48,730 nt of DNA. Origin: Microcystis aeruginosa NIES-4325 (GTDB taxonomy: Bacteria > Cyanobacteriota > Cyanobacteriia > Cyanobacteriales > Microcystaceae). Both the position numbers and the translations under genes were made by a program. This document shows, in pieces, positions 1 to 48,730 of this stretch. The stretch covers positions 1-48,730 of the forward strand of contig NZ_BJKP01000027.1 of NCBI RefSeq assembly GCF_008974145.1, read 5' to 3'. Each line of letters opens with the position of its first letter. Position 1 is the first letter of the stretch. The notes under the pieces are model-generated. The model worked only from the letters and a program-made list of their open reading frames with translations, had not been told where the DNA came from and did not search any database.

Positions 1-191
1 CGCTTGCTTTGGTTTAACCTGAGCAGCTTAGCTTTTGCTGCGCTTTTTTCCGGCTTGAGATTTTGAGTTTTACGGCAACTGCTTGAGTTTTTTTGAATTA
101 CCCCTTGACAATCAAGACAGTCGCTACGTTCTTCATAATTCATAATTCATAATTCCCAGTTCCCACTTCCCAGTTCCCACTTCCCAGTTTT
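1..191. repeat. ATAATTC and TCCCACT short repeats at the window start
   Basis: Three CATAATT units (134-158) are followed by CCCAGTTCCCACTTCCCAGT repeats up to the ygfZ stop. This is the same low-complexity type as at 24540-24615. No gene is visible before ygfZ. Confidence 0.65.
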
Positions 192-1199
192 CTAGGGGTA
201 TTCGTGAGAGAGGAAGGGTAAAGGGATTAATTCTCCTGTTGCCTCGCCGATTTGTACTTTTAAACCCTCTCCCCCCGCTTTTGTTTTCATATAACCCAAG
301 CCAAAATCCTCCAGCACACTGGTGAGTAAACCGACTTTTTGCGCTTCTAAAATAATCGGGGTATTACTAGGGACGGGTTGGCTGAGTTTTATGCCCCAAA
401 GTCTTTGTTTTACGCCTTTATAGGTGTTGAGACGGGCGATAGTTTCTTGACCAATATAACAGCCCTTATCAAAGACAATCGCTCGCCATAAACCGGCCTC
501 TAAAGGGTTATAATCTTCGGTTAATTCTCGATCGGCTGCTGGTCGGCCTTGATGGATTCTCAGGTATTCCCACACCTGCTCATCGGCGGGGGTAACGCCA
601 TTTTTAATTAAATTTTCCCAAAAGGGGCCTGCTTCGGCGGCGGCAACGATTAAAGTATATCCGGGTAGGTCTAAGCCGGTGCCGACGGCCACTCTCAGGG
701 GGGGTTGAGAAAGGAGATAATGACTATGCTGCACCCCCGTTAAAATCTGCTCTGGAACGGCGATTTTTTGCAGGTATTGCCCGCTTTCAGTACCGATTAG
801 GGTGAAAATGCCAAAATTATCGGTTAAGTCGCTAATTTCCACCTTATCGAAGGGGAAAATATAGCGATCGATCAATTCCAGTAAAAATTGACGACGTTGG
901 GGAGAAACGAGGATGAGGAGGGAATCATCGCTGGCGTAAACTGTGACAAAATCGAGGGTACGACCGGTAGAGTTAAGGAAAATTGTCTCACAACCCTGAC
1001 CCGGTTTCAGGCGATCGATAGCGTTACTGGTTTGATTGTGAAGAAAACGCAGTCGATCCTGGCCTTTTAATTCTAATAAACCCCAATCGGAGCGATCGAT
1101 TAAAATTGTTTGGGATGCTAAACTTTGGGGATCATTGCTGTAATCTTTCAGAAAATTAGCGGCATACGCTGCCTTGATCGTTTCTAACGCTGCTTTCAT
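192..1199 (-). CDS. ygfZ: YgfZ/GcvT-domain folate-binding protein
   Basis: The 335-aa product has the YgfZ signature KGCYIGQE at residues 245-252, followed by a C-terminal barrel-like region. YgfZ proteins are cytoplasmic relatives of the glycine-cleavage T protein; they bind folate and support maintenance of certain Fe-S enzymes and tRNA modification. The conserved Cys247 of the motif is present. Length is normal for the family, and the ATG start gives the usual N terminus. The gene stands alone. An IS605-type element begins only about 20 nt upstream of its start codon, so its promoter may lie in or beyond that element. The family call is secure; the exact Fe-S client in cyanobacteria is not known to me. 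Confidence 0.92.
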   Translation of the reverse strand: MKAALETIKAAYAANFLKDYSNDPQSLASQTILIDRSDWGLLELKGQDRLRFLHNQTSNAIDRLKPGQGCETIFLNSTGRTLDFVTVYASDDSLLILVSPQRRQFLLELIDRYIFPFDKVEISDLTDNFGIFTLIGTESGQYLQKIAVPEQILTGVQHSHYLLSQPPLRVAVGTGLDLPGYTLIVAAAEAGPFWENLIKNGVTPADEQVWEYLRIHQGRPAADRELTEDYNPLEAGLWRAIVFDKGCYIGQETIARLNTYKGVKQRLWGIKLSQPVPSNTPIILEAQKVGLLTSVLEDFGLGYMKTKAGGEGLKVQIGEATGELIPLPFLSHEYP

Positions 1200-1290
1200 C
1201 GAAAATTTTGGTTCTGAAACCCCGTCGTAGAACGACGGCTTTACTGTTAAATATTAGCGCATTTACGAAATATATGCTAAAATGTGAGAC

Positions 1291-2478
1291 ATGGAAAAAG
1301 CCTATTCGTTTCGATTTTACCCCACACCAACACAAGAGTCGCTATTGCTGCGCACATTGGGCTGTGTAAGATTAGTTTACAACAAAGCTCTCCATGCCAG
1401 AACACAAGCTTGGTACGAAAAGCAAGAAAGAGTAGGATATGCCCAAACTTCTTCAATGCTAACCGAGTGGAAAAAACAAGAAGAATTAGACTTTCTCAAC
1501 GAGGTAAGCTGTGTACCTTTACAACAAGGGTTAAGACATTTACAAACAGCTTTTACTAACTTCTTTGCTGGTCGTACTAAGTATCCTAACTTTAAGAAAA
1601 AACATCAAGGAGGAAGTGCCGAATTTACCAAGTCTGCTTTTAAATTTAAAGACAGACAAATCTATTTAGCTAAATGCACAGAACCTTTACCTATTCGATG
1701 GTCACGACAAATCCCAGAAAGCTGTGAACCAAGCACAGTAACAGTCAGATTACATCCTTCTGGACGTTGGCATATCTCAATAAGATTTGATGACCCAACG
1801 ATTAAGCCTTTACCAGTAACAGATAAAGCCATCGGAATTGACTTAGGAATTAGTAGCCTAGTAATTACCAGCGATGGCGATAAAGTATCTAATCCCAAGC
1901 ATTTTAACAAGCATTATCGGAGACTGCGAAAGGCACAAAAAAATCTTTCTAGAAAACAGAAAGGCTCAAAGAATCGAGAAAAGGCAAGAATCAAAGTAGC
2001 CAGGATTCACGCTCAAGTCACCGATAGCAGAAAAGACCATTTACACAAGCTAACCACTCAATTAGTTCGGGAAAACCAAACAATTGTGGTTGAGAATTTA
2101 GCCGTCAAGAATATGGTCAAAAACCCGAAATTATCTCAGGCAATATCTGACGTTAGTTGGGGAGAAATCACTCGACAATTAGCCTATAAATGCCGTTGGT
2201 ACGGCAGAAATTACATCGAAATAGATAGATGGTTTCCTAGTTCTAAAAGATGTAGTAATTGTGGGCATATTGCTGAGAAAATGCCGTTAAATGTTCGAGA
2301 GTGGGACTGTCCAGACTGTGGGACTCACCATGACCGAGATATTAACGCCAGTAAAAATATTTTGGCCGCAGGGCTTGCGGTGTCAGTCTGTAGAGCGACC
2401 ATAAGACCAGAACAGAGTAAATCTGTTAAGGCAGGTGCGAAAAATCCTTCGGGAAAGAAGCAGAAACCGTTCGGCTGA
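1291..2478 (+). CDS. tnpB: TnpB, RNA-guided nuclease of IS200/IS605 family
   Basis: This is a 395-aa OrfB/TnpB protein with an N-terminal helix-turn-helix-like region (residues 1-50) and a split RuvC domain. Catalytic residues are visible: D184 in GIDLGISSL, E268 in VVENLAV, and the Asp pair D348/D350 in HDRDINASKN. A zinc ribbon (CSNCGH...CPDCGT) lies just before the last motif. TnpB proteins are RNA-guided DNA nucleases, ancestors of Cas12, that use an omega-RNA from the element's right end to promote element retention. Length is full and no frameshift is seen, so it may be active. The start at 1291 gives MEKAYSFRFYP, the family's usual N terminus. Confidence 0.93.
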   Translation: MEKAYSFRFYPTPTQESLLLRTLGCVRLVYNKALHARTQAWYEKQERVGYAQTSSMLTEWKKQEELDFLNEVSCVPLQQGLRHLQTAFTNFFAGRTKYPNFKKKHQGGSAEFTKSAFKFKDRQIYLAKCTEPLPIRWSRQIPESCEPSTVTVRLHPSGRWHISIRFDDPTIKPLPVTDKAIGIDLGISSLVITSDGDKVSNPKHFNKHYRRLRKAQKNLSRKQKGSKNREKARIKVARIHAQVTDSRKDHLHKLTTQLVRENQTIVVENLAVKNMVKNPKLSQAISDVSWGEITRQLAYKCRWYGRNYIEIDRWFPSSKRCSNCGHIAEKMPLNVREWDCPDCGTHHDRDINASKNILAAGLAVSVCRATIRPEQSKSVKAGAKNPSGKKQKPFG

Positions 2479-2545
2479 GCTCACGGCCGAAGCCCAAATC
2501 GTGAGGCTTGGGAATCGCCGTCCGTTTTACGGCGGTGAGGATGTC
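2380..2545 (+). ncRNA. Putative omega-RNA (reRNA) of the tnpB element
   Basis: In characterised IS605 elements the guide RNA is transcribed from the 3' part of tnpB through the right end. Here that stretch holds two strong hairpins: TTCGGCTGAGCTCACGGCCGAA at 2470-2491 and GCCGT/ACGGC near 2515-2533. The guide portion would start just past the element end, around 2545-2556, and would then match the 3' part of the neighbouring minus-strand gene. The boundaries are inferred from family knowledge and not from any sequence match to a known omega-RNA. Confidence 0.45.
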
Positions 2546-2912
2546 AATGGGGTAAATTAGCGAATAATTGCTTAATAATGCGCTCGGTTTTCGTTTCCAA
2601 ACTCTGCCAATCTAGTTCACCGGTGGGATCGAGGAGACTGGTATCGATGGTGACGCTCTCTCCTTCATCGGTGGGATAATCGAGAAAACAGACTTGAAAA
2701 CAAAGTTCCCAAATATTTACAGTAACGGAGCGATCGAGATAAGTCAAACAGAGCAGATAACTGGGATAGGGATCTTGAATTTCTGTATAAGTTCCTTTCC
2801 AGAGGGAATTTTCTAACTGTTTACGCAGATTATCCAGCACCCGAATAAATGCCGGCTGCATTAATAATTGTGCCTGTTCCCAAGCAGTAATATCTTTAAA
2901 TTTTGGATTCAT
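2544..2912 (-). CDS. Conserved-looking hypothetical protein, 122 aa
   Basis: I do not recognise a named family. The protein is acidic and aromatic-rich, with no signal peptide or membrane segment. It begins MNPKFKDITAWEQAQLLMQP and has an alternating hydrophobic core (YLLCLTYLDRSVTVN, WELCFQVCFLDYP) suggesting a small alpha/beta fold. Its stop TGA (complement of 2544-2546) lies in the TGTCAA tail of the adjoining tnpB element, so the last one or two residues may be supplied by the mobile element. GAPDH starts its own unit upstream; a spacer of about 100 nt with TTATCAG repeats separates them. Probably a real gene, judged by length and clean reading frame. Confidence 0.6.
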   Translation of the reverse strand: MNPKFKDITAWEQAQLLMQPAFIRVLDNLRKQLENSLWKGTYTEIQDPYPSYLLCLTYLDRSVTVNIWELCFQVCFLDYPTDEGESVTIDTSLLDPTGELDWQSLETKTERIIKQLFANLPH

Positions 2913-2915
2913 CTT

Positions 2916-3019
2916 ATCAGTTATCAGTTATCAGATTTGAGTATTAAGTGATAAAGGCATTAAAAGTGCTGTTTTTTCACTGTTCACTGTTTACTGGTTA
3001 CTGATAACTGATAGCTGAT
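2916..3019. repeat. ATCAGTTATCAG-type short tandem repeats
   Basis: The spacer contains TTATCAGTTATCAGTTATCAG, then CACTGTTCACTGTTTACTGG and ACTGATAACTGATAGCTGA. These are the heptamer-like short repeats scattered in cyanobacterial spacers. Similar runs occur here at 21590-21750, 24485-24510, 26240-26265, 29412-29440 and 32035-32055. Confidence 0.7.
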
Positions 3020-4609
<1,590 letters not shown>

Positions 4610-7030
4610 ATGGTATTCGCACCAGAAAGACCCTTAACAGAGCAAAATCCCCTTTCTCAAGACGAACTCTATAAAACCCATGCCTATTGGCGCGCCTGTA
4701 ACTATTTAGCTGTAGGTATGATTTATCTGCGCGATAATCCCCTGCTCAAAGAACATCTTAAACCCGAACACGTTAAGTATCGTTTGCTTGGTCACTGGGG
4801 AGCAAGTCCGGCCTTAAGTTTTACCTACGTTCACCTCAACCGTTTAATCAAAAAATACGACCTCGATGTGATTTTTATGGCAGGTCCCGGCCATGGCGCG
4901 CCGGGGGTACTCGGTCCGGTTTATCTAGAAGGAACCTATTCGGAAATTTACCCCGATAAAAGTCAAGACGAGGAAGGATTACAAAAATTCTTTAAACAAT
5001 TTTCTTTTCCCGGTCACATCGGTAGTCACGTCACCCCCGAAACCCCTGGTTCTATCCATGAGGGCGGCGAACTAGGTTATAGTGTTTCCCATGCCTACGG
5101 TTCTGTTTTTGACAATCCCGACCTAATTACGGCCGTGGTCGTTGGTGATGGGGAATCAGAAACCGGTCCCCTTGCTACCGCGTGGCACTCGAATAAATTC
5201 CTCAACCCGATTCGCGATGGTGCGGTACTGCCAATTTTAAACTTAAACGGTTATAAAATCGCTAATCCCACCATTCTCTCCCGTATTTCGACCCACGAGT
5301 TAGAAAGTCTCTTTGTCGGTTACGGTTACACTCCCTACATCGTCGAATGTAAGGAAGATGAAGACCTGCTGCACTGCCATCAAAAAATGGCCGCTACCCT
5401 AGAACACTGTGTCAATCAGATTCGCTCCTATCAACAGGAAGCTCGCAGCACGGGAGTGGCTAAACGTTACCCCTGGCCGATGATTATCCTGCGGTCTCCC
5501 AAGGGTTGGACGGGTCCGAAAAATGTTGATGGTCATAAAGTGGAAGGATTCTGGCGCGCTCACCAAGTCCCCATGGGTGCTATGCACGAAAACCCCGACC
5601 ACTTGAGAAAATTAGAGGAGTGGATGAAAAGCTATAACCCGGAGGAATTATTTGACTATACCACGGGTCAATTTAAGCCGGAATTTAAAGAACTCGCTCC
5701 TATTGGTCATCGTCGCATGAGTGCTAATCCGCACGCTAACGGCGGTTTGCTGCGTAAAGACCTAAAAATGCCCGATTTTCGTCAGTATGCCGTAGATGTC
5801 ACCCACCCGGGCCAAGTGGAAGCGGAAAACACGGGAGTGATGGGGGTATTTTTGCGGGATGTCATGCGAAATAATATGACTAATTTTCGCGTTTTTGGTC
5901 CAGATGAAACCGCTTCTAATCGTTTAGCGGCTCTCTATGAAGTGACTAAAAAAACTTGGTTAGCTGATACCTATCCAGAGGATTTAGATGGTAGTCAATT
6001 ATCTCCCGATGGTCGTGTGATGGAGATGCTGAGTGAACATACTTTAGTCGGTTGGTTAGAGGGTTATTTATTATCCGGTCGTCACGGTTTATTTCACTCC
6101 TACGAAGCTTTTGCCCACGTTATCGATTCCATGTTCAACCAACACGCTAAATGGCTCGATATCTGCAAAAATCATGTGCCTTGGCGTGCTTCTGTTTCCT
6201 CTTGGAATCTGTTATTATCCTCGGTGGTTTGGCGGCAGGATCACAATGGTTTTAGTCACCAAGATCCTGGTTTTATCGATTTAGTAACCAATAAAAGTGC
6301 CGACGTGGTGCGTGTTTATCTTCCCCCCGATGGGAATTGTTTATTAAGTGTGGCTAATCACTGTCTCAAGAGCAAGGATTACACTAATATTATCGTTGCG
6401 GATAAACAGAAACACCTGCAATACTTGACCATTGAAGAAGCAATTAAACACTGCACCAAAGGTATCGGTATTTGGGATTGGGCAAGTAACGATGATGACG
6501 GAACTAATCCCGATAAACCGGATGTAATTATGGCTTGCTGTGGGGATATTGTCACTAAAGAATCTTTGGCAGCAACTGCAATTTTACGGGAGGAATTTCC
6601 TTACTTAAAAGTTCGCTTTATCAATGTGGTTGATCTGTTTAAATTACAGTCGGAAAGTGAACACACTCACGGTTTATCGGAACGGGATTTTGATAGTTTA
6701 TTTACCCCTGATAAGCCAATTATCTTTAATTTTCACGGTTATCCTTGGCTGATTCATAAACTTACCTACCGTCGCAGTAATCAAGAACGTATTCATGTGC
6801 GCGGTTACAAAGAAGAAGGGAATATTAATACTCCCCTAGAATTAGCGATTCGTAACCAAGTTGATCGTTTTCATTTAGTAATTGATGTCATCGATCGCGT
6901 GCCGAAATTAGGTTCTGCTGCTGGTCATGTGAAAGAACGGATGAAAAATGCTATTATCGACAACCTCGATTATGCTTTTACCAATGGTATCGATAAGGAC
7001 GAGATTACTAACTGGAAATGGCCTTATTAA
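4610..7030 (+). CDS. xfp: Phosphoketolase (xylulose-5-P/fructose-6-P)
   Basis: This thiamine-diphosphate enzyme cleaves xylulose-5-phosphate or fructose-6-phosphate to acetyl phosphate plus a triose or tetrose phosphate. The 806-aa product covers the N-terminal (about 15-370), middle (about 380-590) and C-terminal (about 600-800) phosphoketolase domains. The ThDP/Mg motif [18 protein letters not shown] begins at residue 179, and [14 protein letters not shown] and the SFPGHIGSH region are intact. I chose ATG 4610, with GGAG 8 nt upstream, because [16 protein letters not shown] fits the family; the reading frame is open back to 4514 with unrelated residues. In cyanobacteria the enzyme supports carbon flow in the dark and acetyl-phosphate supply. 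No operon partner follows. Confidence 0.95.
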
Positions 7031-7160
7031 TTAGGCTAGAAAGTGGTTTAGGTGATGATATTTTATTAGTTTATTGATAAATTTCATCTTCCTATTCCAC
7101 CTCAAGAAAATATTCTTTGAGCTTAATTAGGGTTTGCTGAAAAAGTTTGTTGGTGGGGTT

Positions 7161-7224
7161 AGGCTTCGGCCCTGAGCTCAGGCTTCGACGGTGAGCTCAG
7201 CCGAACCGCCGAACCGCCGAACGG
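7161..7224. repeat. GC-rich palindrome cluster related to the tnpB 3' end
   Basis: The stretch contains two GAGCTCA-centred palindromes and CCGCCGAA repeats. Bases 7181-7206, read on the minus strand, match 24 of 26 positions of 2469-2494 at the tnpB 3' end. It looks like a REP-type or IS605-end-derived palindrome. Confidence 0.55.
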
Positions 7225-7666
7225 AGTCAGGCTTCAGTAGTCGGTAGTCAGGAGTTTCAGGCCTTGTTGCCCTCCTTTTTAGTACCAGTGTGTGTACGAC
7301 AAGAAGGATAATGGAAGACTTTTGAAGTTCCCAATCCTATGTTCTTGCACTAACATCGGATTTTAACTGGTCAAAAGCCTTATTTTAAAACCCATATTAC
7401 CCACTTCAGTTTGAAGCATAAACAACTATAGGTCTTTTCAAAGAAAAAAATCTGAATAATCAAAAAAAAATACTCAACCAATCAGATATTGAAAAGAAAT
7501 CGTCAAGTATCAAATATTTTTTCGGATCAAAGATTTAAACTAAGTCACAACAATTAGATGAGTAGCGACTCTCCTATAAGCAGATTACTCAATTGTTATC
7601 AACCTTGTTGCTTGGGGGAGCAGCCCATTTATGCCAGAATATAAAAGCGATCGCTAAAATTGATTA

Positions 7667-7758
7667 TAGCGTTTCTTGTTAGTAAGAGGTACATCATCGA
7701 TGTTGAAAATTTTAATCAGCAAAGGTTTAAGTGTGCCACACAGATGTGAGAACCGCTA
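7667..7758 (+). mobile_element. 92-bp MITE, copy 1 (TA target duplication)
   Basis: It begins TAGCGTTTC and ends GAACCGCTA, flanked by TA on both sides (7665-7666 and 7759-7760). The interior holds GAGGTACA and CAAAGGTTTAAGTGTG, shared with the copies at 13750, 14324, 36825 (inverted) and 45444. TA duplication and the short inverted ends suggest mobilisation by an IS630/Tc1-mariner-type transposase, none of which lies in the window. Confidence 0.85.
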
Positions 7759-8149
7759 TAAATTGATTCAATATGGAGACAAGTAATTTAGCTTTACTCT
7801 CACCTCTAAGAAGAAATTAAGCCAGAGATTTAGTCAATTTGGTCAAGAATAATCGGTTAGAGGTGAGAAATCAGACCCCTAATTTCTTCCCTGCCTGAAA
7901 TTTCTCAATTTCTCGGAATAAATTTGAGTACCAAAATCAGGGTAAATAGCCCAAATATAAACTTAATAAAGTTTTAATAGACATTTAAGCCCTAATAGAT
8001 TAATGTTCCTTTTTTTAAAGCTGATATGCTGCCTCGCTAATCCTTTTCAGACTTGAAAACTGGCTATTCTGTCAGGGCTTGCCCGTGAGAGGGGTCAATT
8101 TTCAAGGATAATTTGTAACAGAGTGTTGAAAATTCCTTTAATCTTAGTC

Positions 8150-8497
8150 ATGAGCGATCGCCCACCAGAACTAACTCTAGCCGACCAGGCCCCTGCCAAC
8201 TACGAATGTCGCTCCTGCGGCTATGTTTACGACCCCAGCAAGGGAGATGGTAAAACCAACACTGCCGCTGGAACCCCCTTCGAGGAATTGCCAGAAACGT
8301 GGCGCTGTCCCGTGTGTGGTGTGCGTCGTTCCCAATTTATCAACATTGGAGCTAAAGATGCTCCTTCGGGATTCCAAGAAAATCTTAGCTATGGTTTTGG
8401 AGTCAACCGTCTCACTCCCGCACAAAAAAATATTTTGATTTTCGGGGCTTTAGCGCTAGGATTTGTTTTCTTTATTAGTTTATATGGTTTAAACTAA
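8150..8497 (+). CDS. rubA: Membrane-anchored rubredoxin RubA (photosystem assembly)
   Basis: The 115-aa protein has a rubredoxin domain: C20 and C23 in [12 protein letters not shown], and C53 and C56 in [12 protein letters not shown], form the iron site. One C-terminal membrane helix follows (about residues 92-112, [15 protein letters not shown]). In cyanobacteria, algae and plants this protein is a thylakoid electron carrier needed for photosystem assembly or stability. ATG 8150 was preferred to TTG 8123 because the protein then begins MSDRPPEL. It is the first gene of the conserved order rubA-ycf48-psbEFLJ, about 100 nt before ycf48, so co-expression with the cytochrome b559 genes is likely. 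Confidence 0.92.
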
Positions 8498-8603
8498 CTC
8501 AAGCACTCATTATCTTTAATCCAACGGCTCTTATGAGCCTGTTACCCATCGGGTACAAACCTTAATCCCTCCCGATTCCTTGACCAATACCTCTGAACCA
8601 TTG

Positions 8604-9596
8604 ATGAGAAAACTGAAACAATTCGTAATAGTTCTAGCTGTAGCCTTTTTCTGCTTTAGCTGTAGTAGTGTGCCATCCCTGAGCAGTAGTCCTTGGCAAA
8701 TCCTCACCCTCGACACTGACTCCACTTTTGCCGATATCTCCTTTACCGACGACCTGCAGCACGGTTGGTTAGTGGGAACCAAATCTACCCTCTTTGAAAC
8801 CAGCGATGGGGGGAACAGTTGGCAGCAAAAAGTCCTCAACCTTGGCGACGAAAAAGTTAGCTTTAGCGCCGTCAGTTTCCACGACCAAGAGGGTTGGATT
8901 GTCGGTAAACCCTCGATTCTTCTCCATAGCGAAGACGGGGGCAGCAGCTGGTCCCGTATCCCCTTAAGTGAAAAATTACCCGGTTCTCCCTACGGAATTA
9001 TCGCCCTCAACGACAAAACCGCCGAAATGGTCACGGATTTAGGTGCTATCTACCGTACCAAAGACGGGGGCAAAACTTGGCAAGCTTTAGTGGAAGGTGC
9101 TGTGGGTGTGGCCCGGACAATTGTTCGTTCCCATGATGGTAAATACGTGGCCGTTTCCGCACGCGGGAACTTTTATTCCACTTGGGAACCGGGGTCAACA
9201 GAATGGCAACCCCACAATCGTCTTTCTTCCCGCCGCTTACAAAAAGTCGGTTATGGTGAAAAAGGGGAACTGTGGGCCCTGGCCCGGGGTGGTCAACTAC
9301 AATTTACTAGCCCCAATGATCTCGATACATGGGAAGATAAGGTATTCCCGGAGTTTTCCACCAGTTGGGGACTTTTAGACCTCAACTACCGCACTCCCGA
9401 AGAAATTTGGGTCGCTGGTGGTAGCGGCAATCTCTTGGTCAGTGATGACGGCGGCCAATCTTGGCAAAAAGATCGCGCGGTGGAAAGTGTCCCCTCCAAT
9501 CTCTATCGAATTGTTTTTATCAATTCCGACAAGGGTTTTGTCTTGGGACAAAATGGGGTTTTACTGAAATATAATCCCCCTAGCGAACCGGCCTAA
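8604..9596 (+). CDS. ycf48: Ycf48/HCF136 photosystem II assembly factor
   Basis: The 330-aa protein starts with a lipoprotein signal (MRKLKQFVIVLAVAFFCFSC, lipobox ending at the Cys). The rest is a beta-propeller with repeated SEDGGSSW, TKDGGKTW and SDDGGQSW motifs, the BNR-like blades of Ycf48. Ycf48 binds early D1 intermediates in PSII assembly at the lumenal side of thylakoid membranes. I used ATG 8604, which places the charged n-region directly before the hydrophobic stretch; the TTG at 8580 would add eight residues. The gene sits between rubA and psbE as in most cyanobacteria. The product is complete with no odd features. Confidence 0.95.
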   Translation: MRKLKQFVIVLAVAFFCFSCSSVPSLSSSPWQILTLDTDSTFADISFTDDLQHGWLVGTKSTLFETSDGGNSWQQKVLNLGDEKVSFSAVSFHDQEGWIVGKPSILLHSEDGGSSWSRIPLSEKLPGSPYGIIALNDKTAEMVTDLGAIYRTKDGGKTWQALVEGAVGVARTIVRSHDGKYVAVSARGNFYSTWEPGSTEWQPHNRLSSRRLQKVGYGEKGELWALARGGQLQFTSPNDLDTWEDKVFPEFSTSWGLLDLNYRTPEEIWVAGGSGNLLVSDDGGQSWQKDRAVESVPSNLYRIVFINSDKGFVLGQNGVLLKYNPPSEPA

Positions 9597-9674
9597 AACT
9601 TGTCTCAGGGTCAACAAAGTCTCTATTATAGAGATTGAATTTTTCAAGTCCTATCATTCCGAGGAGAACCGTCC

Positions 9675-9920
9675 ATGTCAGGTAGTACCGGCGAACGTCC
9701 TTTTGGCGATATCGTTACCAGTATTCGTTACTGGATTATCCATAGCATCACCATCCCCATGCTCTTTATCGCAGGTTGGTTATTCGTGAGCACTGGTTTA
9801 GCTTACGATGTTTTTGGCACTCCCCGTCCCGATGAGTATTACACTCAAGAGCGTCAAGAATTGCCGATCGTTAATGATCGCTTTGAGGCCAAAAATCAAA
9901 TCGAGCAGTTTAATCAGTAG
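9675..9920 (+). CDS. psbE: Cytochrome b559 alpha subunit
   Basis: The 81-aa PsbE carries one membrane helix. H23 in [11 protein letters not shown] is the axial haem ligand shared with PsbF. The protein sits at the PSII reaction centre, with the C-terminal [14 protein letters not shown] tail in the lumen. GAGGAG lies 8 nt before the ATG. It leads the psbEFLJ operon, whose genes are spaced by 10-45 nt. Length and sequence are typical and complete. Confidence 0.98.
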
Positions 9921-9945
9921 TTTACTTTAATTAAGGATAAAAACA

Positions 9946-10080
9946 ATGGCTAGTGGTAATCCCAATCAACCCATTTCTTACCCCATTTTCACCGTTCGCT
10001 GGTTGGCAGTTCATACCTTAGCTGTCCCCACTGTCTTCTTTATCGGTGCAATTGCGGCAATGCAGTTTATTCAACGCTAG
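9946..10080 (+). CDS. psbF: Cytochrome b559 beta subunit
   Basis: This 44-aa protein ([20 protein letters not shown]...) has one membrane helix. The haem-ligand histidine lies in [12 protein letters not shown] and pairs with that of PsbE. AAGGA lies upstream of the ATG. It is the second gene of psbEFLJ, 25 nt after psbE, and ends 10 nt before psbL. Confidence 0.98.
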
Positions 10081-10090
10081 GAGAACAATT

Positions 10091-10210
10091 ATGGAAAGAA
10101 CACCTAATCCGAATCGGCAAGCCGTCGAGTTAAATCGTACTTCTCTTTACCTAGGTTTACTCCTAGTTGCTGTCTTGGGAATTTTATTTTCCAGCTATTT
10201 CTTTAACTAA
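10091..10210 (+). CDS. psbL: Photosystem II protein L
   Basis: The 39-aa single-helix protein begins [20 protein letters not shown] and ends SSYFFN, the standard PsbL pattern. PsbL lies at the PSII monomer interface and is needed for correct QA/QB function. It is the third gene of the operon; GGAG is 8 nt upstream of the ATG, overlapping the end of psbF. Confidence 0.97.
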
Positions 10211-10252
10211 TTAGTCCCGATTTATTGTCATCGCAATTAGGAGGTGTTATTC

Positions 10253-10372
10253 ATGTTCGCAGAAGGTCGTATTCCTTTGTGGTTAGTCGCCACCATCGCC
10301 GGTCTAGGCGTTATAGCCGTGGTTGGTCTTTTCTTCTACGGAGCTTACGCTGGTTTAGGTTCCTCTCTGTAA
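10253..10372 (+). CDS. psbJ: Photosystem II protein J
   Basis: The 39-aa product starts [20 protein letters not shown] and ends AYAGLGSSL, typical of PsbJ, a single-helix PSII subunit near cytochrome b559. A strong TTAGGAGG Shine-Dalgarno site lies 6-7 nt before the ATG. It is the last gene of psbEFLJ and is followed by a classical terminator. Confidence 0.97.
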
Positions 10373-10404
10373 TTCCATTGCAGGTAATTTCCCCCGGCAA
10401 AAAG

Positions 10405-10436
10405 CCGCTAGTTATTTCTATAACTAGCGGTTTTTT
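10405..10436 (+). terminator. Rho-independent terminator of psbEFLJ
   Basis: A perfect 11-bp stem (10405-10415 with 10420-10430), loop TTCT, is followed by six T residues. It lies 33 nt after the psbJ stop and should end the rubA/psbEFLJ transcript. Confidence 0.92.
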
Positions 10437-10545
10437 CAATATTCGCTTAAAGGTAAAGCTCGATCGAACTTTAAAAACCCAATTCCCACTTTCCTGTACC
10501 CTTTAAACAGGATTTAGTCTCACGTTTGCAGGAGAACTAATAATT

Positions 10546-10579
10546 AAAAAAAGGAGTCAAAGACTTGACTCCTTTTTTT
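10546..10579 (-). terminator. Bidirectional terminator after psbB
   Basis: A perfect 15-bp inverted repeat pairs 10546-10560 with 10565-10579, loop AGAC. It has an A7 run on one side and T7 on the other, so it works on either strand. It sits 22 nt beyond the psbB stop and also insulates psbB from the converging psbEFLJ operon. Confidence 0.92.
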
Positions 10580-10600
10580 ATATAGATGATTTAGCTAAAA

Positions 10601-12127
10601 CTAAACTTCTTGTTTACGAGTGCTAAGATCACCCAATTTTTGGAATAAACCGAATTCCACTTGTTCTTCCAGATCTGGATCAACCCCGGCGAATACGTCG
10701 CGGTAGAGGGTACGAGAACCGTGCCAGATGTGACCAAAGAAGAATAGTAAAGCAAAGACAGCATGACCGAAAGTAAACCAACCTCTCGGAGAAGTGCGGA
10801 ATACCCCGTCAGACTTAAGAGTTTCGGTGTCAAACTCGAAAGCTTCACCGAGTTGCGCTTTACGGGCAAATTTCTTCACATCAGCAGGATCGCTGAAGAC
10901 CTGACCATCGAGAGCACCACCGTAGAAAGAAACGGTAACACCACTTTGTTCGATACTCAGTTTCGATTCCGCACGACGGAAAGGAATATCGGCGCGAACG
11001 ATACCTTCCGAGTCAGTCAGGACAACGGGGAAGGTTTCAAAGAAGTTAGGCATCCGACGCACGCTCAGGACGCGACCTTCGCCATCTTTGAAAACAGGGT
11101 GTCCTAACCAAGATTTTGCGATACCGTCACCGCTATCCATGGCACCAGTACGGAATAAACCACCTTTAGCGGGGCTATTACCGACATAATCATAGAAAGC
11201 CAGTTTTTCGGGGATTGCTTGGTAAGCTTCAGCGATGGTGGCCCCATTGGCGATGCTGGCCTCCACACGACGCTCAATTTCTTCTTGGAAATAGCCCTTA
11301 TCCCATTGGTAACGGGTCGGGCCAAAGAGTTCGATCGGGGTGGTAGCATTACCATACCACATGGTTCCAGCCACGACGAAAGCGGCAAAGAAAACGGCGG
11401 CGATACTGCTAGAAAGCACCGTTTCGATATTACCCATTCTCAGGGCTTTATAGAGTCTTTCGGGGGGACGAACGGTTAAATGGAATAAACCAGCGATAAT
11501 CCCGACGATACCCGCAGCAATGTGGTGAGCTACCACACCTCCAGGGTTAAAGGGGTTAAAACCAGCCGGTCCCCATTCGGGAGCTACGGGCTGCACATGA
11601 CCGGTTAAACCGTAGGCATCGGAAACCCACATCCCGGGACCCCAAAGGCCTGTTTGATGGAAAGCACCGAAACCAAAGCAAAGTAAACCGGATAAGAACA
11701 GGTGAATACCGAACATTTTCGGCAAATCGAGGGCAGATTCGCCCGTGCGGGGATCGACGAATAATTCTAAATCCCAGAAAACCCAGTGCCAAACGGCCGC
11801 TAGGAATAGCAGACCGGATAAGACGATATGAGCGGCGGCAACGCCTTCAAAAGACCAGAAACCGGGGTCAACACCAGTTTCGCCGGTGACGCTCCAGCCA
11901 CCCCAAGAACCGGTGACACCTAAACGGGCCATGAAGGGCAGCACGAACATTCCCTGCCGCCACATCGGGTTTAATACGGGGTCACTGGGGTCAAAAATAG
12001 CAAGCTCATAGAGGGCCATGGAGCCAGCCCAACCCGCTACCAGTGCGGTGTGCATCAGGTGAACGGAAATTAAACGGCCCGGGTCGTTGAGAACGACTGT
12101 GTGTACTCGATACCAAGGTAGTCCCAT
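10601..12127 (-). CDS. psbB: Photosystem II CP47 chlorophyll protein
   Basis: CP47 is the 508-aa inner antenna of PSII. It binds chlorophyll a and passes energy to the D1/D2 reaction centre. The N terminus [19 protein letters not shown], six membrane helices with regularly placed His ligands, and the large lumenal loop between helices 5 and 6 (about residues 260-440) are all present and full length. AGGAGGAG lies about 9 nt upstream of the ATG. It stands as a single gene converging on psbEFLJ, which encodes proteins of the same complex. A G-rich octamer array lies about 220 nt upstream. Confidence 0.98.
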
Positions 12128-12445
12128 TGACTACGCTCCTCCTATTGACAATTTAGTGTCCACTTAGACGCTTTTTATATTCAGGGTCAAAATATAAGCC
12201 CAACAATCTCGACTGTTAAGTGCAAGAGTTAGCCGACCTACATTATCCCTTGAAAAGTGTATCTATTCTAAAGAAGTGTAACTATTGTTAGAACAGATTT
12301 CAAGTCTTTGCGATCGATTTTCGGCCAGAAATCAGGGAGTGCCAGTGATGGGGTGATGGGGTGATGGGGTGATGGGGTGATGGGGTGTGGGGAGAATAAA
12401 TAAAAATAATCTCCTGTCTCCTCTCTTCTGTCTCCTCTCTCCTGA
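12128..12445. other. psbB upstream region with a G-rich repeat
   Basis: This 318-nt stretch holds the psbB leader and promoter (minus strand) and no gene. The notable element is the TGATGGGG array at 12346-12385. I could not assign promoter boxes with confidence. Confidence 0.5.
12346..12385 (+). repeat. TGATGGGG x5 tandem octamer
   Basis: Five perfect 8-bp units run from 12346 to 12385, followed by a TGTGGGGA variant. Five GGGG runs separated by 4-nt spacers fit the pattern of an intramolecular G-quadruplex on the plus strand. The array lies between the psbB promoter side and the 3' end of the next gene. Confidence 0.85.
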
Positions 12446-12769
12446 TTACTTCCTCAGCAATTCTTCGGCATTTTGCAGGATTTCGAGGACTTGTTCGGCA
12501 CTAATCAAGCGTTTTAGCACCACTTGCCCGATGGTGGGGACAGTATCGGCAATTTCTGCACTCTTGGGGGCAACTTCTACCATAATCACAGCTTCTTCCA
12601 CCTTATAAAGCCATAAAACCTGTTCTCCCTCTAAAATACCGATATTTAATCGCTCTATCTGCGGTGGTCGTCGCCAACTACTCGCATGGTCCCACAAACC
12701 GCCAAATTCCCACACTCGTCCTATTGTCCAACCTGCCGTTAAGAAAAAATATTTCACTTTGTTACTCAA
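12446..12769 (-). CDS. Hypothetical protein, 107 aa
   Basis: No family is recognised. The protein begins MSNKVKYFFLTAGWTIGRVWEFGGLWD and is soluble, with a beta-rich first half and an amphipathic C-terminal helix (SAEQVLEILQNAEELLRK). The tail resembles helices of small cyanobacterial regulatory or assembly proteins, but I cannot name one. It lies between psbB and tatC on the same strand, 66 nt downstream of tatC's stop, so it could be the second gene of a tatC unit. Codon style matches the neighbours. Confidence 0.6.
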   Translation of the reverse strand: MSNKVKYFFLTAGWTIGRVWEFGGLWDHASSWRRPPQIERLNIGILEGEQVLWLYKVEEAVIMVEVAPKSAEIADTVPTIGQVVLKRLISAEQVLEILQNAEELLRK

Positions 12770-12835
12770 TCTAGAATCAATCTCTAGCTTTCTGGCTTAA
12801 TTAGTTTTCAGCCGTCAAATTTTATCAAAAAACTG

Positions 12836-13597
12836 TTAACGTCCCGTTAATTTCACCACCCCAATGCCCCCAAAGTATAGACCCAAGACCGCCCCTGCTA
12901 ACAGGGATTGAGTGAGAGGATCTGTGGAAGGGGTTAAAATCGCGCCCAAAATCACCGCCCCTAAAACCACGAAACGCCAACCCGATAACATCGTTTGCGA
13001 GGAAATAATGCCTAAAAAGCTCAAAATCAATTGAATAACGGGAATTTGAAAGGCGATGCCGGTACTAAACAGCAAAAGTAAGACAAATTCAAAATAGCGC
13101 TCGATCGACCAAGCTTGTTCGACCACTTCCGCCCCATAATTGACAAAAAAGTTTAAAGCGGCGGGAATCAGGGCAATATAGGCAAAAAATAAACCGGCAA
13201 AAAATAAAACACTCGATCCTAAGACTACCGGGACAATTAAACGCCGTTCGCGACGGGTTAACCCCGGCAGCACAAAGAGGATAATTTGCAAGAGAATGAC
13301 CGGACTAGCCACCAGTATGCCGCTATATCCAGCTACTTTTAGGGAGACGAAAAAAAATTCTCCCGGAGCTAACTGCAAAAATTTTACCCCTTGGGCGGGA
13401 ACTTCCAGCACTTGCACTAGGGGTTTAACGAAGATAAAACATCCCACCGCACCTACAGCCACGGCAATTAAACTATAAAAAATCCGGTGCCGCAACTCCT
13501 CCAAGTGGTCAAATAAGGACATTTCCACTTCTCCGGGCAACTCATCGAGGAATTCAGGGCTGTCTGGGGGTGGGGTTTTTACTTCTGTCGATGACAT
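12836..13597 (-). CDS. tatC: Sec-independent protein translocase TatC
   Basis: TatC is the membrane receptor of the twin-arginine pathway, which exports folded proteins across the plasma and thylakoid membranes. The 253-aa protein has the conserved cytoplasmic start [14 protein letters not shown] (about residues 26-39). Six membrane helices follow, with [12 protein letters not shown] and the TPSTDPLTQ loop characteristic of TatC. A 25-residue acidic and proline-containing N-terminal extension precedes the core. No tatA is in the window, as is usual for cyanobacteria where tat genes are dispersed. The product is complete. Confidence 0.95.
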
Positions 13598-13749
13598 AGC
13601 TTTGGCTCGATCGTTCTCTACTCAAGCCTTTATCCTAGCATTGTTAACACTCCCGTTGCCTAAAGGCGTGGGGATTCTTGGGCTGAATCTTGCCTCTACT
13701 AGCAAAGCTATCGATCTTCTGGGACTCTGGGGGAGATAGAATTAATATA

Positions 13750-13841
13750 TAGCGTTTCTGATTCACACGAGGTACATTCCCGATTCTGAACAGCTTAATC
13801 AGCAAAGGTTTAAGTGTGCCGCACAGATGCGAGAACCGCTA
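13750..13841 (+). mobile_element. 92-bp MITE, copy 2
   Basis: It runs TAGCGTTTCTG...GAACCGCTA with TA on each side (13748-13749, 13842-13843). The sequence is nearly identical to the copy at 45444-45535. It ends 28 bp before the start of the decayed transposase and may lie within or just outside that element's left end. Confidence 0.87.
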
Positions 13842-13869
13842 TATATAGCCTGAAATCAACAGGTGGTAT

Positions 13870-15236
13870 ATGGTTAAGCCACGCCCAGCCGAACCAACGC
13901 TTAAATTCATTGATGACTACTGCGAAAACTATAGAGACTTATTTCCAGAAGTTAGAACTTTTGAATATTTCAAGTATCTACATCTGGGGCTAATTTCAGA
14001 GATAAAAAGGAAAACTTTACCAGCGATAGCCAAGGTAGTAGTATTGGAAGATGCCGAAGGATTAGATCACTTTTTAACCGAGACACCCTGATCAGTAGAA
14101 GAATTGAGAAATAGAAGATTGAAATTAATTCTCAATCTGATTAGGGGGGAAGAAATCATGGTAATTATCGACGAAACAGGAGATAAAAAGAAAGGTAAAA
14201 CAACCGATTATGTCAAGATACAATATATTGGTAATCTCGGAAAGATTGAAAATGGAATTGTAGCAGTAACGGCTTATGGTTTATTTAGATTAATGACCTT
14301 TCCTCTAATAGCTAAAGTTTATATAGCGTTTCCTGTTCGCAAGAGGTACATTATCAATGTTGAAAAGCTTAATTATCAAAGGTTTAAGTGTGTCACACGG
14401 GCGTGAGAACCGCTATAAACCAAGAGAGAGATTAAAAGAAGGATATCAATATAAAACTAAGCCACAAATCGGGAGAGAACTAATCAAAAAACTGAAAGAA
14501 ATGTGATTTAAAATCAAGCTGGTGCTGGCAGACAGTGAATATGGGGAAAGCAAGGAAAATTTGGTTAGTATCTTAAATAAAGAAAAGCTGAACTTTGTGC
14601 TTGCGATTCGGAGCAATCACGGAGTGTGGCCGCCATCAGGGCAAAGAGTAAGATACAATAAATGGCGAGAGTTTGACAGAATATTCTCAACAGGCAAGAT
14701 AGAAAAAGGTAGATAAGGGAGATTATCTTTGGCAAGAAAAGAGAAATCAAATATTGACAAGTCACTAATAATAAAGAAAGCCTACCAGAGAAATCAACTT
14801 GGTACATTATGACGAAAGTACCGCAGATTAGGTATCAAGAGGTAGGCAACTTATACGGGTTAAGAAATTGGGTAGAGTACTGGTTAAAACAGAGTAAAAA
14901 TGAATTGGGTTGGGCAGACTTTCGAGTAACTGACTATAGCCGAATTGAAAGATGGTGGGAAATGGTCATGAGTGCTTACTTAATGGTAAGCCTACAGTCA
15001 GAACAACTAAGTGAATCGAAAGAAGCTAATTTAGATTTGGCTAACCCAGCTAAGGAAGAAATTAAAAAACATCCTTAGTGTAATCAAGGTAAGGGGTGGA
15101 AAAATATCTTAAATAATCTACGATTATTTGTTCAACTTTTACGTTATTTCAATCTCTTAAAACCTTGGTTAGTCGTTGTTTTTAGTCCTCAAAACTTCGC
15201 TTGTTCTGTCGGTTATTTTCCCTGCTTAATAAATTA
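13870..15236 (+). pseudogene. Decayed IS701-like DDE transposase
   Basis: The reading pieces join into one transposase. They run from MVKPRPAEPTLKFIDDY, through MVIIDETGDKKKGKTTDYVK (first catalytic Asp region) and LVLADSEYGES (second Asp), to LKQSKNELGWADFRVTDY (C-terminal Glu region). I assign it to the IS701 type of the DDE group from these motifs. Damage includes in-frame stops at 14089-14091 (TGA), 14504-14506 (TGA), 14710-14712 (TAG), 14755-14757 (TGA) and 15076-15078 (TAG), a frame change near 14705, and a 92-bp MITE inserted at 14324. Translation beyond the last stop continues to about 15236. The gene cannot make a working transposase. Terminal inverted repeats were not located. Confidence 0.88.
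14324..14415 (+). mobile_element. 92-bp MITE, copy 3, inside the transposase pseudogene
   Basis: It has the same ends as the other copies, with TA at 14322-14323 and 14416-14417. Removing the element plus one TA (94 bp) restores GTTTATAAACCA and joins the codons for ...IAKVY to KPRERLKEG without loss. The 94-bp net gain shifts the frame, so this insertion alone would kill the transposase. Confidence 0.92.
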
Positions 15237-15414
15237 ATAAATTCTCTTTTAGAGAAGGTTTTTCCACGCAATTCCTATTTCTCTTCTGCCTAGAGTTCCA
15301 GAAGAGCGGTAACTCGATCGAGGGAGAAAAGCCAAGAAGCTGCGAGAAAATTGCCGATTTCTCCCGTCCAATATTACTGCACACATCCCCCCAGATCAGG
15401 CCGTCAGTCATTCT
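15237..15414. other. Short spacer after the transposase relic
   Basis: The spacer between the relic and the permease holds a 61-codon minus-strand frame (15226-15411) that resembles nothing I know and has no convincing start site. I see no terminator or RNA here. Confidence 0.4.
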
Positions 15415-16593
15415 TCAGCGAGAAACCACCTCGCTAGAGGATTCTGATTCTAGGGGGAGAGAGGGTTTAATTATCCCGTGTTTTGTCTCCTCTGGTGTCA
15501 CTTGACGGATAACCTCCAAAGCTTCCTTGATCATTACCGCCATGGGAACCGCGACAATCACCCCCAGTAAACCGCCCACTCGCGCCCCCGTCAAGACCGA
15601 GACCAACACCCAAAAGGGATTTAACCCGGTAACACTGCCCAAAATCCGGGGAGCAATGCCGTTTTCGACAATTTGCTGCACCACTACAGCCACGGCTAAA
15701 ACTTGCAGAGCTAAACCAATATCGCGCAAAGCTAGTAAAGCTGTCACCGTGACAATGCCTACGGTTCCCCCAAAAGGGATTAAGGCCATGGTACCAATCA
15801 AGAGGCCGAATAGGAGACCAAAAGGGACTTTAATCGATAAAAATGCCGTGACTAATCCCAGGGCCATGCAGGTAGCACAAATTACCTGGCCGACAAAGTA
15901 ATTCTGAAAACTTAAGCGTAGGGTTAGGGAAAAGGGTTGTTGGACGGGTTTGGGCAACCATTGGATAATACTCCTCCAGATATCGGGACTGTGGAGAAGT
16001 AGATAAAAGGTGAGGATAATGGTTAGCAGCACATCAAGCACCCGCACCACGGTAAAAACGGTGAGATTAAGGGCTAAATTAACGCTTCTTCCCGCTAGAA
16101 TCTGCAATTCTGCCCCTAAACGACTGTTAAACTGGGCGATAACACCATCGAAACTGATCGGAATTGGCAGATTCATCGTGTCGATTTTGGTATCTAGTTG
16201 CATCAGTTGGCGCTGTCCCGAGTCTAACCATTCTGGCAATCTGTTGACGAATTGCTGTGCTTGGGTGAAGACTAAAGGAACTAGGGTTATACCCACAGCC
16301 ACAAAAATTAAAATCGTGATCAGGGAAACCACGATCGCAGCTAAACCCCGTTTTAATCCCTGACGTTCCAACCAAGTCACCGGATAACCCAAGAGAAAAG
16401 ATAGAACGGCCGCTATCAGTAAAATAACAAATAAAGATTCAAAATAGCCAAAAATTGCCGATAATGCCCAGGCATTCAGAACTATAAGTGGTGCAGCTAG
16501 AGCAATTACCAGTAAGCGAGATAAGGAATTCAGGGATTGCCACCACGTCTGAACCCAATTGCGTTTCGGGGGAACGACTTTAACTTCCACCAT
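15415..16593 (-). CDS. AI-2E family transporter (PerM/YdiK-like permease)
   Basis: The 392-aa protein has about eight membrane helices, arranged as an N-terminal pair, a central soluble stretch (about residues 110-170, FVNRLPEWLDSGQRQLMQL), and a C-terminal helical block. That block contains the conserved GTVGIVTV and VVQQIVENGIAPRILG segment typical of the AI-2E/PerM family. Family members export small molecules or act as Na+/H+ antiporters; the substrate here is unknown. The C terminus is a short Ser/Glu-rich tail. The gene is single, on the minus strand, followed downstream by the transposase relic. Confidence 0.88.
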   Translation of the reverse strand: MVEVKVVPPKRNWVQTWWQSLNSLSRLLVIALAAPLIVLNAWALSAIFGYFESLFVILLIAAVLSFLLGYPVTWLERQGLKRGLAAIVVSLITILIFVAVGITLVPLVFTQAQQFVNRLPEWLDSGQRQLMQLDTKIDTMNLPIPISFDGVIAQFNSRLGAELQILAGRSVNLALNLTVFTVVRVLDVLLTIILTFYLLLHSPDIWRSIIQWLPKPVQQPFSLTLRLSFQNYFVGQVICATCMALGLVTAFLSIKVPFGLLFGLLIGTMALIPFGGTVGIVTVTALLALRDIGLALQVLAVAVVVQQIVENGIAPRILGSVTGLNPFWVLVSVLTGARVGGLLGVIVAVPMAVMIKEALEVIRQVTPEETKHGIIKPSLPLESESSSEVVSR

Positions 16594-16778
16594 GAAGCCT
16601 CTTAAAGGGTTTGTTTCAATACTTGTATTCTGACAGATCGAAGCCTAACCCGCTAACTCCAAAAGAGGAAGTGGGGTGATGGGGTGTGGGGTAGTGGAGC
16701 ATTTGGCTGAAATTTCCCTAAACCCCTAAATCCCTATCACCCTATCTCCCGACTCCTAACTCCTGACTCCGCGAGAGA

Positions 16779-18794
16779 TTAACTTGCTTGCGAGGAGACA
16801 AAACCCGATAACTCGCGAAAGCGGATCTCATCGCGGTGGGGATCGGCGCGACTAACTTGTACTTGAAAGCGATCGCCTAAAGATACCGATCGCTCAAAAC
16901 GATGGGGTAATTCTAACCCCAATTCCTCCAATAAAATCAAGCCTAAATTTTCTTCTTCTCGTAGCCAGCGCAACACCAAAGCTTGCCAAACTTGATCTCC
17001 CTGTCGTCGCAAAAATTCCAAACTCCAATAACGATTAGTTTGTCGTTCCACCGAGGTGGCCTCTTGGGCCGAACTAGCGACACTATAGAGAATTTCTTGC
17101 ATTCTATCCCGGGTAAAAGGCAGTTTATCGCCCCGGAGATGAGCTTTTAGTTGAAAATGGGTCAAAAGGTCAGTATAACGGCGAATTGGCGAAGTTACTT
17201 GGGAATAGGTATTCAATCCCAGACTAGCATGACGGTTAGGAATCGTCGTCATCTCACTGCGCGGCATACAGCGACGCAAGGCACAGGAACGCACGGGGCC
17301 GGCAGGTAGTAAGATTAACTCCTCATCGGGGGGTAATTCTGGTTGTGGTTGTCCGCGGAAAGGCACGGGTATCTCGTGTTGCTGACAGTAGCGACCGGCG
17401 ATTTCTCCAGCTAAAATCATCATTTCCGCCACTAATTGCCGAGATGGGGATACCTCCTGCAATTCTATGATAATTTCGTCGTTATCCTTCACCTTAATCG
17501 ATGATTCTGGCATTTGGATGTTAATCGATCCCTGAGATTTGCGCCATGCGTGGCGTTGTTTTGCCCAACGGTTGAGAATCCTCACTTCCGGTTCATGCTG
17601 CAGATCCAGATGTAACATTTCGTCCACATCTTCGTAGGTGAGGCGATAGGTGGGTTTAATTGTACTAGGATGGATCCGATAATCGGCGATCGCCCCCGTT
17701 TCATCGAGGATTACCCCAAAACTCAAGGCAGGACAAAGTTTACCCTGTACCAAACTCATCGGACCGGCGGCCAACTCTAGGGGAAACATGGGAACCATTC
17801 CCGTGGGAAGATAAAGACTGGTACTGCGACGACGCGCTTCTAGGTCTAATTCATCATCGGGAAGCACTAAACGGCTAGGATCGGCAATATGAATCCAGAG
17901 ACGATGACCACCATCCGCGAGAATTTCTACCGATAATCCGTCATCGATTTCCTCGGTACTTTCATCGTCGATGGTATAAATTTTTTGGTGGGTTAAATCG
18001 AGACGATTGTTGACATCCGCATCCGCAGGGGGATTGAGTAAATTAAGACGCGCCACATCAAGTACCTTTTTCGAGAATTGAACAGGGTAGGAACTGCGTC
18101 GCAGGAAAAGGTTTTCGTGACTACTCCACCATTTCAAATCGACTAACAATTCAAAAGCGGCCTCGGGGGTTTGGGAACGGCCCAGCAGCGAGAGTATTTC
18201 CATGGCTGCTGGATATTTTTGTTCGGGTTGGAGGATAAATTTTTCTAGAGACTCCAGACGAATTCGATCGCTTTCTGACCATTCTACCGTTTCACCGGCC
18301 AGGGCCTGTTGGAGACGTTGGAGAAATTGGCTTTTTTCCCGTTGACGCTGTTGTTCTACCTCTAGCTGGTGTTTGATTTCCTCTACCTGATTTTCCGAGC
18401 GGGCTTCGTAACCATCCCCTTTATTTTTAAAATAAACTTTATCATCACTCAAGAGACAATGGGCTGCATAGCAAAACTGCGGACTGCGATCGGAAAAGAG
18501 AATCTCGGCCATGGTTTCGGGAGTGACTAACTGATTTTCCCCGGCTAATAATTCCCAGGCCACTTCTAAACCACTAGTATCTAGATAGGGTTGGACTTCC
18601 CGCAGAAAATTGCCAATCTCTTTATAGTTGGATGGACCTGCTTTGATAATGTAATCGAAGCGTTGGGGACGCAGTTTATGCGGGTTTCCCCCTTGATCGA
18701 TGACGATCCAATCTTTTTTACCTTCTGGGCGATCGATCACCCCTAAGCGCCTTTCTCCTTGGACTCGAAATTCTACCAGCGTTCCCTTATCCAC
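16779..18794 (-). CDS. RNase II/RNase R family exoribonuclease
   Basis: The 671-aa protein has an N-terminal RNA-binding region, a coiled-coil-like stretch (about residues 135-165, EEIKHQLEVEQQRQREKSQF), and the RNB catalytic domain from about 265. The Mg-binding motif TIDDESTEEIDDGLS is at residues 274-288. The SQVTSPIRRYTDLLTHFQL motif is also intact, and a short C-terminal S1-like part follows. The enzyme degrades RNA 3' to 5' in the cytoplasm. It matches the cyanobacterial VacB/Zam-type RNase in layout; RNase II versus R naming is uncertain. speA lies 77 nt upstream on the same strand. Confidence 0.92.
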   Translation of the reverse strand: MDKGTLVEFRVQGERRLGVIDRPEGKKDWIVIDQGGNPHKLRPQRFDYIIKAGPSNYKEIGNFLREVQPYLDTSGLEVAWELLAGENQLVTPETMAEILFSDRSPQFCYAAHCLLSDDKVYFKNKGDGYEARSENQVEEIKHQLEVEQQRQREKSQFLQRLQQALAGETVEWSESDRIRLESLEKFILQPEQKYPAAMEILSLLGRSQTPEAAFELLVDLKWWSSHENLFLRRSSYPVQFSKKVLDVARLNLLNPPADADVNNRLDLTHQKIYTIDDESTEEIDDGLSVEILADGGHRLWIHIADPSRLVLPDDELDLEARRRSTSLYLPTGMVPMFPLELAAGPMSLVQGKLCPALSFGVILDETGAIADYRIHPSTIKPTYRLTYEDVDEMLHLDLQHEPEVRILNRWAKQRHAWRKSQGSINIQMPESSIKVKDNDEIIIELQEVSPSRQLVAEMMILAGEIAGRYCQQHEIPVPFRGQPQPELPPDEELILLPAGPVRSCALRRCMPRSEMTTIPNRHASLGLNTYSQVTSPIRRYTDLLTHFQLKAHLRGDKLPFTRDRMQEILYSVASSAQEATSVERQTNRYWSLEFLRRQGDQVWQALVLRWLREEENLGLILLEELGLELPHRFERSVSLGDRFQVQVSRADPHRDEIRFRELSGFVSSQAS

Positions 18795-18871
18795 TGCTTC
18801 CCCTTACTGCCTATCTATTTTGTCTATTTTCTATCATCCTCGATCGATTACTCAATCGGCAAGAGCAATCA

Positions 18872-20911
18872 TCAATCCCCACCCACTAGATAGGTATAAC
18901 GTCGCAAACTGCGTTCATAATCCTGTAGTAGTAATTGGGATTCTTCTACAGTCATGCGATTTTCCTGCAAAGCTTGTTCACAACGAAGACGAATTCTTTC
19001 TAACAGGTCTTCCGCAGAATATTGTACATAACCTAATACTTCCGTGATCGTATCCCCTTTGACTAGATACTCGATATCGTATCCCTTGGGACTCATCTGA
19101 ATATGTACCACGTTAGTATCGCCAAAAAGATTATGTAAATTGCCCATAATCTCTTGATAAGCACCCACCAGAAACATTCCTAGATAATAGGGTTCTGGAG
19201 AATGTTTACCGTTTTTGTACTCCAACGGATGCAATTCTAAAACAGATTTTACGTCCCCGCGCAAATCGATAAACTGGGCAATTTTCCCATCACTATCACA
19301 GGTTAAATCGGCGAGAATTCCTCTTTGGGTAGGTTCTCGATCGAGACGATGGATCGGCATAATTGGAAATAGTTGATCGATCGCCCAACTATCGGGAACT
19401 GACTGAAAAACCGAGAGATTGGCATAATAAATTGAGGCCATAATTTGCTCTAAGTCTTCCAAGTCATCGGGAACATAATCCTGTTGTCGGGCCACTTGCA
19501 GAATTTTGTGACAACAAGCCCAGTACAATTGTTCGGCTCTAGCTCGTTCTTTGAGACTGAGATAACCGAAATTAAACAGACTAATCGCCTCCTCTTTGAA
19601 CTGTCCCGCATCGTGATAAGCTTCCTGATAATTGCGCTCATCGATACCCGTGTAGGTTTCCCAGAGATTACGGAGGATAAGATGTTCTTTCCCATTGCAG
19701 GGATCGGGGGGATTTTGGGGAACCTCACTACTTCCCAAGATATCAAAGACTAACACCGATTGATGAGAAGCGATCGCCCGGCCACTTTCACTGATGAGAA
19801 TTGGGGGTGAAATCTGGGCATCTTCACAAGCTTCTTTGACCTCAGCCACGATATCATTAGCATAATTCTGCATATTGTAGTTTTTCGAGGCGTAGAAGTT
19901 AGTTTTTGAGCCATCGTAATCGACCCCTAAACCACCTCCCACATCGAGATAGGTCATATTTGCCCCTAATTTTGTTAATTCCACATAAATCTGACTAGCT
20001 TCGCGAATGGCATCCTTAATGACGCTAATAGCGGAGATTTGCGACCCGATATGATAGTGCAGCAGTTGCAGACAATCTAACATCCCCGCTTGTTCTAATT
20101 CCGTCACCACCGTTAGGATTTCCGGAACGGTTAAACCGAATTTTGCCCGGTCTCCCGTGGAACATCCCCAACGGCCCACCCCTTTTGTCCCCAGTTTCGC
20201 GCGCACTCCCAAATGAGGGGCAATTCCTAACTGACGACTGACGCGCAGGGTTAAATATAATTCTTCCAATTGTTCGATGACAATCAAAGGCCGATGACCG
20301 AGACGAGTGGTCAATAGGGCAGTTTCCAGGTATTCTTTGTCCTTATAGCCGTTACAAATTAGCAGTGGTTGTGTTTTGTCATTTTTGCCGTTTAAGGCAG
20401 GTTCTAGGGTAGCTAAAGCAATCATTAGCTCAGGTTTTGAACCAGCCTCCAGCCCAAATTGATAGGGTTTACCAAAACGCACTAAAGACTCGACGATGTG
20501 ACGGTGTTGATTGCACTTGATCGGATAGACACCGCGATAGACATTGGGATAATTATAACGGGCGATCGCTCGGCTAAAACAGGCATTCAGGCGCTCGATC
20601 CGATCCTCGAGGATGTCACTAAACCGAATTAACAGGGGTAAACCGATATTCCGCCGCTTAATCGCCGAAACTAACTCGTATAAGTCCAAAGAACCGCCCC
20701 TTTCTCCTTGGGGCGAGACGGTAATATTTCCTGCGGCATTGATCGAGAAATAGGGTTCTCCCCAGCCTTGGATGCGATAGAGATTTTCGCTATCTTCGAT
20801 CGACCAGTGTTTGACGGGGGCAACTTTTTCGAGGTTGTTACCGTCAGAAGGGGTCAGATCGACTGGAGATAATTGCTTTTCTTGTTTCTTAAGTTGAGTT
20901 TTACCTGCCAT
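18872..20911 (-). CDS. speA: Biosynthetic arginine decarboxylase
   Basis: SpeA converts arginine to agmatine, the first step of polyamine synthesis and part of arginine catabolism. The 679-aa protein shows the PLP lysine K132 in YPIKCNQHRHIV, the barrel motif HYHIGSQIS, GGGLGVDYDGS, and the C-terminal CDSDGKIAQFID region, where Cys completes the active site. The length is normal for the large SpeA type. A 35-residue N-terminal extension rich in Lys and Gln precedes the core. The gene is complete, on the same strand as the RNase, and probably has its own promoter in the 140-nt gap to the divergent DUF4330 gene. Confidence 0.96.
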   Translation of the reverse strand: MAGKTQLKKQEKQLSPVDLTPSDGNNLEKVAPVKHWSIEDSENLYRIQGWGEPYFSINAAGNITVSPQGERGGSLDLYELVSAIKRRNIGLPLLIRFSDILEDRIERLNACFSRAIARYNYPNVYRGVYPIKCNQHRHIVESLVRFGKPYQFGLEAGSKPELMIALATLEPALNGKNDKTQPLLICNGYKDKEYLETALLTTRLGHRPLIVIEQLEELYLTLRVSRQLGIAPHLGVRAKLGTKGVGRWGCSTGDRAKFGLTVPEILTVVTELEQAGMLDCLQLLHYHIGSQISAISVIKDAIREASQIYVELTKLGANMTYLDVGGGLGVDYDGSKTNFYASKNYNMQNYANDIVAEVKEACEDAQISPPILISESGRAIASHQSVLVFDILGSSEVPQNPPDPCNGKEHLILRNLWETYTGIDERNYQEAYHDAGQFKEEAISLFNFGYLSLKERARAEQLYWACCHKILQVARQQDYVPDDLEDLEQIMASIYYANLSVFQSVPDSWAIDQLFPIMPIHRLDREPTQRGILADLTCDSDGKIAQFIDLRGDVKSVLELHPLEYKNGKHSPEPYYLGMFLVGAYQEIMGNLHNLFGDTNVVHIQMSPKGYDIEYLVKGDTITEVLGYVQYSAEDLLERIRLRCEQALQENRMTVEESQLLLQDYERSLRRYTYLVGGD

Positions 20912-21051
20912 TGTCTATCGATCGCTCCGTGTGAGACTCCGATCTTCTATCTTAAGTCAGACTTCCTGTCTGCGACCAAGATTCCGATCATGATAGAATT
21001 TACTCCCTAGGTTCGATCTCTAGGAATAGTCATCTATATAAATTCAAGGCT

Positions 21052-21585
21052 ATGCAGTTATTAGACTCAAAAGGACGTTTATTCGGTAAATTTAGCTTGC
21101 TTGATATCGGAGCGGCCTTAGTAATTTTATTGACAATTATCGGTATTTTTGTTGTACCAGGGACAAGTGGTAAAAGTACGATCGCTCAAGTTACCAAAGA
21201 ACCCATAGAAGTGGATGTTATTGTCCGGGGTTTAAGTGTTCTCAATCCCAATGCTTTGATTAATCAATTCAATACCGAGAAGAAAACTAATATTGTTATT
21301 CGTAATCAACCGGCCGGTCAAGTGGATATAAAAAATGTTAAAGCTTTATCCAGAAATGTCTTAGTTCCGCAGCCGGATGGTAGTGTGAAAGTCCTACCCG
21401 ATCCCCGCACGGAAAACTATTCTCAAGATATGATTATGACTCTCAGTGGTCAAGCGGAAGTTACCGATACTGGTGCGGTTGTGGGCGGTCAAAAGGTGAA
21501 AATTGGCACTTTAATCGAGTTAGAAGGAGATAACTATAATTTCAACACCAGTGTTATCGATGTCCGTTTACCAAAAAGGTCTTAA
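21052..21585 (+). CDS. DUF4330 family membrane-anchored protein
   Basis: The 177-aa protein begins MQLLDSKGRLFGKFSLLDIG, followed by one membrane helix (about residues 19-40) and a periplasm-side or lumen-side beta-rich domain. This layout fits the DUF4330 family of cyanobacteria, whose function is unknown. The soluble part has repeated short strands (VDVIVRGLSVLNP, VKIGTLIELEGDNYNF) like a small beta-barrel. It is divergent from speA and lies upstream of recR, separated by a repeat-filled spacer of about 180 nt. The family name is from memory and the fold remark is inference. Confidence 0.78.
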   Translation: MQLLDSKGRLFGKFSLLDIGAALVILLTIIGIFVVPGTSGKSTIAQVTKEPIEVDVIVRGLSVLNPNALINQFNTEKKTNIVIRNQPAGQVDIKNVKALSRNVLVPQPDGSVKVLPDPRTENYSQDMIMTLSGQAEVTDTGAVVGGQKVKIGTLIELEGDNYNFNTSVIDVRLPKRS

Positions 21586-21589
21586 ACAG

Positions 21590-21750
21590 TGATCAGTGAT
21601 TCAGTAATCAGTGAACAGTGAGCAGTAAACAGTAAACAGTGAAAAGACAGTAGGAAACTTCTATTTAATAACACTGCTCACTTGAAAACTCAAATCTGAT
21701 AACTGATAACTTACCCACTGATAACTGATAACTGATAACTGATAACTGAT
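21590..21750. repeat. Short tandem repeats before recR (AACTGAT units)
   Basis: The stretch holds CAGTGA/CAGTAA-type units followed by five or more GATAACT heptamers (21714-21750). They reach within 17 nt of the presumed recR start and are the same family as those near 2916 and 32035. Confidence 0.8.
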
Positions 21751-21766
21751 AAGAGGATTAACTGCT

Positions 21767-22357
21767 ATTTATACACCGCCTTTAGCTCGTTTGATCGAGC
21801 AGTTACAAAAATTACCCGGAGTCGGACCAAAAAGCGCCCAACGTCTGGCCCTGTATATTCTCAAACGACCAGAACAAGATGCGATCGAATTGGCCCAAGC
21901 GATCGTAGCAGCCAAAAAACAAGTAGGATTATGTCAGGTTTGTTTTCATCTTTCGGCCGAACCGATTTGTGAAATTTGCCGCAATCCCAACCGAGAAACG
22001 GGGACTATCTGTGTGGTAGCTGACTCCAGAGATGTGATTGCTTTGGAGAAAACAAGGGAATATTCGGGCAAATATCATGTTTTAGGGGGTGTTATCTCAC
22101 CTATGGATGGGATTGGACCAGATCAATTAAATATACAGTCTTTAGTCACCAGAGTCAGCCAGAAAAAAATTCAGGAAGTTATCTTGGCTGTCAGTCCCAG
22201 TGTCGAGGGGGAAACCACGACTTTGTATATCGCGGGTTTACTAAAACCCTTCACTAAAGTTACCCGTATCGCTTTCGGGTTGCCCATGGGCGGCGATCTA
22301 GAATACGCTGATGAAGTAACCTTAGCGAGAGCTTTAGAAGGTCGTCGGGAATTATAG
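21767..22357 (+). CDS. recR: Recombination mediator RecR (probable ATT start)
   Basis: RecR works with RecO/RecF to load RecA at gaps. The protein has the helix-hairpin-helix [19 protein letters not shown], the four-Cys zinc finger (CQVCFH...CEICRN), and a Toprim domain ([15 protein letters not shown] to [19 protein letters not shown]). The family N terminus [13 protein letters not shown] is encoded upstream of the first conventional start (TTG 21791), and no ATG, GTG or TTG exists between it and the upstream in-frame stop at 21743. The best start is therefore ATT 21767, with AAGAGGA about 10 nt before it. That makes a 196-aa product. The alternative is a truncated 188-aa protein from TTG 21791. 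Confidence 0.9.
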
Positions 22358-22600
22358 AGCAGGATGTGGGGTTTTGATCAGGTTACTTTTTGGCGAATAA
22401 TCGAGCATTTGTAGCCGGCGATACAGTTTTATAATGCGTATTATGGTTAGTCGCAGAATTTGTAGATGCAGAAATCTTTGGGGGGGAATCACGAGCAACT
22501 GCACGGGAGCAAGAGCAATCGCTTTTAAATGCTTTAAAGGCTGTTCTATAATCGCCATTTCGCCGAAACAGTCGCTGTTTCCCCAGATTTTCTAGGACAA

Positions 22601-23926
22601 TTATTCAGCCCGACTACTCAAAGGGTTATTGAGATTGTTATTGGGAGGACGTTTAACACTATGGGATTGTAGGAGTGAGATCGCCTGTTGATACTGGGGA
22701 TCATCCTTAGTTCCCAGCAAAGAAGGATCGTCGCGGAAGCGCAGCTGTTGTTCCCGGGTTAACTCGATCTGCACATCGGGTTTAATGCCTTTTTTGTAAA
22801 TATTTTCGCCGTTGGGGGGATAATAACGGGCAATTGTCACCGCTAAACCAGAACCATCGGAGAGGGTGTGTACCGATTGGACGGTACTCTTGCCATAGGT
22901 CGATGTACCCACTAAAGTCGCCCGGCCATTTTCTTTCAGCGCCCCGGCGAGGATTTCGCTGGCACTCGCTGAACCTTTATTAACCAAGACTACTAGGGGT
23001 AAATCGGTAATAGCGGTGTTATTGGCACTAAATTGGCGATCTCCGCCCCGTCGATCGATGGTGCTAACGATTTTGCCCTGTTTCATCCACATGCGAGCGA
23101 TATCGACACTAGCAAATAGTAACCCGCCGGGGTTGCCCCGCAGATCGAGAACATAGCCAGATACCTGTTGTTGACTTAATTCCTCGATCGCCTGTTTCAT
23201 TTGTTCGGCTGCGTGGGAACTAAATTCATCTAGTTTAATATAACCAACTTTCACCCCACCTTCCTGTTTAAGGGTATAGCTAACCGACGGGATTTCGATA
23301 TCTACCCGGGTCAAAGTCACTTCAAATACCCCTTGATCAGGACGGGCAAGCTGTAAACTAACGCTAGTACCCACTTCTCCCTGTAGTGCCTCCATTGCCT
23401 GTTCTAATGTCATTAAAGCGGTGGGTTTGCCGTTAATTCTAATCAGGCGATCGCCGCTTTTCACTCCCGCTTCCTTGGCGGGGGATTTTTTCACCGTATC
23501 GACAACGACCAGATCGCTAGTGCGTTTATCGAGAGCTAAACGTACCCCAATTCCCGATAATTCTCCGGAAGTTTGACTGGTGAGGACAGAAAATTCACTA
23601 GGAGTTAAAAAACGGGTATAAGTATCACCCAATTCCTTTAAAGCTTCGCGAATTGCTGTGTAAGCTTGTTGGGAATTAGTATAATTTCTGCTTAACAATT
23701 CTTGACGTTTTTTTTGCCAATCAATTTGATGAAAACTACGATCTACAAATTCATTGTTAACAATTTGCCAAACCTGGTCGATGACTGCTTTCGGGTTATC
23801 TTCTAAGGGTTTTTCCCCTTTGGCTGCGGGAGTGAGGACCATCAGGGAACTAACTGCTAGAGTAGCGATCGCACCTCCAGATAGGAGTTTCTGCACGGAA
23901 ACGAACGAGGGACGCGACTGGTTCAT
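22601..23926 (-). CDS. C-terminal processing protease (S41, Ctp family)
   Basis: The 441-aa precursor has a signal sequence (SGGAIATLAVSSLMVLTPAAKG), a PDZ domain (LSGIGVRLALDKR through SLQLARP) and the S41 protease domain. The catalytic pair lies in KGSASASEIL and TSTYGKSTVQ, Ser and Lys 25 residues apart as in D1-processing proteases. Ctp enzymes act in the lumen or periplasm; CtpA trims the D1 C terminus of PSII, while CtpB and CtpC have other substrates. Which paralogue this is cannot be settled here. I chose ATG 23926 (MNQSRPSFVSVQ) because it places a signal-like n-region first; the frame is open to 23968. Confidence 0.9.
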   Translation of the reverse strand: MNQSRPSFVSVQKLLSGGAIATLAVSSLMVLTPAAKGEKPLEDNPKAVIDQVWQIVNNEFVDRSFHQIDWQKKRQELLSRNYTNSQQAYTAIREALKELGDTYTRFLTPSEFSVLTSQTSGELSGIGVRLALDKRTSDLVVVDTVKKSPAKEAGVKSGDRLIRINGKPTALMTLEQAMEALQGEVGTSVSLQLARPDQGVFEVTLTRVDIEIPSVSYTLKQEGGVKVGYIKLDEFSSHAAEQMKQAIEELSQQQVSGYVLDLRGNPGGLLFASVDIARMWMKQGKIVSTIDRRGGDRQFSANNTAITDLPLVVLVNKGSASASEILAGALKENGRATLVGTSTYGKSTVQSVHTLSDGSGLAVTIARYYPPNGENIYKKGIKPDVQIELTREQQLRFRDDPSLLGTKDDPQYQQAISLLQSHSVKRPPNNNLNNPLSSRAE

Positions 23927-24068
23927 AAAGACAAGGCCAAAATAAGATTGACGTTTCAATAAAGCCATTCAAAAAGCGAGAGCATTTTGCCTTCGAGGGA
24001 GGTGAGGAGCGGTGTTAACTACGACTTCCGTATAGATAAGGGAGTTCCTTGTCTGGCTCTAATATCCA

Positions 24069-24488
24069 CTATAATTCTACTTCTAGAAAATCGAGTAATA
24101 TCTGGCGATGAATTTTTCCTAAAGAACGAGTCTGATTAATCTTCTGGGAATAGTATTCCCCTTGACGGATGGCAGCTGGGGGTAATAAAGCTAAATCTTG
24201 CCCTTCCGTTTGCACTAATTTTTCTAATTCCAGGGTCAGGGGTACATGATAAAGATAACGGGAGAGATTATCATCGTTATAAGAGCGAAAATAGTGTAAA
24301 CTAGGGACTTCGTAGTTAATTTCTTCTTTTAACTCTCGTTTTAACCCTATTTCTGGACTTTCACCCGCTTCTAAGTGACCACCAAATAAACCCCACACCC
24401 CCGGATAGAGAATCGTCGGGATGTCGTCGCGCAACTGCATTAAAAAGCGACCGTCCTGTTCTAAAATCGCCAAAGCAACAAATATCAT
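24069..24488 (-). CDS. NUDIX hydrolase
   Basis: The 139-aa protein has a complete NUDIX box, GGHLEAGESPEIGLKRELKE followed by E, which binds the metal and hydrolyses nucleoside-diphosphate-linked substrates. It begins MIFVALAILEQDGRFLMQLR, typical of the fold. The substrate cannot be predicted. It lies upstream of the ctp gene (100 nt away) on the same strand. A spacer with ATAATTC and CCCCACT repeats separates it from the next gene on the other side. Confidence 0.88.
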   Translation of the reverse strand: MIFVALAILEQDGRFLMQLRDDIPTILYPGVWGLFGGHLEAGESPEIGLKRELKEEINYEVPSLHYFRSYNDDNLSRYLYHVPLTLELEKLVQTEGQDLALLPPAAIRQGEYYSQKINQTRSLGKIHRQILLDFLEVEL

Positions 24489-24509
24489 CAGTTATCAGTT
24501 TTTTAGTTA

Positions 24510-24620
24510 TTGGTTATCGGGAGACAGGAGATAGGAGACAGGAGATTATTTTTATTCTCTCCCCACTTCCCACTCCCCACTCCCCACTTCATAATTCATA
24601 ATTCATAATTCCCACACCCA
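24510..24620. repeat. Low-complexity short repeats (GGAGACA, CCCCACT, ATAATTC)
   Basis: GGGAGACAGGAGATAGGAGACAG and three CCCCACT-like units are followed by three TTCATAA units. The same ATAATTC run occurs at 134-160 near the window start. These are typical cyanobacterial spacer repeats. Confidence 0.65.
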
Positions 24621-24628
24621 CCCCCTAG

Positions 24629-25288
24629 TTATTTTTCCCTTTGTTTATGGGGTAAAAAGAAAGCATCGAGGGGATCTGGGATGGGTTTAACCACTGCGGG
24701 GGGTTGGGGTTTAACGGGGGTAAGGACGGGAGTTTCTGGGGGTTTTGTTGCGGTTGCGCTGGGAATTGTCACCTGTCGGGGATTTTCCAGGGGTTTAGTT
24801 GAAACTGGGGGAGAATTATTTTCTGGGGGTTTAACTTCTGAGGTGGGGGAAGGTTTAATTTCCGGGGACGGGGAAGGAGTGGGAACCGAATTAACCGCTA
24901 CTGCATCCATCTGTTCTAATTCCACCACATACACTTCGTTGACGGTTTGGGAACCCTGGGGAATAGCCTCAAAGTCAATTTTGCCCTTAATGACGATTTC
25001 TTCGCCTTGACGGGGTAATTTATTGCTATTGGTGCGAATCCAAATCTTGCCGGAACCATCCCGCAAAAGATAGGCCCCTCCCGCTAAAAAAGGGGCATAA
25101 TTGCTCACAGTTCCCCTAAGATAAACTAAAGCGCCTTTTGGTTTTTCCTGTAATTGCTCGATCGCTGTTAGGGGAGGATCACCGATGTAGGGAACGGCAA
25201 TACCGAGGTCAGCAAGGGTACTACAACCGAATAACCCTAGCAATAATAATAGACTGCCGATGCGCCCTACACGAGTCTGAATAGACAT
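24629..25288 (-). CDS. Proline-rich lipoprotein with OB-fold-like domain
   Basis: The 219-aa protein starts with a lipoprotein signal (GSLLLLLGLFGCSTLADLG; lipobox LFGC). Residues 45-135 are beta-rich (ALVYLRGTVSNYAPF, SGKIWIRTNSNK, EEIVIKGKIDFE), suggestive of a nucleic-acid or ligand-binding OB fold. The C-terminal third is a long Pro/Ser/Thr/Lys linker (VPTPSPSPEIKPSP...), likely spanning the cell wall or unstructured. Function is unknown. It is divergent from folD, with about 90 nt between starts, so the two may share a regulatory region. Confidence 0.72.
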   Translation of the reverse strand: MSIQTRVGRIGSLLLLLGLFGCSTLADLGIAVPYIGDPPLTAIEQLQEKPKGALVYLRGTVSNYAPFLAGGAYLLRDGSGKIWIRTNSNKLPRQGEEIVIKGKIDFEAIPQGSQTVNEVYVVELEQMDAVAVNSVPTPSPSPEIKPSPTSEVKPPENNSPPVSTKPLENPRQVTIPSATATKPPETPVLTPVKPQPPAVVKPIPDPLDAFFLPHKQREK

Positions 25289-25377
25289 TCTTGCTTTAAC
25301 CTTAACGAGTGCTATTAGCCAATCTTTTTGACCATAGAATGGATCCGAAAGATTTTTGTTCTCGGTATTATCATAGA

Positions 25378-26235
25378 ATGTCCGTAACTACTTGCCAAAT
25401 TCTCGACGGGAAAGCCTTAGCTCAAAAAATCCAACTTGGTCTAGGAGAGCGCATCCAGACGCTAAAATCTTCAATGGGAAGACCTCCGGGGTTAGCGGTG
25501 TTGATGGTGGGGGATAATCCCGCTAGTGCTGTTTATGTCCGCAATAAGGAGAAAGCTTGTACTAAAATCGGCATGGCCTCTTTTGGTCGTCATTTTCCCA
25601 CCGATACAAGTGAATCAGAAATTTTGGCGGAAATTGTCCGTCTTAATCAAGATGAGCGGGTGGACGGGATTTTAATTCAATTACCCTTACCTAAGCATTT
25701 AGATGCGGTTTCCCTTCTCTACCAAATTGACCCGAAAAAAGATGCTGATGGCTTACATCCTCTCAATTTAGGCGGTTTAGTGCGGGGTGAGGACTGTATC
25801 CGCAGTTGTACTCCTGCGGGGGTCATGGCACTGCTGAAAGAATATAATATTCCCATAGCTGGTAAGCACGCGGTGGTGCTGGGTCGCAGTATTCTAGTGG
25901 GGAAACCTTTAGCTTTAATGTTATTGGAGGAAAACGCTACGGTGACTATTGCTCACTCGCGCACAGAAAATCTGGCAGAAATAACCAGAAGTGCCGATAT
26001 TTTAGTACCTGCTGTCGGTAAAGCCAATTTAATCACTAAAGATATGGTAAAACCAGGTGCGGTGGTGGTGGATGTGGGGATTAATCGCGTCGCTGACCGT
26101 TTGGTGGGCGATGTGGACTATGCTGGGGTTTTAGAAGTAGCTAGTTATCTTACTCCTGTCCCCGGGGGTGTCGGTCCGATGACGGTGGCAATGTTATTAA
26201 AAAATACGTTGTTAAGTTACGAACGCAAGTTATAA
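25378..26235 (+). CDS. folD: FolD methylene-THF dehydrogenase/cyclohydrolase
   Basis: FolD converts 5,10-methylene-tetrahydrofolate to 10-formyl-tetrahydrofolate in one-carbon metabolism. The 285-aa protein has [14 protein letters not shown] (catalytic Lys), the loop [13 protein letters not shown], the nucleotide site [14 protein letters not shown], and the C-terminal [21 protein letters not shown] 25378 gives [19 protein letters not shown], the expected start; the frame is open upstream to 25309 but the added residues do not fit the family. Complete, with no operon partner. Confidence 0.96.
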
Positions 26236-26580
26236 ATCCTCAGCTACCAGCTATCAGCTATTCAGCGATTCTACCGATACAATTTTGTCAATCTAGCAAG
26301 TGGGGATTTTTACGGGGAAACTCTCTTTTAAAATTGGGCTTTACTTTTGATTTTATTACTCAATCCAAGCTTTTGGGGGGTTCTACCCCCCAAACCCCCC
26401 GCGCATTAGTTTTTCGGTGGGATGCTTACAGGCAGCCGCTGACGCATCTGTAATAATTTAAGCGTCACTGATAATTGCTGATTGTCGGTATTTCTGCAAA
26501 TGTGAGATGCACCTACTTGATTTTTTTTAACTATGTTGGTAGAATTTTGCAAAACTGAATAGACTAGGAGCTTTTCGGTC
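26236..26580. other. Spacer after folD with a C/G-run hairpin
   Basis: The 345-nt region contains TCAGCTA repeats just after folD. Near 26374-26399 it has GGGGGGTTCTACCCCCC, a short hairpin followed by a second run AACCCCCC, possibly acting as a terminator without a T tail. No gene is seen. Confidence 0.5.
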
Positions 26581-27591
26581 ATGATCTTTATTATCCCGAT
26601 TATTCTCGGTGCGGCGGCCTTAGTTACTGCTGGCGTTGGTGTTAGTGCGGGTGCTAATGGTGTCTCCAAGCTACAAAAGGCGGAAAAAATTGGCAAAAGT
26701 GCCGAACAAAGATATAAAAAAGCCAATAAATCCCTAGAAAAAAAGTTTCAAGCTACCCAAAAATTCGCGGAAGAATACGGTCAACTGCAAATTAATGTCA
26801 AAATCAACACTATCGGCAGATTTGTTAAGTTTATTAGCAGAATTGATCAAAGAATTGGTCAAAGAATTGGTCAAAATTCTTCCCCATCCCATCAACGCTT
26901 CTTAGAAGGGTTTGAGGGATTTTCTGCCGAACAATTCAAGGAATATAAAGCAGAAGTGTTAGACGCGCAAAGTTTGGCTTTAGGGGGTTTAAAAGCAGTG
27001 AGAGGCGCCTCGGCAGCCAGTCAAGGAACCCTAGTATTAATTGGTCTTTTCGGTACTGCTAGTACAGGAACAGCAATTAGTGGACTTAGTGGGGCAGCCG
27101 CTTGGAATGCTACCCTAGCATGGTTAGGAGGTGGTTCTTTAGCTGCCGGTGGTGGTGGTATGGCTTTGGGAACAGTGGTTTTAGGAGGTATTACCGTCGG
27201 ACCTGCTTTAATGATTGGTGGTTTTGTCTTAGGAGGAGAAGGGAAAAAGTCCCTAAGTAAAGCTATCGAATACGCCAAGGAAGTGGATAATAAAATAGCT
27301 CAATTAGATAAAAGTAAGGGTTTTTTAGGACAAGTTCAGCGCAGAATTAAGGAGTTACAATACCTCGTTAATAGTCTTAATAGTAGAGCTATTAATAGTT
27401 TAAATGAACTGGAGTCAGGAGCTAATTTTAATCCCCATTTAGAGGAAGATGTGGCCAAGTTTCGGGAGGTACTACTTTTAATTAAAGCCTCATCGGAAAT
27501 CATGAAACTACCCATCCTAGACGAAAGGGGAAAATTAACCAAAGCAACGGAAAATCTCGAAGAAAAGTACCGCCATCTCTTAGAAAACTAA
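26581..27591 (+). CDS. Glycine-zipper membrane protein with coiled coils
   Basis: I do not recognise a characterised family. The 336-aa protein has an N-terminal hydrophobic helix (MIFIIPIILGAAALVTAGVG), a charged helical stretch (about residues 32-70), and a central hydrophobic block (about 140-220) with dense glycine-zipper sequence such as LGGGSLAAGGGGMALG and ILGG-like repeats. A long C-terminal coiled coil (about 225-335) follows. There is no catalytic motif. The layout, two helical hairpins around a Gly/Ala-rich membrane core, resembles pore-forming or membrane-remodelling proteins, but that is inference. It stands alone between folD and a Uma2 gene. Confidence 0.7.
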   Translation: MIFIIPIILGAAALVTAGVGVSAGANGVSKLQKAEKIGKSAEQRYKKANKSLEKKFQATQKFAEEYGQLQINVKINTIGRFVKFISRIDQRIGQRIGQNSSPSHQRFLEGFEGFSAEQFKEYKAEVLDAQSLALGGLKAVRGASAASQGTLVLIGLFGTASTGTAISGLSGAAAWNATLAWLGGGSLAAGGGGMALGTVVLGGITVGPALMIGGFVLGGEGKKSLSKAIEYAKEVDNKIAQLDKSKGFLGQVQRRIKELQYLVNSLNSRAINSLNELESGANFNPHLEEDVAKFREVLLLIKASSEIMKLPILDERGKLTKATENLEEKYRHLLEN

Positions 27592-27638
27592 TAGTAGGAT
27601 GCCTGCCAGGAATAAAGAAAAACGCTCTAGAATTTAAT

Positions 27639-28208
27639 TTAACAAATATTACCGAGTATTTCAATTAAAGTTAACTCTATTTCTGGAAAGGATTCAATAA
27701 AAATACTTTCACCTCGATAATATTTCTGAATATCCTGATAACTACCCTGCAGCGGATAGCGATAAACTTCTACACATTCTTCCTTGAGATTTATAATCCA
27801 AACCTCTTTAATATTTGCTTCTGCATAAAGAGGGATTTTAGTATAGCGATCATAATCGAGGGTAGAATCGGAAACTTCAGTAATTAAATAGATATCTTGA
27901 GGACAAGGATGGGCAGCAACATAAAAATCCGATCGAGGTATTAGTAAACTTAAATCTGGTTCTGGTTGAGAATTATTATTTAATCTAATCGGATTTTGCA
28001 CCCTGAGAATAATTTTTTGTCCTAACTTTTGATAGAATAATTGTATTAATCTATCTACACTGGAAGCATGACGGGTTCCCATCGGTGACATTTTGATGAT
28101 TTCTCCTCGAATTAATTCCACTTTTTCATCGGGTTTGATTATTCCCTCGGTTGCCATTTTTTCGTATTCTTCCACCGTAAATTTACGGGTAATCAGTGAT
28201 AAAGACAT
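27639..28208 (-). CDS. Uma2 family (DUF820) putative endonuclease
   Basis: The 189-aa protein begins MSLSLITRKFTVEEYEKMATEG and has the Uma2 core: VELIRGEIIKMSPMG, SSVDRLIQLF, the PD-(D/E)XK-like elements PEPDLSLL and DIYLITEVSDSTL, and the VWIINL segment. Uma2 proteins are very numerous in cyanobacteria; their biological role is unclear, although the fold suggests DNA cleavage. The key acidic residues (PEPD, E of TEVSDS) are present, so it may be active. It is a lone gene converging on the glycine-zipper gene. Confidence 0.9.
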   Translation of the reverse strand: MSLSLITRKFTVEEYEKMATEGIIKPDEKVELIRGEIIKMSPMGTRHASSVDRLIQLFYQKLGQKIILRVQNPIRLNNNSQPEPDLSLLIPRSDFYVAAHPCPQDIYLITEVSDSTLDYDRYTKIPLYAEANIKEVWIINLKEECVEVYRYPLQGSYQDIQKYYRGESIFIESFPEIELTLIEILGNIC

Positions 28209-28490
28209 TTTAACTAAACTCCTGCTTTTTCTTTATTCTATCTGGACAGCTTGCCAAGGGGTGACTTATCGGTATTTAAACCATTAATCGGGGGGAATAA
28301 ACTAACTTTTTGGGGACTTGTACTGATTTTTTGGGAAAAATCAGCGCTTGCCATAGCGACAAAACCGCTAAATCTAACGTCTAGAAAGCTGGGGTCGGAT
28401 CGAAACTGCCCCAAAAAAGCTACTATAGGTCAGTTGTCGATGTAAAAAAAAATAGCCGTTCCCATCTGGAACATTAAGTCGAGAAATTTT

Positions 28491-29087
28491 ATGGTTAAGC
28501 GAAAACAGCCTTATAGTTTAATTTATCTGTTCAGTCTGGCGATCGGTTTAGTGATTGCGATCGCACCTAACGGACAAGCACAAACCCCCGACTCTAACAA
28601 TCCCGCCAGCGATCCTAACGAATTAAAGCCCTTAAATCAAGCCGATAGTGTCCTGAGTCTTCAGGGGGGACAACGTTTAGTGGAAGAAGCGAACACTGCT
28701 ATTAATGCCGCTAAATACGATGTCGCTGTGGACAAACTCAATCAAGCGCGCCGGATTTTTAACCAACTATCTAACTATCATCTGCAATTAGCTAATAGTT
28801 TCTCAGGAATTGACCCGAAAGTATTCGATTCTCAGCGTCAAAGTGCTTTAAACACGGGACAAATGCGGGATGAAGCCACCTATAAGCTTGCTTTAGTCCA
28901 TAGGGCGCAAAATCAGCCAGAATTGGCGGTTCCTTTGTTAATTCAGGTGATTCAATCCCAAAACCCCACCAGTGAATTAGGACAAAAAAGCTATCAACAA
29001 CTCTACGAGATGGGATTTGTCAGCACACCCATCTCCGCACCGACTCCCACATCGGCAACTCCTAGCAATCCCCCGCCAAGGCAGTAA
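28491..29087 (+). CDS. Secreted helical-repeat protein, 198 aa
   Basis: The N terminus is a signal peptide (LIYLFSLAIGLVIAIAPNGQA, cleavage after AQA likely). The mature part has helical repeats (LVEEANTAINAAKYDVAVDK, DEATYKLALVHRAQNQPELA) similar to TPR motifs. The tail is Pro/Ser/Thr-rich. It probably acts in the periplasm or lumen as a scaffold; no specific function is recognised. bolA follows 72 nt downstream on the same strand and could be co-transcribed. Confidence 0.75.
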   Translation: MVKRKQPYSLIYLFSLAIGLVIAIAPNGQAQTPDSNNPASDPNELKPLNQADSVLSLQGGQRLVEEANTAINAAKYDVAVDKLNQARRIFNQLSNYHLQLANSFSGIDPKVFDSQRQSALNTGQMRDEATYKLALVHRAQNQPELAVPLLIQVIQSQNPTSELGQKSYQQLYEMGFVSTPISAPTPTSATPSNPPPRQ

Positions 29088-29159
29088 ATTTTGTCCCCAT
29101 TGACGAGCTTTCGGTAACAATGGGATCAGAGTATCTTTAAATTGTTTTGAGGAGTTACG

Positions 29160-29411
29160 ATGGTTGACTTTCGCCAAGTAGAAGCGATGATTCAAGAACA
29201 AATCCCCGATGCACAGGTGATGGTTCGGGATTTAACGGGAGGTGGCGATCATTTGGAAGCTGTGGTTATTTCTGGCGAATTTGCCGGCAAAACCCGCGTT
29301 AAACAGCATCAAATGGTTTATGGGGCTTTACAATCGGCACTGGCTACCGAAGCCATCCATGCTTTGGCATTAAAAACCTACACTCCCGAAAGTTGGGCAG
29401 CAGAAAAATAA
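29160..29411 (+). CDS. BolA family protein
   Basis: The 83-aa protein has the BolA fold signature: [20 protein letters not shown], then [28 protein letters not shown] with the conserved RVKQH segment and its His. BolA proteins pair with monothiol glutaredoxins and take part in Fe-S and iron handling or regulation. GAGG lies 6 nt before the ATG. The length is normal. No glutaredoxin gene is adjacent in this window. Confidence 0.93.
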
Positions 29412-29536
29412 CAGTTATTAATTATCAGTTGTCAGTTGTCAGTTAATTTTTTGGCTCTCTTAGGTTTGGTGGGTAAAATGTATTCTAAGATACAGTCCTG
29501 CTGGCGGTCGCAACGCGCTCGCTACGCGAGACCGAG

Positions 29537-29622
29537 TGGAAGGAACCACTCCAGACACAGAGGACACAAAGATTGATCGATCCTATCTAAGTTAAACTGA
29601 TCACACAAAGAATAAGAGAGCC
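29537..29622 (+). repeat. 86-bp dispersed repeat, copy A
   Basis: The segment from TGGAAGGAACCA to AATAAGAGAGCC is found again, inverted, at 46996-47080. The two copies share most bases with a few substitutions. Function is unknown. Confidence 0.75.
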
Positions 29623-29673
29623 GAAATCGGTGATCGGGGGGGTGAAGCGAAATCTAGGTAAAATCAGGGTTTT

Positions 29674-29799
29674 ACCTACTATGAACTCAAACATATATCG
29701 GAAGCGAAAGAAGCAATTCTTCAAGCGCGGAAATTATTTCAAGCATTGGGGTTAGCCGGGTATGTTCAAAATTGCGATCAGGCAATTCGGCAATTGTAA
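29674..29799 (+). pseudogene. C-terminal remnant of a TPR-type protein
   Basis: The frame reads TYYELKHISEAKEAILQARK and then LFQALGLAGYVQNCDQAIRQL before a TAA stop, a pattern typical of the last repeat of large cyanobacterial TPR/CHAT-type proteins. No in-frame start exists upstream, so it is a fragment left by deletion. Confidence 0.6.
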
Positions 29800-29915
29800 T
29801 TACACGGTCACGATCGAGTAAAAATTTGTTGCTTACCCCTTGACTTTTGCTTGTTTTAATGATAACAATTACCAGACTTGATTGCTTATCTCACCCAGTT
29901 TTAAGCCAAAAATCC

Positions 29916-30515
29916 TTAAAAACCGCCATAACGTTCCTCTAACCAGGGATCACCTCGTCGATGGTAGCCATTAAGTTCCCAGAAACCCAATTGCTCTCGA
30001 TCGAGAAATTCTAGGCCATTAATCCATTTAGAACTTTTCCAAGCGTAGAGATGGGGGACAACTAAGCGCAGCGGCCCCCCGTGGTCGGGGGGTAAAGGTT
30101 GACCAAACAGTTGAAAAGCGAAAAAATTATCCTCGTGCAGGAATTCCTCTAGAGTGAGGTTAGTGGTATAACCCCCGTAACAGTGTTGCATGACGTGGGT
30201 AGCTTCCGGCAACAGGTCAATTAAGGTGATAAAATCCGATACCTTAACTCCCGTCCAAGTCACATCTAATTTTGACCAACGGGTGACACAGTGAAAATCC
30301 TTGGTAAATTCCGACTGCGGTAGGGCCATAAAATCCGACCAGTTAAAAGTTTTAGTCGTGCCCACCTTTCCCCAAACCTTGAATAACCATTCCTCGGTGT
30401 TGATTTGGGGAGTATCTCCGTAGGTAAGCACAGGAAAACCACTAGCGAGATATTGGCCCGGAGGAACTCTGTCCTGATCGGGAGATTCTGGTTTTTTAAA
30501 GAATTTGCCTAACAT
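29916..30515 (-). CDS. Sulfite oxidase-like molybdopterin oxidoreductase
   Basis: The 199-aa protein has the SUOX catalytic core. The Mo-ligand cysteine C76 lies in DFHCVTRWSKLDVTW, and YGGYTTNLTLEE and PDHGGPLRLVVPHLYAWKSS form the cofactor pocket. It lacks the haem and dimerisation domains of full sulfite oxidases and has no Tat signal, so it is a short cytoplasmic form. The substrate is unknown. rpmF lies 88 nt upstream on the same strand. Confidence 0.88.
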   Translation of the reverse strand: MLGKFFKKPESPDQDRVPPGQYLASGFPVLTYGDTPQINTEEWLFKVWGKVGTTKTFNWSDFMALPQSEFTKDFHCVTRWSKLDVTWTGVKVSDFITLIDLLPEATHVMQHCYGGYTTNLTLEEFLHEDNFFAFQLFGQPLPPDHGGPLRLVVPHLYAWKSSKWINGLEFLDREQLGFWELNGYHRRGDPWLEERYGGF

Positions 30516-30603
30516 TATTTGAGACTCACGACGAACACCCTAAACAAATCTTAAAATATTAGGGAGCGAAAAGGTTTTCTCTACCTCACTCCCCACCATC
30601 AAG

Positions 30604-30786
30604 TTATTCCTCGTCTTCCCCTTCTTCCTCCTCTTTAGTGGGATAGACAAAGCTGTTAGAACGACCAGAAAGAACAGATTTACCCAAAGATAAGGCTTTT
30701 TGCGCTTCCCGAGCCGCTTGCTTTCTCCAGTGCGCTCTCCGTTGGTCGCGCTTGGCATTTGAGGTTTTCTTCTTGGGACAAGCCAT
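30604..30786 (-). CDS. rpmF: Ribosomal protein L32
   Basis: The 60-aa protein begins [20 protein letters not shown], the L32 signature, and is highly basic, with an acidic tail (EEEEGEDEE) seen in cyanobacterial and plastid L32. It belongs to the large ribosomal subunit. A second frame (30540-30758) overlaps it but is a shadow. Confidence 0.96.
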
Positions 30787-30975
30787 AGTATTTTAACGAT
30801 AGTTATAGACTCACAACCTTTCTATTCTACTCCCTATTTCCCTAATCGGCTCGCTCACTTGTCTGATTCCCTCGCTCACTACTAACCAAAATATTGATAA
30901 AACTTAATATTTATCATTGGCTTACCTATTTATGTTTAAAATCCTATATAGCTATGTAGTCAAGTAATTTCCATC

Positions 30976-32034
30976 ATGGTAACTACCGTCGAACCTCCCT
31001 CCCAGAAAAAAGCTGTTCTGCGCGAAACTATCCTCACCCCGCGTTTTTATACCACCGATTTTGAGGCTGCCGCTAATTTTGACCTTTCTTTGCAAGAAAC
31101 CGAAATCAAAGCCATGTTAGAGGAGATGCGGACCGATTACAACCGGCATCACTTTGAACGTCAGCAAGAATTTGAGAACTATCAAGACAATCTCGATGAA
31201 ACAACGAGAAATGCCTTTATAGATTACCTAGAACGCTCCTGTATCTCCGAATTTTCTGGCTTTTTGTTATTTAAGGAACTGTCACGACAACTAAAAAGCC
31301 GTAATCCCTTGTTAGGGGAGATATTTCATCTTATGGCTAGAGATGAGGCGCGCCATGCAGGATTTCTCAATAAAGCCATGGCTGATTTTAATATTTCCCT
31401 CGATCTAGCCAAAATTACTAAAACCCGTACCTACACCTTTTTCCCCCTTGAATGGGTGTTATATACGGTCTATCTCTCCGAAAAAATCGGTTATTGGCGT
31501 TATATCCTCATTTATCGTCATTTAGAAGAACATCCAGAGTATAAATTTAATCCTCTCTTTAATTACTTCGAGAGTTGGTGTCAGGACGAAAATCGCCACG
31601 GAGATATCTTTAAAACCTTGCTGCGCGCTAAACCGCAATTGTGGAATAATTGGCGATCGAGATTATGGAGTCGTTTTTTCCTGCTTTCCGTCTTTGCTAC
31701 CCATAGTTTAACTGTACGGGAGCGCTCAGACTTTTATGATGCTTTGGGAATGGATGCGATCGCTTTTGATCAAGAGGTAATTCGTCAGACTAATAATACC
31801 TCCGCCCGCGCTTTTCCCACCATTTTAAATGTGGACCATCCCCAATTTTTCCCCCGTTTAAACCGTTGTGCGGAACGTAATTTACAATTAAAAGCGATCG
31901 ATGAAAGTAGCGCTCCTCAATGGCTAAAAACAGTCCGTAAGTTACCCTTACAGCTAGGTATCGTCGGGGATCTATTGCGATTGTATCTGATTAAACCCAT
32001 AGATGCAGAAGCCACCAGAGAAATGGTACTTTAA
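30976..32034 (+). CDS. acsF: Mg-protoporphyrin IX monomethyl ester cyclase AcsF
   Basis: AcsF is the diiron oxygen-dependent enzyme that builds ring E of chlorophyll, forming protochlorophyllide. The 352-aa protein has the iron-binding motifs in ARDEARHAGFLNKAM and WCQDENRHGDIFK, and the N terminus FYTTDFEAAANFDLS typical of AcsF/ChlA. Cyanobacteria often have two paralogues, one for low oxygen linked to ho2 and hemN. Neither gene is here, so this may be the main aerobic copy, though the sequence alone does not settle it. It probably acts with Ycf54, not in the window. Confidence 0.95.
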   Translation: MVTTVEPPSQKKAVLRETILTPRFYTTDFEAAANFDLSLQETEIKAMLEEMRTDYNRHHFERQQEFENYQDNLDETTRNAFIDYLERSCISEFSGFLLFKELSRQLKSRNPLLGEIFHLMARDEARHAGFLNKAMADFNISLDLAKITKTRTYTFFPLEWVLYTVYLSEKIGYWRYILIYRHLEEHPEYKFNPLFNYFESWCQDENRHGDIFKTLLRAKPQLWNNWRSRLWSRFFLLSVFATHSLTVRERSDFYDALGMDAIAFDQEVIRQTNNTSARAFPTILNVDHPQFFPRLNRCAERNLQLKAIDESSAPQWLKTVRKLPLQLGIVGDLLRLYLIKPIDAEATREMVL

Positions 32035-32139
32035 TCAGTTATCAGTTATCAGATTTGGGTTTTAAGTTGACAAGGGACGAATCTAAAACCTAAGAAGCAA
32101 TAAACAATACATCAGTACAAATTCTCGGTTGGTTTCGTC

Positions 32140-32256
32140 GTGAGAAGTCAAATAACTGACTCTGGCGAAAATATTCGGGTTTATACCCGTTTTTGGTCTT
32201 TGATTAGCGGTTTTGGCCTATTAGTCTCCAGTTTAATTATCGCAGTAACATTTTAA
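32140..32256 (+). CDS. Possible 38-aa single-helix membrane peptide
   Basis: A GTG-initiated frame reads VRSQITDSGENIRVYTRFWS, then LISGFGLLVSSLIIAVTF and stop: a soluble start followed by one membrane helix. No ATG is present and the ribosome site is weak. Small one-helix proteins are common in thylakoids, and the acsF neighbour makes a photosynthetic role possible, but I cannot match it to a known subunit. Confidence 0.3.
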   Translation: MRSQITDSGENIRVYTRFWSLISGFGLLVSSLIIAVTF

Positions 32257-32386
32257 GAAGGGGAAAAAACTGCTGCTTCATCCCTTTTCTAGTTTTAGGT
32301 ACTTGCTTGGATAGTACCAGATATTTGAGCGGCAATCCCTAAAATCCTCAAGTCTCAGACCATGAAAACCGTTAATAATTAAGATA

Positions 32387-32478
32387 TAGCGTTTCCTAAG
32401 CTAGTGAGGTACACCGATTTTTCTTCCCTTTTGCCTAAAACCCATAACTTTTGTACCTCAGCAGACTGAAAAACGCTA
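32387..32478 (+). mobile_element. 92-bp MITE, diverged copy (variant interior)
   Basis: The ends TAGCGTTTC and AACGCTA are flanked by TA (32385-32386, 32479-32480), and the length is again exactly 92 bp. GTGAGGTACA and TTGTACCTCA form extended inverted arms. The middle differs completely from copies 1-5, so this is a second subfamily or a more palindromic ancestor. Confidence 0.75.
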
Positions 32479-32510
32479 TAGTCGCCAGATAAGTCTAGGA
32501 GTTTAGCAAA

Positions 32511-32873
32511 ATGTCTGACGAAACCGTCACCTATTCCCTTGAATCCGTCCTTAAAGAAATTAAAGACAGCATCAAGGAAGTCAACCAGAAAATCGATAAC
32601 TTGCAACAGGAAGTCAACCAGAAAATCGATACCTTGCAAAGAGATGTGAATGATTTAAAGGTAGGACAAGCTAAACTAACCGAGAAAGTCGAGGGGATGG
32701 ATAAAAGACTAGAAAAAGTAGAAAATGAGCAATACACTCTAGTTAAGGCTATTTCTGACCTACAGGGTTTTCGAGGTCTGATTGTCCCTATCCTTATCGG
32801 TGCCATGAGTGCCGCTATTGGTGCAATTATCACCGTTGCTATCCGAATCCTTTTCTTCGGTAACAATCCCTAA
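32511..32873 (+). CDS. Coiled-coil tail-anchored protein A, 120 aa
   Basis: It begins MSDETVTYSLESVLKEIKDS and continues as a heptad coiled coil (about residues 10-80, with repeated QEVNQKIDTLQ units). It ends with one membrane helix (about 90-113, GLIVPILIGAMSAAIGAIIT). It is a tandem paralogue of the next gene: their leader and first 14 codons are identical. Likely membrane-attached by its C terminus, with the coiled coil in the cytoplasm. Function is unknown. Confidence 0.75.
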   Translation: MSDETVTYSLESVLKEIKDSIKEVNQKIDNLQQEVNQKIDTLQRDVNDLKVGQAKLTEKVEGMDKRLEKVENEQYTLVKAISDLQGFRGLIVPILIGAMSAAIGAIITVAIRILFFGNNP

Positions 32874-32938
32874 AATCCTTAAATTTTAGCAAAATCTCAT
32901 ACTCTAAAAACTATTGATAACTCTAGGAGTTTAGCAAA

Positions 32939-33292
32939 ATGTCTGACGAAACCGTCACCTATTCCCTTGAATCCGTCCTGACAAGGATTGAGAGTAAAAT
33001 CGACTCCCTGGAAAAACCGATGAATGAGAAAATCGACTCCCTGGAAAAACGGATGGATGAGAGATTTGACAAGGTTGACGAGAGATTTGACAAGGTAGAA
33101 GACCGGTTGACGAAACTGGAGATAGGCCAAGCTGATTTAAAAGGAGATATTAAAGTATTAGATGAGAAAATCGAGGGTTTAACTGTACGGGTTGCTTATC
33201 AGGAGTTCACCAACCGGGGGATTCTCATCGCTTTGGTGGTCGCTGTCTTAGGAGGTGCTGCTAAACTTTTTGGTTTTTTCCCCAATCCCTAG
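32939..33292 (+). CDS. Coiled-coil tail-anchored protein B, 117 aa
   Basis: It is the paralogue of protein A, with the same start MSDETVTYSLESVL. The coiled coil contains internal repeats (EKIDSLEKRMDERFDKVDE, DERFDKVEDRL), and a C-terminal hydrophobic helix (GILIALVVAVLGGAAKLFGF) follows. The duplicated TCTAGGAGTTTAGCAAAATG leader gives both genes the same ribosome site. The 65-nt gap to gene A suggests co-transcription. The pilin genes begin 130 nt downstream; a functional link is possible but not shown. Confidence 0.75.
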   Translation: MSDETVTYSLESVLTRIESKIDSLEKPMNEKIDSLEKRMDERFDKVDERFDKVEDRLTKLEIGQADLKGDIKVLDEKIEGLTVRVAYQEFTNRGILIALVVAVLGGAAKLFGFFPNP

Positions 33293-33424
33293 AAGTGGCC
33301 CCTAAAAACGGCCCCCCAACTCCCCAAAAAAAATTTTTGCCAAGGGTGATAGGTTTCCTGAAACAGGTGGGTAAGTTGTTTGTAGGAAAGACAAACCACA
33401 CCTACCCACCACAAGGATACTCCT

Positions 33425-33967
33425 ATGAACTCTACTTTTAAATTCAAACTCATCCAAGCTCTCAACAAAAAGAACGGTAACAAAGGTTTCACCCTCATCG
33501 AACTCTTAGTTGTGGTTATCATCATCGGTGTACTCGCCGCTATTGCTCTCCCCAACCTCCTCGGTCAGGTAGCCAAAGGCAGACAAGCGGAAGCCCGCAA
33601 CAACTTAGGTACCGTTAACCGCGCTCAACAAGCTAACCGCTTAGAAAACGCCACCTTTACCGCAGTTACTAACTTACCTGTTGTAACCACTGGTACTTAC
33701 TATGGTACTGCCGCTACTGCTGGCGTTGTTGGTGGTTCTGCCAGCCAAGTTGGTACTAACCACGCCGCTATCCCTAACAGCACTTACACTAATGACATCC
33801 TAGAATACGAATCTGCTGTAGGTCAAACCGACGCTGGCGTTTATTCTGCTGTTATCTGTGAACAAACCACTAACCCTAGTAGCCCAGCCATCAGTGGGGC
33901 TGGTACTTGGTCTACTCCTGGTACTGCGGCTGCAACCGCAACTTGTCTTGGTCGTACTATACAGTAA
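33425..33967 (+). CDS. pilA: Type IV major pilin-like protein (PilA)
   Basis: The 180-aa prepilin has a short basic leader ending at G21. It is followed by the class III cleavage site and mature N terminus FTLIELLVVVIIIGVLAAIA with the conserved Glu5. The C terminus has two cysteines (VICEQTT...TATCLGRTIQ) that would form the D-region disulfide. It is cleaved and methylated by PilD and assembled as pili used for motility, DNA uptake and attachment. AAGGA lies before the ATG. A similar pilin follows, and a hairpin lies after the stop. Confidence 0.93.
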   Translation: MNSTFKFKLIQALNKKNGNKGFTLIELLVVVIIIGVLAAIALPNLLGQVAKGRQAEARNNLGTVNRAQQANRLENATFTAVTNLPVVTTGTYYGTAATAGVVGGSASQVGTNHAAIPNSTYTNDILEYESAVGQTDAGVYSAVICEQTTNPSSPAISGAGTWSTPGTAAATATCLGRTIQ

Positions 33968-33980
33968 TCCCAGTCTCGAA

Positions 33981-34007
33981 AAGTATGCGGGTTGTGCTTG
34001 CATACTT
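33981..34007 (+). terminator. Hairpin after the first pilin gene
   Basis: AAGTATGC and GCATACTT form a perfect 8-bp stem 13 nt after the stop, with an 11-nt loop. The T run is short (CTTCTC), so it may stabilise the abundant pilin mRNA or attenuate read-through rather than terminate fully. Confidence 0.55.
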
Positions 34008-34104
34008 CTCTGATAATGGCAATTTCACAACTCAACTTAATCATAACTTTAGCGGAAGGTGGCAGGGAAATATTCTCTTGCAAACCTTGCGCTTTTGGTT
34101 TTTT

Positions 34105-34152
34105 TGGGGAAGTGGGGAAGTGGGGAAGTGGGCAAGTGGGGGAATGGGGGAA
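34105..34152 (+). repeat. G-rich AAGTGGGG repeat between pilin genes
   Basis: GGGGAAGTGGGGAAGTGGGG continues as GAAGTGGGCAAGTGGGGGAATGGGGG, giving six or more G runs. It could fold as a G-quadruplex on the coding strand between the two pilin genes. Confidence 0.65.
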
Positions 34153-34199
34153 TTTCAACTGACACCCTAGCACCTTAACACCCCAACACGGAAAACATA

Positions 34200-34244
34200 T
34201 AGGGTTTCTCACATCAATGTACCTTTTGGGAACAGGAAACGCTA
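34200..34244 (-). mobile_element. 45-bp deletion derivative of the 92-bp MITE
   Basis: It starts TAGGGTTTC and ends GAAACGCTA, flanked by TA (34198-34199, 34245-34246). The right half (AATGTACCTTTTGGGAAC) matches the inverted left end of the full-size MITE, as in the copy at 36825. About half of the element is missing. Confidence 0.7.
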
Positions 34245-34269
34245 TAGTCAATATTGCTAGGGACTAATT

Positions 34270-34776
34270 ATGGAATACTTTCTTTTTTTAGCAATCAAAT
34301 CACCAAGAAAAAAAGCGAGAGGTTTTACCTTAATAGAATTGTTAGTAGTGGTGATTTTATTGGGAATTTTTGCTGCCCTTGCCATACCATCACTATTAGG
34401 ACAAATCGTCAAAGGTAAGCAAGCAGAAGCTCGCTCAGTACTGGGAGCAATTAATCGCGCCCAACAGGGTTATCGCCTAGAAAATGCCACTTTTACCACT
34501 TTGGAGCAATTACCTGTTGCGATTAACGATGCTAAATTTTATACTTTTGTCGATAATTCTAGCGTTACTCCCAGTCCTTTTGGAGCCGCCTATCAAGCGA
34601 ATGCTGTGACTGAATTTGATGACGAGATTAAAAATTATGCAGGAGCAGCCGGACAAACGGCAGCGGGGGTCTATACTGGGATTATTTGTGAGGATGAAAC
34701 TCCTTTGGAAGATAATGTTTCTACCAGTAATTCCGCTGGCATTCTTAGCTGTGTTGATGGCATTAGAATTAATTAA
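34270..34776 (+). CDS. Second type IV pilin-like protein
   Basis: The 168-aa prepilin has a leader ending at G18 and a mature start FTLIELLVVVILLGIFAALA with Glu5. The body GQIVKGKQAEARSVLGAINR parallels the first pilin closely, so the two are duplicates. Two C-terminal cysteines (IICEDET...ILSCVDG) again form a likely D-region. It resembles the pilA2 position next to pilA1 in other cyanobacteria. It probably serves as a minor or alternative pilin. Confidence 0.9.
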   Translation: MEYFLFLAIKSPRKKARGFTLIELLVVVILLGIFAALAIPSLLGQIVKGKQAEARSVLGAINRAQQGYRLENATFTTLEQLPVAINDAKFYTFVDNSSVTPSPFGAAYQANAVTEFDDEIKNYAGAAGQTAAGVYTGIICEDETPLEDNVSTSNSAGILSCVDGIRIN

Positions 34777-34805
34777 GTAGCTGTGCAAAATTAATTTCTT
34801 GGTTA

Positions 34806-34906
34806 GGATAGGCAACAGGCAATAGGCAATAGGCAAAAGTAAGAAAATAAAGGAGTTTTTAAGGCAAGAGGCAACAGGCAAAAGTAAGAAAATAAAGGAG
34901 TTTTAA
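34806..34906 (+). repeat. Duplicated leader with GGCAATA/GGCAACA repeats
   Basis: AGGCAAAAGTAAGAAAATAA followed by AGGAGTTTT occurs twice (about 34828-34858 and 34874-34904), each preceded by GGCAACA/GGCAATA heptamers. Both copies include a good AAGGAG site; only the second is placed to serve the following gene. Confidence 0.8.
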
Positions 34907-35269
34907 ATGTCTGAAATCAAAGATTTTAAAGACTTAATAATCTGGCAAAAAGGAATGGATATTGCTGAAAAGTGCTATTATTTGACTAAATCTTTTTTCA
35001 GGGAAGAACTCTATGGTATGGTTCAACAGATTAGAAAAGCATCCGCATCTATTCCCGCCAACATTTCCGAAGGTTATGGGAGGCGAAGTTCAGGAGACTA
35101 TGCGAGATTTCTCAACATCTCTCAAGGCTCAATTAATGAGCTTCAGACACATTTAATTCTTTGTCAAAGAGTAGGGCTTTGCGAGGAAAAACATATTAAA
35201 TCAATCATTTCTCTGCTCCTAGAAGAAACCAGAATGATTTCTTCTCTTCTTAAAAAACTAAATTCTTAA
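34907..35269 (+). CDS. Four-helix bundle protein (S23/IVS-type)
   Basis: The 120-aa protein contains DLIIWQKGMDIAEKCYYLTK, the IRKASASIPANISEGYGRRS motif and a C-terminal helical pair, the signature of the small four-helix proteins first seen in 23S rRNA intervening sequences. These form pentamers in known structures; the function is unclear. AAGGAG lies 7-8 nt before the ATG. Here it lies between pilin genes and their usual neighbour, an unusual place that suggests a recent arrival. Confidence 0.9.
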   Translation: MSEIKDFKDLIIWQKGMDIAEKCYYLTKSFFREELYGMVQQIRKASASIPANISEGYGRRSSGDYARFLNISQGSINELQTHLILCQRVGLCEEKHIKSIISLLLEETRMISSLLKKLNS

Positions 35270-35278
35270 AATATTTTG

Positions 35279-35350
35279 CCCCTTGCCCCTTGCCCCTTGC
35301 CCCTTGCCTCTTGCCTCTTGTCTCTTGCCCCTTGCCTTTTGCCTCTTGCC
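35279..35350 (+). repeat. CCCTTGC heptamer tandem repeat
   Basis: About ten 7-bp units, mostly CCCTTGC with CTCTTGC and CTTTTGC variants, fill the spacer. They are a short tandem repeat of the cyanobacterial STRR type. It ends about 50 nt before the next start. Confidence 0.9.
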
Positions 35351-35399
35351 CATTCCCAACTTTTATTTTTCATAAAGTTATTGACTTTTGTTTAAATCT

Positions 35400-36188
35400 A
35401 TGCTAGGCGCAAAAAAGTCTCTCAATCTATCCTTACTTAAAACTCTTGGTTTAGTCGCCATTATCGGTGGACTAATCATGGCTATTGTGGAAATGCAACA
35501 GGAAAAGGTGAAAACCTTGACCAAAGAAAAGTTATTAGAGAGGAATTATGCTCAAGAATCTCGCCTAGAAAATGCTCAGGTTGAGTTATTAAAAAATATA
35601 CCTTCCTTTGGCTTTGACAATATGTTAGCCAATTGGTCAATGTTACAGTTTATACAATACTATGGAGATGTGGATGCTCGCCGGGAAACTGGTTACGGTT
35701 TAAGTCCCGATTTTATGGAGATTGTCACCAAAAATGACCCGAAATTTGTCCGCGCCTATTTGATGATGTCCGTGGCTTCTTCCGTGAATGCTGGCAAACC
35801 CGAAAGAACCATTGAAGTGATGAATAAGGGTTTATCAAAACTCACTCCTGATGTCACCGATGCCTATTTTATTTGGTTATATAAAGGAGTGGATGAACTA
35901 TTATTTTTAGGTGATATTCCCGCAGCAAAAAAATCTAATCAAATGGCCGCTGATTGGGCGAAAATTGCCGGTAATGAATTTATCGAAAAATCCGCTAGGG
36001 GAACAGTAAAATTTTTAGAAACTAATCCCGATAGTCGCGCCCCTAGAGTCGGTGCCTGGATGTTAGTCTGGCTGAATAGCAAAGAAGCAGAAACCCGCAG
36101 GTTAGCTAAGGAAAATATCGAAAAATTGGGTGGTAAATTGGTTGTGATTAATGATAATCAAGTGATGGCAATTCCCCCCAAAGATTAG
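35400..36188 (+). CDS. Membrane-anchored helical-repeat protein near pilins
   Basis: From ATG 35400 the 262-aa product begins MLGAKKSLNLSLLKTLG, with one membrane helix (about residues 11-33) and a mainly helical body (NAGKPERTIEVMNKGLSK, DAYFIWLYKGVDELLFLGDI) resembling TPR-like repeats. Proteins of this type follow the pilA1-pilA2 pair in other cyanobacteria (the Synechocystis sll1694-sll1696 order is my recollection), so a pilus-related role is plausible. TTG 35388 is an alternative start. The intervening four-helix gene appears inserted in this cluster. Confidence 0.75.
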   Translation: MLGAKKSLNLSLLKTLGLVAIIGGLIMAIVEMQQEKVKTLTKEKLLERNYAQESRLENAQVELLKNIPSFGFDNMLANWSMLQFIQYYGDVDARRETGYGLSPDFMEIVTKNDPKFVRAYLMMSVASSVNAGKPERTIEVMNKGLSKLTPDVTDAYFIWLYKGVDELLFLGDIPAAKKSNQMAADWAKIAGNEFIEKSARGTVKFLETNPDSRAPRVGAWMLVWLNSKEAETRRLAKENIEKLGGKLVVINDNQVMAIPPKD

Positions 36189-36202
36189 GGTTTGACCTAT
36201 TT

Positions 36203-36652
36203 TTACTCCTCCCAAAACTTATGATTTAATAAGCCATCAATATCCTTAGTAAAGGGACAAACATCGGGAAAATTAGAGTCTGGATAATCCTCTTTCACCG
36301 CTTCTAAAGCTTCTCGATAACATTCCTCTAAAATCTCTATCATAAACCTTTTCAAACTAGGAGAATACTTAAATTCCTTCTTCAACTCCTTGCGAAAATT
36401 TCTAATTTCAATTTCCCACCCCCGATAACAATCGGGAAGAGCCACATAACAACGTTTTAATAAATGTTCTAATAAACGAGTTAAAAAATTATCGACCGCT
36501 TTGCGTTGACTTTTTCCCAAAGATTCCACCTCCTCGATCAAATTATCTAAATCAACCCGGGATAAATCCCCAGATTTTAATTGCTTGACCGTTTCCTCTA
36601 TCCACAAAGCAAAATCTTGATCATACAGATTTTTTACCTTGGCTACAGTCAT
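36203..36652 (-). CDS. DUF29 family protein, copy 1
   Basis: The 149-aa protein begins MTVAKVKNLYDQDFALWIEE and has the DUF29 core: LKSGDLSRVDLDNLIEEVES, then a helical region LTRLLEHLLKRCYV. It ends VCPFTKDIDGLLNHKFWEE. DUF29 proteins are small helical proteins frequent in cyanobacteria, of unknown function. The second copy (36981-37427) shares the first 49 residues and the C terminus almost exactly and differs in the middle. The upstream spacer is also duplicated. Confidence 0.9.
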   Translation of the reverse strand: MTVAKVKNLYDQDFALWIEETVKQLKSGDLSRVDLDNLIEEVESLGKSQRKAVDNFLTRLLEHLLKRCYVALPDCYRGWEIEIRNFRKELKKEFKYSPSLKRFMIEILEECYREALEAVKEDYPDSNFPDVCPFTKDIDGLLNHKFWEE

Positions 36653-36709
36653 AATTTTGACCTCCTCTGTTGACTAATTACCTTCATTTTACCGAAACTT
36701 CACCAACTC

Positions 36710-36922
36710 AGACTAAATCTGGTTATTAAAAACTGATTATTTATTCCCCTTTTTGCATGAGTGCATGAGTAGAAAACGGGTTTCTCGGAGAAACCCGTTT
36801 TCTGTGCGTTACTCAACGGATTTATAGCGGTTCTCGCATCTGTGCGGTACAGCTAAACCTTTGCTGATTAAGCTGTTCAGGATTGTAAATGTACCTTTTG
36901 TGAATTAGAAACGCTATAGTAT
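36710..36922. mobile_element. Type-B MITE copy 1, split by a 92-bp MITE
   Basis: The left end ACTAAATCTGGTTATTAAAA matches type-B copies at 37485 and 40181. Inside is a perfect 15-bp stem (36771-36785 with 36789-36803, loop CGG). The right end CAACGGATTTA is interrupted by the 92-bp MITE and resumes as GTAT at 36919-36922. Without that insertion it reads CAACGGATTTAGTAT, the family's right terminus. A second CTCAACGGATTTAGTAT end is at 36959-36975. Confidence 0.75.
36825..36916 (-). mobile_element. 92-bp MITE, copy 4, inserted in a type-B MITE
   Basis: It is in inverted orientation: TAGCGGTTCTC at the left and GAAACGCTA at the right, with TA duplications at 36823-36824 and 36917-36918. The site inside the terminal repeat of another element gives a clear order of events: type-B first, this MITE later. 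Confidence 0.9.
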
Positions 36923-36980
36923 GATTACCTATTCTCCCTATCCCAAGAGTGCCTCTCCTCAACGGATTTAGTATCAAAGT

Positions 36981-37427
36981 TTAACTTTCCCAAAACTTAT
37001 GATTTAATAAGCCATCAATATCCTTAGTAAAGGGACAAACATCGGGAAAATTAGCATCATATTTAATTCGCATATTTTCCACTGCTTCCTGATAACAATC
37101 ATTGCAAATATCGGTTAAAAAACTGCATAAGCTAGGAGAATCTTTAAGAATATCTTTTAACTTAAATTGACAGCGTTTAATTGTTACTTCCCAACCTCGA
37201 TAACATTCGGACAAAGGAAGATAACGCCGTTTTAAAGCGTGTTCAAATAATGTAATTAAACGGTTTTTCAGTTCTCTTTTGTCCCGTCTTCCCAAAGATT
37301 CCACCTCCTCGATCAAATTCTCTAAATCAACCCGGGATAAATCCCCAGATTTTAATTGTTTGACTGTCTTCTCTATCCACAAAGCAAAATCTTGATCATA
37401 CAGATTTTTTACCTTGGCTACAGTCAT
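36981..37427 (-). CDS. DUF29 family protein, copy 2
   Basis: The 148-aa paralogue of copy 1 has the identical start MTVAKVKNLYDQDFALWIE and the shared end FPDVCPFTKDIDGLLNHKFW. The middle (residues 52-125, RRDKRELKNRLITLFEHALK...) is diverged. A patchwork of identical ends and different core suggests duplication followed by gene conversion or selection on the core. It is on the minus strand with its own type-B element upstream at 37485-37600. Confidence 0.9.
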   Translation of the reverse strand: MTVAKVKNLYDQDFALWIEKTVKQLKSGDLSRVDLENLIEEVESLGRRDKRELKNRLITLFEHALKRRYLPLSECYRGWEVTIKRCQFKLKDILKDSPSLCSFLTDICNDCYQEAVENMRIKYDANFPDVCPFTKDIDGLLNHKFWES

Positions 37428-37484
37428 AATTTTGACCTCCTCTGTTGACTAATTACCTTCATTTTACCGAAACTTCGCCAATTC

Positions 37485-37600
37485 ATACTAAATCTGGTTA
37501 TTAAAAACTGATTATTTATTACCCTTTTTGCATGAGTGCATGAGTAGAAAACGGGTTTCTGGGAGAAACCCGTTTTCTGTGCGTTACTCAACGGATTTAT
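37485..37600. mobile_element. Type-B MITE, copy 2
   Basis: It runs ATACTAAATCTGGTTATT...CAACGGATTTAT. The internal hairpin at 37546-37578 (15-bp stem, loop GGG) matches copy 1. The right end has lost the final AGTAT, reading TATGGG. It lies between DUF29 copy 2 and the start of the CSP41-like gene, close to that gene's promoter. Confidence 0.72.
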
Positions 37601-37677
37601 GGGATGCACCCAAAACCCGACAACTAACAAGCGACAAACTGCACCGATCGAGGGATAATGTAACCTTGATATTGACA

Positions 37678-38622
37678 ATGGCGACTATGAAAATTTTAAT
37701 TATGGGTGGAACCCGATTTATCGGTGTTTCTTTGACTAAAGTATTAGTAGAACAGGGTCATGAGGTGGTATTATTCAATCGTGGCAATAAACCCGCTCCG
37801 GTTGCTGGAGTACGACAGATTTATGGCGATCGCACTGACCCAGTGCAACTGAAAGAAAAGCTTAAAAATGAAGATTTTGAGGCAATTTTCGATAATAATG
37901 GCAGAGAATTAAGGGATACTCTGCCCCTCGTCGAGATTTTTGGCGACAGAATCGGGCATTTTATCTATGTTAGCTCGGCGGGGGTTTATTTAAAATCTGA
38001 CCAAATGCCCCATAAGGAAGGGGATAAACTAGATCCCAAAAGTCGCCACAAGGGAAAATACGAAACAGAAAACTATTTAAGCGAGATGGGTTTACCCTGG
38101 ACTTCCATCCGTCCGGTTTATATCTACGGACCGGGCAACTATAATGACCTAGAAGCTTGGTTTTTTGACCGTTTGGTTCGTAATCGTCCTATTCCTATAC
38201 CTGGTCATGGGGAACATTTTACCCAATTTGGTCACGTTGTCGATCTAGCTAAGTCTATGGCCGCAGTATTGGGTAATTCTCAGGCTATTGGTCAAGTGTA
38301 TAATATCTCAGGCGATCGCTATGTAACTTTTAACGGTTTAGCGAAAGCTTGCGCGGCAGCGATGGGAAAAAATGCCGATGAAATCGAGATTGTTAACTAT
38401 AACCCCAAAAAATTTGACTTCGGCAAAAAGAAACCTTTCCCCCTGCGGGTTCAACATTTCTACGCTGATATTAATAAAGCCATCCGTGAGTTAAACTGGC
38501 AGCCCGAATATGATCTGGTCAGTGGTTTAACAGACTCCTTCCAGAATGATTATCTCGCTTCCGGTCGCGATCAGCAAGAAATAGACTTGGCGATCGATGA
38601 CCAGATCTTGGCAAATCAGTAG
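37678..38622 (+). CDS. NAD-dependent epimerase-like protein, CSP41 type
   Basis: The 314-aa protein has the Rossmann start MKILIMGGTRFIGVSLTKVL and the SDR-like YVSSAGVYLKSD. The usual catalytic YxxxK is replaced in the HKGKYETENYL segment, as in chloroplast CSP41 proteins, which bind or cleave stem-loop RNA and associate with ribosomes. IRPVYIYGPGNYND and GDRYVTFNGLAKACAAAMG follow the extended SDR pattern. I chose ATG 37678 (MATMKIL); ATG 37687 is equally possible. The frame is open to 37528, but the added part lies in the MITE. Confidence 0.85.
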   Translation: MATMKILIMGGTRFIGVSLTKVLVEQGHEVVLFNRGNKPAPVAGVRQIYGDRTDPVQLKEKLKNEDFEAIFDNNGRELRDTLPLVEIFGDRIGHFIYVSSAGVYLKSDQMPHKEGDKLDPKSRHKGKYETENYLSEMGLPWTSIRPVYIYGPGNYNDLEAWFFDRLVRNRPIPIPGHGEHFTQFGHVVDLAKSMAAVLGNSQAIGQVYNISGDRYVTFNGLAKACAAAMGKNADEIEIVNYNPKKFDFGKKKPFPLRVQHFYADINKAIRELNWQPEYDLVSGLTDSFQNDYLASGRDQQEIDLAIDDQILANQ

Positions 38623-38767
38623 AATTAGTTTTCCGGTGGGGAAGTGGCTCGTGGCAAGTGGGCAATGGGATTAAATTTAGTGAACGGGGTAGCAGTTTTA
38701 AAGTCCGTTTACCTGTCCAGAAAGATCGATAATAGAAAAAATACCTTCTGCCGAGCGGTCACTGTTA

Positions 38768-40141
38768 ATGGCTTCTAATTGGGATATCTTGTTAATGCAA
38801 GCGGCGCGTCAGGGCAATCTGGCGCGAGTTCAAGCTTTACTAAGTCAGGGGGCAAATGTCAACGCCACTGATGCCCAAAATAGTACGGCTTTAATCTATG
38901 CCGTGCAGGGGGGTCATAGGGAAATTGTGGCAATTTTGCGAGAATTTGGGGCTGATATCGACAAAAGTAAACAACCCCAAGGTTTAAGCCCCCTTATGTT
39001 AGCGGCTGCCCTTAATCACAGTGAAATCCTCGCTCAATTAATCGCCGCCGGTGCTAATATCAATCAGGTCAATCAAGATGGTACACCGGCACTAATGATC
39101 GCCACTTATAAGGGTTATACAGCGATCGCGGAACAGTTATTAATCGCCGGCGCTCGGGTCAATATGCGCGATCGGGATGGAGATACGGCTTTATCTGTAG
39201 CGATTAGCCAAAATTACGCCCCAATGGTCCGTTTACTGCTCGATCGTGGTGTAGATCAAGAAATCCGTCAAGAAGCTTGGTTACAGGCTCTCGTCGCCAA
39301 TCGCCCAGAAATCCTCGAATTGTTGATTAGCTGTGGTATGCCCCTCAATGCTGCCACTTTATCCGGGGAAACTCCCCTAATTTTGGCTGTAGAGAAGGGA
39401 AATCTCGGCAGTGTGCAAACTTTACTGCAAGCGGGAGCCAATCCGAATATTAGCACGGAGGAGGGAGAAACTGCCCTAATGATCGCCGCTGCTGAGGGAT
39501 ATTTCCATATTGTCCGAATTTTACTCGCTCAGGGGGCCAGTGTTGACAATCAAAATCAGGCTGGAGAAACGGCCCTGCATTTAGCCACGATCGAAGGACA
39601 TCTAGAGATCGTCCAGGCCCTACTACAAGCCGGCGCTTTTGTCAATCACCGTAACCATTTTGGGGATACACCCCTGATCATCGCCACTGTGCAAGGGTAC
39701 GAAGCGATCGTTTTAGAATTGTTAAAACAGGGGGCGGAGCCTAACCTAACTCAGCAGGGAGAAACACCGTTAACTCTAGCTCTACAGCGCCAATTTAAGG
39801 GAATCTGCCGTTATCTCCTTGACTACGGAGCTAATGCCAACGCCGTTTATCCTGATGGAAAAACCGTCCTCATAAAAGCTTGTGAGGGCAATAATAGTCA
39901 ATTGGTGCGCCAGTTAATCGATATCGGTGCTGATGTCAATAAACTCGATTTTAGCGGTGCCTCCCCTTTAATGTGGGCGAGTTATCACGGTTGTCTCGAC
40001 ACGGTTAAAGTTTTGTTAGACGGGGGAAAAGTGAACTTAAATCAGAAAAATCACGGGGGAATGACTGCTTTAATGTTAGCTAAGTTTAATCACCATCAGG
40101 CGATCGTTTCTTTATTACAACAAGCGGGTGCGATCGAGTAG
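38768..40141 (+). CDS. Ankyrin repeat protein
   Basis: The 457-aa protein consists almost wholly of about 13 ankyrin repeats (for example GETALHLATIEGHLEIVQAL, GETPLILAVEKGNLGSVQTL and GASPLMWASYHGCLDTVKVL). It has no signal or membrane segment. It begins MASNWDILLMQAARQGNLAR. Ankyrin proteins mediate protein-protein contacts; the partner is unknown. One repeat (about residues 158-180, GVDQEIRQEAWLQALVANRP) is irregular. The gene is complete and followed directly by a type-B MITE. Confidence 0.95.
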   Translation: MASNWDILLMQAARQGNLARVQALLSQGANVNATDAQNSTALIYAVQGGHREIVAILREFGADIDKSKQPQGLSPLMLAAALNHSEILAQLIAAGANINQVNQDGTPALMIATYKGYTAIAEQLLIAGARVNMRDRDGDTALSVAISQNYAPMVRLLLDRGVDQEIRQEAWLQALVANRPEILELLISCGMPLNAATLSGETPLILAVEKGNLGSVQTLLQAGANPNISTEEGETALMIAAAEGYFHIVRILLAQGASVDNQNQAGETALHLATIEGHLEIVQALLQAGAFVNHRNHFGDTPLIIATVQGYEAIVLELLKQGAEPNLTQQGETPLTLALQRQFKGICRYLLDYGANANAVYPDGKTVLIKACEGNNSQLVRQLIDIGADVNKLDFSGASPLMWASYHGCLDTVKVLLDGGKVNLNQKNHGGMTALMLAKFNHHQAIVSLLQQAGAIE

Positions 40142-40180
40142 GAGTAGAAGTATAGCGATCTGCGATCGCTATTTCCTCTC

Positions 40181-40280
40181 ATACTAAATCCGGTTATTAA
40201 AAACTGATTATTTATTCTCCCTCTTGCCTTTTGCCTTTTGCCTCTCCTCATAACTGGCCTGTACTCAACGGATTTAGTAT
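40181..40280. mobile_element. Type-B MITE, copy 3 (complete, 100 bp)
   Basis: It begins ATACTAAATCCGGTTATTAA and ends CAACGGATTTAGTAT, so the ends are inverted repeats (ATACTAAATCC/GGATTTAGTAT). The interior differs from the other copies (TTGCCTTTTGCC repeats instead of the 15-bp hairpin). Its last base forms part of the stop codon of the PP2C gene. Confidence 0.78.
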
Positions 40281-41005
40281 CAATTCTGCGTTACCATGAC
40301 CACGGTGATATTATCGGAACCGCCAGCTTTTTTGGCCGCTGCCACTAAATTCTCGACAATTTGCTGACAATCGGCGCCGGTTTGCAAATAATTGCTAATT
40401 TCCTCGTCGGACACTTCTTCCGTCAAACCATCACTACAGAGAATAAAGCTATCGCCGGATTGTACATCCAGGGGAGATACCTTCACTGGGGGCAAATTGC
40501 GACGACCAAGACATTGAAATAAAACGTGCCGCCAAGGGTGGTTTTTCGCCTCTTCTTCGGACAGATCGCCCATTCTCAGGGCCCTAGCTACCCAAGTATG
40601 ATCTTCCGTCACCTGTTCTAATTTTTGCCCACGAAAGCGATAGAGACGGGAATCACCAATATGGGTGTACCAAGAGCCATCACCTCGGAAGATAGTCATG
40701 ACTAGGGTTGTCCCCATGTCCTGTCTTTGCGGATTTTTTAGCTGATCTTCAATAATCTGCTCGTTAGCGGCAGTAATTGCCGCCTGCAGCAATTCCCCAG
40801 CAGTCAGGGGAGAATTCCAGTGTTCTTCTAGATGAGCTTGGATAGTTTTAGTGGCGATTTGACTGGCTTCCTCCCCCCCCGCATGACCCCCCATACCATC
40901 AGCAACGATAAAAAAGCGCCGATCGGGGTCGATATAATAACTATCCTGATTAACCGATCGCACTACACCACGATCGGTCATTCCTCCAAAAGAAAGATTG
41001 TTCAT
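40280..41005 (-). CDS. PP2C-type serine/threonine protein phosphatase
   Basis: This metal-dependent phosphatase of 241 aa has the standard motifs RSVNQDSYYI, FIVADGMGGHAGGE (metal-binding Asp), TTLVMTIF, GDSRLYRFRG, LCSDGLTEEVSDEE and GGSDNITVV. Bacterial enzymes of this size counteract Ser/Thr kinases; in cyanobacteria a member dephosphorylates PII. The substrate is not determined. ATG 41005 (MNNLSFGGMTDRG) is preferred; TTG 41026 would add seven residues. The TGA stop overlaps the end of the adjacent MITE. The ABC1 kinase gene lies just upstream on the same strand. Confidence 0.93.
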   Translation of the reverse strand: MNNLSFGGMTDRGVVRSVNQDSYYIDPDRRFFIVADGMGGHAGGEEASQIATKTIQAHLEEHWNSPLTAGELLQAAITAANEQIIEDQLKNPQRQDMGTTLVMTIFRGDGSWYTHIGDSRLYRFRGQKLEQVTEDHTWVARALRMGDLSEEEAKNHPWRHVLFQCLGRRNLPPVKVSPLDVQSGDSFILCSDGLTEEVSDEEISNYLQTGADCQQIVENLVAAAKKAGGSDNITVVMVTQN

Positions 41006-41049
41006 GGAAATTTCTGCCTCTAACACAATATTTATTATCCCGCGATCGA

Positions 41050-42786
41050 TTACATCATGCGATCCTGACGTTCAATTTTTTGCCAAAGTCTCACAAGAGC
41101 TATCCCCGGCAGCAGGGAAATCGCCATCGGTACTAAAGTTAACCAACCAAAACCACTGACAAAGAGAAGCGTCGCCGAGATCAGCAAAGCACTGATCAGT
41201 AAGGTATAGTTGGTTCCCATTTGAATCATACCCAATCGCCGCAAAAGTCGATCGGATTCGCTGGAACGTACCCGGACACGGATATCACCCCGTTCTAATT
41301 TTTCGATCGTATCATCGATGCGTCGGGGTAAACTCAGGGCGGTGCTGCTCACTTGGGCTGCTTGTCGTCCTAACTCATCGAGGATATTACTGCCATTATT
41401 TCCTGTCATATCATTTACTAATTGCAGGGCAAAAGGTTGGGCTACTTCCATAAAGTTAAAATCGGGATCGAGTCCTTTGCCTACCCCTTCCAAGGTAGAA
41501 AATGCCCGCATGACGAAGGTAAAGGTAGCGGGAAAGCGAAAAGGCTGATCGTAGGCGATTTCATAGAGATCATCGCTGATAGAGGCCACGGATTGCTCCT
41601 CAAAGGGTTTATCCATGAAGTTATCGAGCATATACTGGATCGATCGCCGCACTGCTCCCATATCACCATTAGCAGTTAATGCTCCTAAATCTACCAGAGA
41701 AGTGACCACGCGTTCGGCATCTTTTTGGGCAATTCCCAAGAGAGTCTGCATTAATTTTTCGCGCACGTTGGTTTTTATTTGTCCCATCATGCCGAAATCG
41801 TAGAAAATTAGGGAGCCGTCACTATCAACGGCAATATTGCCGGGGTGAGGATCCGCGTGAAAAAAGCCGTTATTGAGTAGTTGAATTAGATAGGCTTTTG
41901 CCCCTAGTTTAGCCAACAATTTGCGATCGAGTCCAGCCGCTTCTAGGGCTTCATAATGACTGATTTTGATGCCGGGTAGGTATTCTAGGGTTAAAACCCG
42001 GGGAGAGGTGTAGCGCCAATAGACTTTCGGTACTTTGACCCAATCTTCCCCGCGAAAATTACGGCGAAAAGTGTCAGCGTTACGACCTTCATTGAGATAA
42101 TCGGTTTCTTCCCAGAGAATTTTACAGCATTCTTCATAAATACCCGTCCAATCGCGACCTTTACCCCATTTGGGATGATTTTGGAAGTATTGGGCTATTT
42201 TTTTTAGGATAGCCAGATCGATACTAAATAATTTTTTCAATCCGGGCCGTTGGACTTTGACCACCACATCTTCCCCGGTCTTCAGTTGGGCCCGGTGAAC
42301 TTGTCCTAAACTAGCGGCTGCTAGGGGGATGGGATCGAAGCTTTTAAAGAGTTTATTCAGGGGTTTACCGAGGGATACCTCGATAATTTTGCTGGCCTGT
42401 TCGTAGGTAAATGCGGGAACCTGATCCTGTAGTTTCGAGAGTTCTTCCACATATTCGAGGGGAAAAAGATCGGCGCGAGTGGAGAACAGTTGACCGACTT
42501 TAATAAAAGTCGGACCCAATTCTAGCATGGTTTCCCGAATCCAAGCGGCCTGTTTTCTGCGTCTGCTGGCGAGTTTTTCCTCGCTATAGCCGCCGTTATA
42601 GCTCCATTTTTTACCGTTGAGCCAGAATTGATAAAGTACAGTCAGGACGAATCGCCAAATATCTAGACGACGACGATTGATGGAATAGTTTTCTCGATTC
42701 CAACGATAGCTATTTTTGGCGACTTGGAGGGCCGGCATTGCTGGGTTTAACTCTGGGGTAACGGGGACAGGTAGAAGGGCTGACAC
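41050..42786 (-). CDS. ABC1/UbiB atypical kinase family protein
   Basis: The 578-aa protein belongs to the ABC1K family. It has LGPTFIKVGQLFSTRADLFP (KxGQ motif), LAAASLGQVHRAQL, VVKVQRPGL with the ATP-site Lys, HADPHPGNIAV and the metal motif FYDFGMMGQI. Two C-terminal membrane helices follow (about residues 515-565). Such kinases regulate quinone and tocopherol metabolism; thylakoid and plastid members act in plastoglobules or membranes. It sits 42 nt downstream of a small gene on the same strand, probably in one unit with it and possibly with the phosphatase. Confidence 0.92.
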   Translation of the reverse strand: MSALLPVPVTPELNPAMPALQVAKNSYRWNRENYSINRRRLDIWRFVLTVLYQFWLNGKKWSYNGGYSEEKLASRRRKQAAWIRETMLELGPTFIKVGQLFSTRADLFPLEYVEELSKLQDQVPAFTYEQASKIIEVSLGKPLNKLFKSFDPIPLAAASLGQVHRAQLKTGEDVVVKVQRPGLKKLFSIDLAILKKIAQYFQNHPKWGKGRDWTGIYEECCKILWEETDYLNEGRNADTFRRNFRGEDWVKVPKVYWRYTSPRVLTLEYLPGIKISHYEALEAAGLDRKLLAKLGAKAYLIQLLNNGFFHADPHPGNIAVDSDGSLIFYDFGMMGQIKTNVREKLMQTLLGIAQKDAERVVTSLVDLGALTANGDMGAVRRSIQYMLDNFMDKPFEEQSVASISDDLYEIAYDQPFRFPATFTFVMRAFSTLEGVGKGLDPDFNFMEVAQPFALQLVNDMTGNNGSNILDELGRQAAQVSSTALSLPRRIDDTIEKLERGDIRVRVRSSESDRLLRRLGMIQMGTNYTLLISALLISATLLFVSGFGWLTLVPMAISLLPGIALVRLWQKIERQDRMM

Positions 42787-42828
42787 GCAATTTTTGGGGC
42801 TTTAAAGCGACTAAAAGAGGGTTTTTGG

Positions 42829-43134
42829 TTAATTACGGTAGTTTTTTAGTTCTGATCGCAATTGGGCGATTTCGGCCCGCATTTCGTCGATGTTTTCCTG
42901 CACATCGGCACTGGAGGAATCACTGGAGTCTGTCTCAGTAAATACTCCCTTTTCCATGGCTCGATCGGCTCTCATTTGCACTTCTTCGACGAATTGCCGC
43001 AGGTTTTCCCGTTGTTCGGCATCAAATTTGCCTAATTCGCTGAAAGCGTTGGTCAACGCATCTTCTAGCTGTTCACCGATCACTTCAGCGATCGCTCGCC
43101 CGAGGAAAAAGGCGTGAATAACGGGGTTAGTCAT
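42829..43134 (-). CDS. Small conserved helical protein, 101 aa
   Basis: The protein begins [20 protein letters not shown] and is helical, with a Ser/Asp-rich linker ([14 protein letters not shown]) and a C-terminal coiled coil ([19 protein letters not shown]). It looks like a family shared by cyanobacteria and plant plastids (perhaps DUF6825; uncertain). It has no membrane helix. It lies immediately upstream of the ABC1 kinase in the same orientation, so co-expression is likely. Confidence 0.72.
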
Positions 43135-43409
43135 AATCTTAAATGGATGTTTTCGCTTGCTGGAGTTTGTGGACGGGAAGGGCGATATATAAATTCCCTA
43201 ACTACTAGGTTAGGCGACAGAACCAGAAAAGGCAAATCGTTTTTCTGAAAACGGAGGTGAGACGGGGCGGTTAATCGACAAAATTAGGGGGAAGAAAGGG
43301 TGCTAAGGGAGCAAAATCCGATTCGATCGCGTCGAGAATTATCGCTGAAATCAACCCAATTAGCTAAATAATAGTGTCATCGACAATATCAGTCCCGTGG
43401 AGAGTTAAG

Positions 43410-44633
43410 ATGCTCAAAAAACGTTTATTAATACCCTTAATACTATCCCTAGTCACTTTTGGTCTAGTGGTAGCCTGTAATTCCAGCACTCCCACCGGTC
43501 AAACTAACCCCAGTCCCGCCGAAAACGCCGCCACTGCTGCTATTCCCATCGGTGCAGCTTTAGCTCAAACCAGCAATCTCGCCCTATTGGGACAGGAACA
43601 GGTGATCGGTGTCAAGATGGCTGAAACATATTTTAATAAAAAGGGCGGAGTCAATGGAACACCGATTAAAGTTATTGTGCAGGATGTGGCCGGGGATGAA
43701 CAGGGCGCGATCAACGCCATTAATACCCTAATCACTCAAGATAAGGTGGTGGCTATTCTCGGTCCGTCTCTGTCCCAGCAAGCTTTTGCCGCTAGTCCGA
43801 TCGCCGATCGAGCCAAAGTTCCCATTCTCGGCCCGTCTAACACGGCTAAAGGTATCCCCCAGATCGGTGAATATGTGGGTAGGGTGTCTGCTCCTGTGGC
43901 TGTGGTCGCTCCCAATGCGGTTAAAACCGCTTTAAAAATCGATCCCAAGATTAAAAAAGTGGCTGTCTTTTTTGCCCAAAATGATGCTTTTAGTAAATCG
44001 GAAACGGAAACTTTTCAAGAAACCCTAAAGAGTTTAAATCTTGATATTGTCACCGTGCAGAAATTCCAAACCACCGATACAGATTTTCAAAATCAAGCCA
44101 CCGCCGCTATTAATATTAAACCGGATTTAGTGATTATTTCTGGTTTGGTTGCTGACGGGGGCAATTTGGTCAAACAGTTGCGACAATTAGGCTATCAGGG
44201 GTTAATTATTGGTGGCAATGGTTTAAATACTTCTAATATTTTCCCGGTTTGTCAAGCTCAATGTGATGGTATTCTCATCGCTCAAGCTTATAACCCGGAA
44301 TTAGATAATCCTATTAATCGGGATTTTGTCGCCGCTTATACAGCAGAAAATAAAAAAGCACCGCCCCAATTTACCGCTCAAGCTTTTACGGGAATTCAAG
44401 TTTTTGTCGAGGCCTTAAAACGAGTAGATGATAAAAATAAACTCAGTACACTTTCCCTCGAACAAATTCGCCAACAATTAAATCAGGAAATTTTAGCGGG
44501 TAAGTATTTCACTGTCCTGGGAGATATCGCTTTTACTCCCGAAGGAGAAATCATTCAGGATAAATTCTCCGTGGCACAAATTAAAATGGATGCCGATGGT
44601 AAAAATGGTAAATTTACTTTTGTGGAAAATTAA
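43410..44633 (+). CDS. Branched-chain amino-acid-type ABC binding lipoprotein
   Basis: The 407-aa protein has a lipoprotein signal (LLIPLILSLVTFGLVVACNS; lipobox VVAC) and the type I periplasmic-binding fold of LivJ/NatB proteins: IPIGAALAQTSNLALLGQEQ, then VAILGPSLSQQAFAASPIAD and FTGIQVFVEALKRV. It captures amino acids or related solutes in the periplasm for an ABC transporter. The permease and ATPase genes are not in the window. ATG 43410 follows GTGGAGAG; the upstream GTG 43374 would put 12 residues before the signal. The ligand is not predictable. Confidence 0.9.
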   Translation: MLKKRLLIPLILSLVTFGLVVACNSSTPTGQTNPSPAENAATAAIPIGAALAQTSNLALLGQEQVIGVKMAETYFNKKGGVNGTPIKVIVQDVAGDEQGAINAINTLITQDKVVAILGPSLSQQAFAASPIADRAKVPILGPSNTAKGIPQIGEYVGRVSAPVAVVAPNAVKTALKIDPKIKKVAVFFAQNDAFSKSETETFQETLKSLNLDIVTVQKFQTTDTDFQNQATAAINIKPDLVIISGLVADGGNLVKQLRQLGYQGLIIGGNGLNTSNIFPVCQAQCDGILIAQAYNPELDNPINRDFVAAYTAENKKAPPQFTAQAFTGIQVFVEALKRVDDKNKLSTLSLEQIRQQLNQEILAGKYFTVLGDIAFTPEGEIIQDKFSVAQIKMDADGKNGKFTFVEN

Positions 44634-44642
44634 TCAGTAAGT

Positions 44643-44716
44643 GGTTCTTCTCGTTTCCACCTCGTTGCAAGGATATCCCTTGCAACGCACTTCCAGATGT
44701 TCTACCTCTTGTGTAA
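44643..44716 (+). repeat. 74-bp direct repeat, copy 1 (flanks toxin-antitoxin)
   Basis: This 74-bp segment contains the palindrome GTTGCAAGGATATCCCTTGCAAC and recurs at 45557-45630 with about 11 differences. The pair brackets the toxin-antitoxin genes and one MITE. Confidence 0.75.
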
Positions 44717-44920
44717 TACTAAATCCTGTTTAAAGTGTTCAAGACTGTTAAAGTCGGGTCCAAAATCAACATAATCCTGTTCTGACTTGCAATGTTCTAT
44801 TCAATTATTTTCTCATCAAAGAAAAATGTAGGTTGGTTTTCACTTTCTTCAGAAATTCTTCTTAAGTTTTCCTGTACCCTAATTCCTGCTCTGAGCTAGT
44901 TCAGGAATTTCTGGCGATTA

Positions 44921-45178
44921 TTAGTAGTGAAACTTACAGGAAATGATCACAATTTCTTGATCAGACACGCTATAAACTAGGGGATGTTCTTTTGTAATGC
45001 GTCGTGACCATAATCCTGATAGTTCATGTTTTAATGCTTCTGGTTTTCCTAATCCAGAAAAAGGCTCTCTTTGAACATCTTTAATAAGGCTGACAATTTT
45101 AGCGTAAACTTTTTTGTCTGCGATCGCCCATTGGTTAAACTCATCAAAACTTCGGGTTAGAAAGGCGACTTTCCTGAT
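44921..45178 (-). CDS. yoeB: YoeB-like mRNA interferase toxin, start codon altered
   Basis: The frame encodes 85 residues, xRKVAFLTRSFDEFNQWA and so on to CKFHY. This is the Txe/YoeB family, which cleaves mRNA at the ribosome. Catalytic-type residues are present: the Glu in GKPEALKHEL, Arg in WSRRI, and the terminal His-Tyr. The expected ATG is ATC (complement of 45176-45178); no ATG, GTG or TTG fits the family start. Either ATC initiates weakly or the toxin is silenced. It overlaps the antitoxin gene by 22 nt; the family norm is a 4-nt ATGA overlap. Confidence 0.85.
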   Translation of the reverse strand: MRKVAFLTRSFDEFNQWAIADKKVYAKIVSLIKDVQREPFSGLGKPEALKHELSGLWSRRITKEHPLVYSVSDQEIVIISCKFHY

Positions 45179-45408
45179 AAGTTAGCAGCATCTACATAAA
45201 TATAACTATCAGGATTTTTCAGAGATTCTATTGCCTCTTGGAGATGTTGACGGTTAGCTTCTGTGGAAAGCAGATAGTCGGTTTCATCCATTTCAGCAGC
45301 TTCTTTAATCAATAAAATCGCTTCGACAACTGTTCCTTCTGGTAAGTCGAGGGGAGGTAAGCTAAGTTGACCATTTTTGATGATTGTTTGGTATTTTAGT
45401 GCATTCAT
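45157..45408 (-). CDS. YefM-like antitoxin with extended C terminus
   Basis: The 83-aa protein begins MNALKYQTIIKNGQLSLPPL and has the C-terminal toxin-binding helix of YefM types (DYLLSTEANRQHLQEAIESL). The usual end would be near YIYVDAANL; here six residues SGKSPF are added because the TGA that normally overlaps the toxin ATG reads TCA. It should neutralise YoeB and repress the operon. The N terminus is AbrB/DUF104-like rather than classical Phd/YefM, a mix common in cyanobacteria. The promoter would lie above 45408, where a MITE sits. Confidence 0.85.
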   Translation of the reverse strand: MNALKYQTIIKNGQLSLPPLDLPEGTVVEAILLIKEAAEMDETDYLLSTEANRQHLQEAIESLKNPDSYIYVDAANLSGKSPF

Positions 45409-45443
45409 ATAATTTTACTATTCTTGAGATTTTATTCATTATA

Positions 45444-45535
45444 TAGCGTTTCTGATTCACACGAGGTACATTCCCGATCCTGAACAACTTAATCAGCAAA
45501 GGTTTAAGTGTGCCGCACAGATACGAGAACCGCTA
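45444..45535 (+). mobile_element. 92-bp MITE, copy 5
   Basis: It runs TAGCGTTTCTGATTCACACG...GAACCGCTA with TA at 45442-45443 and 45536-45537. It differs from copy 2 at only a few positions, so both moved recently. It lies just upstream of the antitoxin gene. Confidence 0.9.
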
Positions 45536-45556
45536 TAGCAGTTTCAAAGATAACTT

Positions 45557-45630
45557 GGCTCTTCTCATTTCTACCTCGTTGCCAGGGTATCCCTTGTAAC
45601 ACATTTCCAGAGGTTCTAGTTCTTGTGTAA
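45557..45630 (+). repeat. 74-bp direct repeat, copy 2
   Basis: It is the partner of 44643-44716, the same length and in the same orientation. Its central palindrome is less perfect (GTTGCCAGGGTATCCCTTGTAAC), so copy 1 may be closer to the original form. Confidence 0.75.
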
Positions 45631-45784
45631 CCCATTAGGGAAGGGAGGGAGACTCTGCCTTCCCTGATGGGAAAGTGGAACCTTGGCAGGAGACAAAGCG
45701 CTGATGATCACAGAAAGTCGAGAAGAGTAGAAAGAACCCTGTAGATCCGCAAGGAACCTACAACCTGCGCCTGATCTCGTTGAC

Positions 45785-46810
45785 TTATTTTTTAATGCAT
45801 TCAATAATACAAATATCCTCTTGAGTCCGAATAATTCGATTTAATTTTAATCCCGCTTGACTCAACAATTCCTCAAATTCTTCTGCGGTTCTTTCTTTAC
45901 CTCCCGGACACATAACCAACATATTCAGGTCTAACATTTTAGCCGCAGAAGGATTATTACCCGAAGGAACAACCATTTCCAAGATTAATACTTTACCGTC
46001 ACTATCTAAGGCTTGACAACAGTTTTTCAAAATAGCAATCGCCCGTCGATCATCCCAATCATGAATAATATGTTTTAATAAATAGCCATCTCCTCCCGAC
46101 GGTACGGATTCAAAAAAACTACCGCCAACGGTTTGACAACGATGGAGAATGCCGTGTTTTTCTAAAGTGGGTTGACAATGGGAAATTACATATTCTTCAT
46201 CAAAAAGAATCCCTTTTAGCTGGGGATATTGCTCTAAGATTGTTCCCAACATTTCACCGTATCCACCACCCACATCTACTAAGGTTTGAAATTCCGAGAA
46301 ATTATACACAGCCAAAATAGCCTTTTCCTCCGACAAAGAAAAACTATTCATCGACTGTTCAAAAATCTCTGCATCCAGCGGATGGGTTTGAAAATATTCA
46401 AAGACTCCCATCCCAAAGACATCATCAAAAGATGGTTGTCCCGTTTTAATACTATGTAACACATTTCCCCAGGCTTGATAATGGGGGGCTTCTCCTAACA
46501 TAATCGCTGTCGCTTTTACTGACCGGGGATGGTCACTAGATAAATGTTCGGCTAAAGGAGTTAGTATAAACTGTTGAGATTCAGTTTCTTGAAAAATTCC
46601 TACACTAGCTAATGCTCTCATCAGTCGGTATAAAGCAGCAGGGTTAGTCTCAGTTAGGGATGCTAAATCTTGACAAGATTTCCCTCCCGTGCTTAAATGT
46701 TCGGCTAGACTTAATTTAGCCGCAGCATAGATGGCTTGAGATAGCCAGTAACCAGAAACCATTTGGGTTAATTGAAGATGAAGAGGGAGTTCAGGTAACG
46801 ACATAATCAA
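45785..46810 (-). CDS. SAM-dependent O-methyltransferase
   Basis: The 341-aa protein has an N-terminal dimerisation/winged-helix domain (LSQAIYAAAKLSLAEHL, NPAALYRLMRALASVGIF) and a methyltransferase domain. The SAM motif VDVGGGYGEML begins at residue 178, and the catalytic base region LKHIIHDWDDRRA contains H250. It resembles the plant-type/acetylserotonin O-methyltransferase group, many of which modify hydroxylated natural products. Without neighbouring biosynthesis genes the substrate is unknown. The start could be Met1 (46810) or Met3 (46804). Confidence 0.88.
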   Translation of the reverse strand: MIMSLPELPLHLQLTQMVSGYWLSQAIYAAAKLSLAEHLSTGGKSCQDLASLTETNPAALYRLMRALASVGIFQETESQQFILTPLAEHLSSDHPRSVKATAIMLGEAPHYQAWGNVLHSIKTGQPSFDDVFGMGVFEYFQTHPLDAEIFEQSMNSFSLSEEKAILAVYNFSEFQTLVDVGGGYGEMLGTILEQYPQLKGILFDEEYVISHCQPTLEKHGILHRCQTVGGSFFESVPSGGDGYLLKHIIHDWDDRRAIAILKNCCQALDSDGKVLILEMVVPSGNNPSAAKMLDLNMLVMCPGGKERTAEEFEELLSQAGLKLNRIIRTQEDICIIECIKK

Positions 46811-46995
46811 CTTTTGCGGGAATAAAATTAAACATTACCATATAGGATAAGCTGCCCGCGCATTTAAATCGTCTGTTGAGATGAGGCACTCTTGCAAGAG
46901 TCAACAGGAAAGGGATTGGGGGAGATTCAGCTAATTTCTAAGCGCGAGTAGAGAGGGAAATAGTGCCAAAATTTTGCCCCTGACCAGGGGGATGT

Positions 46996-47080
46996 GGCTC
47001 TCTTATTCTTTGTGTGATAAGTTTAACTTATATAGGAGCGATCAATCTTCGTGTCCTTTGTGTCTTTGTGGTTCCTTCCA
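46996..47080 (-). repeat. 86-bp dispersed repeat, copy B (inverted)
   Basis: Read on the minus strand, it goes from TGGAAGGAACCAC to AATAAGAGAGCC and matches 29537-29622. It has TATAAG where copy A has ATCTAAG, and similar small changes. Confidence 0.75.
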
Positions 47081-47084
47081 CCAG

Positions 47085-47266
47085 TGTAAAAGAAATAAAT
47101 GCCTGATCACTTGTTCAAGTAAGCTACTGACTCGGTTTTTATCTCTTTTACTCAAGTTTTCTAATTCCTCAATTCAATGGATTACATCTAATTCATCTAA
47201 GCGATTTTCCTTGAGTAGTTTTATTGTTTCCTCTAACCAAAGATGTTGATCAATTTCGTCAAGTAG
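47085..47266 (-). pseudogene. DUF29 family remnant
   Basis: The minus strand reads HLWLEETIKLLKENRLDELD, an in-frame TGA (complement of 47174-47176), then IEELENLSKRDKNRVSSLLE and QVIRHL. This matches the DUF29 core seen in the two intact copies at 36-37 kb. Both ends are missing, so it is a relic. It is too diverged to come from the tandem pair recently. Confidence 0.75.
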
Positions 47267-47878
47267 GGACAGGGTGTCTCCTCCCTCTACTTGTAAGGGA
47301 TTCTGATTTAAAGTTTCATTTCGTTGTTGGATGAGTTTGTTCTATGGTTTTAAGCTTCAGATTGAGGCAGTGGAAGGCGGCACTGTTACGATTGAAGCCT
47401 TAAAGTAGCATAAGGTGATCGGTGAGGCTTGTTCTAACAACGCCCATGTAACCGACCTTTGAGAGATTATCTGTTTGGATCGAGAGGCTCCCGCCAGGTG
47501 ATGCGGGTCGTTGGATCGCTTTAATTTTGGGGTAATAGTTGCTCAGGTCCGCTAACTTCACTGGTGAACCCACATAGGGAGAGGTTTTTGATCGCTAAAA
47601 AATTCTTTCTTCTCGATAAAGACAATAAAATCTCTATTCTGGAAGCATAAAGAGGCTTTAGTCGGGTTTAAAGGCACATTTAAGGGTTCTAAATCGAATA
47701 TTTCTAGTTTTTTGAGTCAATAAAGCCATTAATAGCTTGATTTCTTTGCATCTAACCCAAATAAGAGCGTATATTTTTTCTTCATTGTATTGAAATTGTT
47801 TTTTGTTTCGTATAGAATACAATTCCAGAGAAAATACCTAGCAATCTCCCATACATAAACAAAGGAGCCGATGACATC

Positions 47879-48604
47879 GTGATCCATGAATCTAGACCCG
47901 AAAAACCGAAAACCCTCTTACCTTTTATTTCTCTAGCTACGGCTGCCGTCGTCACAACGGGAATTGGACTAGCTTCTAGTCCCCTATCGGCATCGGGGAA
48001 TCTGCTGGCAGGTCCGGATAAACAGCAAGCTAAACAAAACACTGTGGAAATCACCCTAGTTTCCTACGCGGTGACTCAATCGGCCTACTCAAAAATCATT
48101 CCTTTATTCGTCAACAAATGGAAAAGAGAGAAAAAACAGGATGTAGTGATTAAACAGAGTTATGGCGGCTCTGGTTCCCAAACCCGCGCTGTTATCGACG
48201 GATTAGATGCAGATGTGGTAAATTTGGCTATCGGTTCCGATGTGGAACGCTTGCAAAAAGCGGGTTTAGTTAACCCCGGTTGGCAGAAAGAATTACCCAA
48301 TAACGCCATCGCCACTCGTTCCGTGGTAGCTTTAGTTACTCGTCAGGGCAATCCCAAAGGAATCCGCAACTGGCCAGATCTAGCCAAATCGGGGATTAAA
48401 GTCATTACTGCCAATCCGAAAACCTCTGGGGTGGCCCGGTGGAATTTTCTGGCTTTGTGGGGATCGGTAACTCGGAACGGAGGCAACGAACAACAAGCGA
48501 CCAATTTCGTCCGTAATGTCTATAAAAACGTGCCTGTACTACCCAAAGATGCCCGGGAAGCCAGCGATGTCTTCTTTAAACAGGATCAGGGGGATGTGCT
48601 GCTT
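47879..48604 (+). pseudogene. sbpA: Sulfate/thiosulfate-binding protein, 3' end cut off
   Basis: The product is a periplasmic sulfate-binding protein of the SbpA/CysP type. It has a signal sequence (TLLPFISLATAAVVTTGIGLA) and then ITLVSYAVTQSAYSKIIPLF, KQSYGGSGSQTRAVIDGLDA, ADVVNLAIGSDVERL and VITANPKTSGVARWNFLALW. The family sequence runs to QDQGDVLL and then stops matching; the frame continues with unrelated residues to 48706. About 100 residues of the binding domain are missing, so sulfate binding is presumably lost unless the 3' part lies beyond the insertion. A GTG start with AAAGGAG 11 nt upstream is used. Confidence 0.85.
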
Positions 48605-48730
48605 ATAGTTATTTCAAATAAGAACGAGACACTAGGCGACACAATAAGTACGAATAATTTCATCAAGGGGTGTCCCCACAGGAGCATACATTCTTGCCCT
48701 CTTTAATGCACTAAAATCATGTTCGATATC
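48602..48730. mobile_element. Left part of an insertion breaking the sbpA gene
   Basis: From about 48602 the sequence (CTTATAGTTATTTCAAATAA...) no longer encodes sulfate-binding protein. It probably is the end of an insertion sequence, whose transposase might begin at ATG 48719 (MFDI...), but the window stops there. The family cannot be assigned from 129 bases. Confidence 0.6.

Follow-up and report, generated by a model that had tools for sequence, protein, structure and literature searches.

A probable decayed YoeB-family toxin-antitoxin pair with an altered stop/start overlap in Microcystis aeruginosa NIES-4325

The stretch of M. aeruginosa NIES-4325 DNA analyzed here (48,730 nucleotides of contig NZ_BJKP01000027.1; herein the window) carries an antitoxin gene whose 3′ end overlaps the frame of a YoeB-family toxin, and the four bases at which ATGA would supply the antitoxin stop and the toxin start together read ATCA, as the initial annotation had described (Table 1). 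The question that this locus raises is whether the toxin is still made, from ATC or from another codon, or was silenced by the same change that lengthened the antitoxin. We read it as very probably a decayed type II toxin-antitoxin (TA) pair, in which the toxin is a silenced pseudogene and the antitoxin can still be read; judging from the sequence, we infer that no active toxin is made in this strain.

Table 1. Features of the pair and its flanks (positions in the window)
Feature	Position	Strand	Remark
YoeB-family toxin, probable pseudogene	44921..45178	-	ATC, 84 further codons and TAA
Antitoxin ORF, 83 aa	45157..45408	-	TAA at 45159-45157; C-terminal half appears to resemble the YefM toxin-binding region
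SGKSPF read-through tail	45160..45177	-	First codons of the toxin read out of frame
ATCA overlap	45175..45178	-	ATGA in 5/8 and ATCA in 3/8 locus-bearing Microcystis genomes
CTT codon preceding ATC	45179..45181	-	CTG in G001 and G002, giving a CTGA overlap
CCC (Pro), codon 66, at the Arg65 position of E. coli YoeB	44981..44983	-	Alignment to 2a6q
75-nt direct repeat, toxin side	44642..44716		85% identical to the antitoxin-side copy
75-nt direct repeat, antitoxin side	45556..45630		85% identical to the toxin-side copy

The shared stop/start and its variants

In the mechanism that we propose, one base acts both as the third of the toxin start and as the middle of the antitoxin stop, and its change would abolish the two at once. 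Measured against relatives that read ATGA, the G-to-C substitution would have removed the toxin start and the coupling of stop to start; ribosomes reading the antitoxin would now terminate at 45157, ~20 bases beyond the former start, and would meet no standard start for re-entry. The antitoxin remains open, and its six-residue tail is just toxin codons read out of frame. Its C terminus is AANLSGKSPF followed by TAA, and the bases that follow the antitoxin stop in the Microcystis relatives are nearly the same as those that encode SGKSPF in the window.

The toxin frame begins TAA (45184-45182), CTT, ATC, AGG, which places an in-frame TAA two codons upstream of ATC; of ATG, GTG and TTG, the earliest in frame is a GTG, which stands at codon 71 of 85 (ATC being codon 1), beyond the Arg65 site. 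An alternative, well-supported toxin start, which the initial annotation had named as a finding that would overturn its reading, is ruled out by this TAA and by the lack of ATG, GTG or TTG ahead of codon 71. The arrangement of a functional type II pair, in which a usable toxin start is coupled to the stop of the antitoxin, is absent from this locus in the window. ATC is counted among the table 11 start codons; working initiation from it appears unlikely here.

Twelve Microcystis genomes were compared; nine matched the 488-base query, one of them (G008) only via a paralogous pair, which leaves eight with the locus. Alignment of these loci, the check suggested at the outset, bears out the proposal that a single G-to-C change accounts for both the gain of SGKSPF and the loss of the toxin ATG: five genomes carry ATGA in the overlap sequence TTATGAGG, the window has TTATCAGG, and G001 and G002 have TGATCAGG. 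The last two also read ATCA, so the change is not private to this strain. Both have an additional T-to-G three bases before ATCA, producing CTGA; for this reason their antitoxin ends a codon early, at AAN, and lacks SGKSPF, and CTG precedes ATC in the toxin frame. Widespread ATCA with a conserved SGKSPF had been put forward as the pattern that would tell against silencing, and on this point the outcome is mixed: ATCA is present in two of the seven other locus-bearing genomes, and SGKSPF in neither of these. SGKSPF as a conserved tail is ruled out, as all seven terminate the antitoxin ahead of it.

That ATC reflects a sequencing or assembly error at the toxin start codon is extremely improbable: although the genome that holds the window is in draft form, at 166 contigs, and the two differences of the window from its relatives are both G-to-C, ATCA stands at the same place in two other assemblies, of one and two contigs. 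Its presence in these two genomes means that ATCA is not peculiar to the window, and with three assemblies in agreement a sequencing error at ATC was rejected.

We infer that ATCA arose once and is common to the three genomes, with the window the likely intermediate that preceded the T-to-G of G001 and G002, because the fewest steps lead from ATG to ATC and then from T to G. This order rests on step counting, since the trees leave the kinship of the three ATCA genomes unsettled: in the tree of the flanks no inner branch reached both support limits, and in the tree of the pair none did so within Microcystis. In the two larger sets of loci, ATGA occupies the exact alignment position in 17 of 30 family loci and in 29 of 80 genome_contigs loci; the remaining loci in the two sets have GTGA or TTGA, start at a different codon or are unaligned at the site.

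Family membership and the catalytic residues

The toxin passes the YoeB family cut-offs, with 112.4 bits against 27 for Pfam YoeB_toxin (PF06769; E = 1e-32) and 100.3 bits against 51.8 for NCBIfam Txe/YoeB (TIGR02116; E = 5.3e-29). The antitoxin matches Pfam PhdYeFM (PF02604) over residues 34-64 only, at E = 0.0076 and 16.4 bits against a curated cut-off of 29.8, so that it falls outside the Phd/YefM family by that measure. A profile search matched its residues 34-65 to YefM residues 45-76 of 2a6q (E = 0.0012), with unrelated designed ankyrin chains ranked above in the same search. Pfam and profile searches found no Phd/YefM similarity in the N-terminal part; residues 1-60 gave a weak NCBIfam match to RelN antitoxins (18.3 bits, the cut-off being 70). 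The initial label "YefM-YoeB-type" consequently holds for the toxin and is overstated for the antitoxin: since the similarity covers residues 34-65 only and lies below the Pfam cut-off, "YefM" would be a loose name for this protein.

The active site had been described as intact, which proves wrong. Glu46 and His83 of the catalytic trio Glu46/Arg65/His83 are kept, and the Arg65 position is Pro, leaving the trio incomplete. This position is Arg in 77 of 80 genome_contigs relatives (Cys in one, Ser in one, one unaligned). Among the 30 family loci, 28 have Arg, one fails to align at the site, and Pro occurs in the window alone; the two sets overlap in some genomes. One passage of PMC3814384 has Arg65 placed to stabilize the transition state and reports it necessary for YoeB activity, and another passage of the same paper assigns the transition-state role to Arg59, which the window toxin retains. 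With Pro at the Arg65 site, any toxin still made should be inactive; the protein would be a YoeB family member by descent, and an active enzyme of ribosome-dependent mRNA cleavage is not expected. The Pro occurs in the window only and may be a sequencing error there.

Toxin lesions, antitoxin constraint and loss of the module

An undamaged toxin was found at this locus in none of the eight Microcystis genomes, and the lesions mostly differ between genomes. Six toxins are interrupted by stops or frameshifts, shortened by a deletion or replaced at an end: a codon-13 stop after the CTG-ATC head in G001; a 31-base deletion and a replaced 3′ end in G003; two stops, at codons 16 and 25, in G005; a stop at codon 17 in both G006, which also has a replaced 3′ end, and G011; and a one-base deletion in G007. 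The other two are the window toxin, which lacks a normal start and Arg65, and that of G002, which has the CTG-ATC head without a normal start and a frame otherwise fully open with Arg65. Independent toxin lesions in several strains, the signature of a decaying TA pair, are thus present. The antitoxin is full length in five of the eight genomes; in the others, G005, G006 and G011, its 5′ part is either missing or replaced. In none of the eight does a damaged antitoxin stand beside an intact toxin, the pattern to be expected were the toxin the first to be lost.

Of the close homologues beyond the genus, the toxins of L016, L019, L020, L021 and one of the two copies in L018 are open behind ATGA. 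The other L018 copy, L027 and L072 have a frameshift or stop (Geminocystis L018 4024-4511, Okeania L027 2768-3256 and Pseudanabaena L072 2762-3255 being broken close homologues of this kind), and L036 is without the 5′ part. L011 and L161 (G007:C249:27372-27622) hold a second, decayed copy of the antitoxin; it is interrupted by two internal stops, and of the toxin no more than the first few codons remain. Two scans of viral contigs found no relatives; among plasmid records, the 30 listed of 779 are ~52-53% identical, and six further records lie in the 60-80% band.

Substitution counts were compared for the two genes. Across eight rows, toxin codons 2-85 show 18 missense, 5 nonsense and 10 synonymous changes, which cannot be distinguished from neutral (P = 0.16, 0.29 and 0.46 at kappa 1, 2 and 4). 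Antitoxin codons 1-76, a range that omits the stop-gain codon 77, show 2 missense and 6 synonymous changes, with missense below the neutral expectation (P = 0.002, 0.004 and 0.009 at the same kappa values). The contrast between the genes gives a Fisher P of 0.04 over all rows, of 0.058 when codon 77 and the start codon are included, and of 0.20 in the five genomes with a full antitoxin, in which the toxin missense deficit is itself borderline (P = 0.048-0.18). Toxin changes therefore look near neutral and antitoxin changes look constrained, on small counts.

Silencing of the toxin remains the best reading, as the initial annotation had it, given a toxin with no normal start and 0/8 undamaged copies; the switch to ATC initiation that it offered as an alternative fits poorly with near-neutral toxin changes and the same absence of undamaged toxins. 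A weaker form of that alternative, in which ATC (CTG-ATC in the relatives) yields a low toxin level and so keeps the toxin scarce, is in our view very improbable. It would account for the retention of ATCA in G001 and G002, where the preceding CTG restores an antitoxin stop that overlaps a near-cognate start, and for the open toxin frame of G002, but not for the Pro of the window, for the codon-13 stop that G001 carries downstream of the same CTG-ATC, or for near-neutral toxin substitutions. A passage of PMC11497404, moreover, gives CUG 0.86% of the output of AUG and a 0.024% share of bacterial starts. Low-level toxin translation is possible in G002, because its frame is open with Arg65 and has CTG-ATC at its head.

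A paralogous YoeB pair served as a control. It lies at L162 2644-3166 (G000:C4), where the overlap reads GTGA and the toxin frame is open. Five of the 12 rows compared (10 distinct sequences) have paralogous toxins with stops, interruption or replacement. Ten rows were used for counting, G001 and G009 being excluded for misaligned toxins that are interrupted or replaced; with G008 identical to LSC13-02 and G004 to S464, eight of the ten are distinct. The toxin count used the seven rows (five distinct) without a stop or frameshift, G002, G005 and G007 being excluded for stops, and shows constraint, with 3 missense against 7 synonymous changes (P = 0.0006-0.004). The paralogous antitoxin, with 10 missense against 7 synonymous changes over the 10 rows (P = 0.05-0.16), is not clearly constrained, which argues against stricter retention of antitoxins as a general rule.

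This control bears on whether the antitoxin at our locus has been kept for a function of its own, as immunity against incoming related YoeB modules or the paralogous toxin within its own genome, leaving the toxin free to decay. We consider such a role unlikely; it is compatible with a decayed pair and would supply the reason for retention. Its presence at full length in 5/8 genomes and its 2 missense against 6 synonymous changes are in keeping with the proposal, and a passage of PMC2654758 documents anti-addiction conferred by antitoxins of the chromosome. The counts are small, however, and the constraint may predate toxin loss; the 5′ part of the antitoxin is lost or replaced in 3/8 genomes and the pair is missing in two more; and the paralogous antitoxin is merely 34% identical to the one studied here. 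A more specific version is doubtful: the antitoxin would be a toxin-free immunity gene, and following loss of the shared stop/start, as in the window, one base change in the lineage of G001 and G002 would have re-made the stop a codon earlier, as CTGA, since selection favoured the untailed protein, with the near-cognate toxin start as a by-product.

The two genomes that lack the whole pair are G009 and G010, in which the flanks join at one copy of the 75-base repeat, the element that encloses the pair in the window. Of the genomes left, G004 has a contig that terminates shortly past the flank, and in G008 the flanking transporter gene is unmatched. Another long match to the antitoxin-side repeat copy was observed at G000:C13. 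Upstream of the pair lies a methyltransferase gene (window 45785-46810) that is also present in eight other Microcystis genomes; there it adjoins the transporter gene that follows the pair only in G010, and in the other seven it is distant or on a different contig. A promoter scan of 44600-45800 found none where shuffled sequences gave 2.6 on average, and was uninformative.

Comparison with known systems

The decayed pair shows several routes of TA death at the same place within one genus: start loss, catalytic change, nonsense mutation, frameshift, replaced ends and loss of the module. Stop and start share bases, so a single substitution changes both proteins, and with ATGA, ATCA and CTGA the locus offers a small series of natural alleles. 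Microcystis TA counts may contain dead pairs; strain NIES-843 is credited with 113 TA loci, reported as the highest number in TADB, in passages of PMC7935541 and PMC4963859. Among the listed titles of papers on Microcystis TA systems, YoeB, pseudogenes and MITE, none describes this locus. One Txe/YoeB toxin transcript, VL20_RS00515, appears in a passage of PMC11705957 and is not tied to this locus.

Among the closest known systems is YefM-YoeB (E. coli YoeB, PDB 2a6q), with which the pair shares a YoeB-family toxin, the antitoxin-toxin order and an ATGA overlap in 5/8 Microcystis genomes; the C-terminal half of the antitoxin, which aligns with YefM residues 45-76, may be a further common feature. 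It differs in an antitoxin whose N-terminal part has no Phd/YefM similarity that our searches could find, and in a toxin that, in the window, lacks a normal start and has Pro at the Arg65 position. A TA module adjacent to MaOC1 in M. aeruginosa PCC 7806 is likewise a Microcystis pair flanked by two direct repeats, but its toxin is RelE/ParE-like, not YoeB, and its proteins were studied as a complex-forming pair (as described in a passage of PMC7935541).

In our reading the pair is one more decayed TA system, a kind known from earlier work. Degeneration of ccdO157 in E. coli is treated in a passage of PMC2654758 and TA decay via deletion or nonsense mutations in one of PMC7167474, and the part of PMC7280312 that concerns defective toxins puts them at ~50% of xre-res and 30% of ccdO157 homologues. 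Like these decaying chromosomal systems (ccdO157 in E. coli, xre-res in Pseudomonads), the present locus has toxin decay by deletion and nonsense mutation; unlike them, it belongs to the YoeB family in a cyanobacterial host, and one lesion at the shared stop/start alters both genes, with a second change in two genomes that produces CTGA. The three-allele series at the shared stop/start is the unusual feature of this locus.
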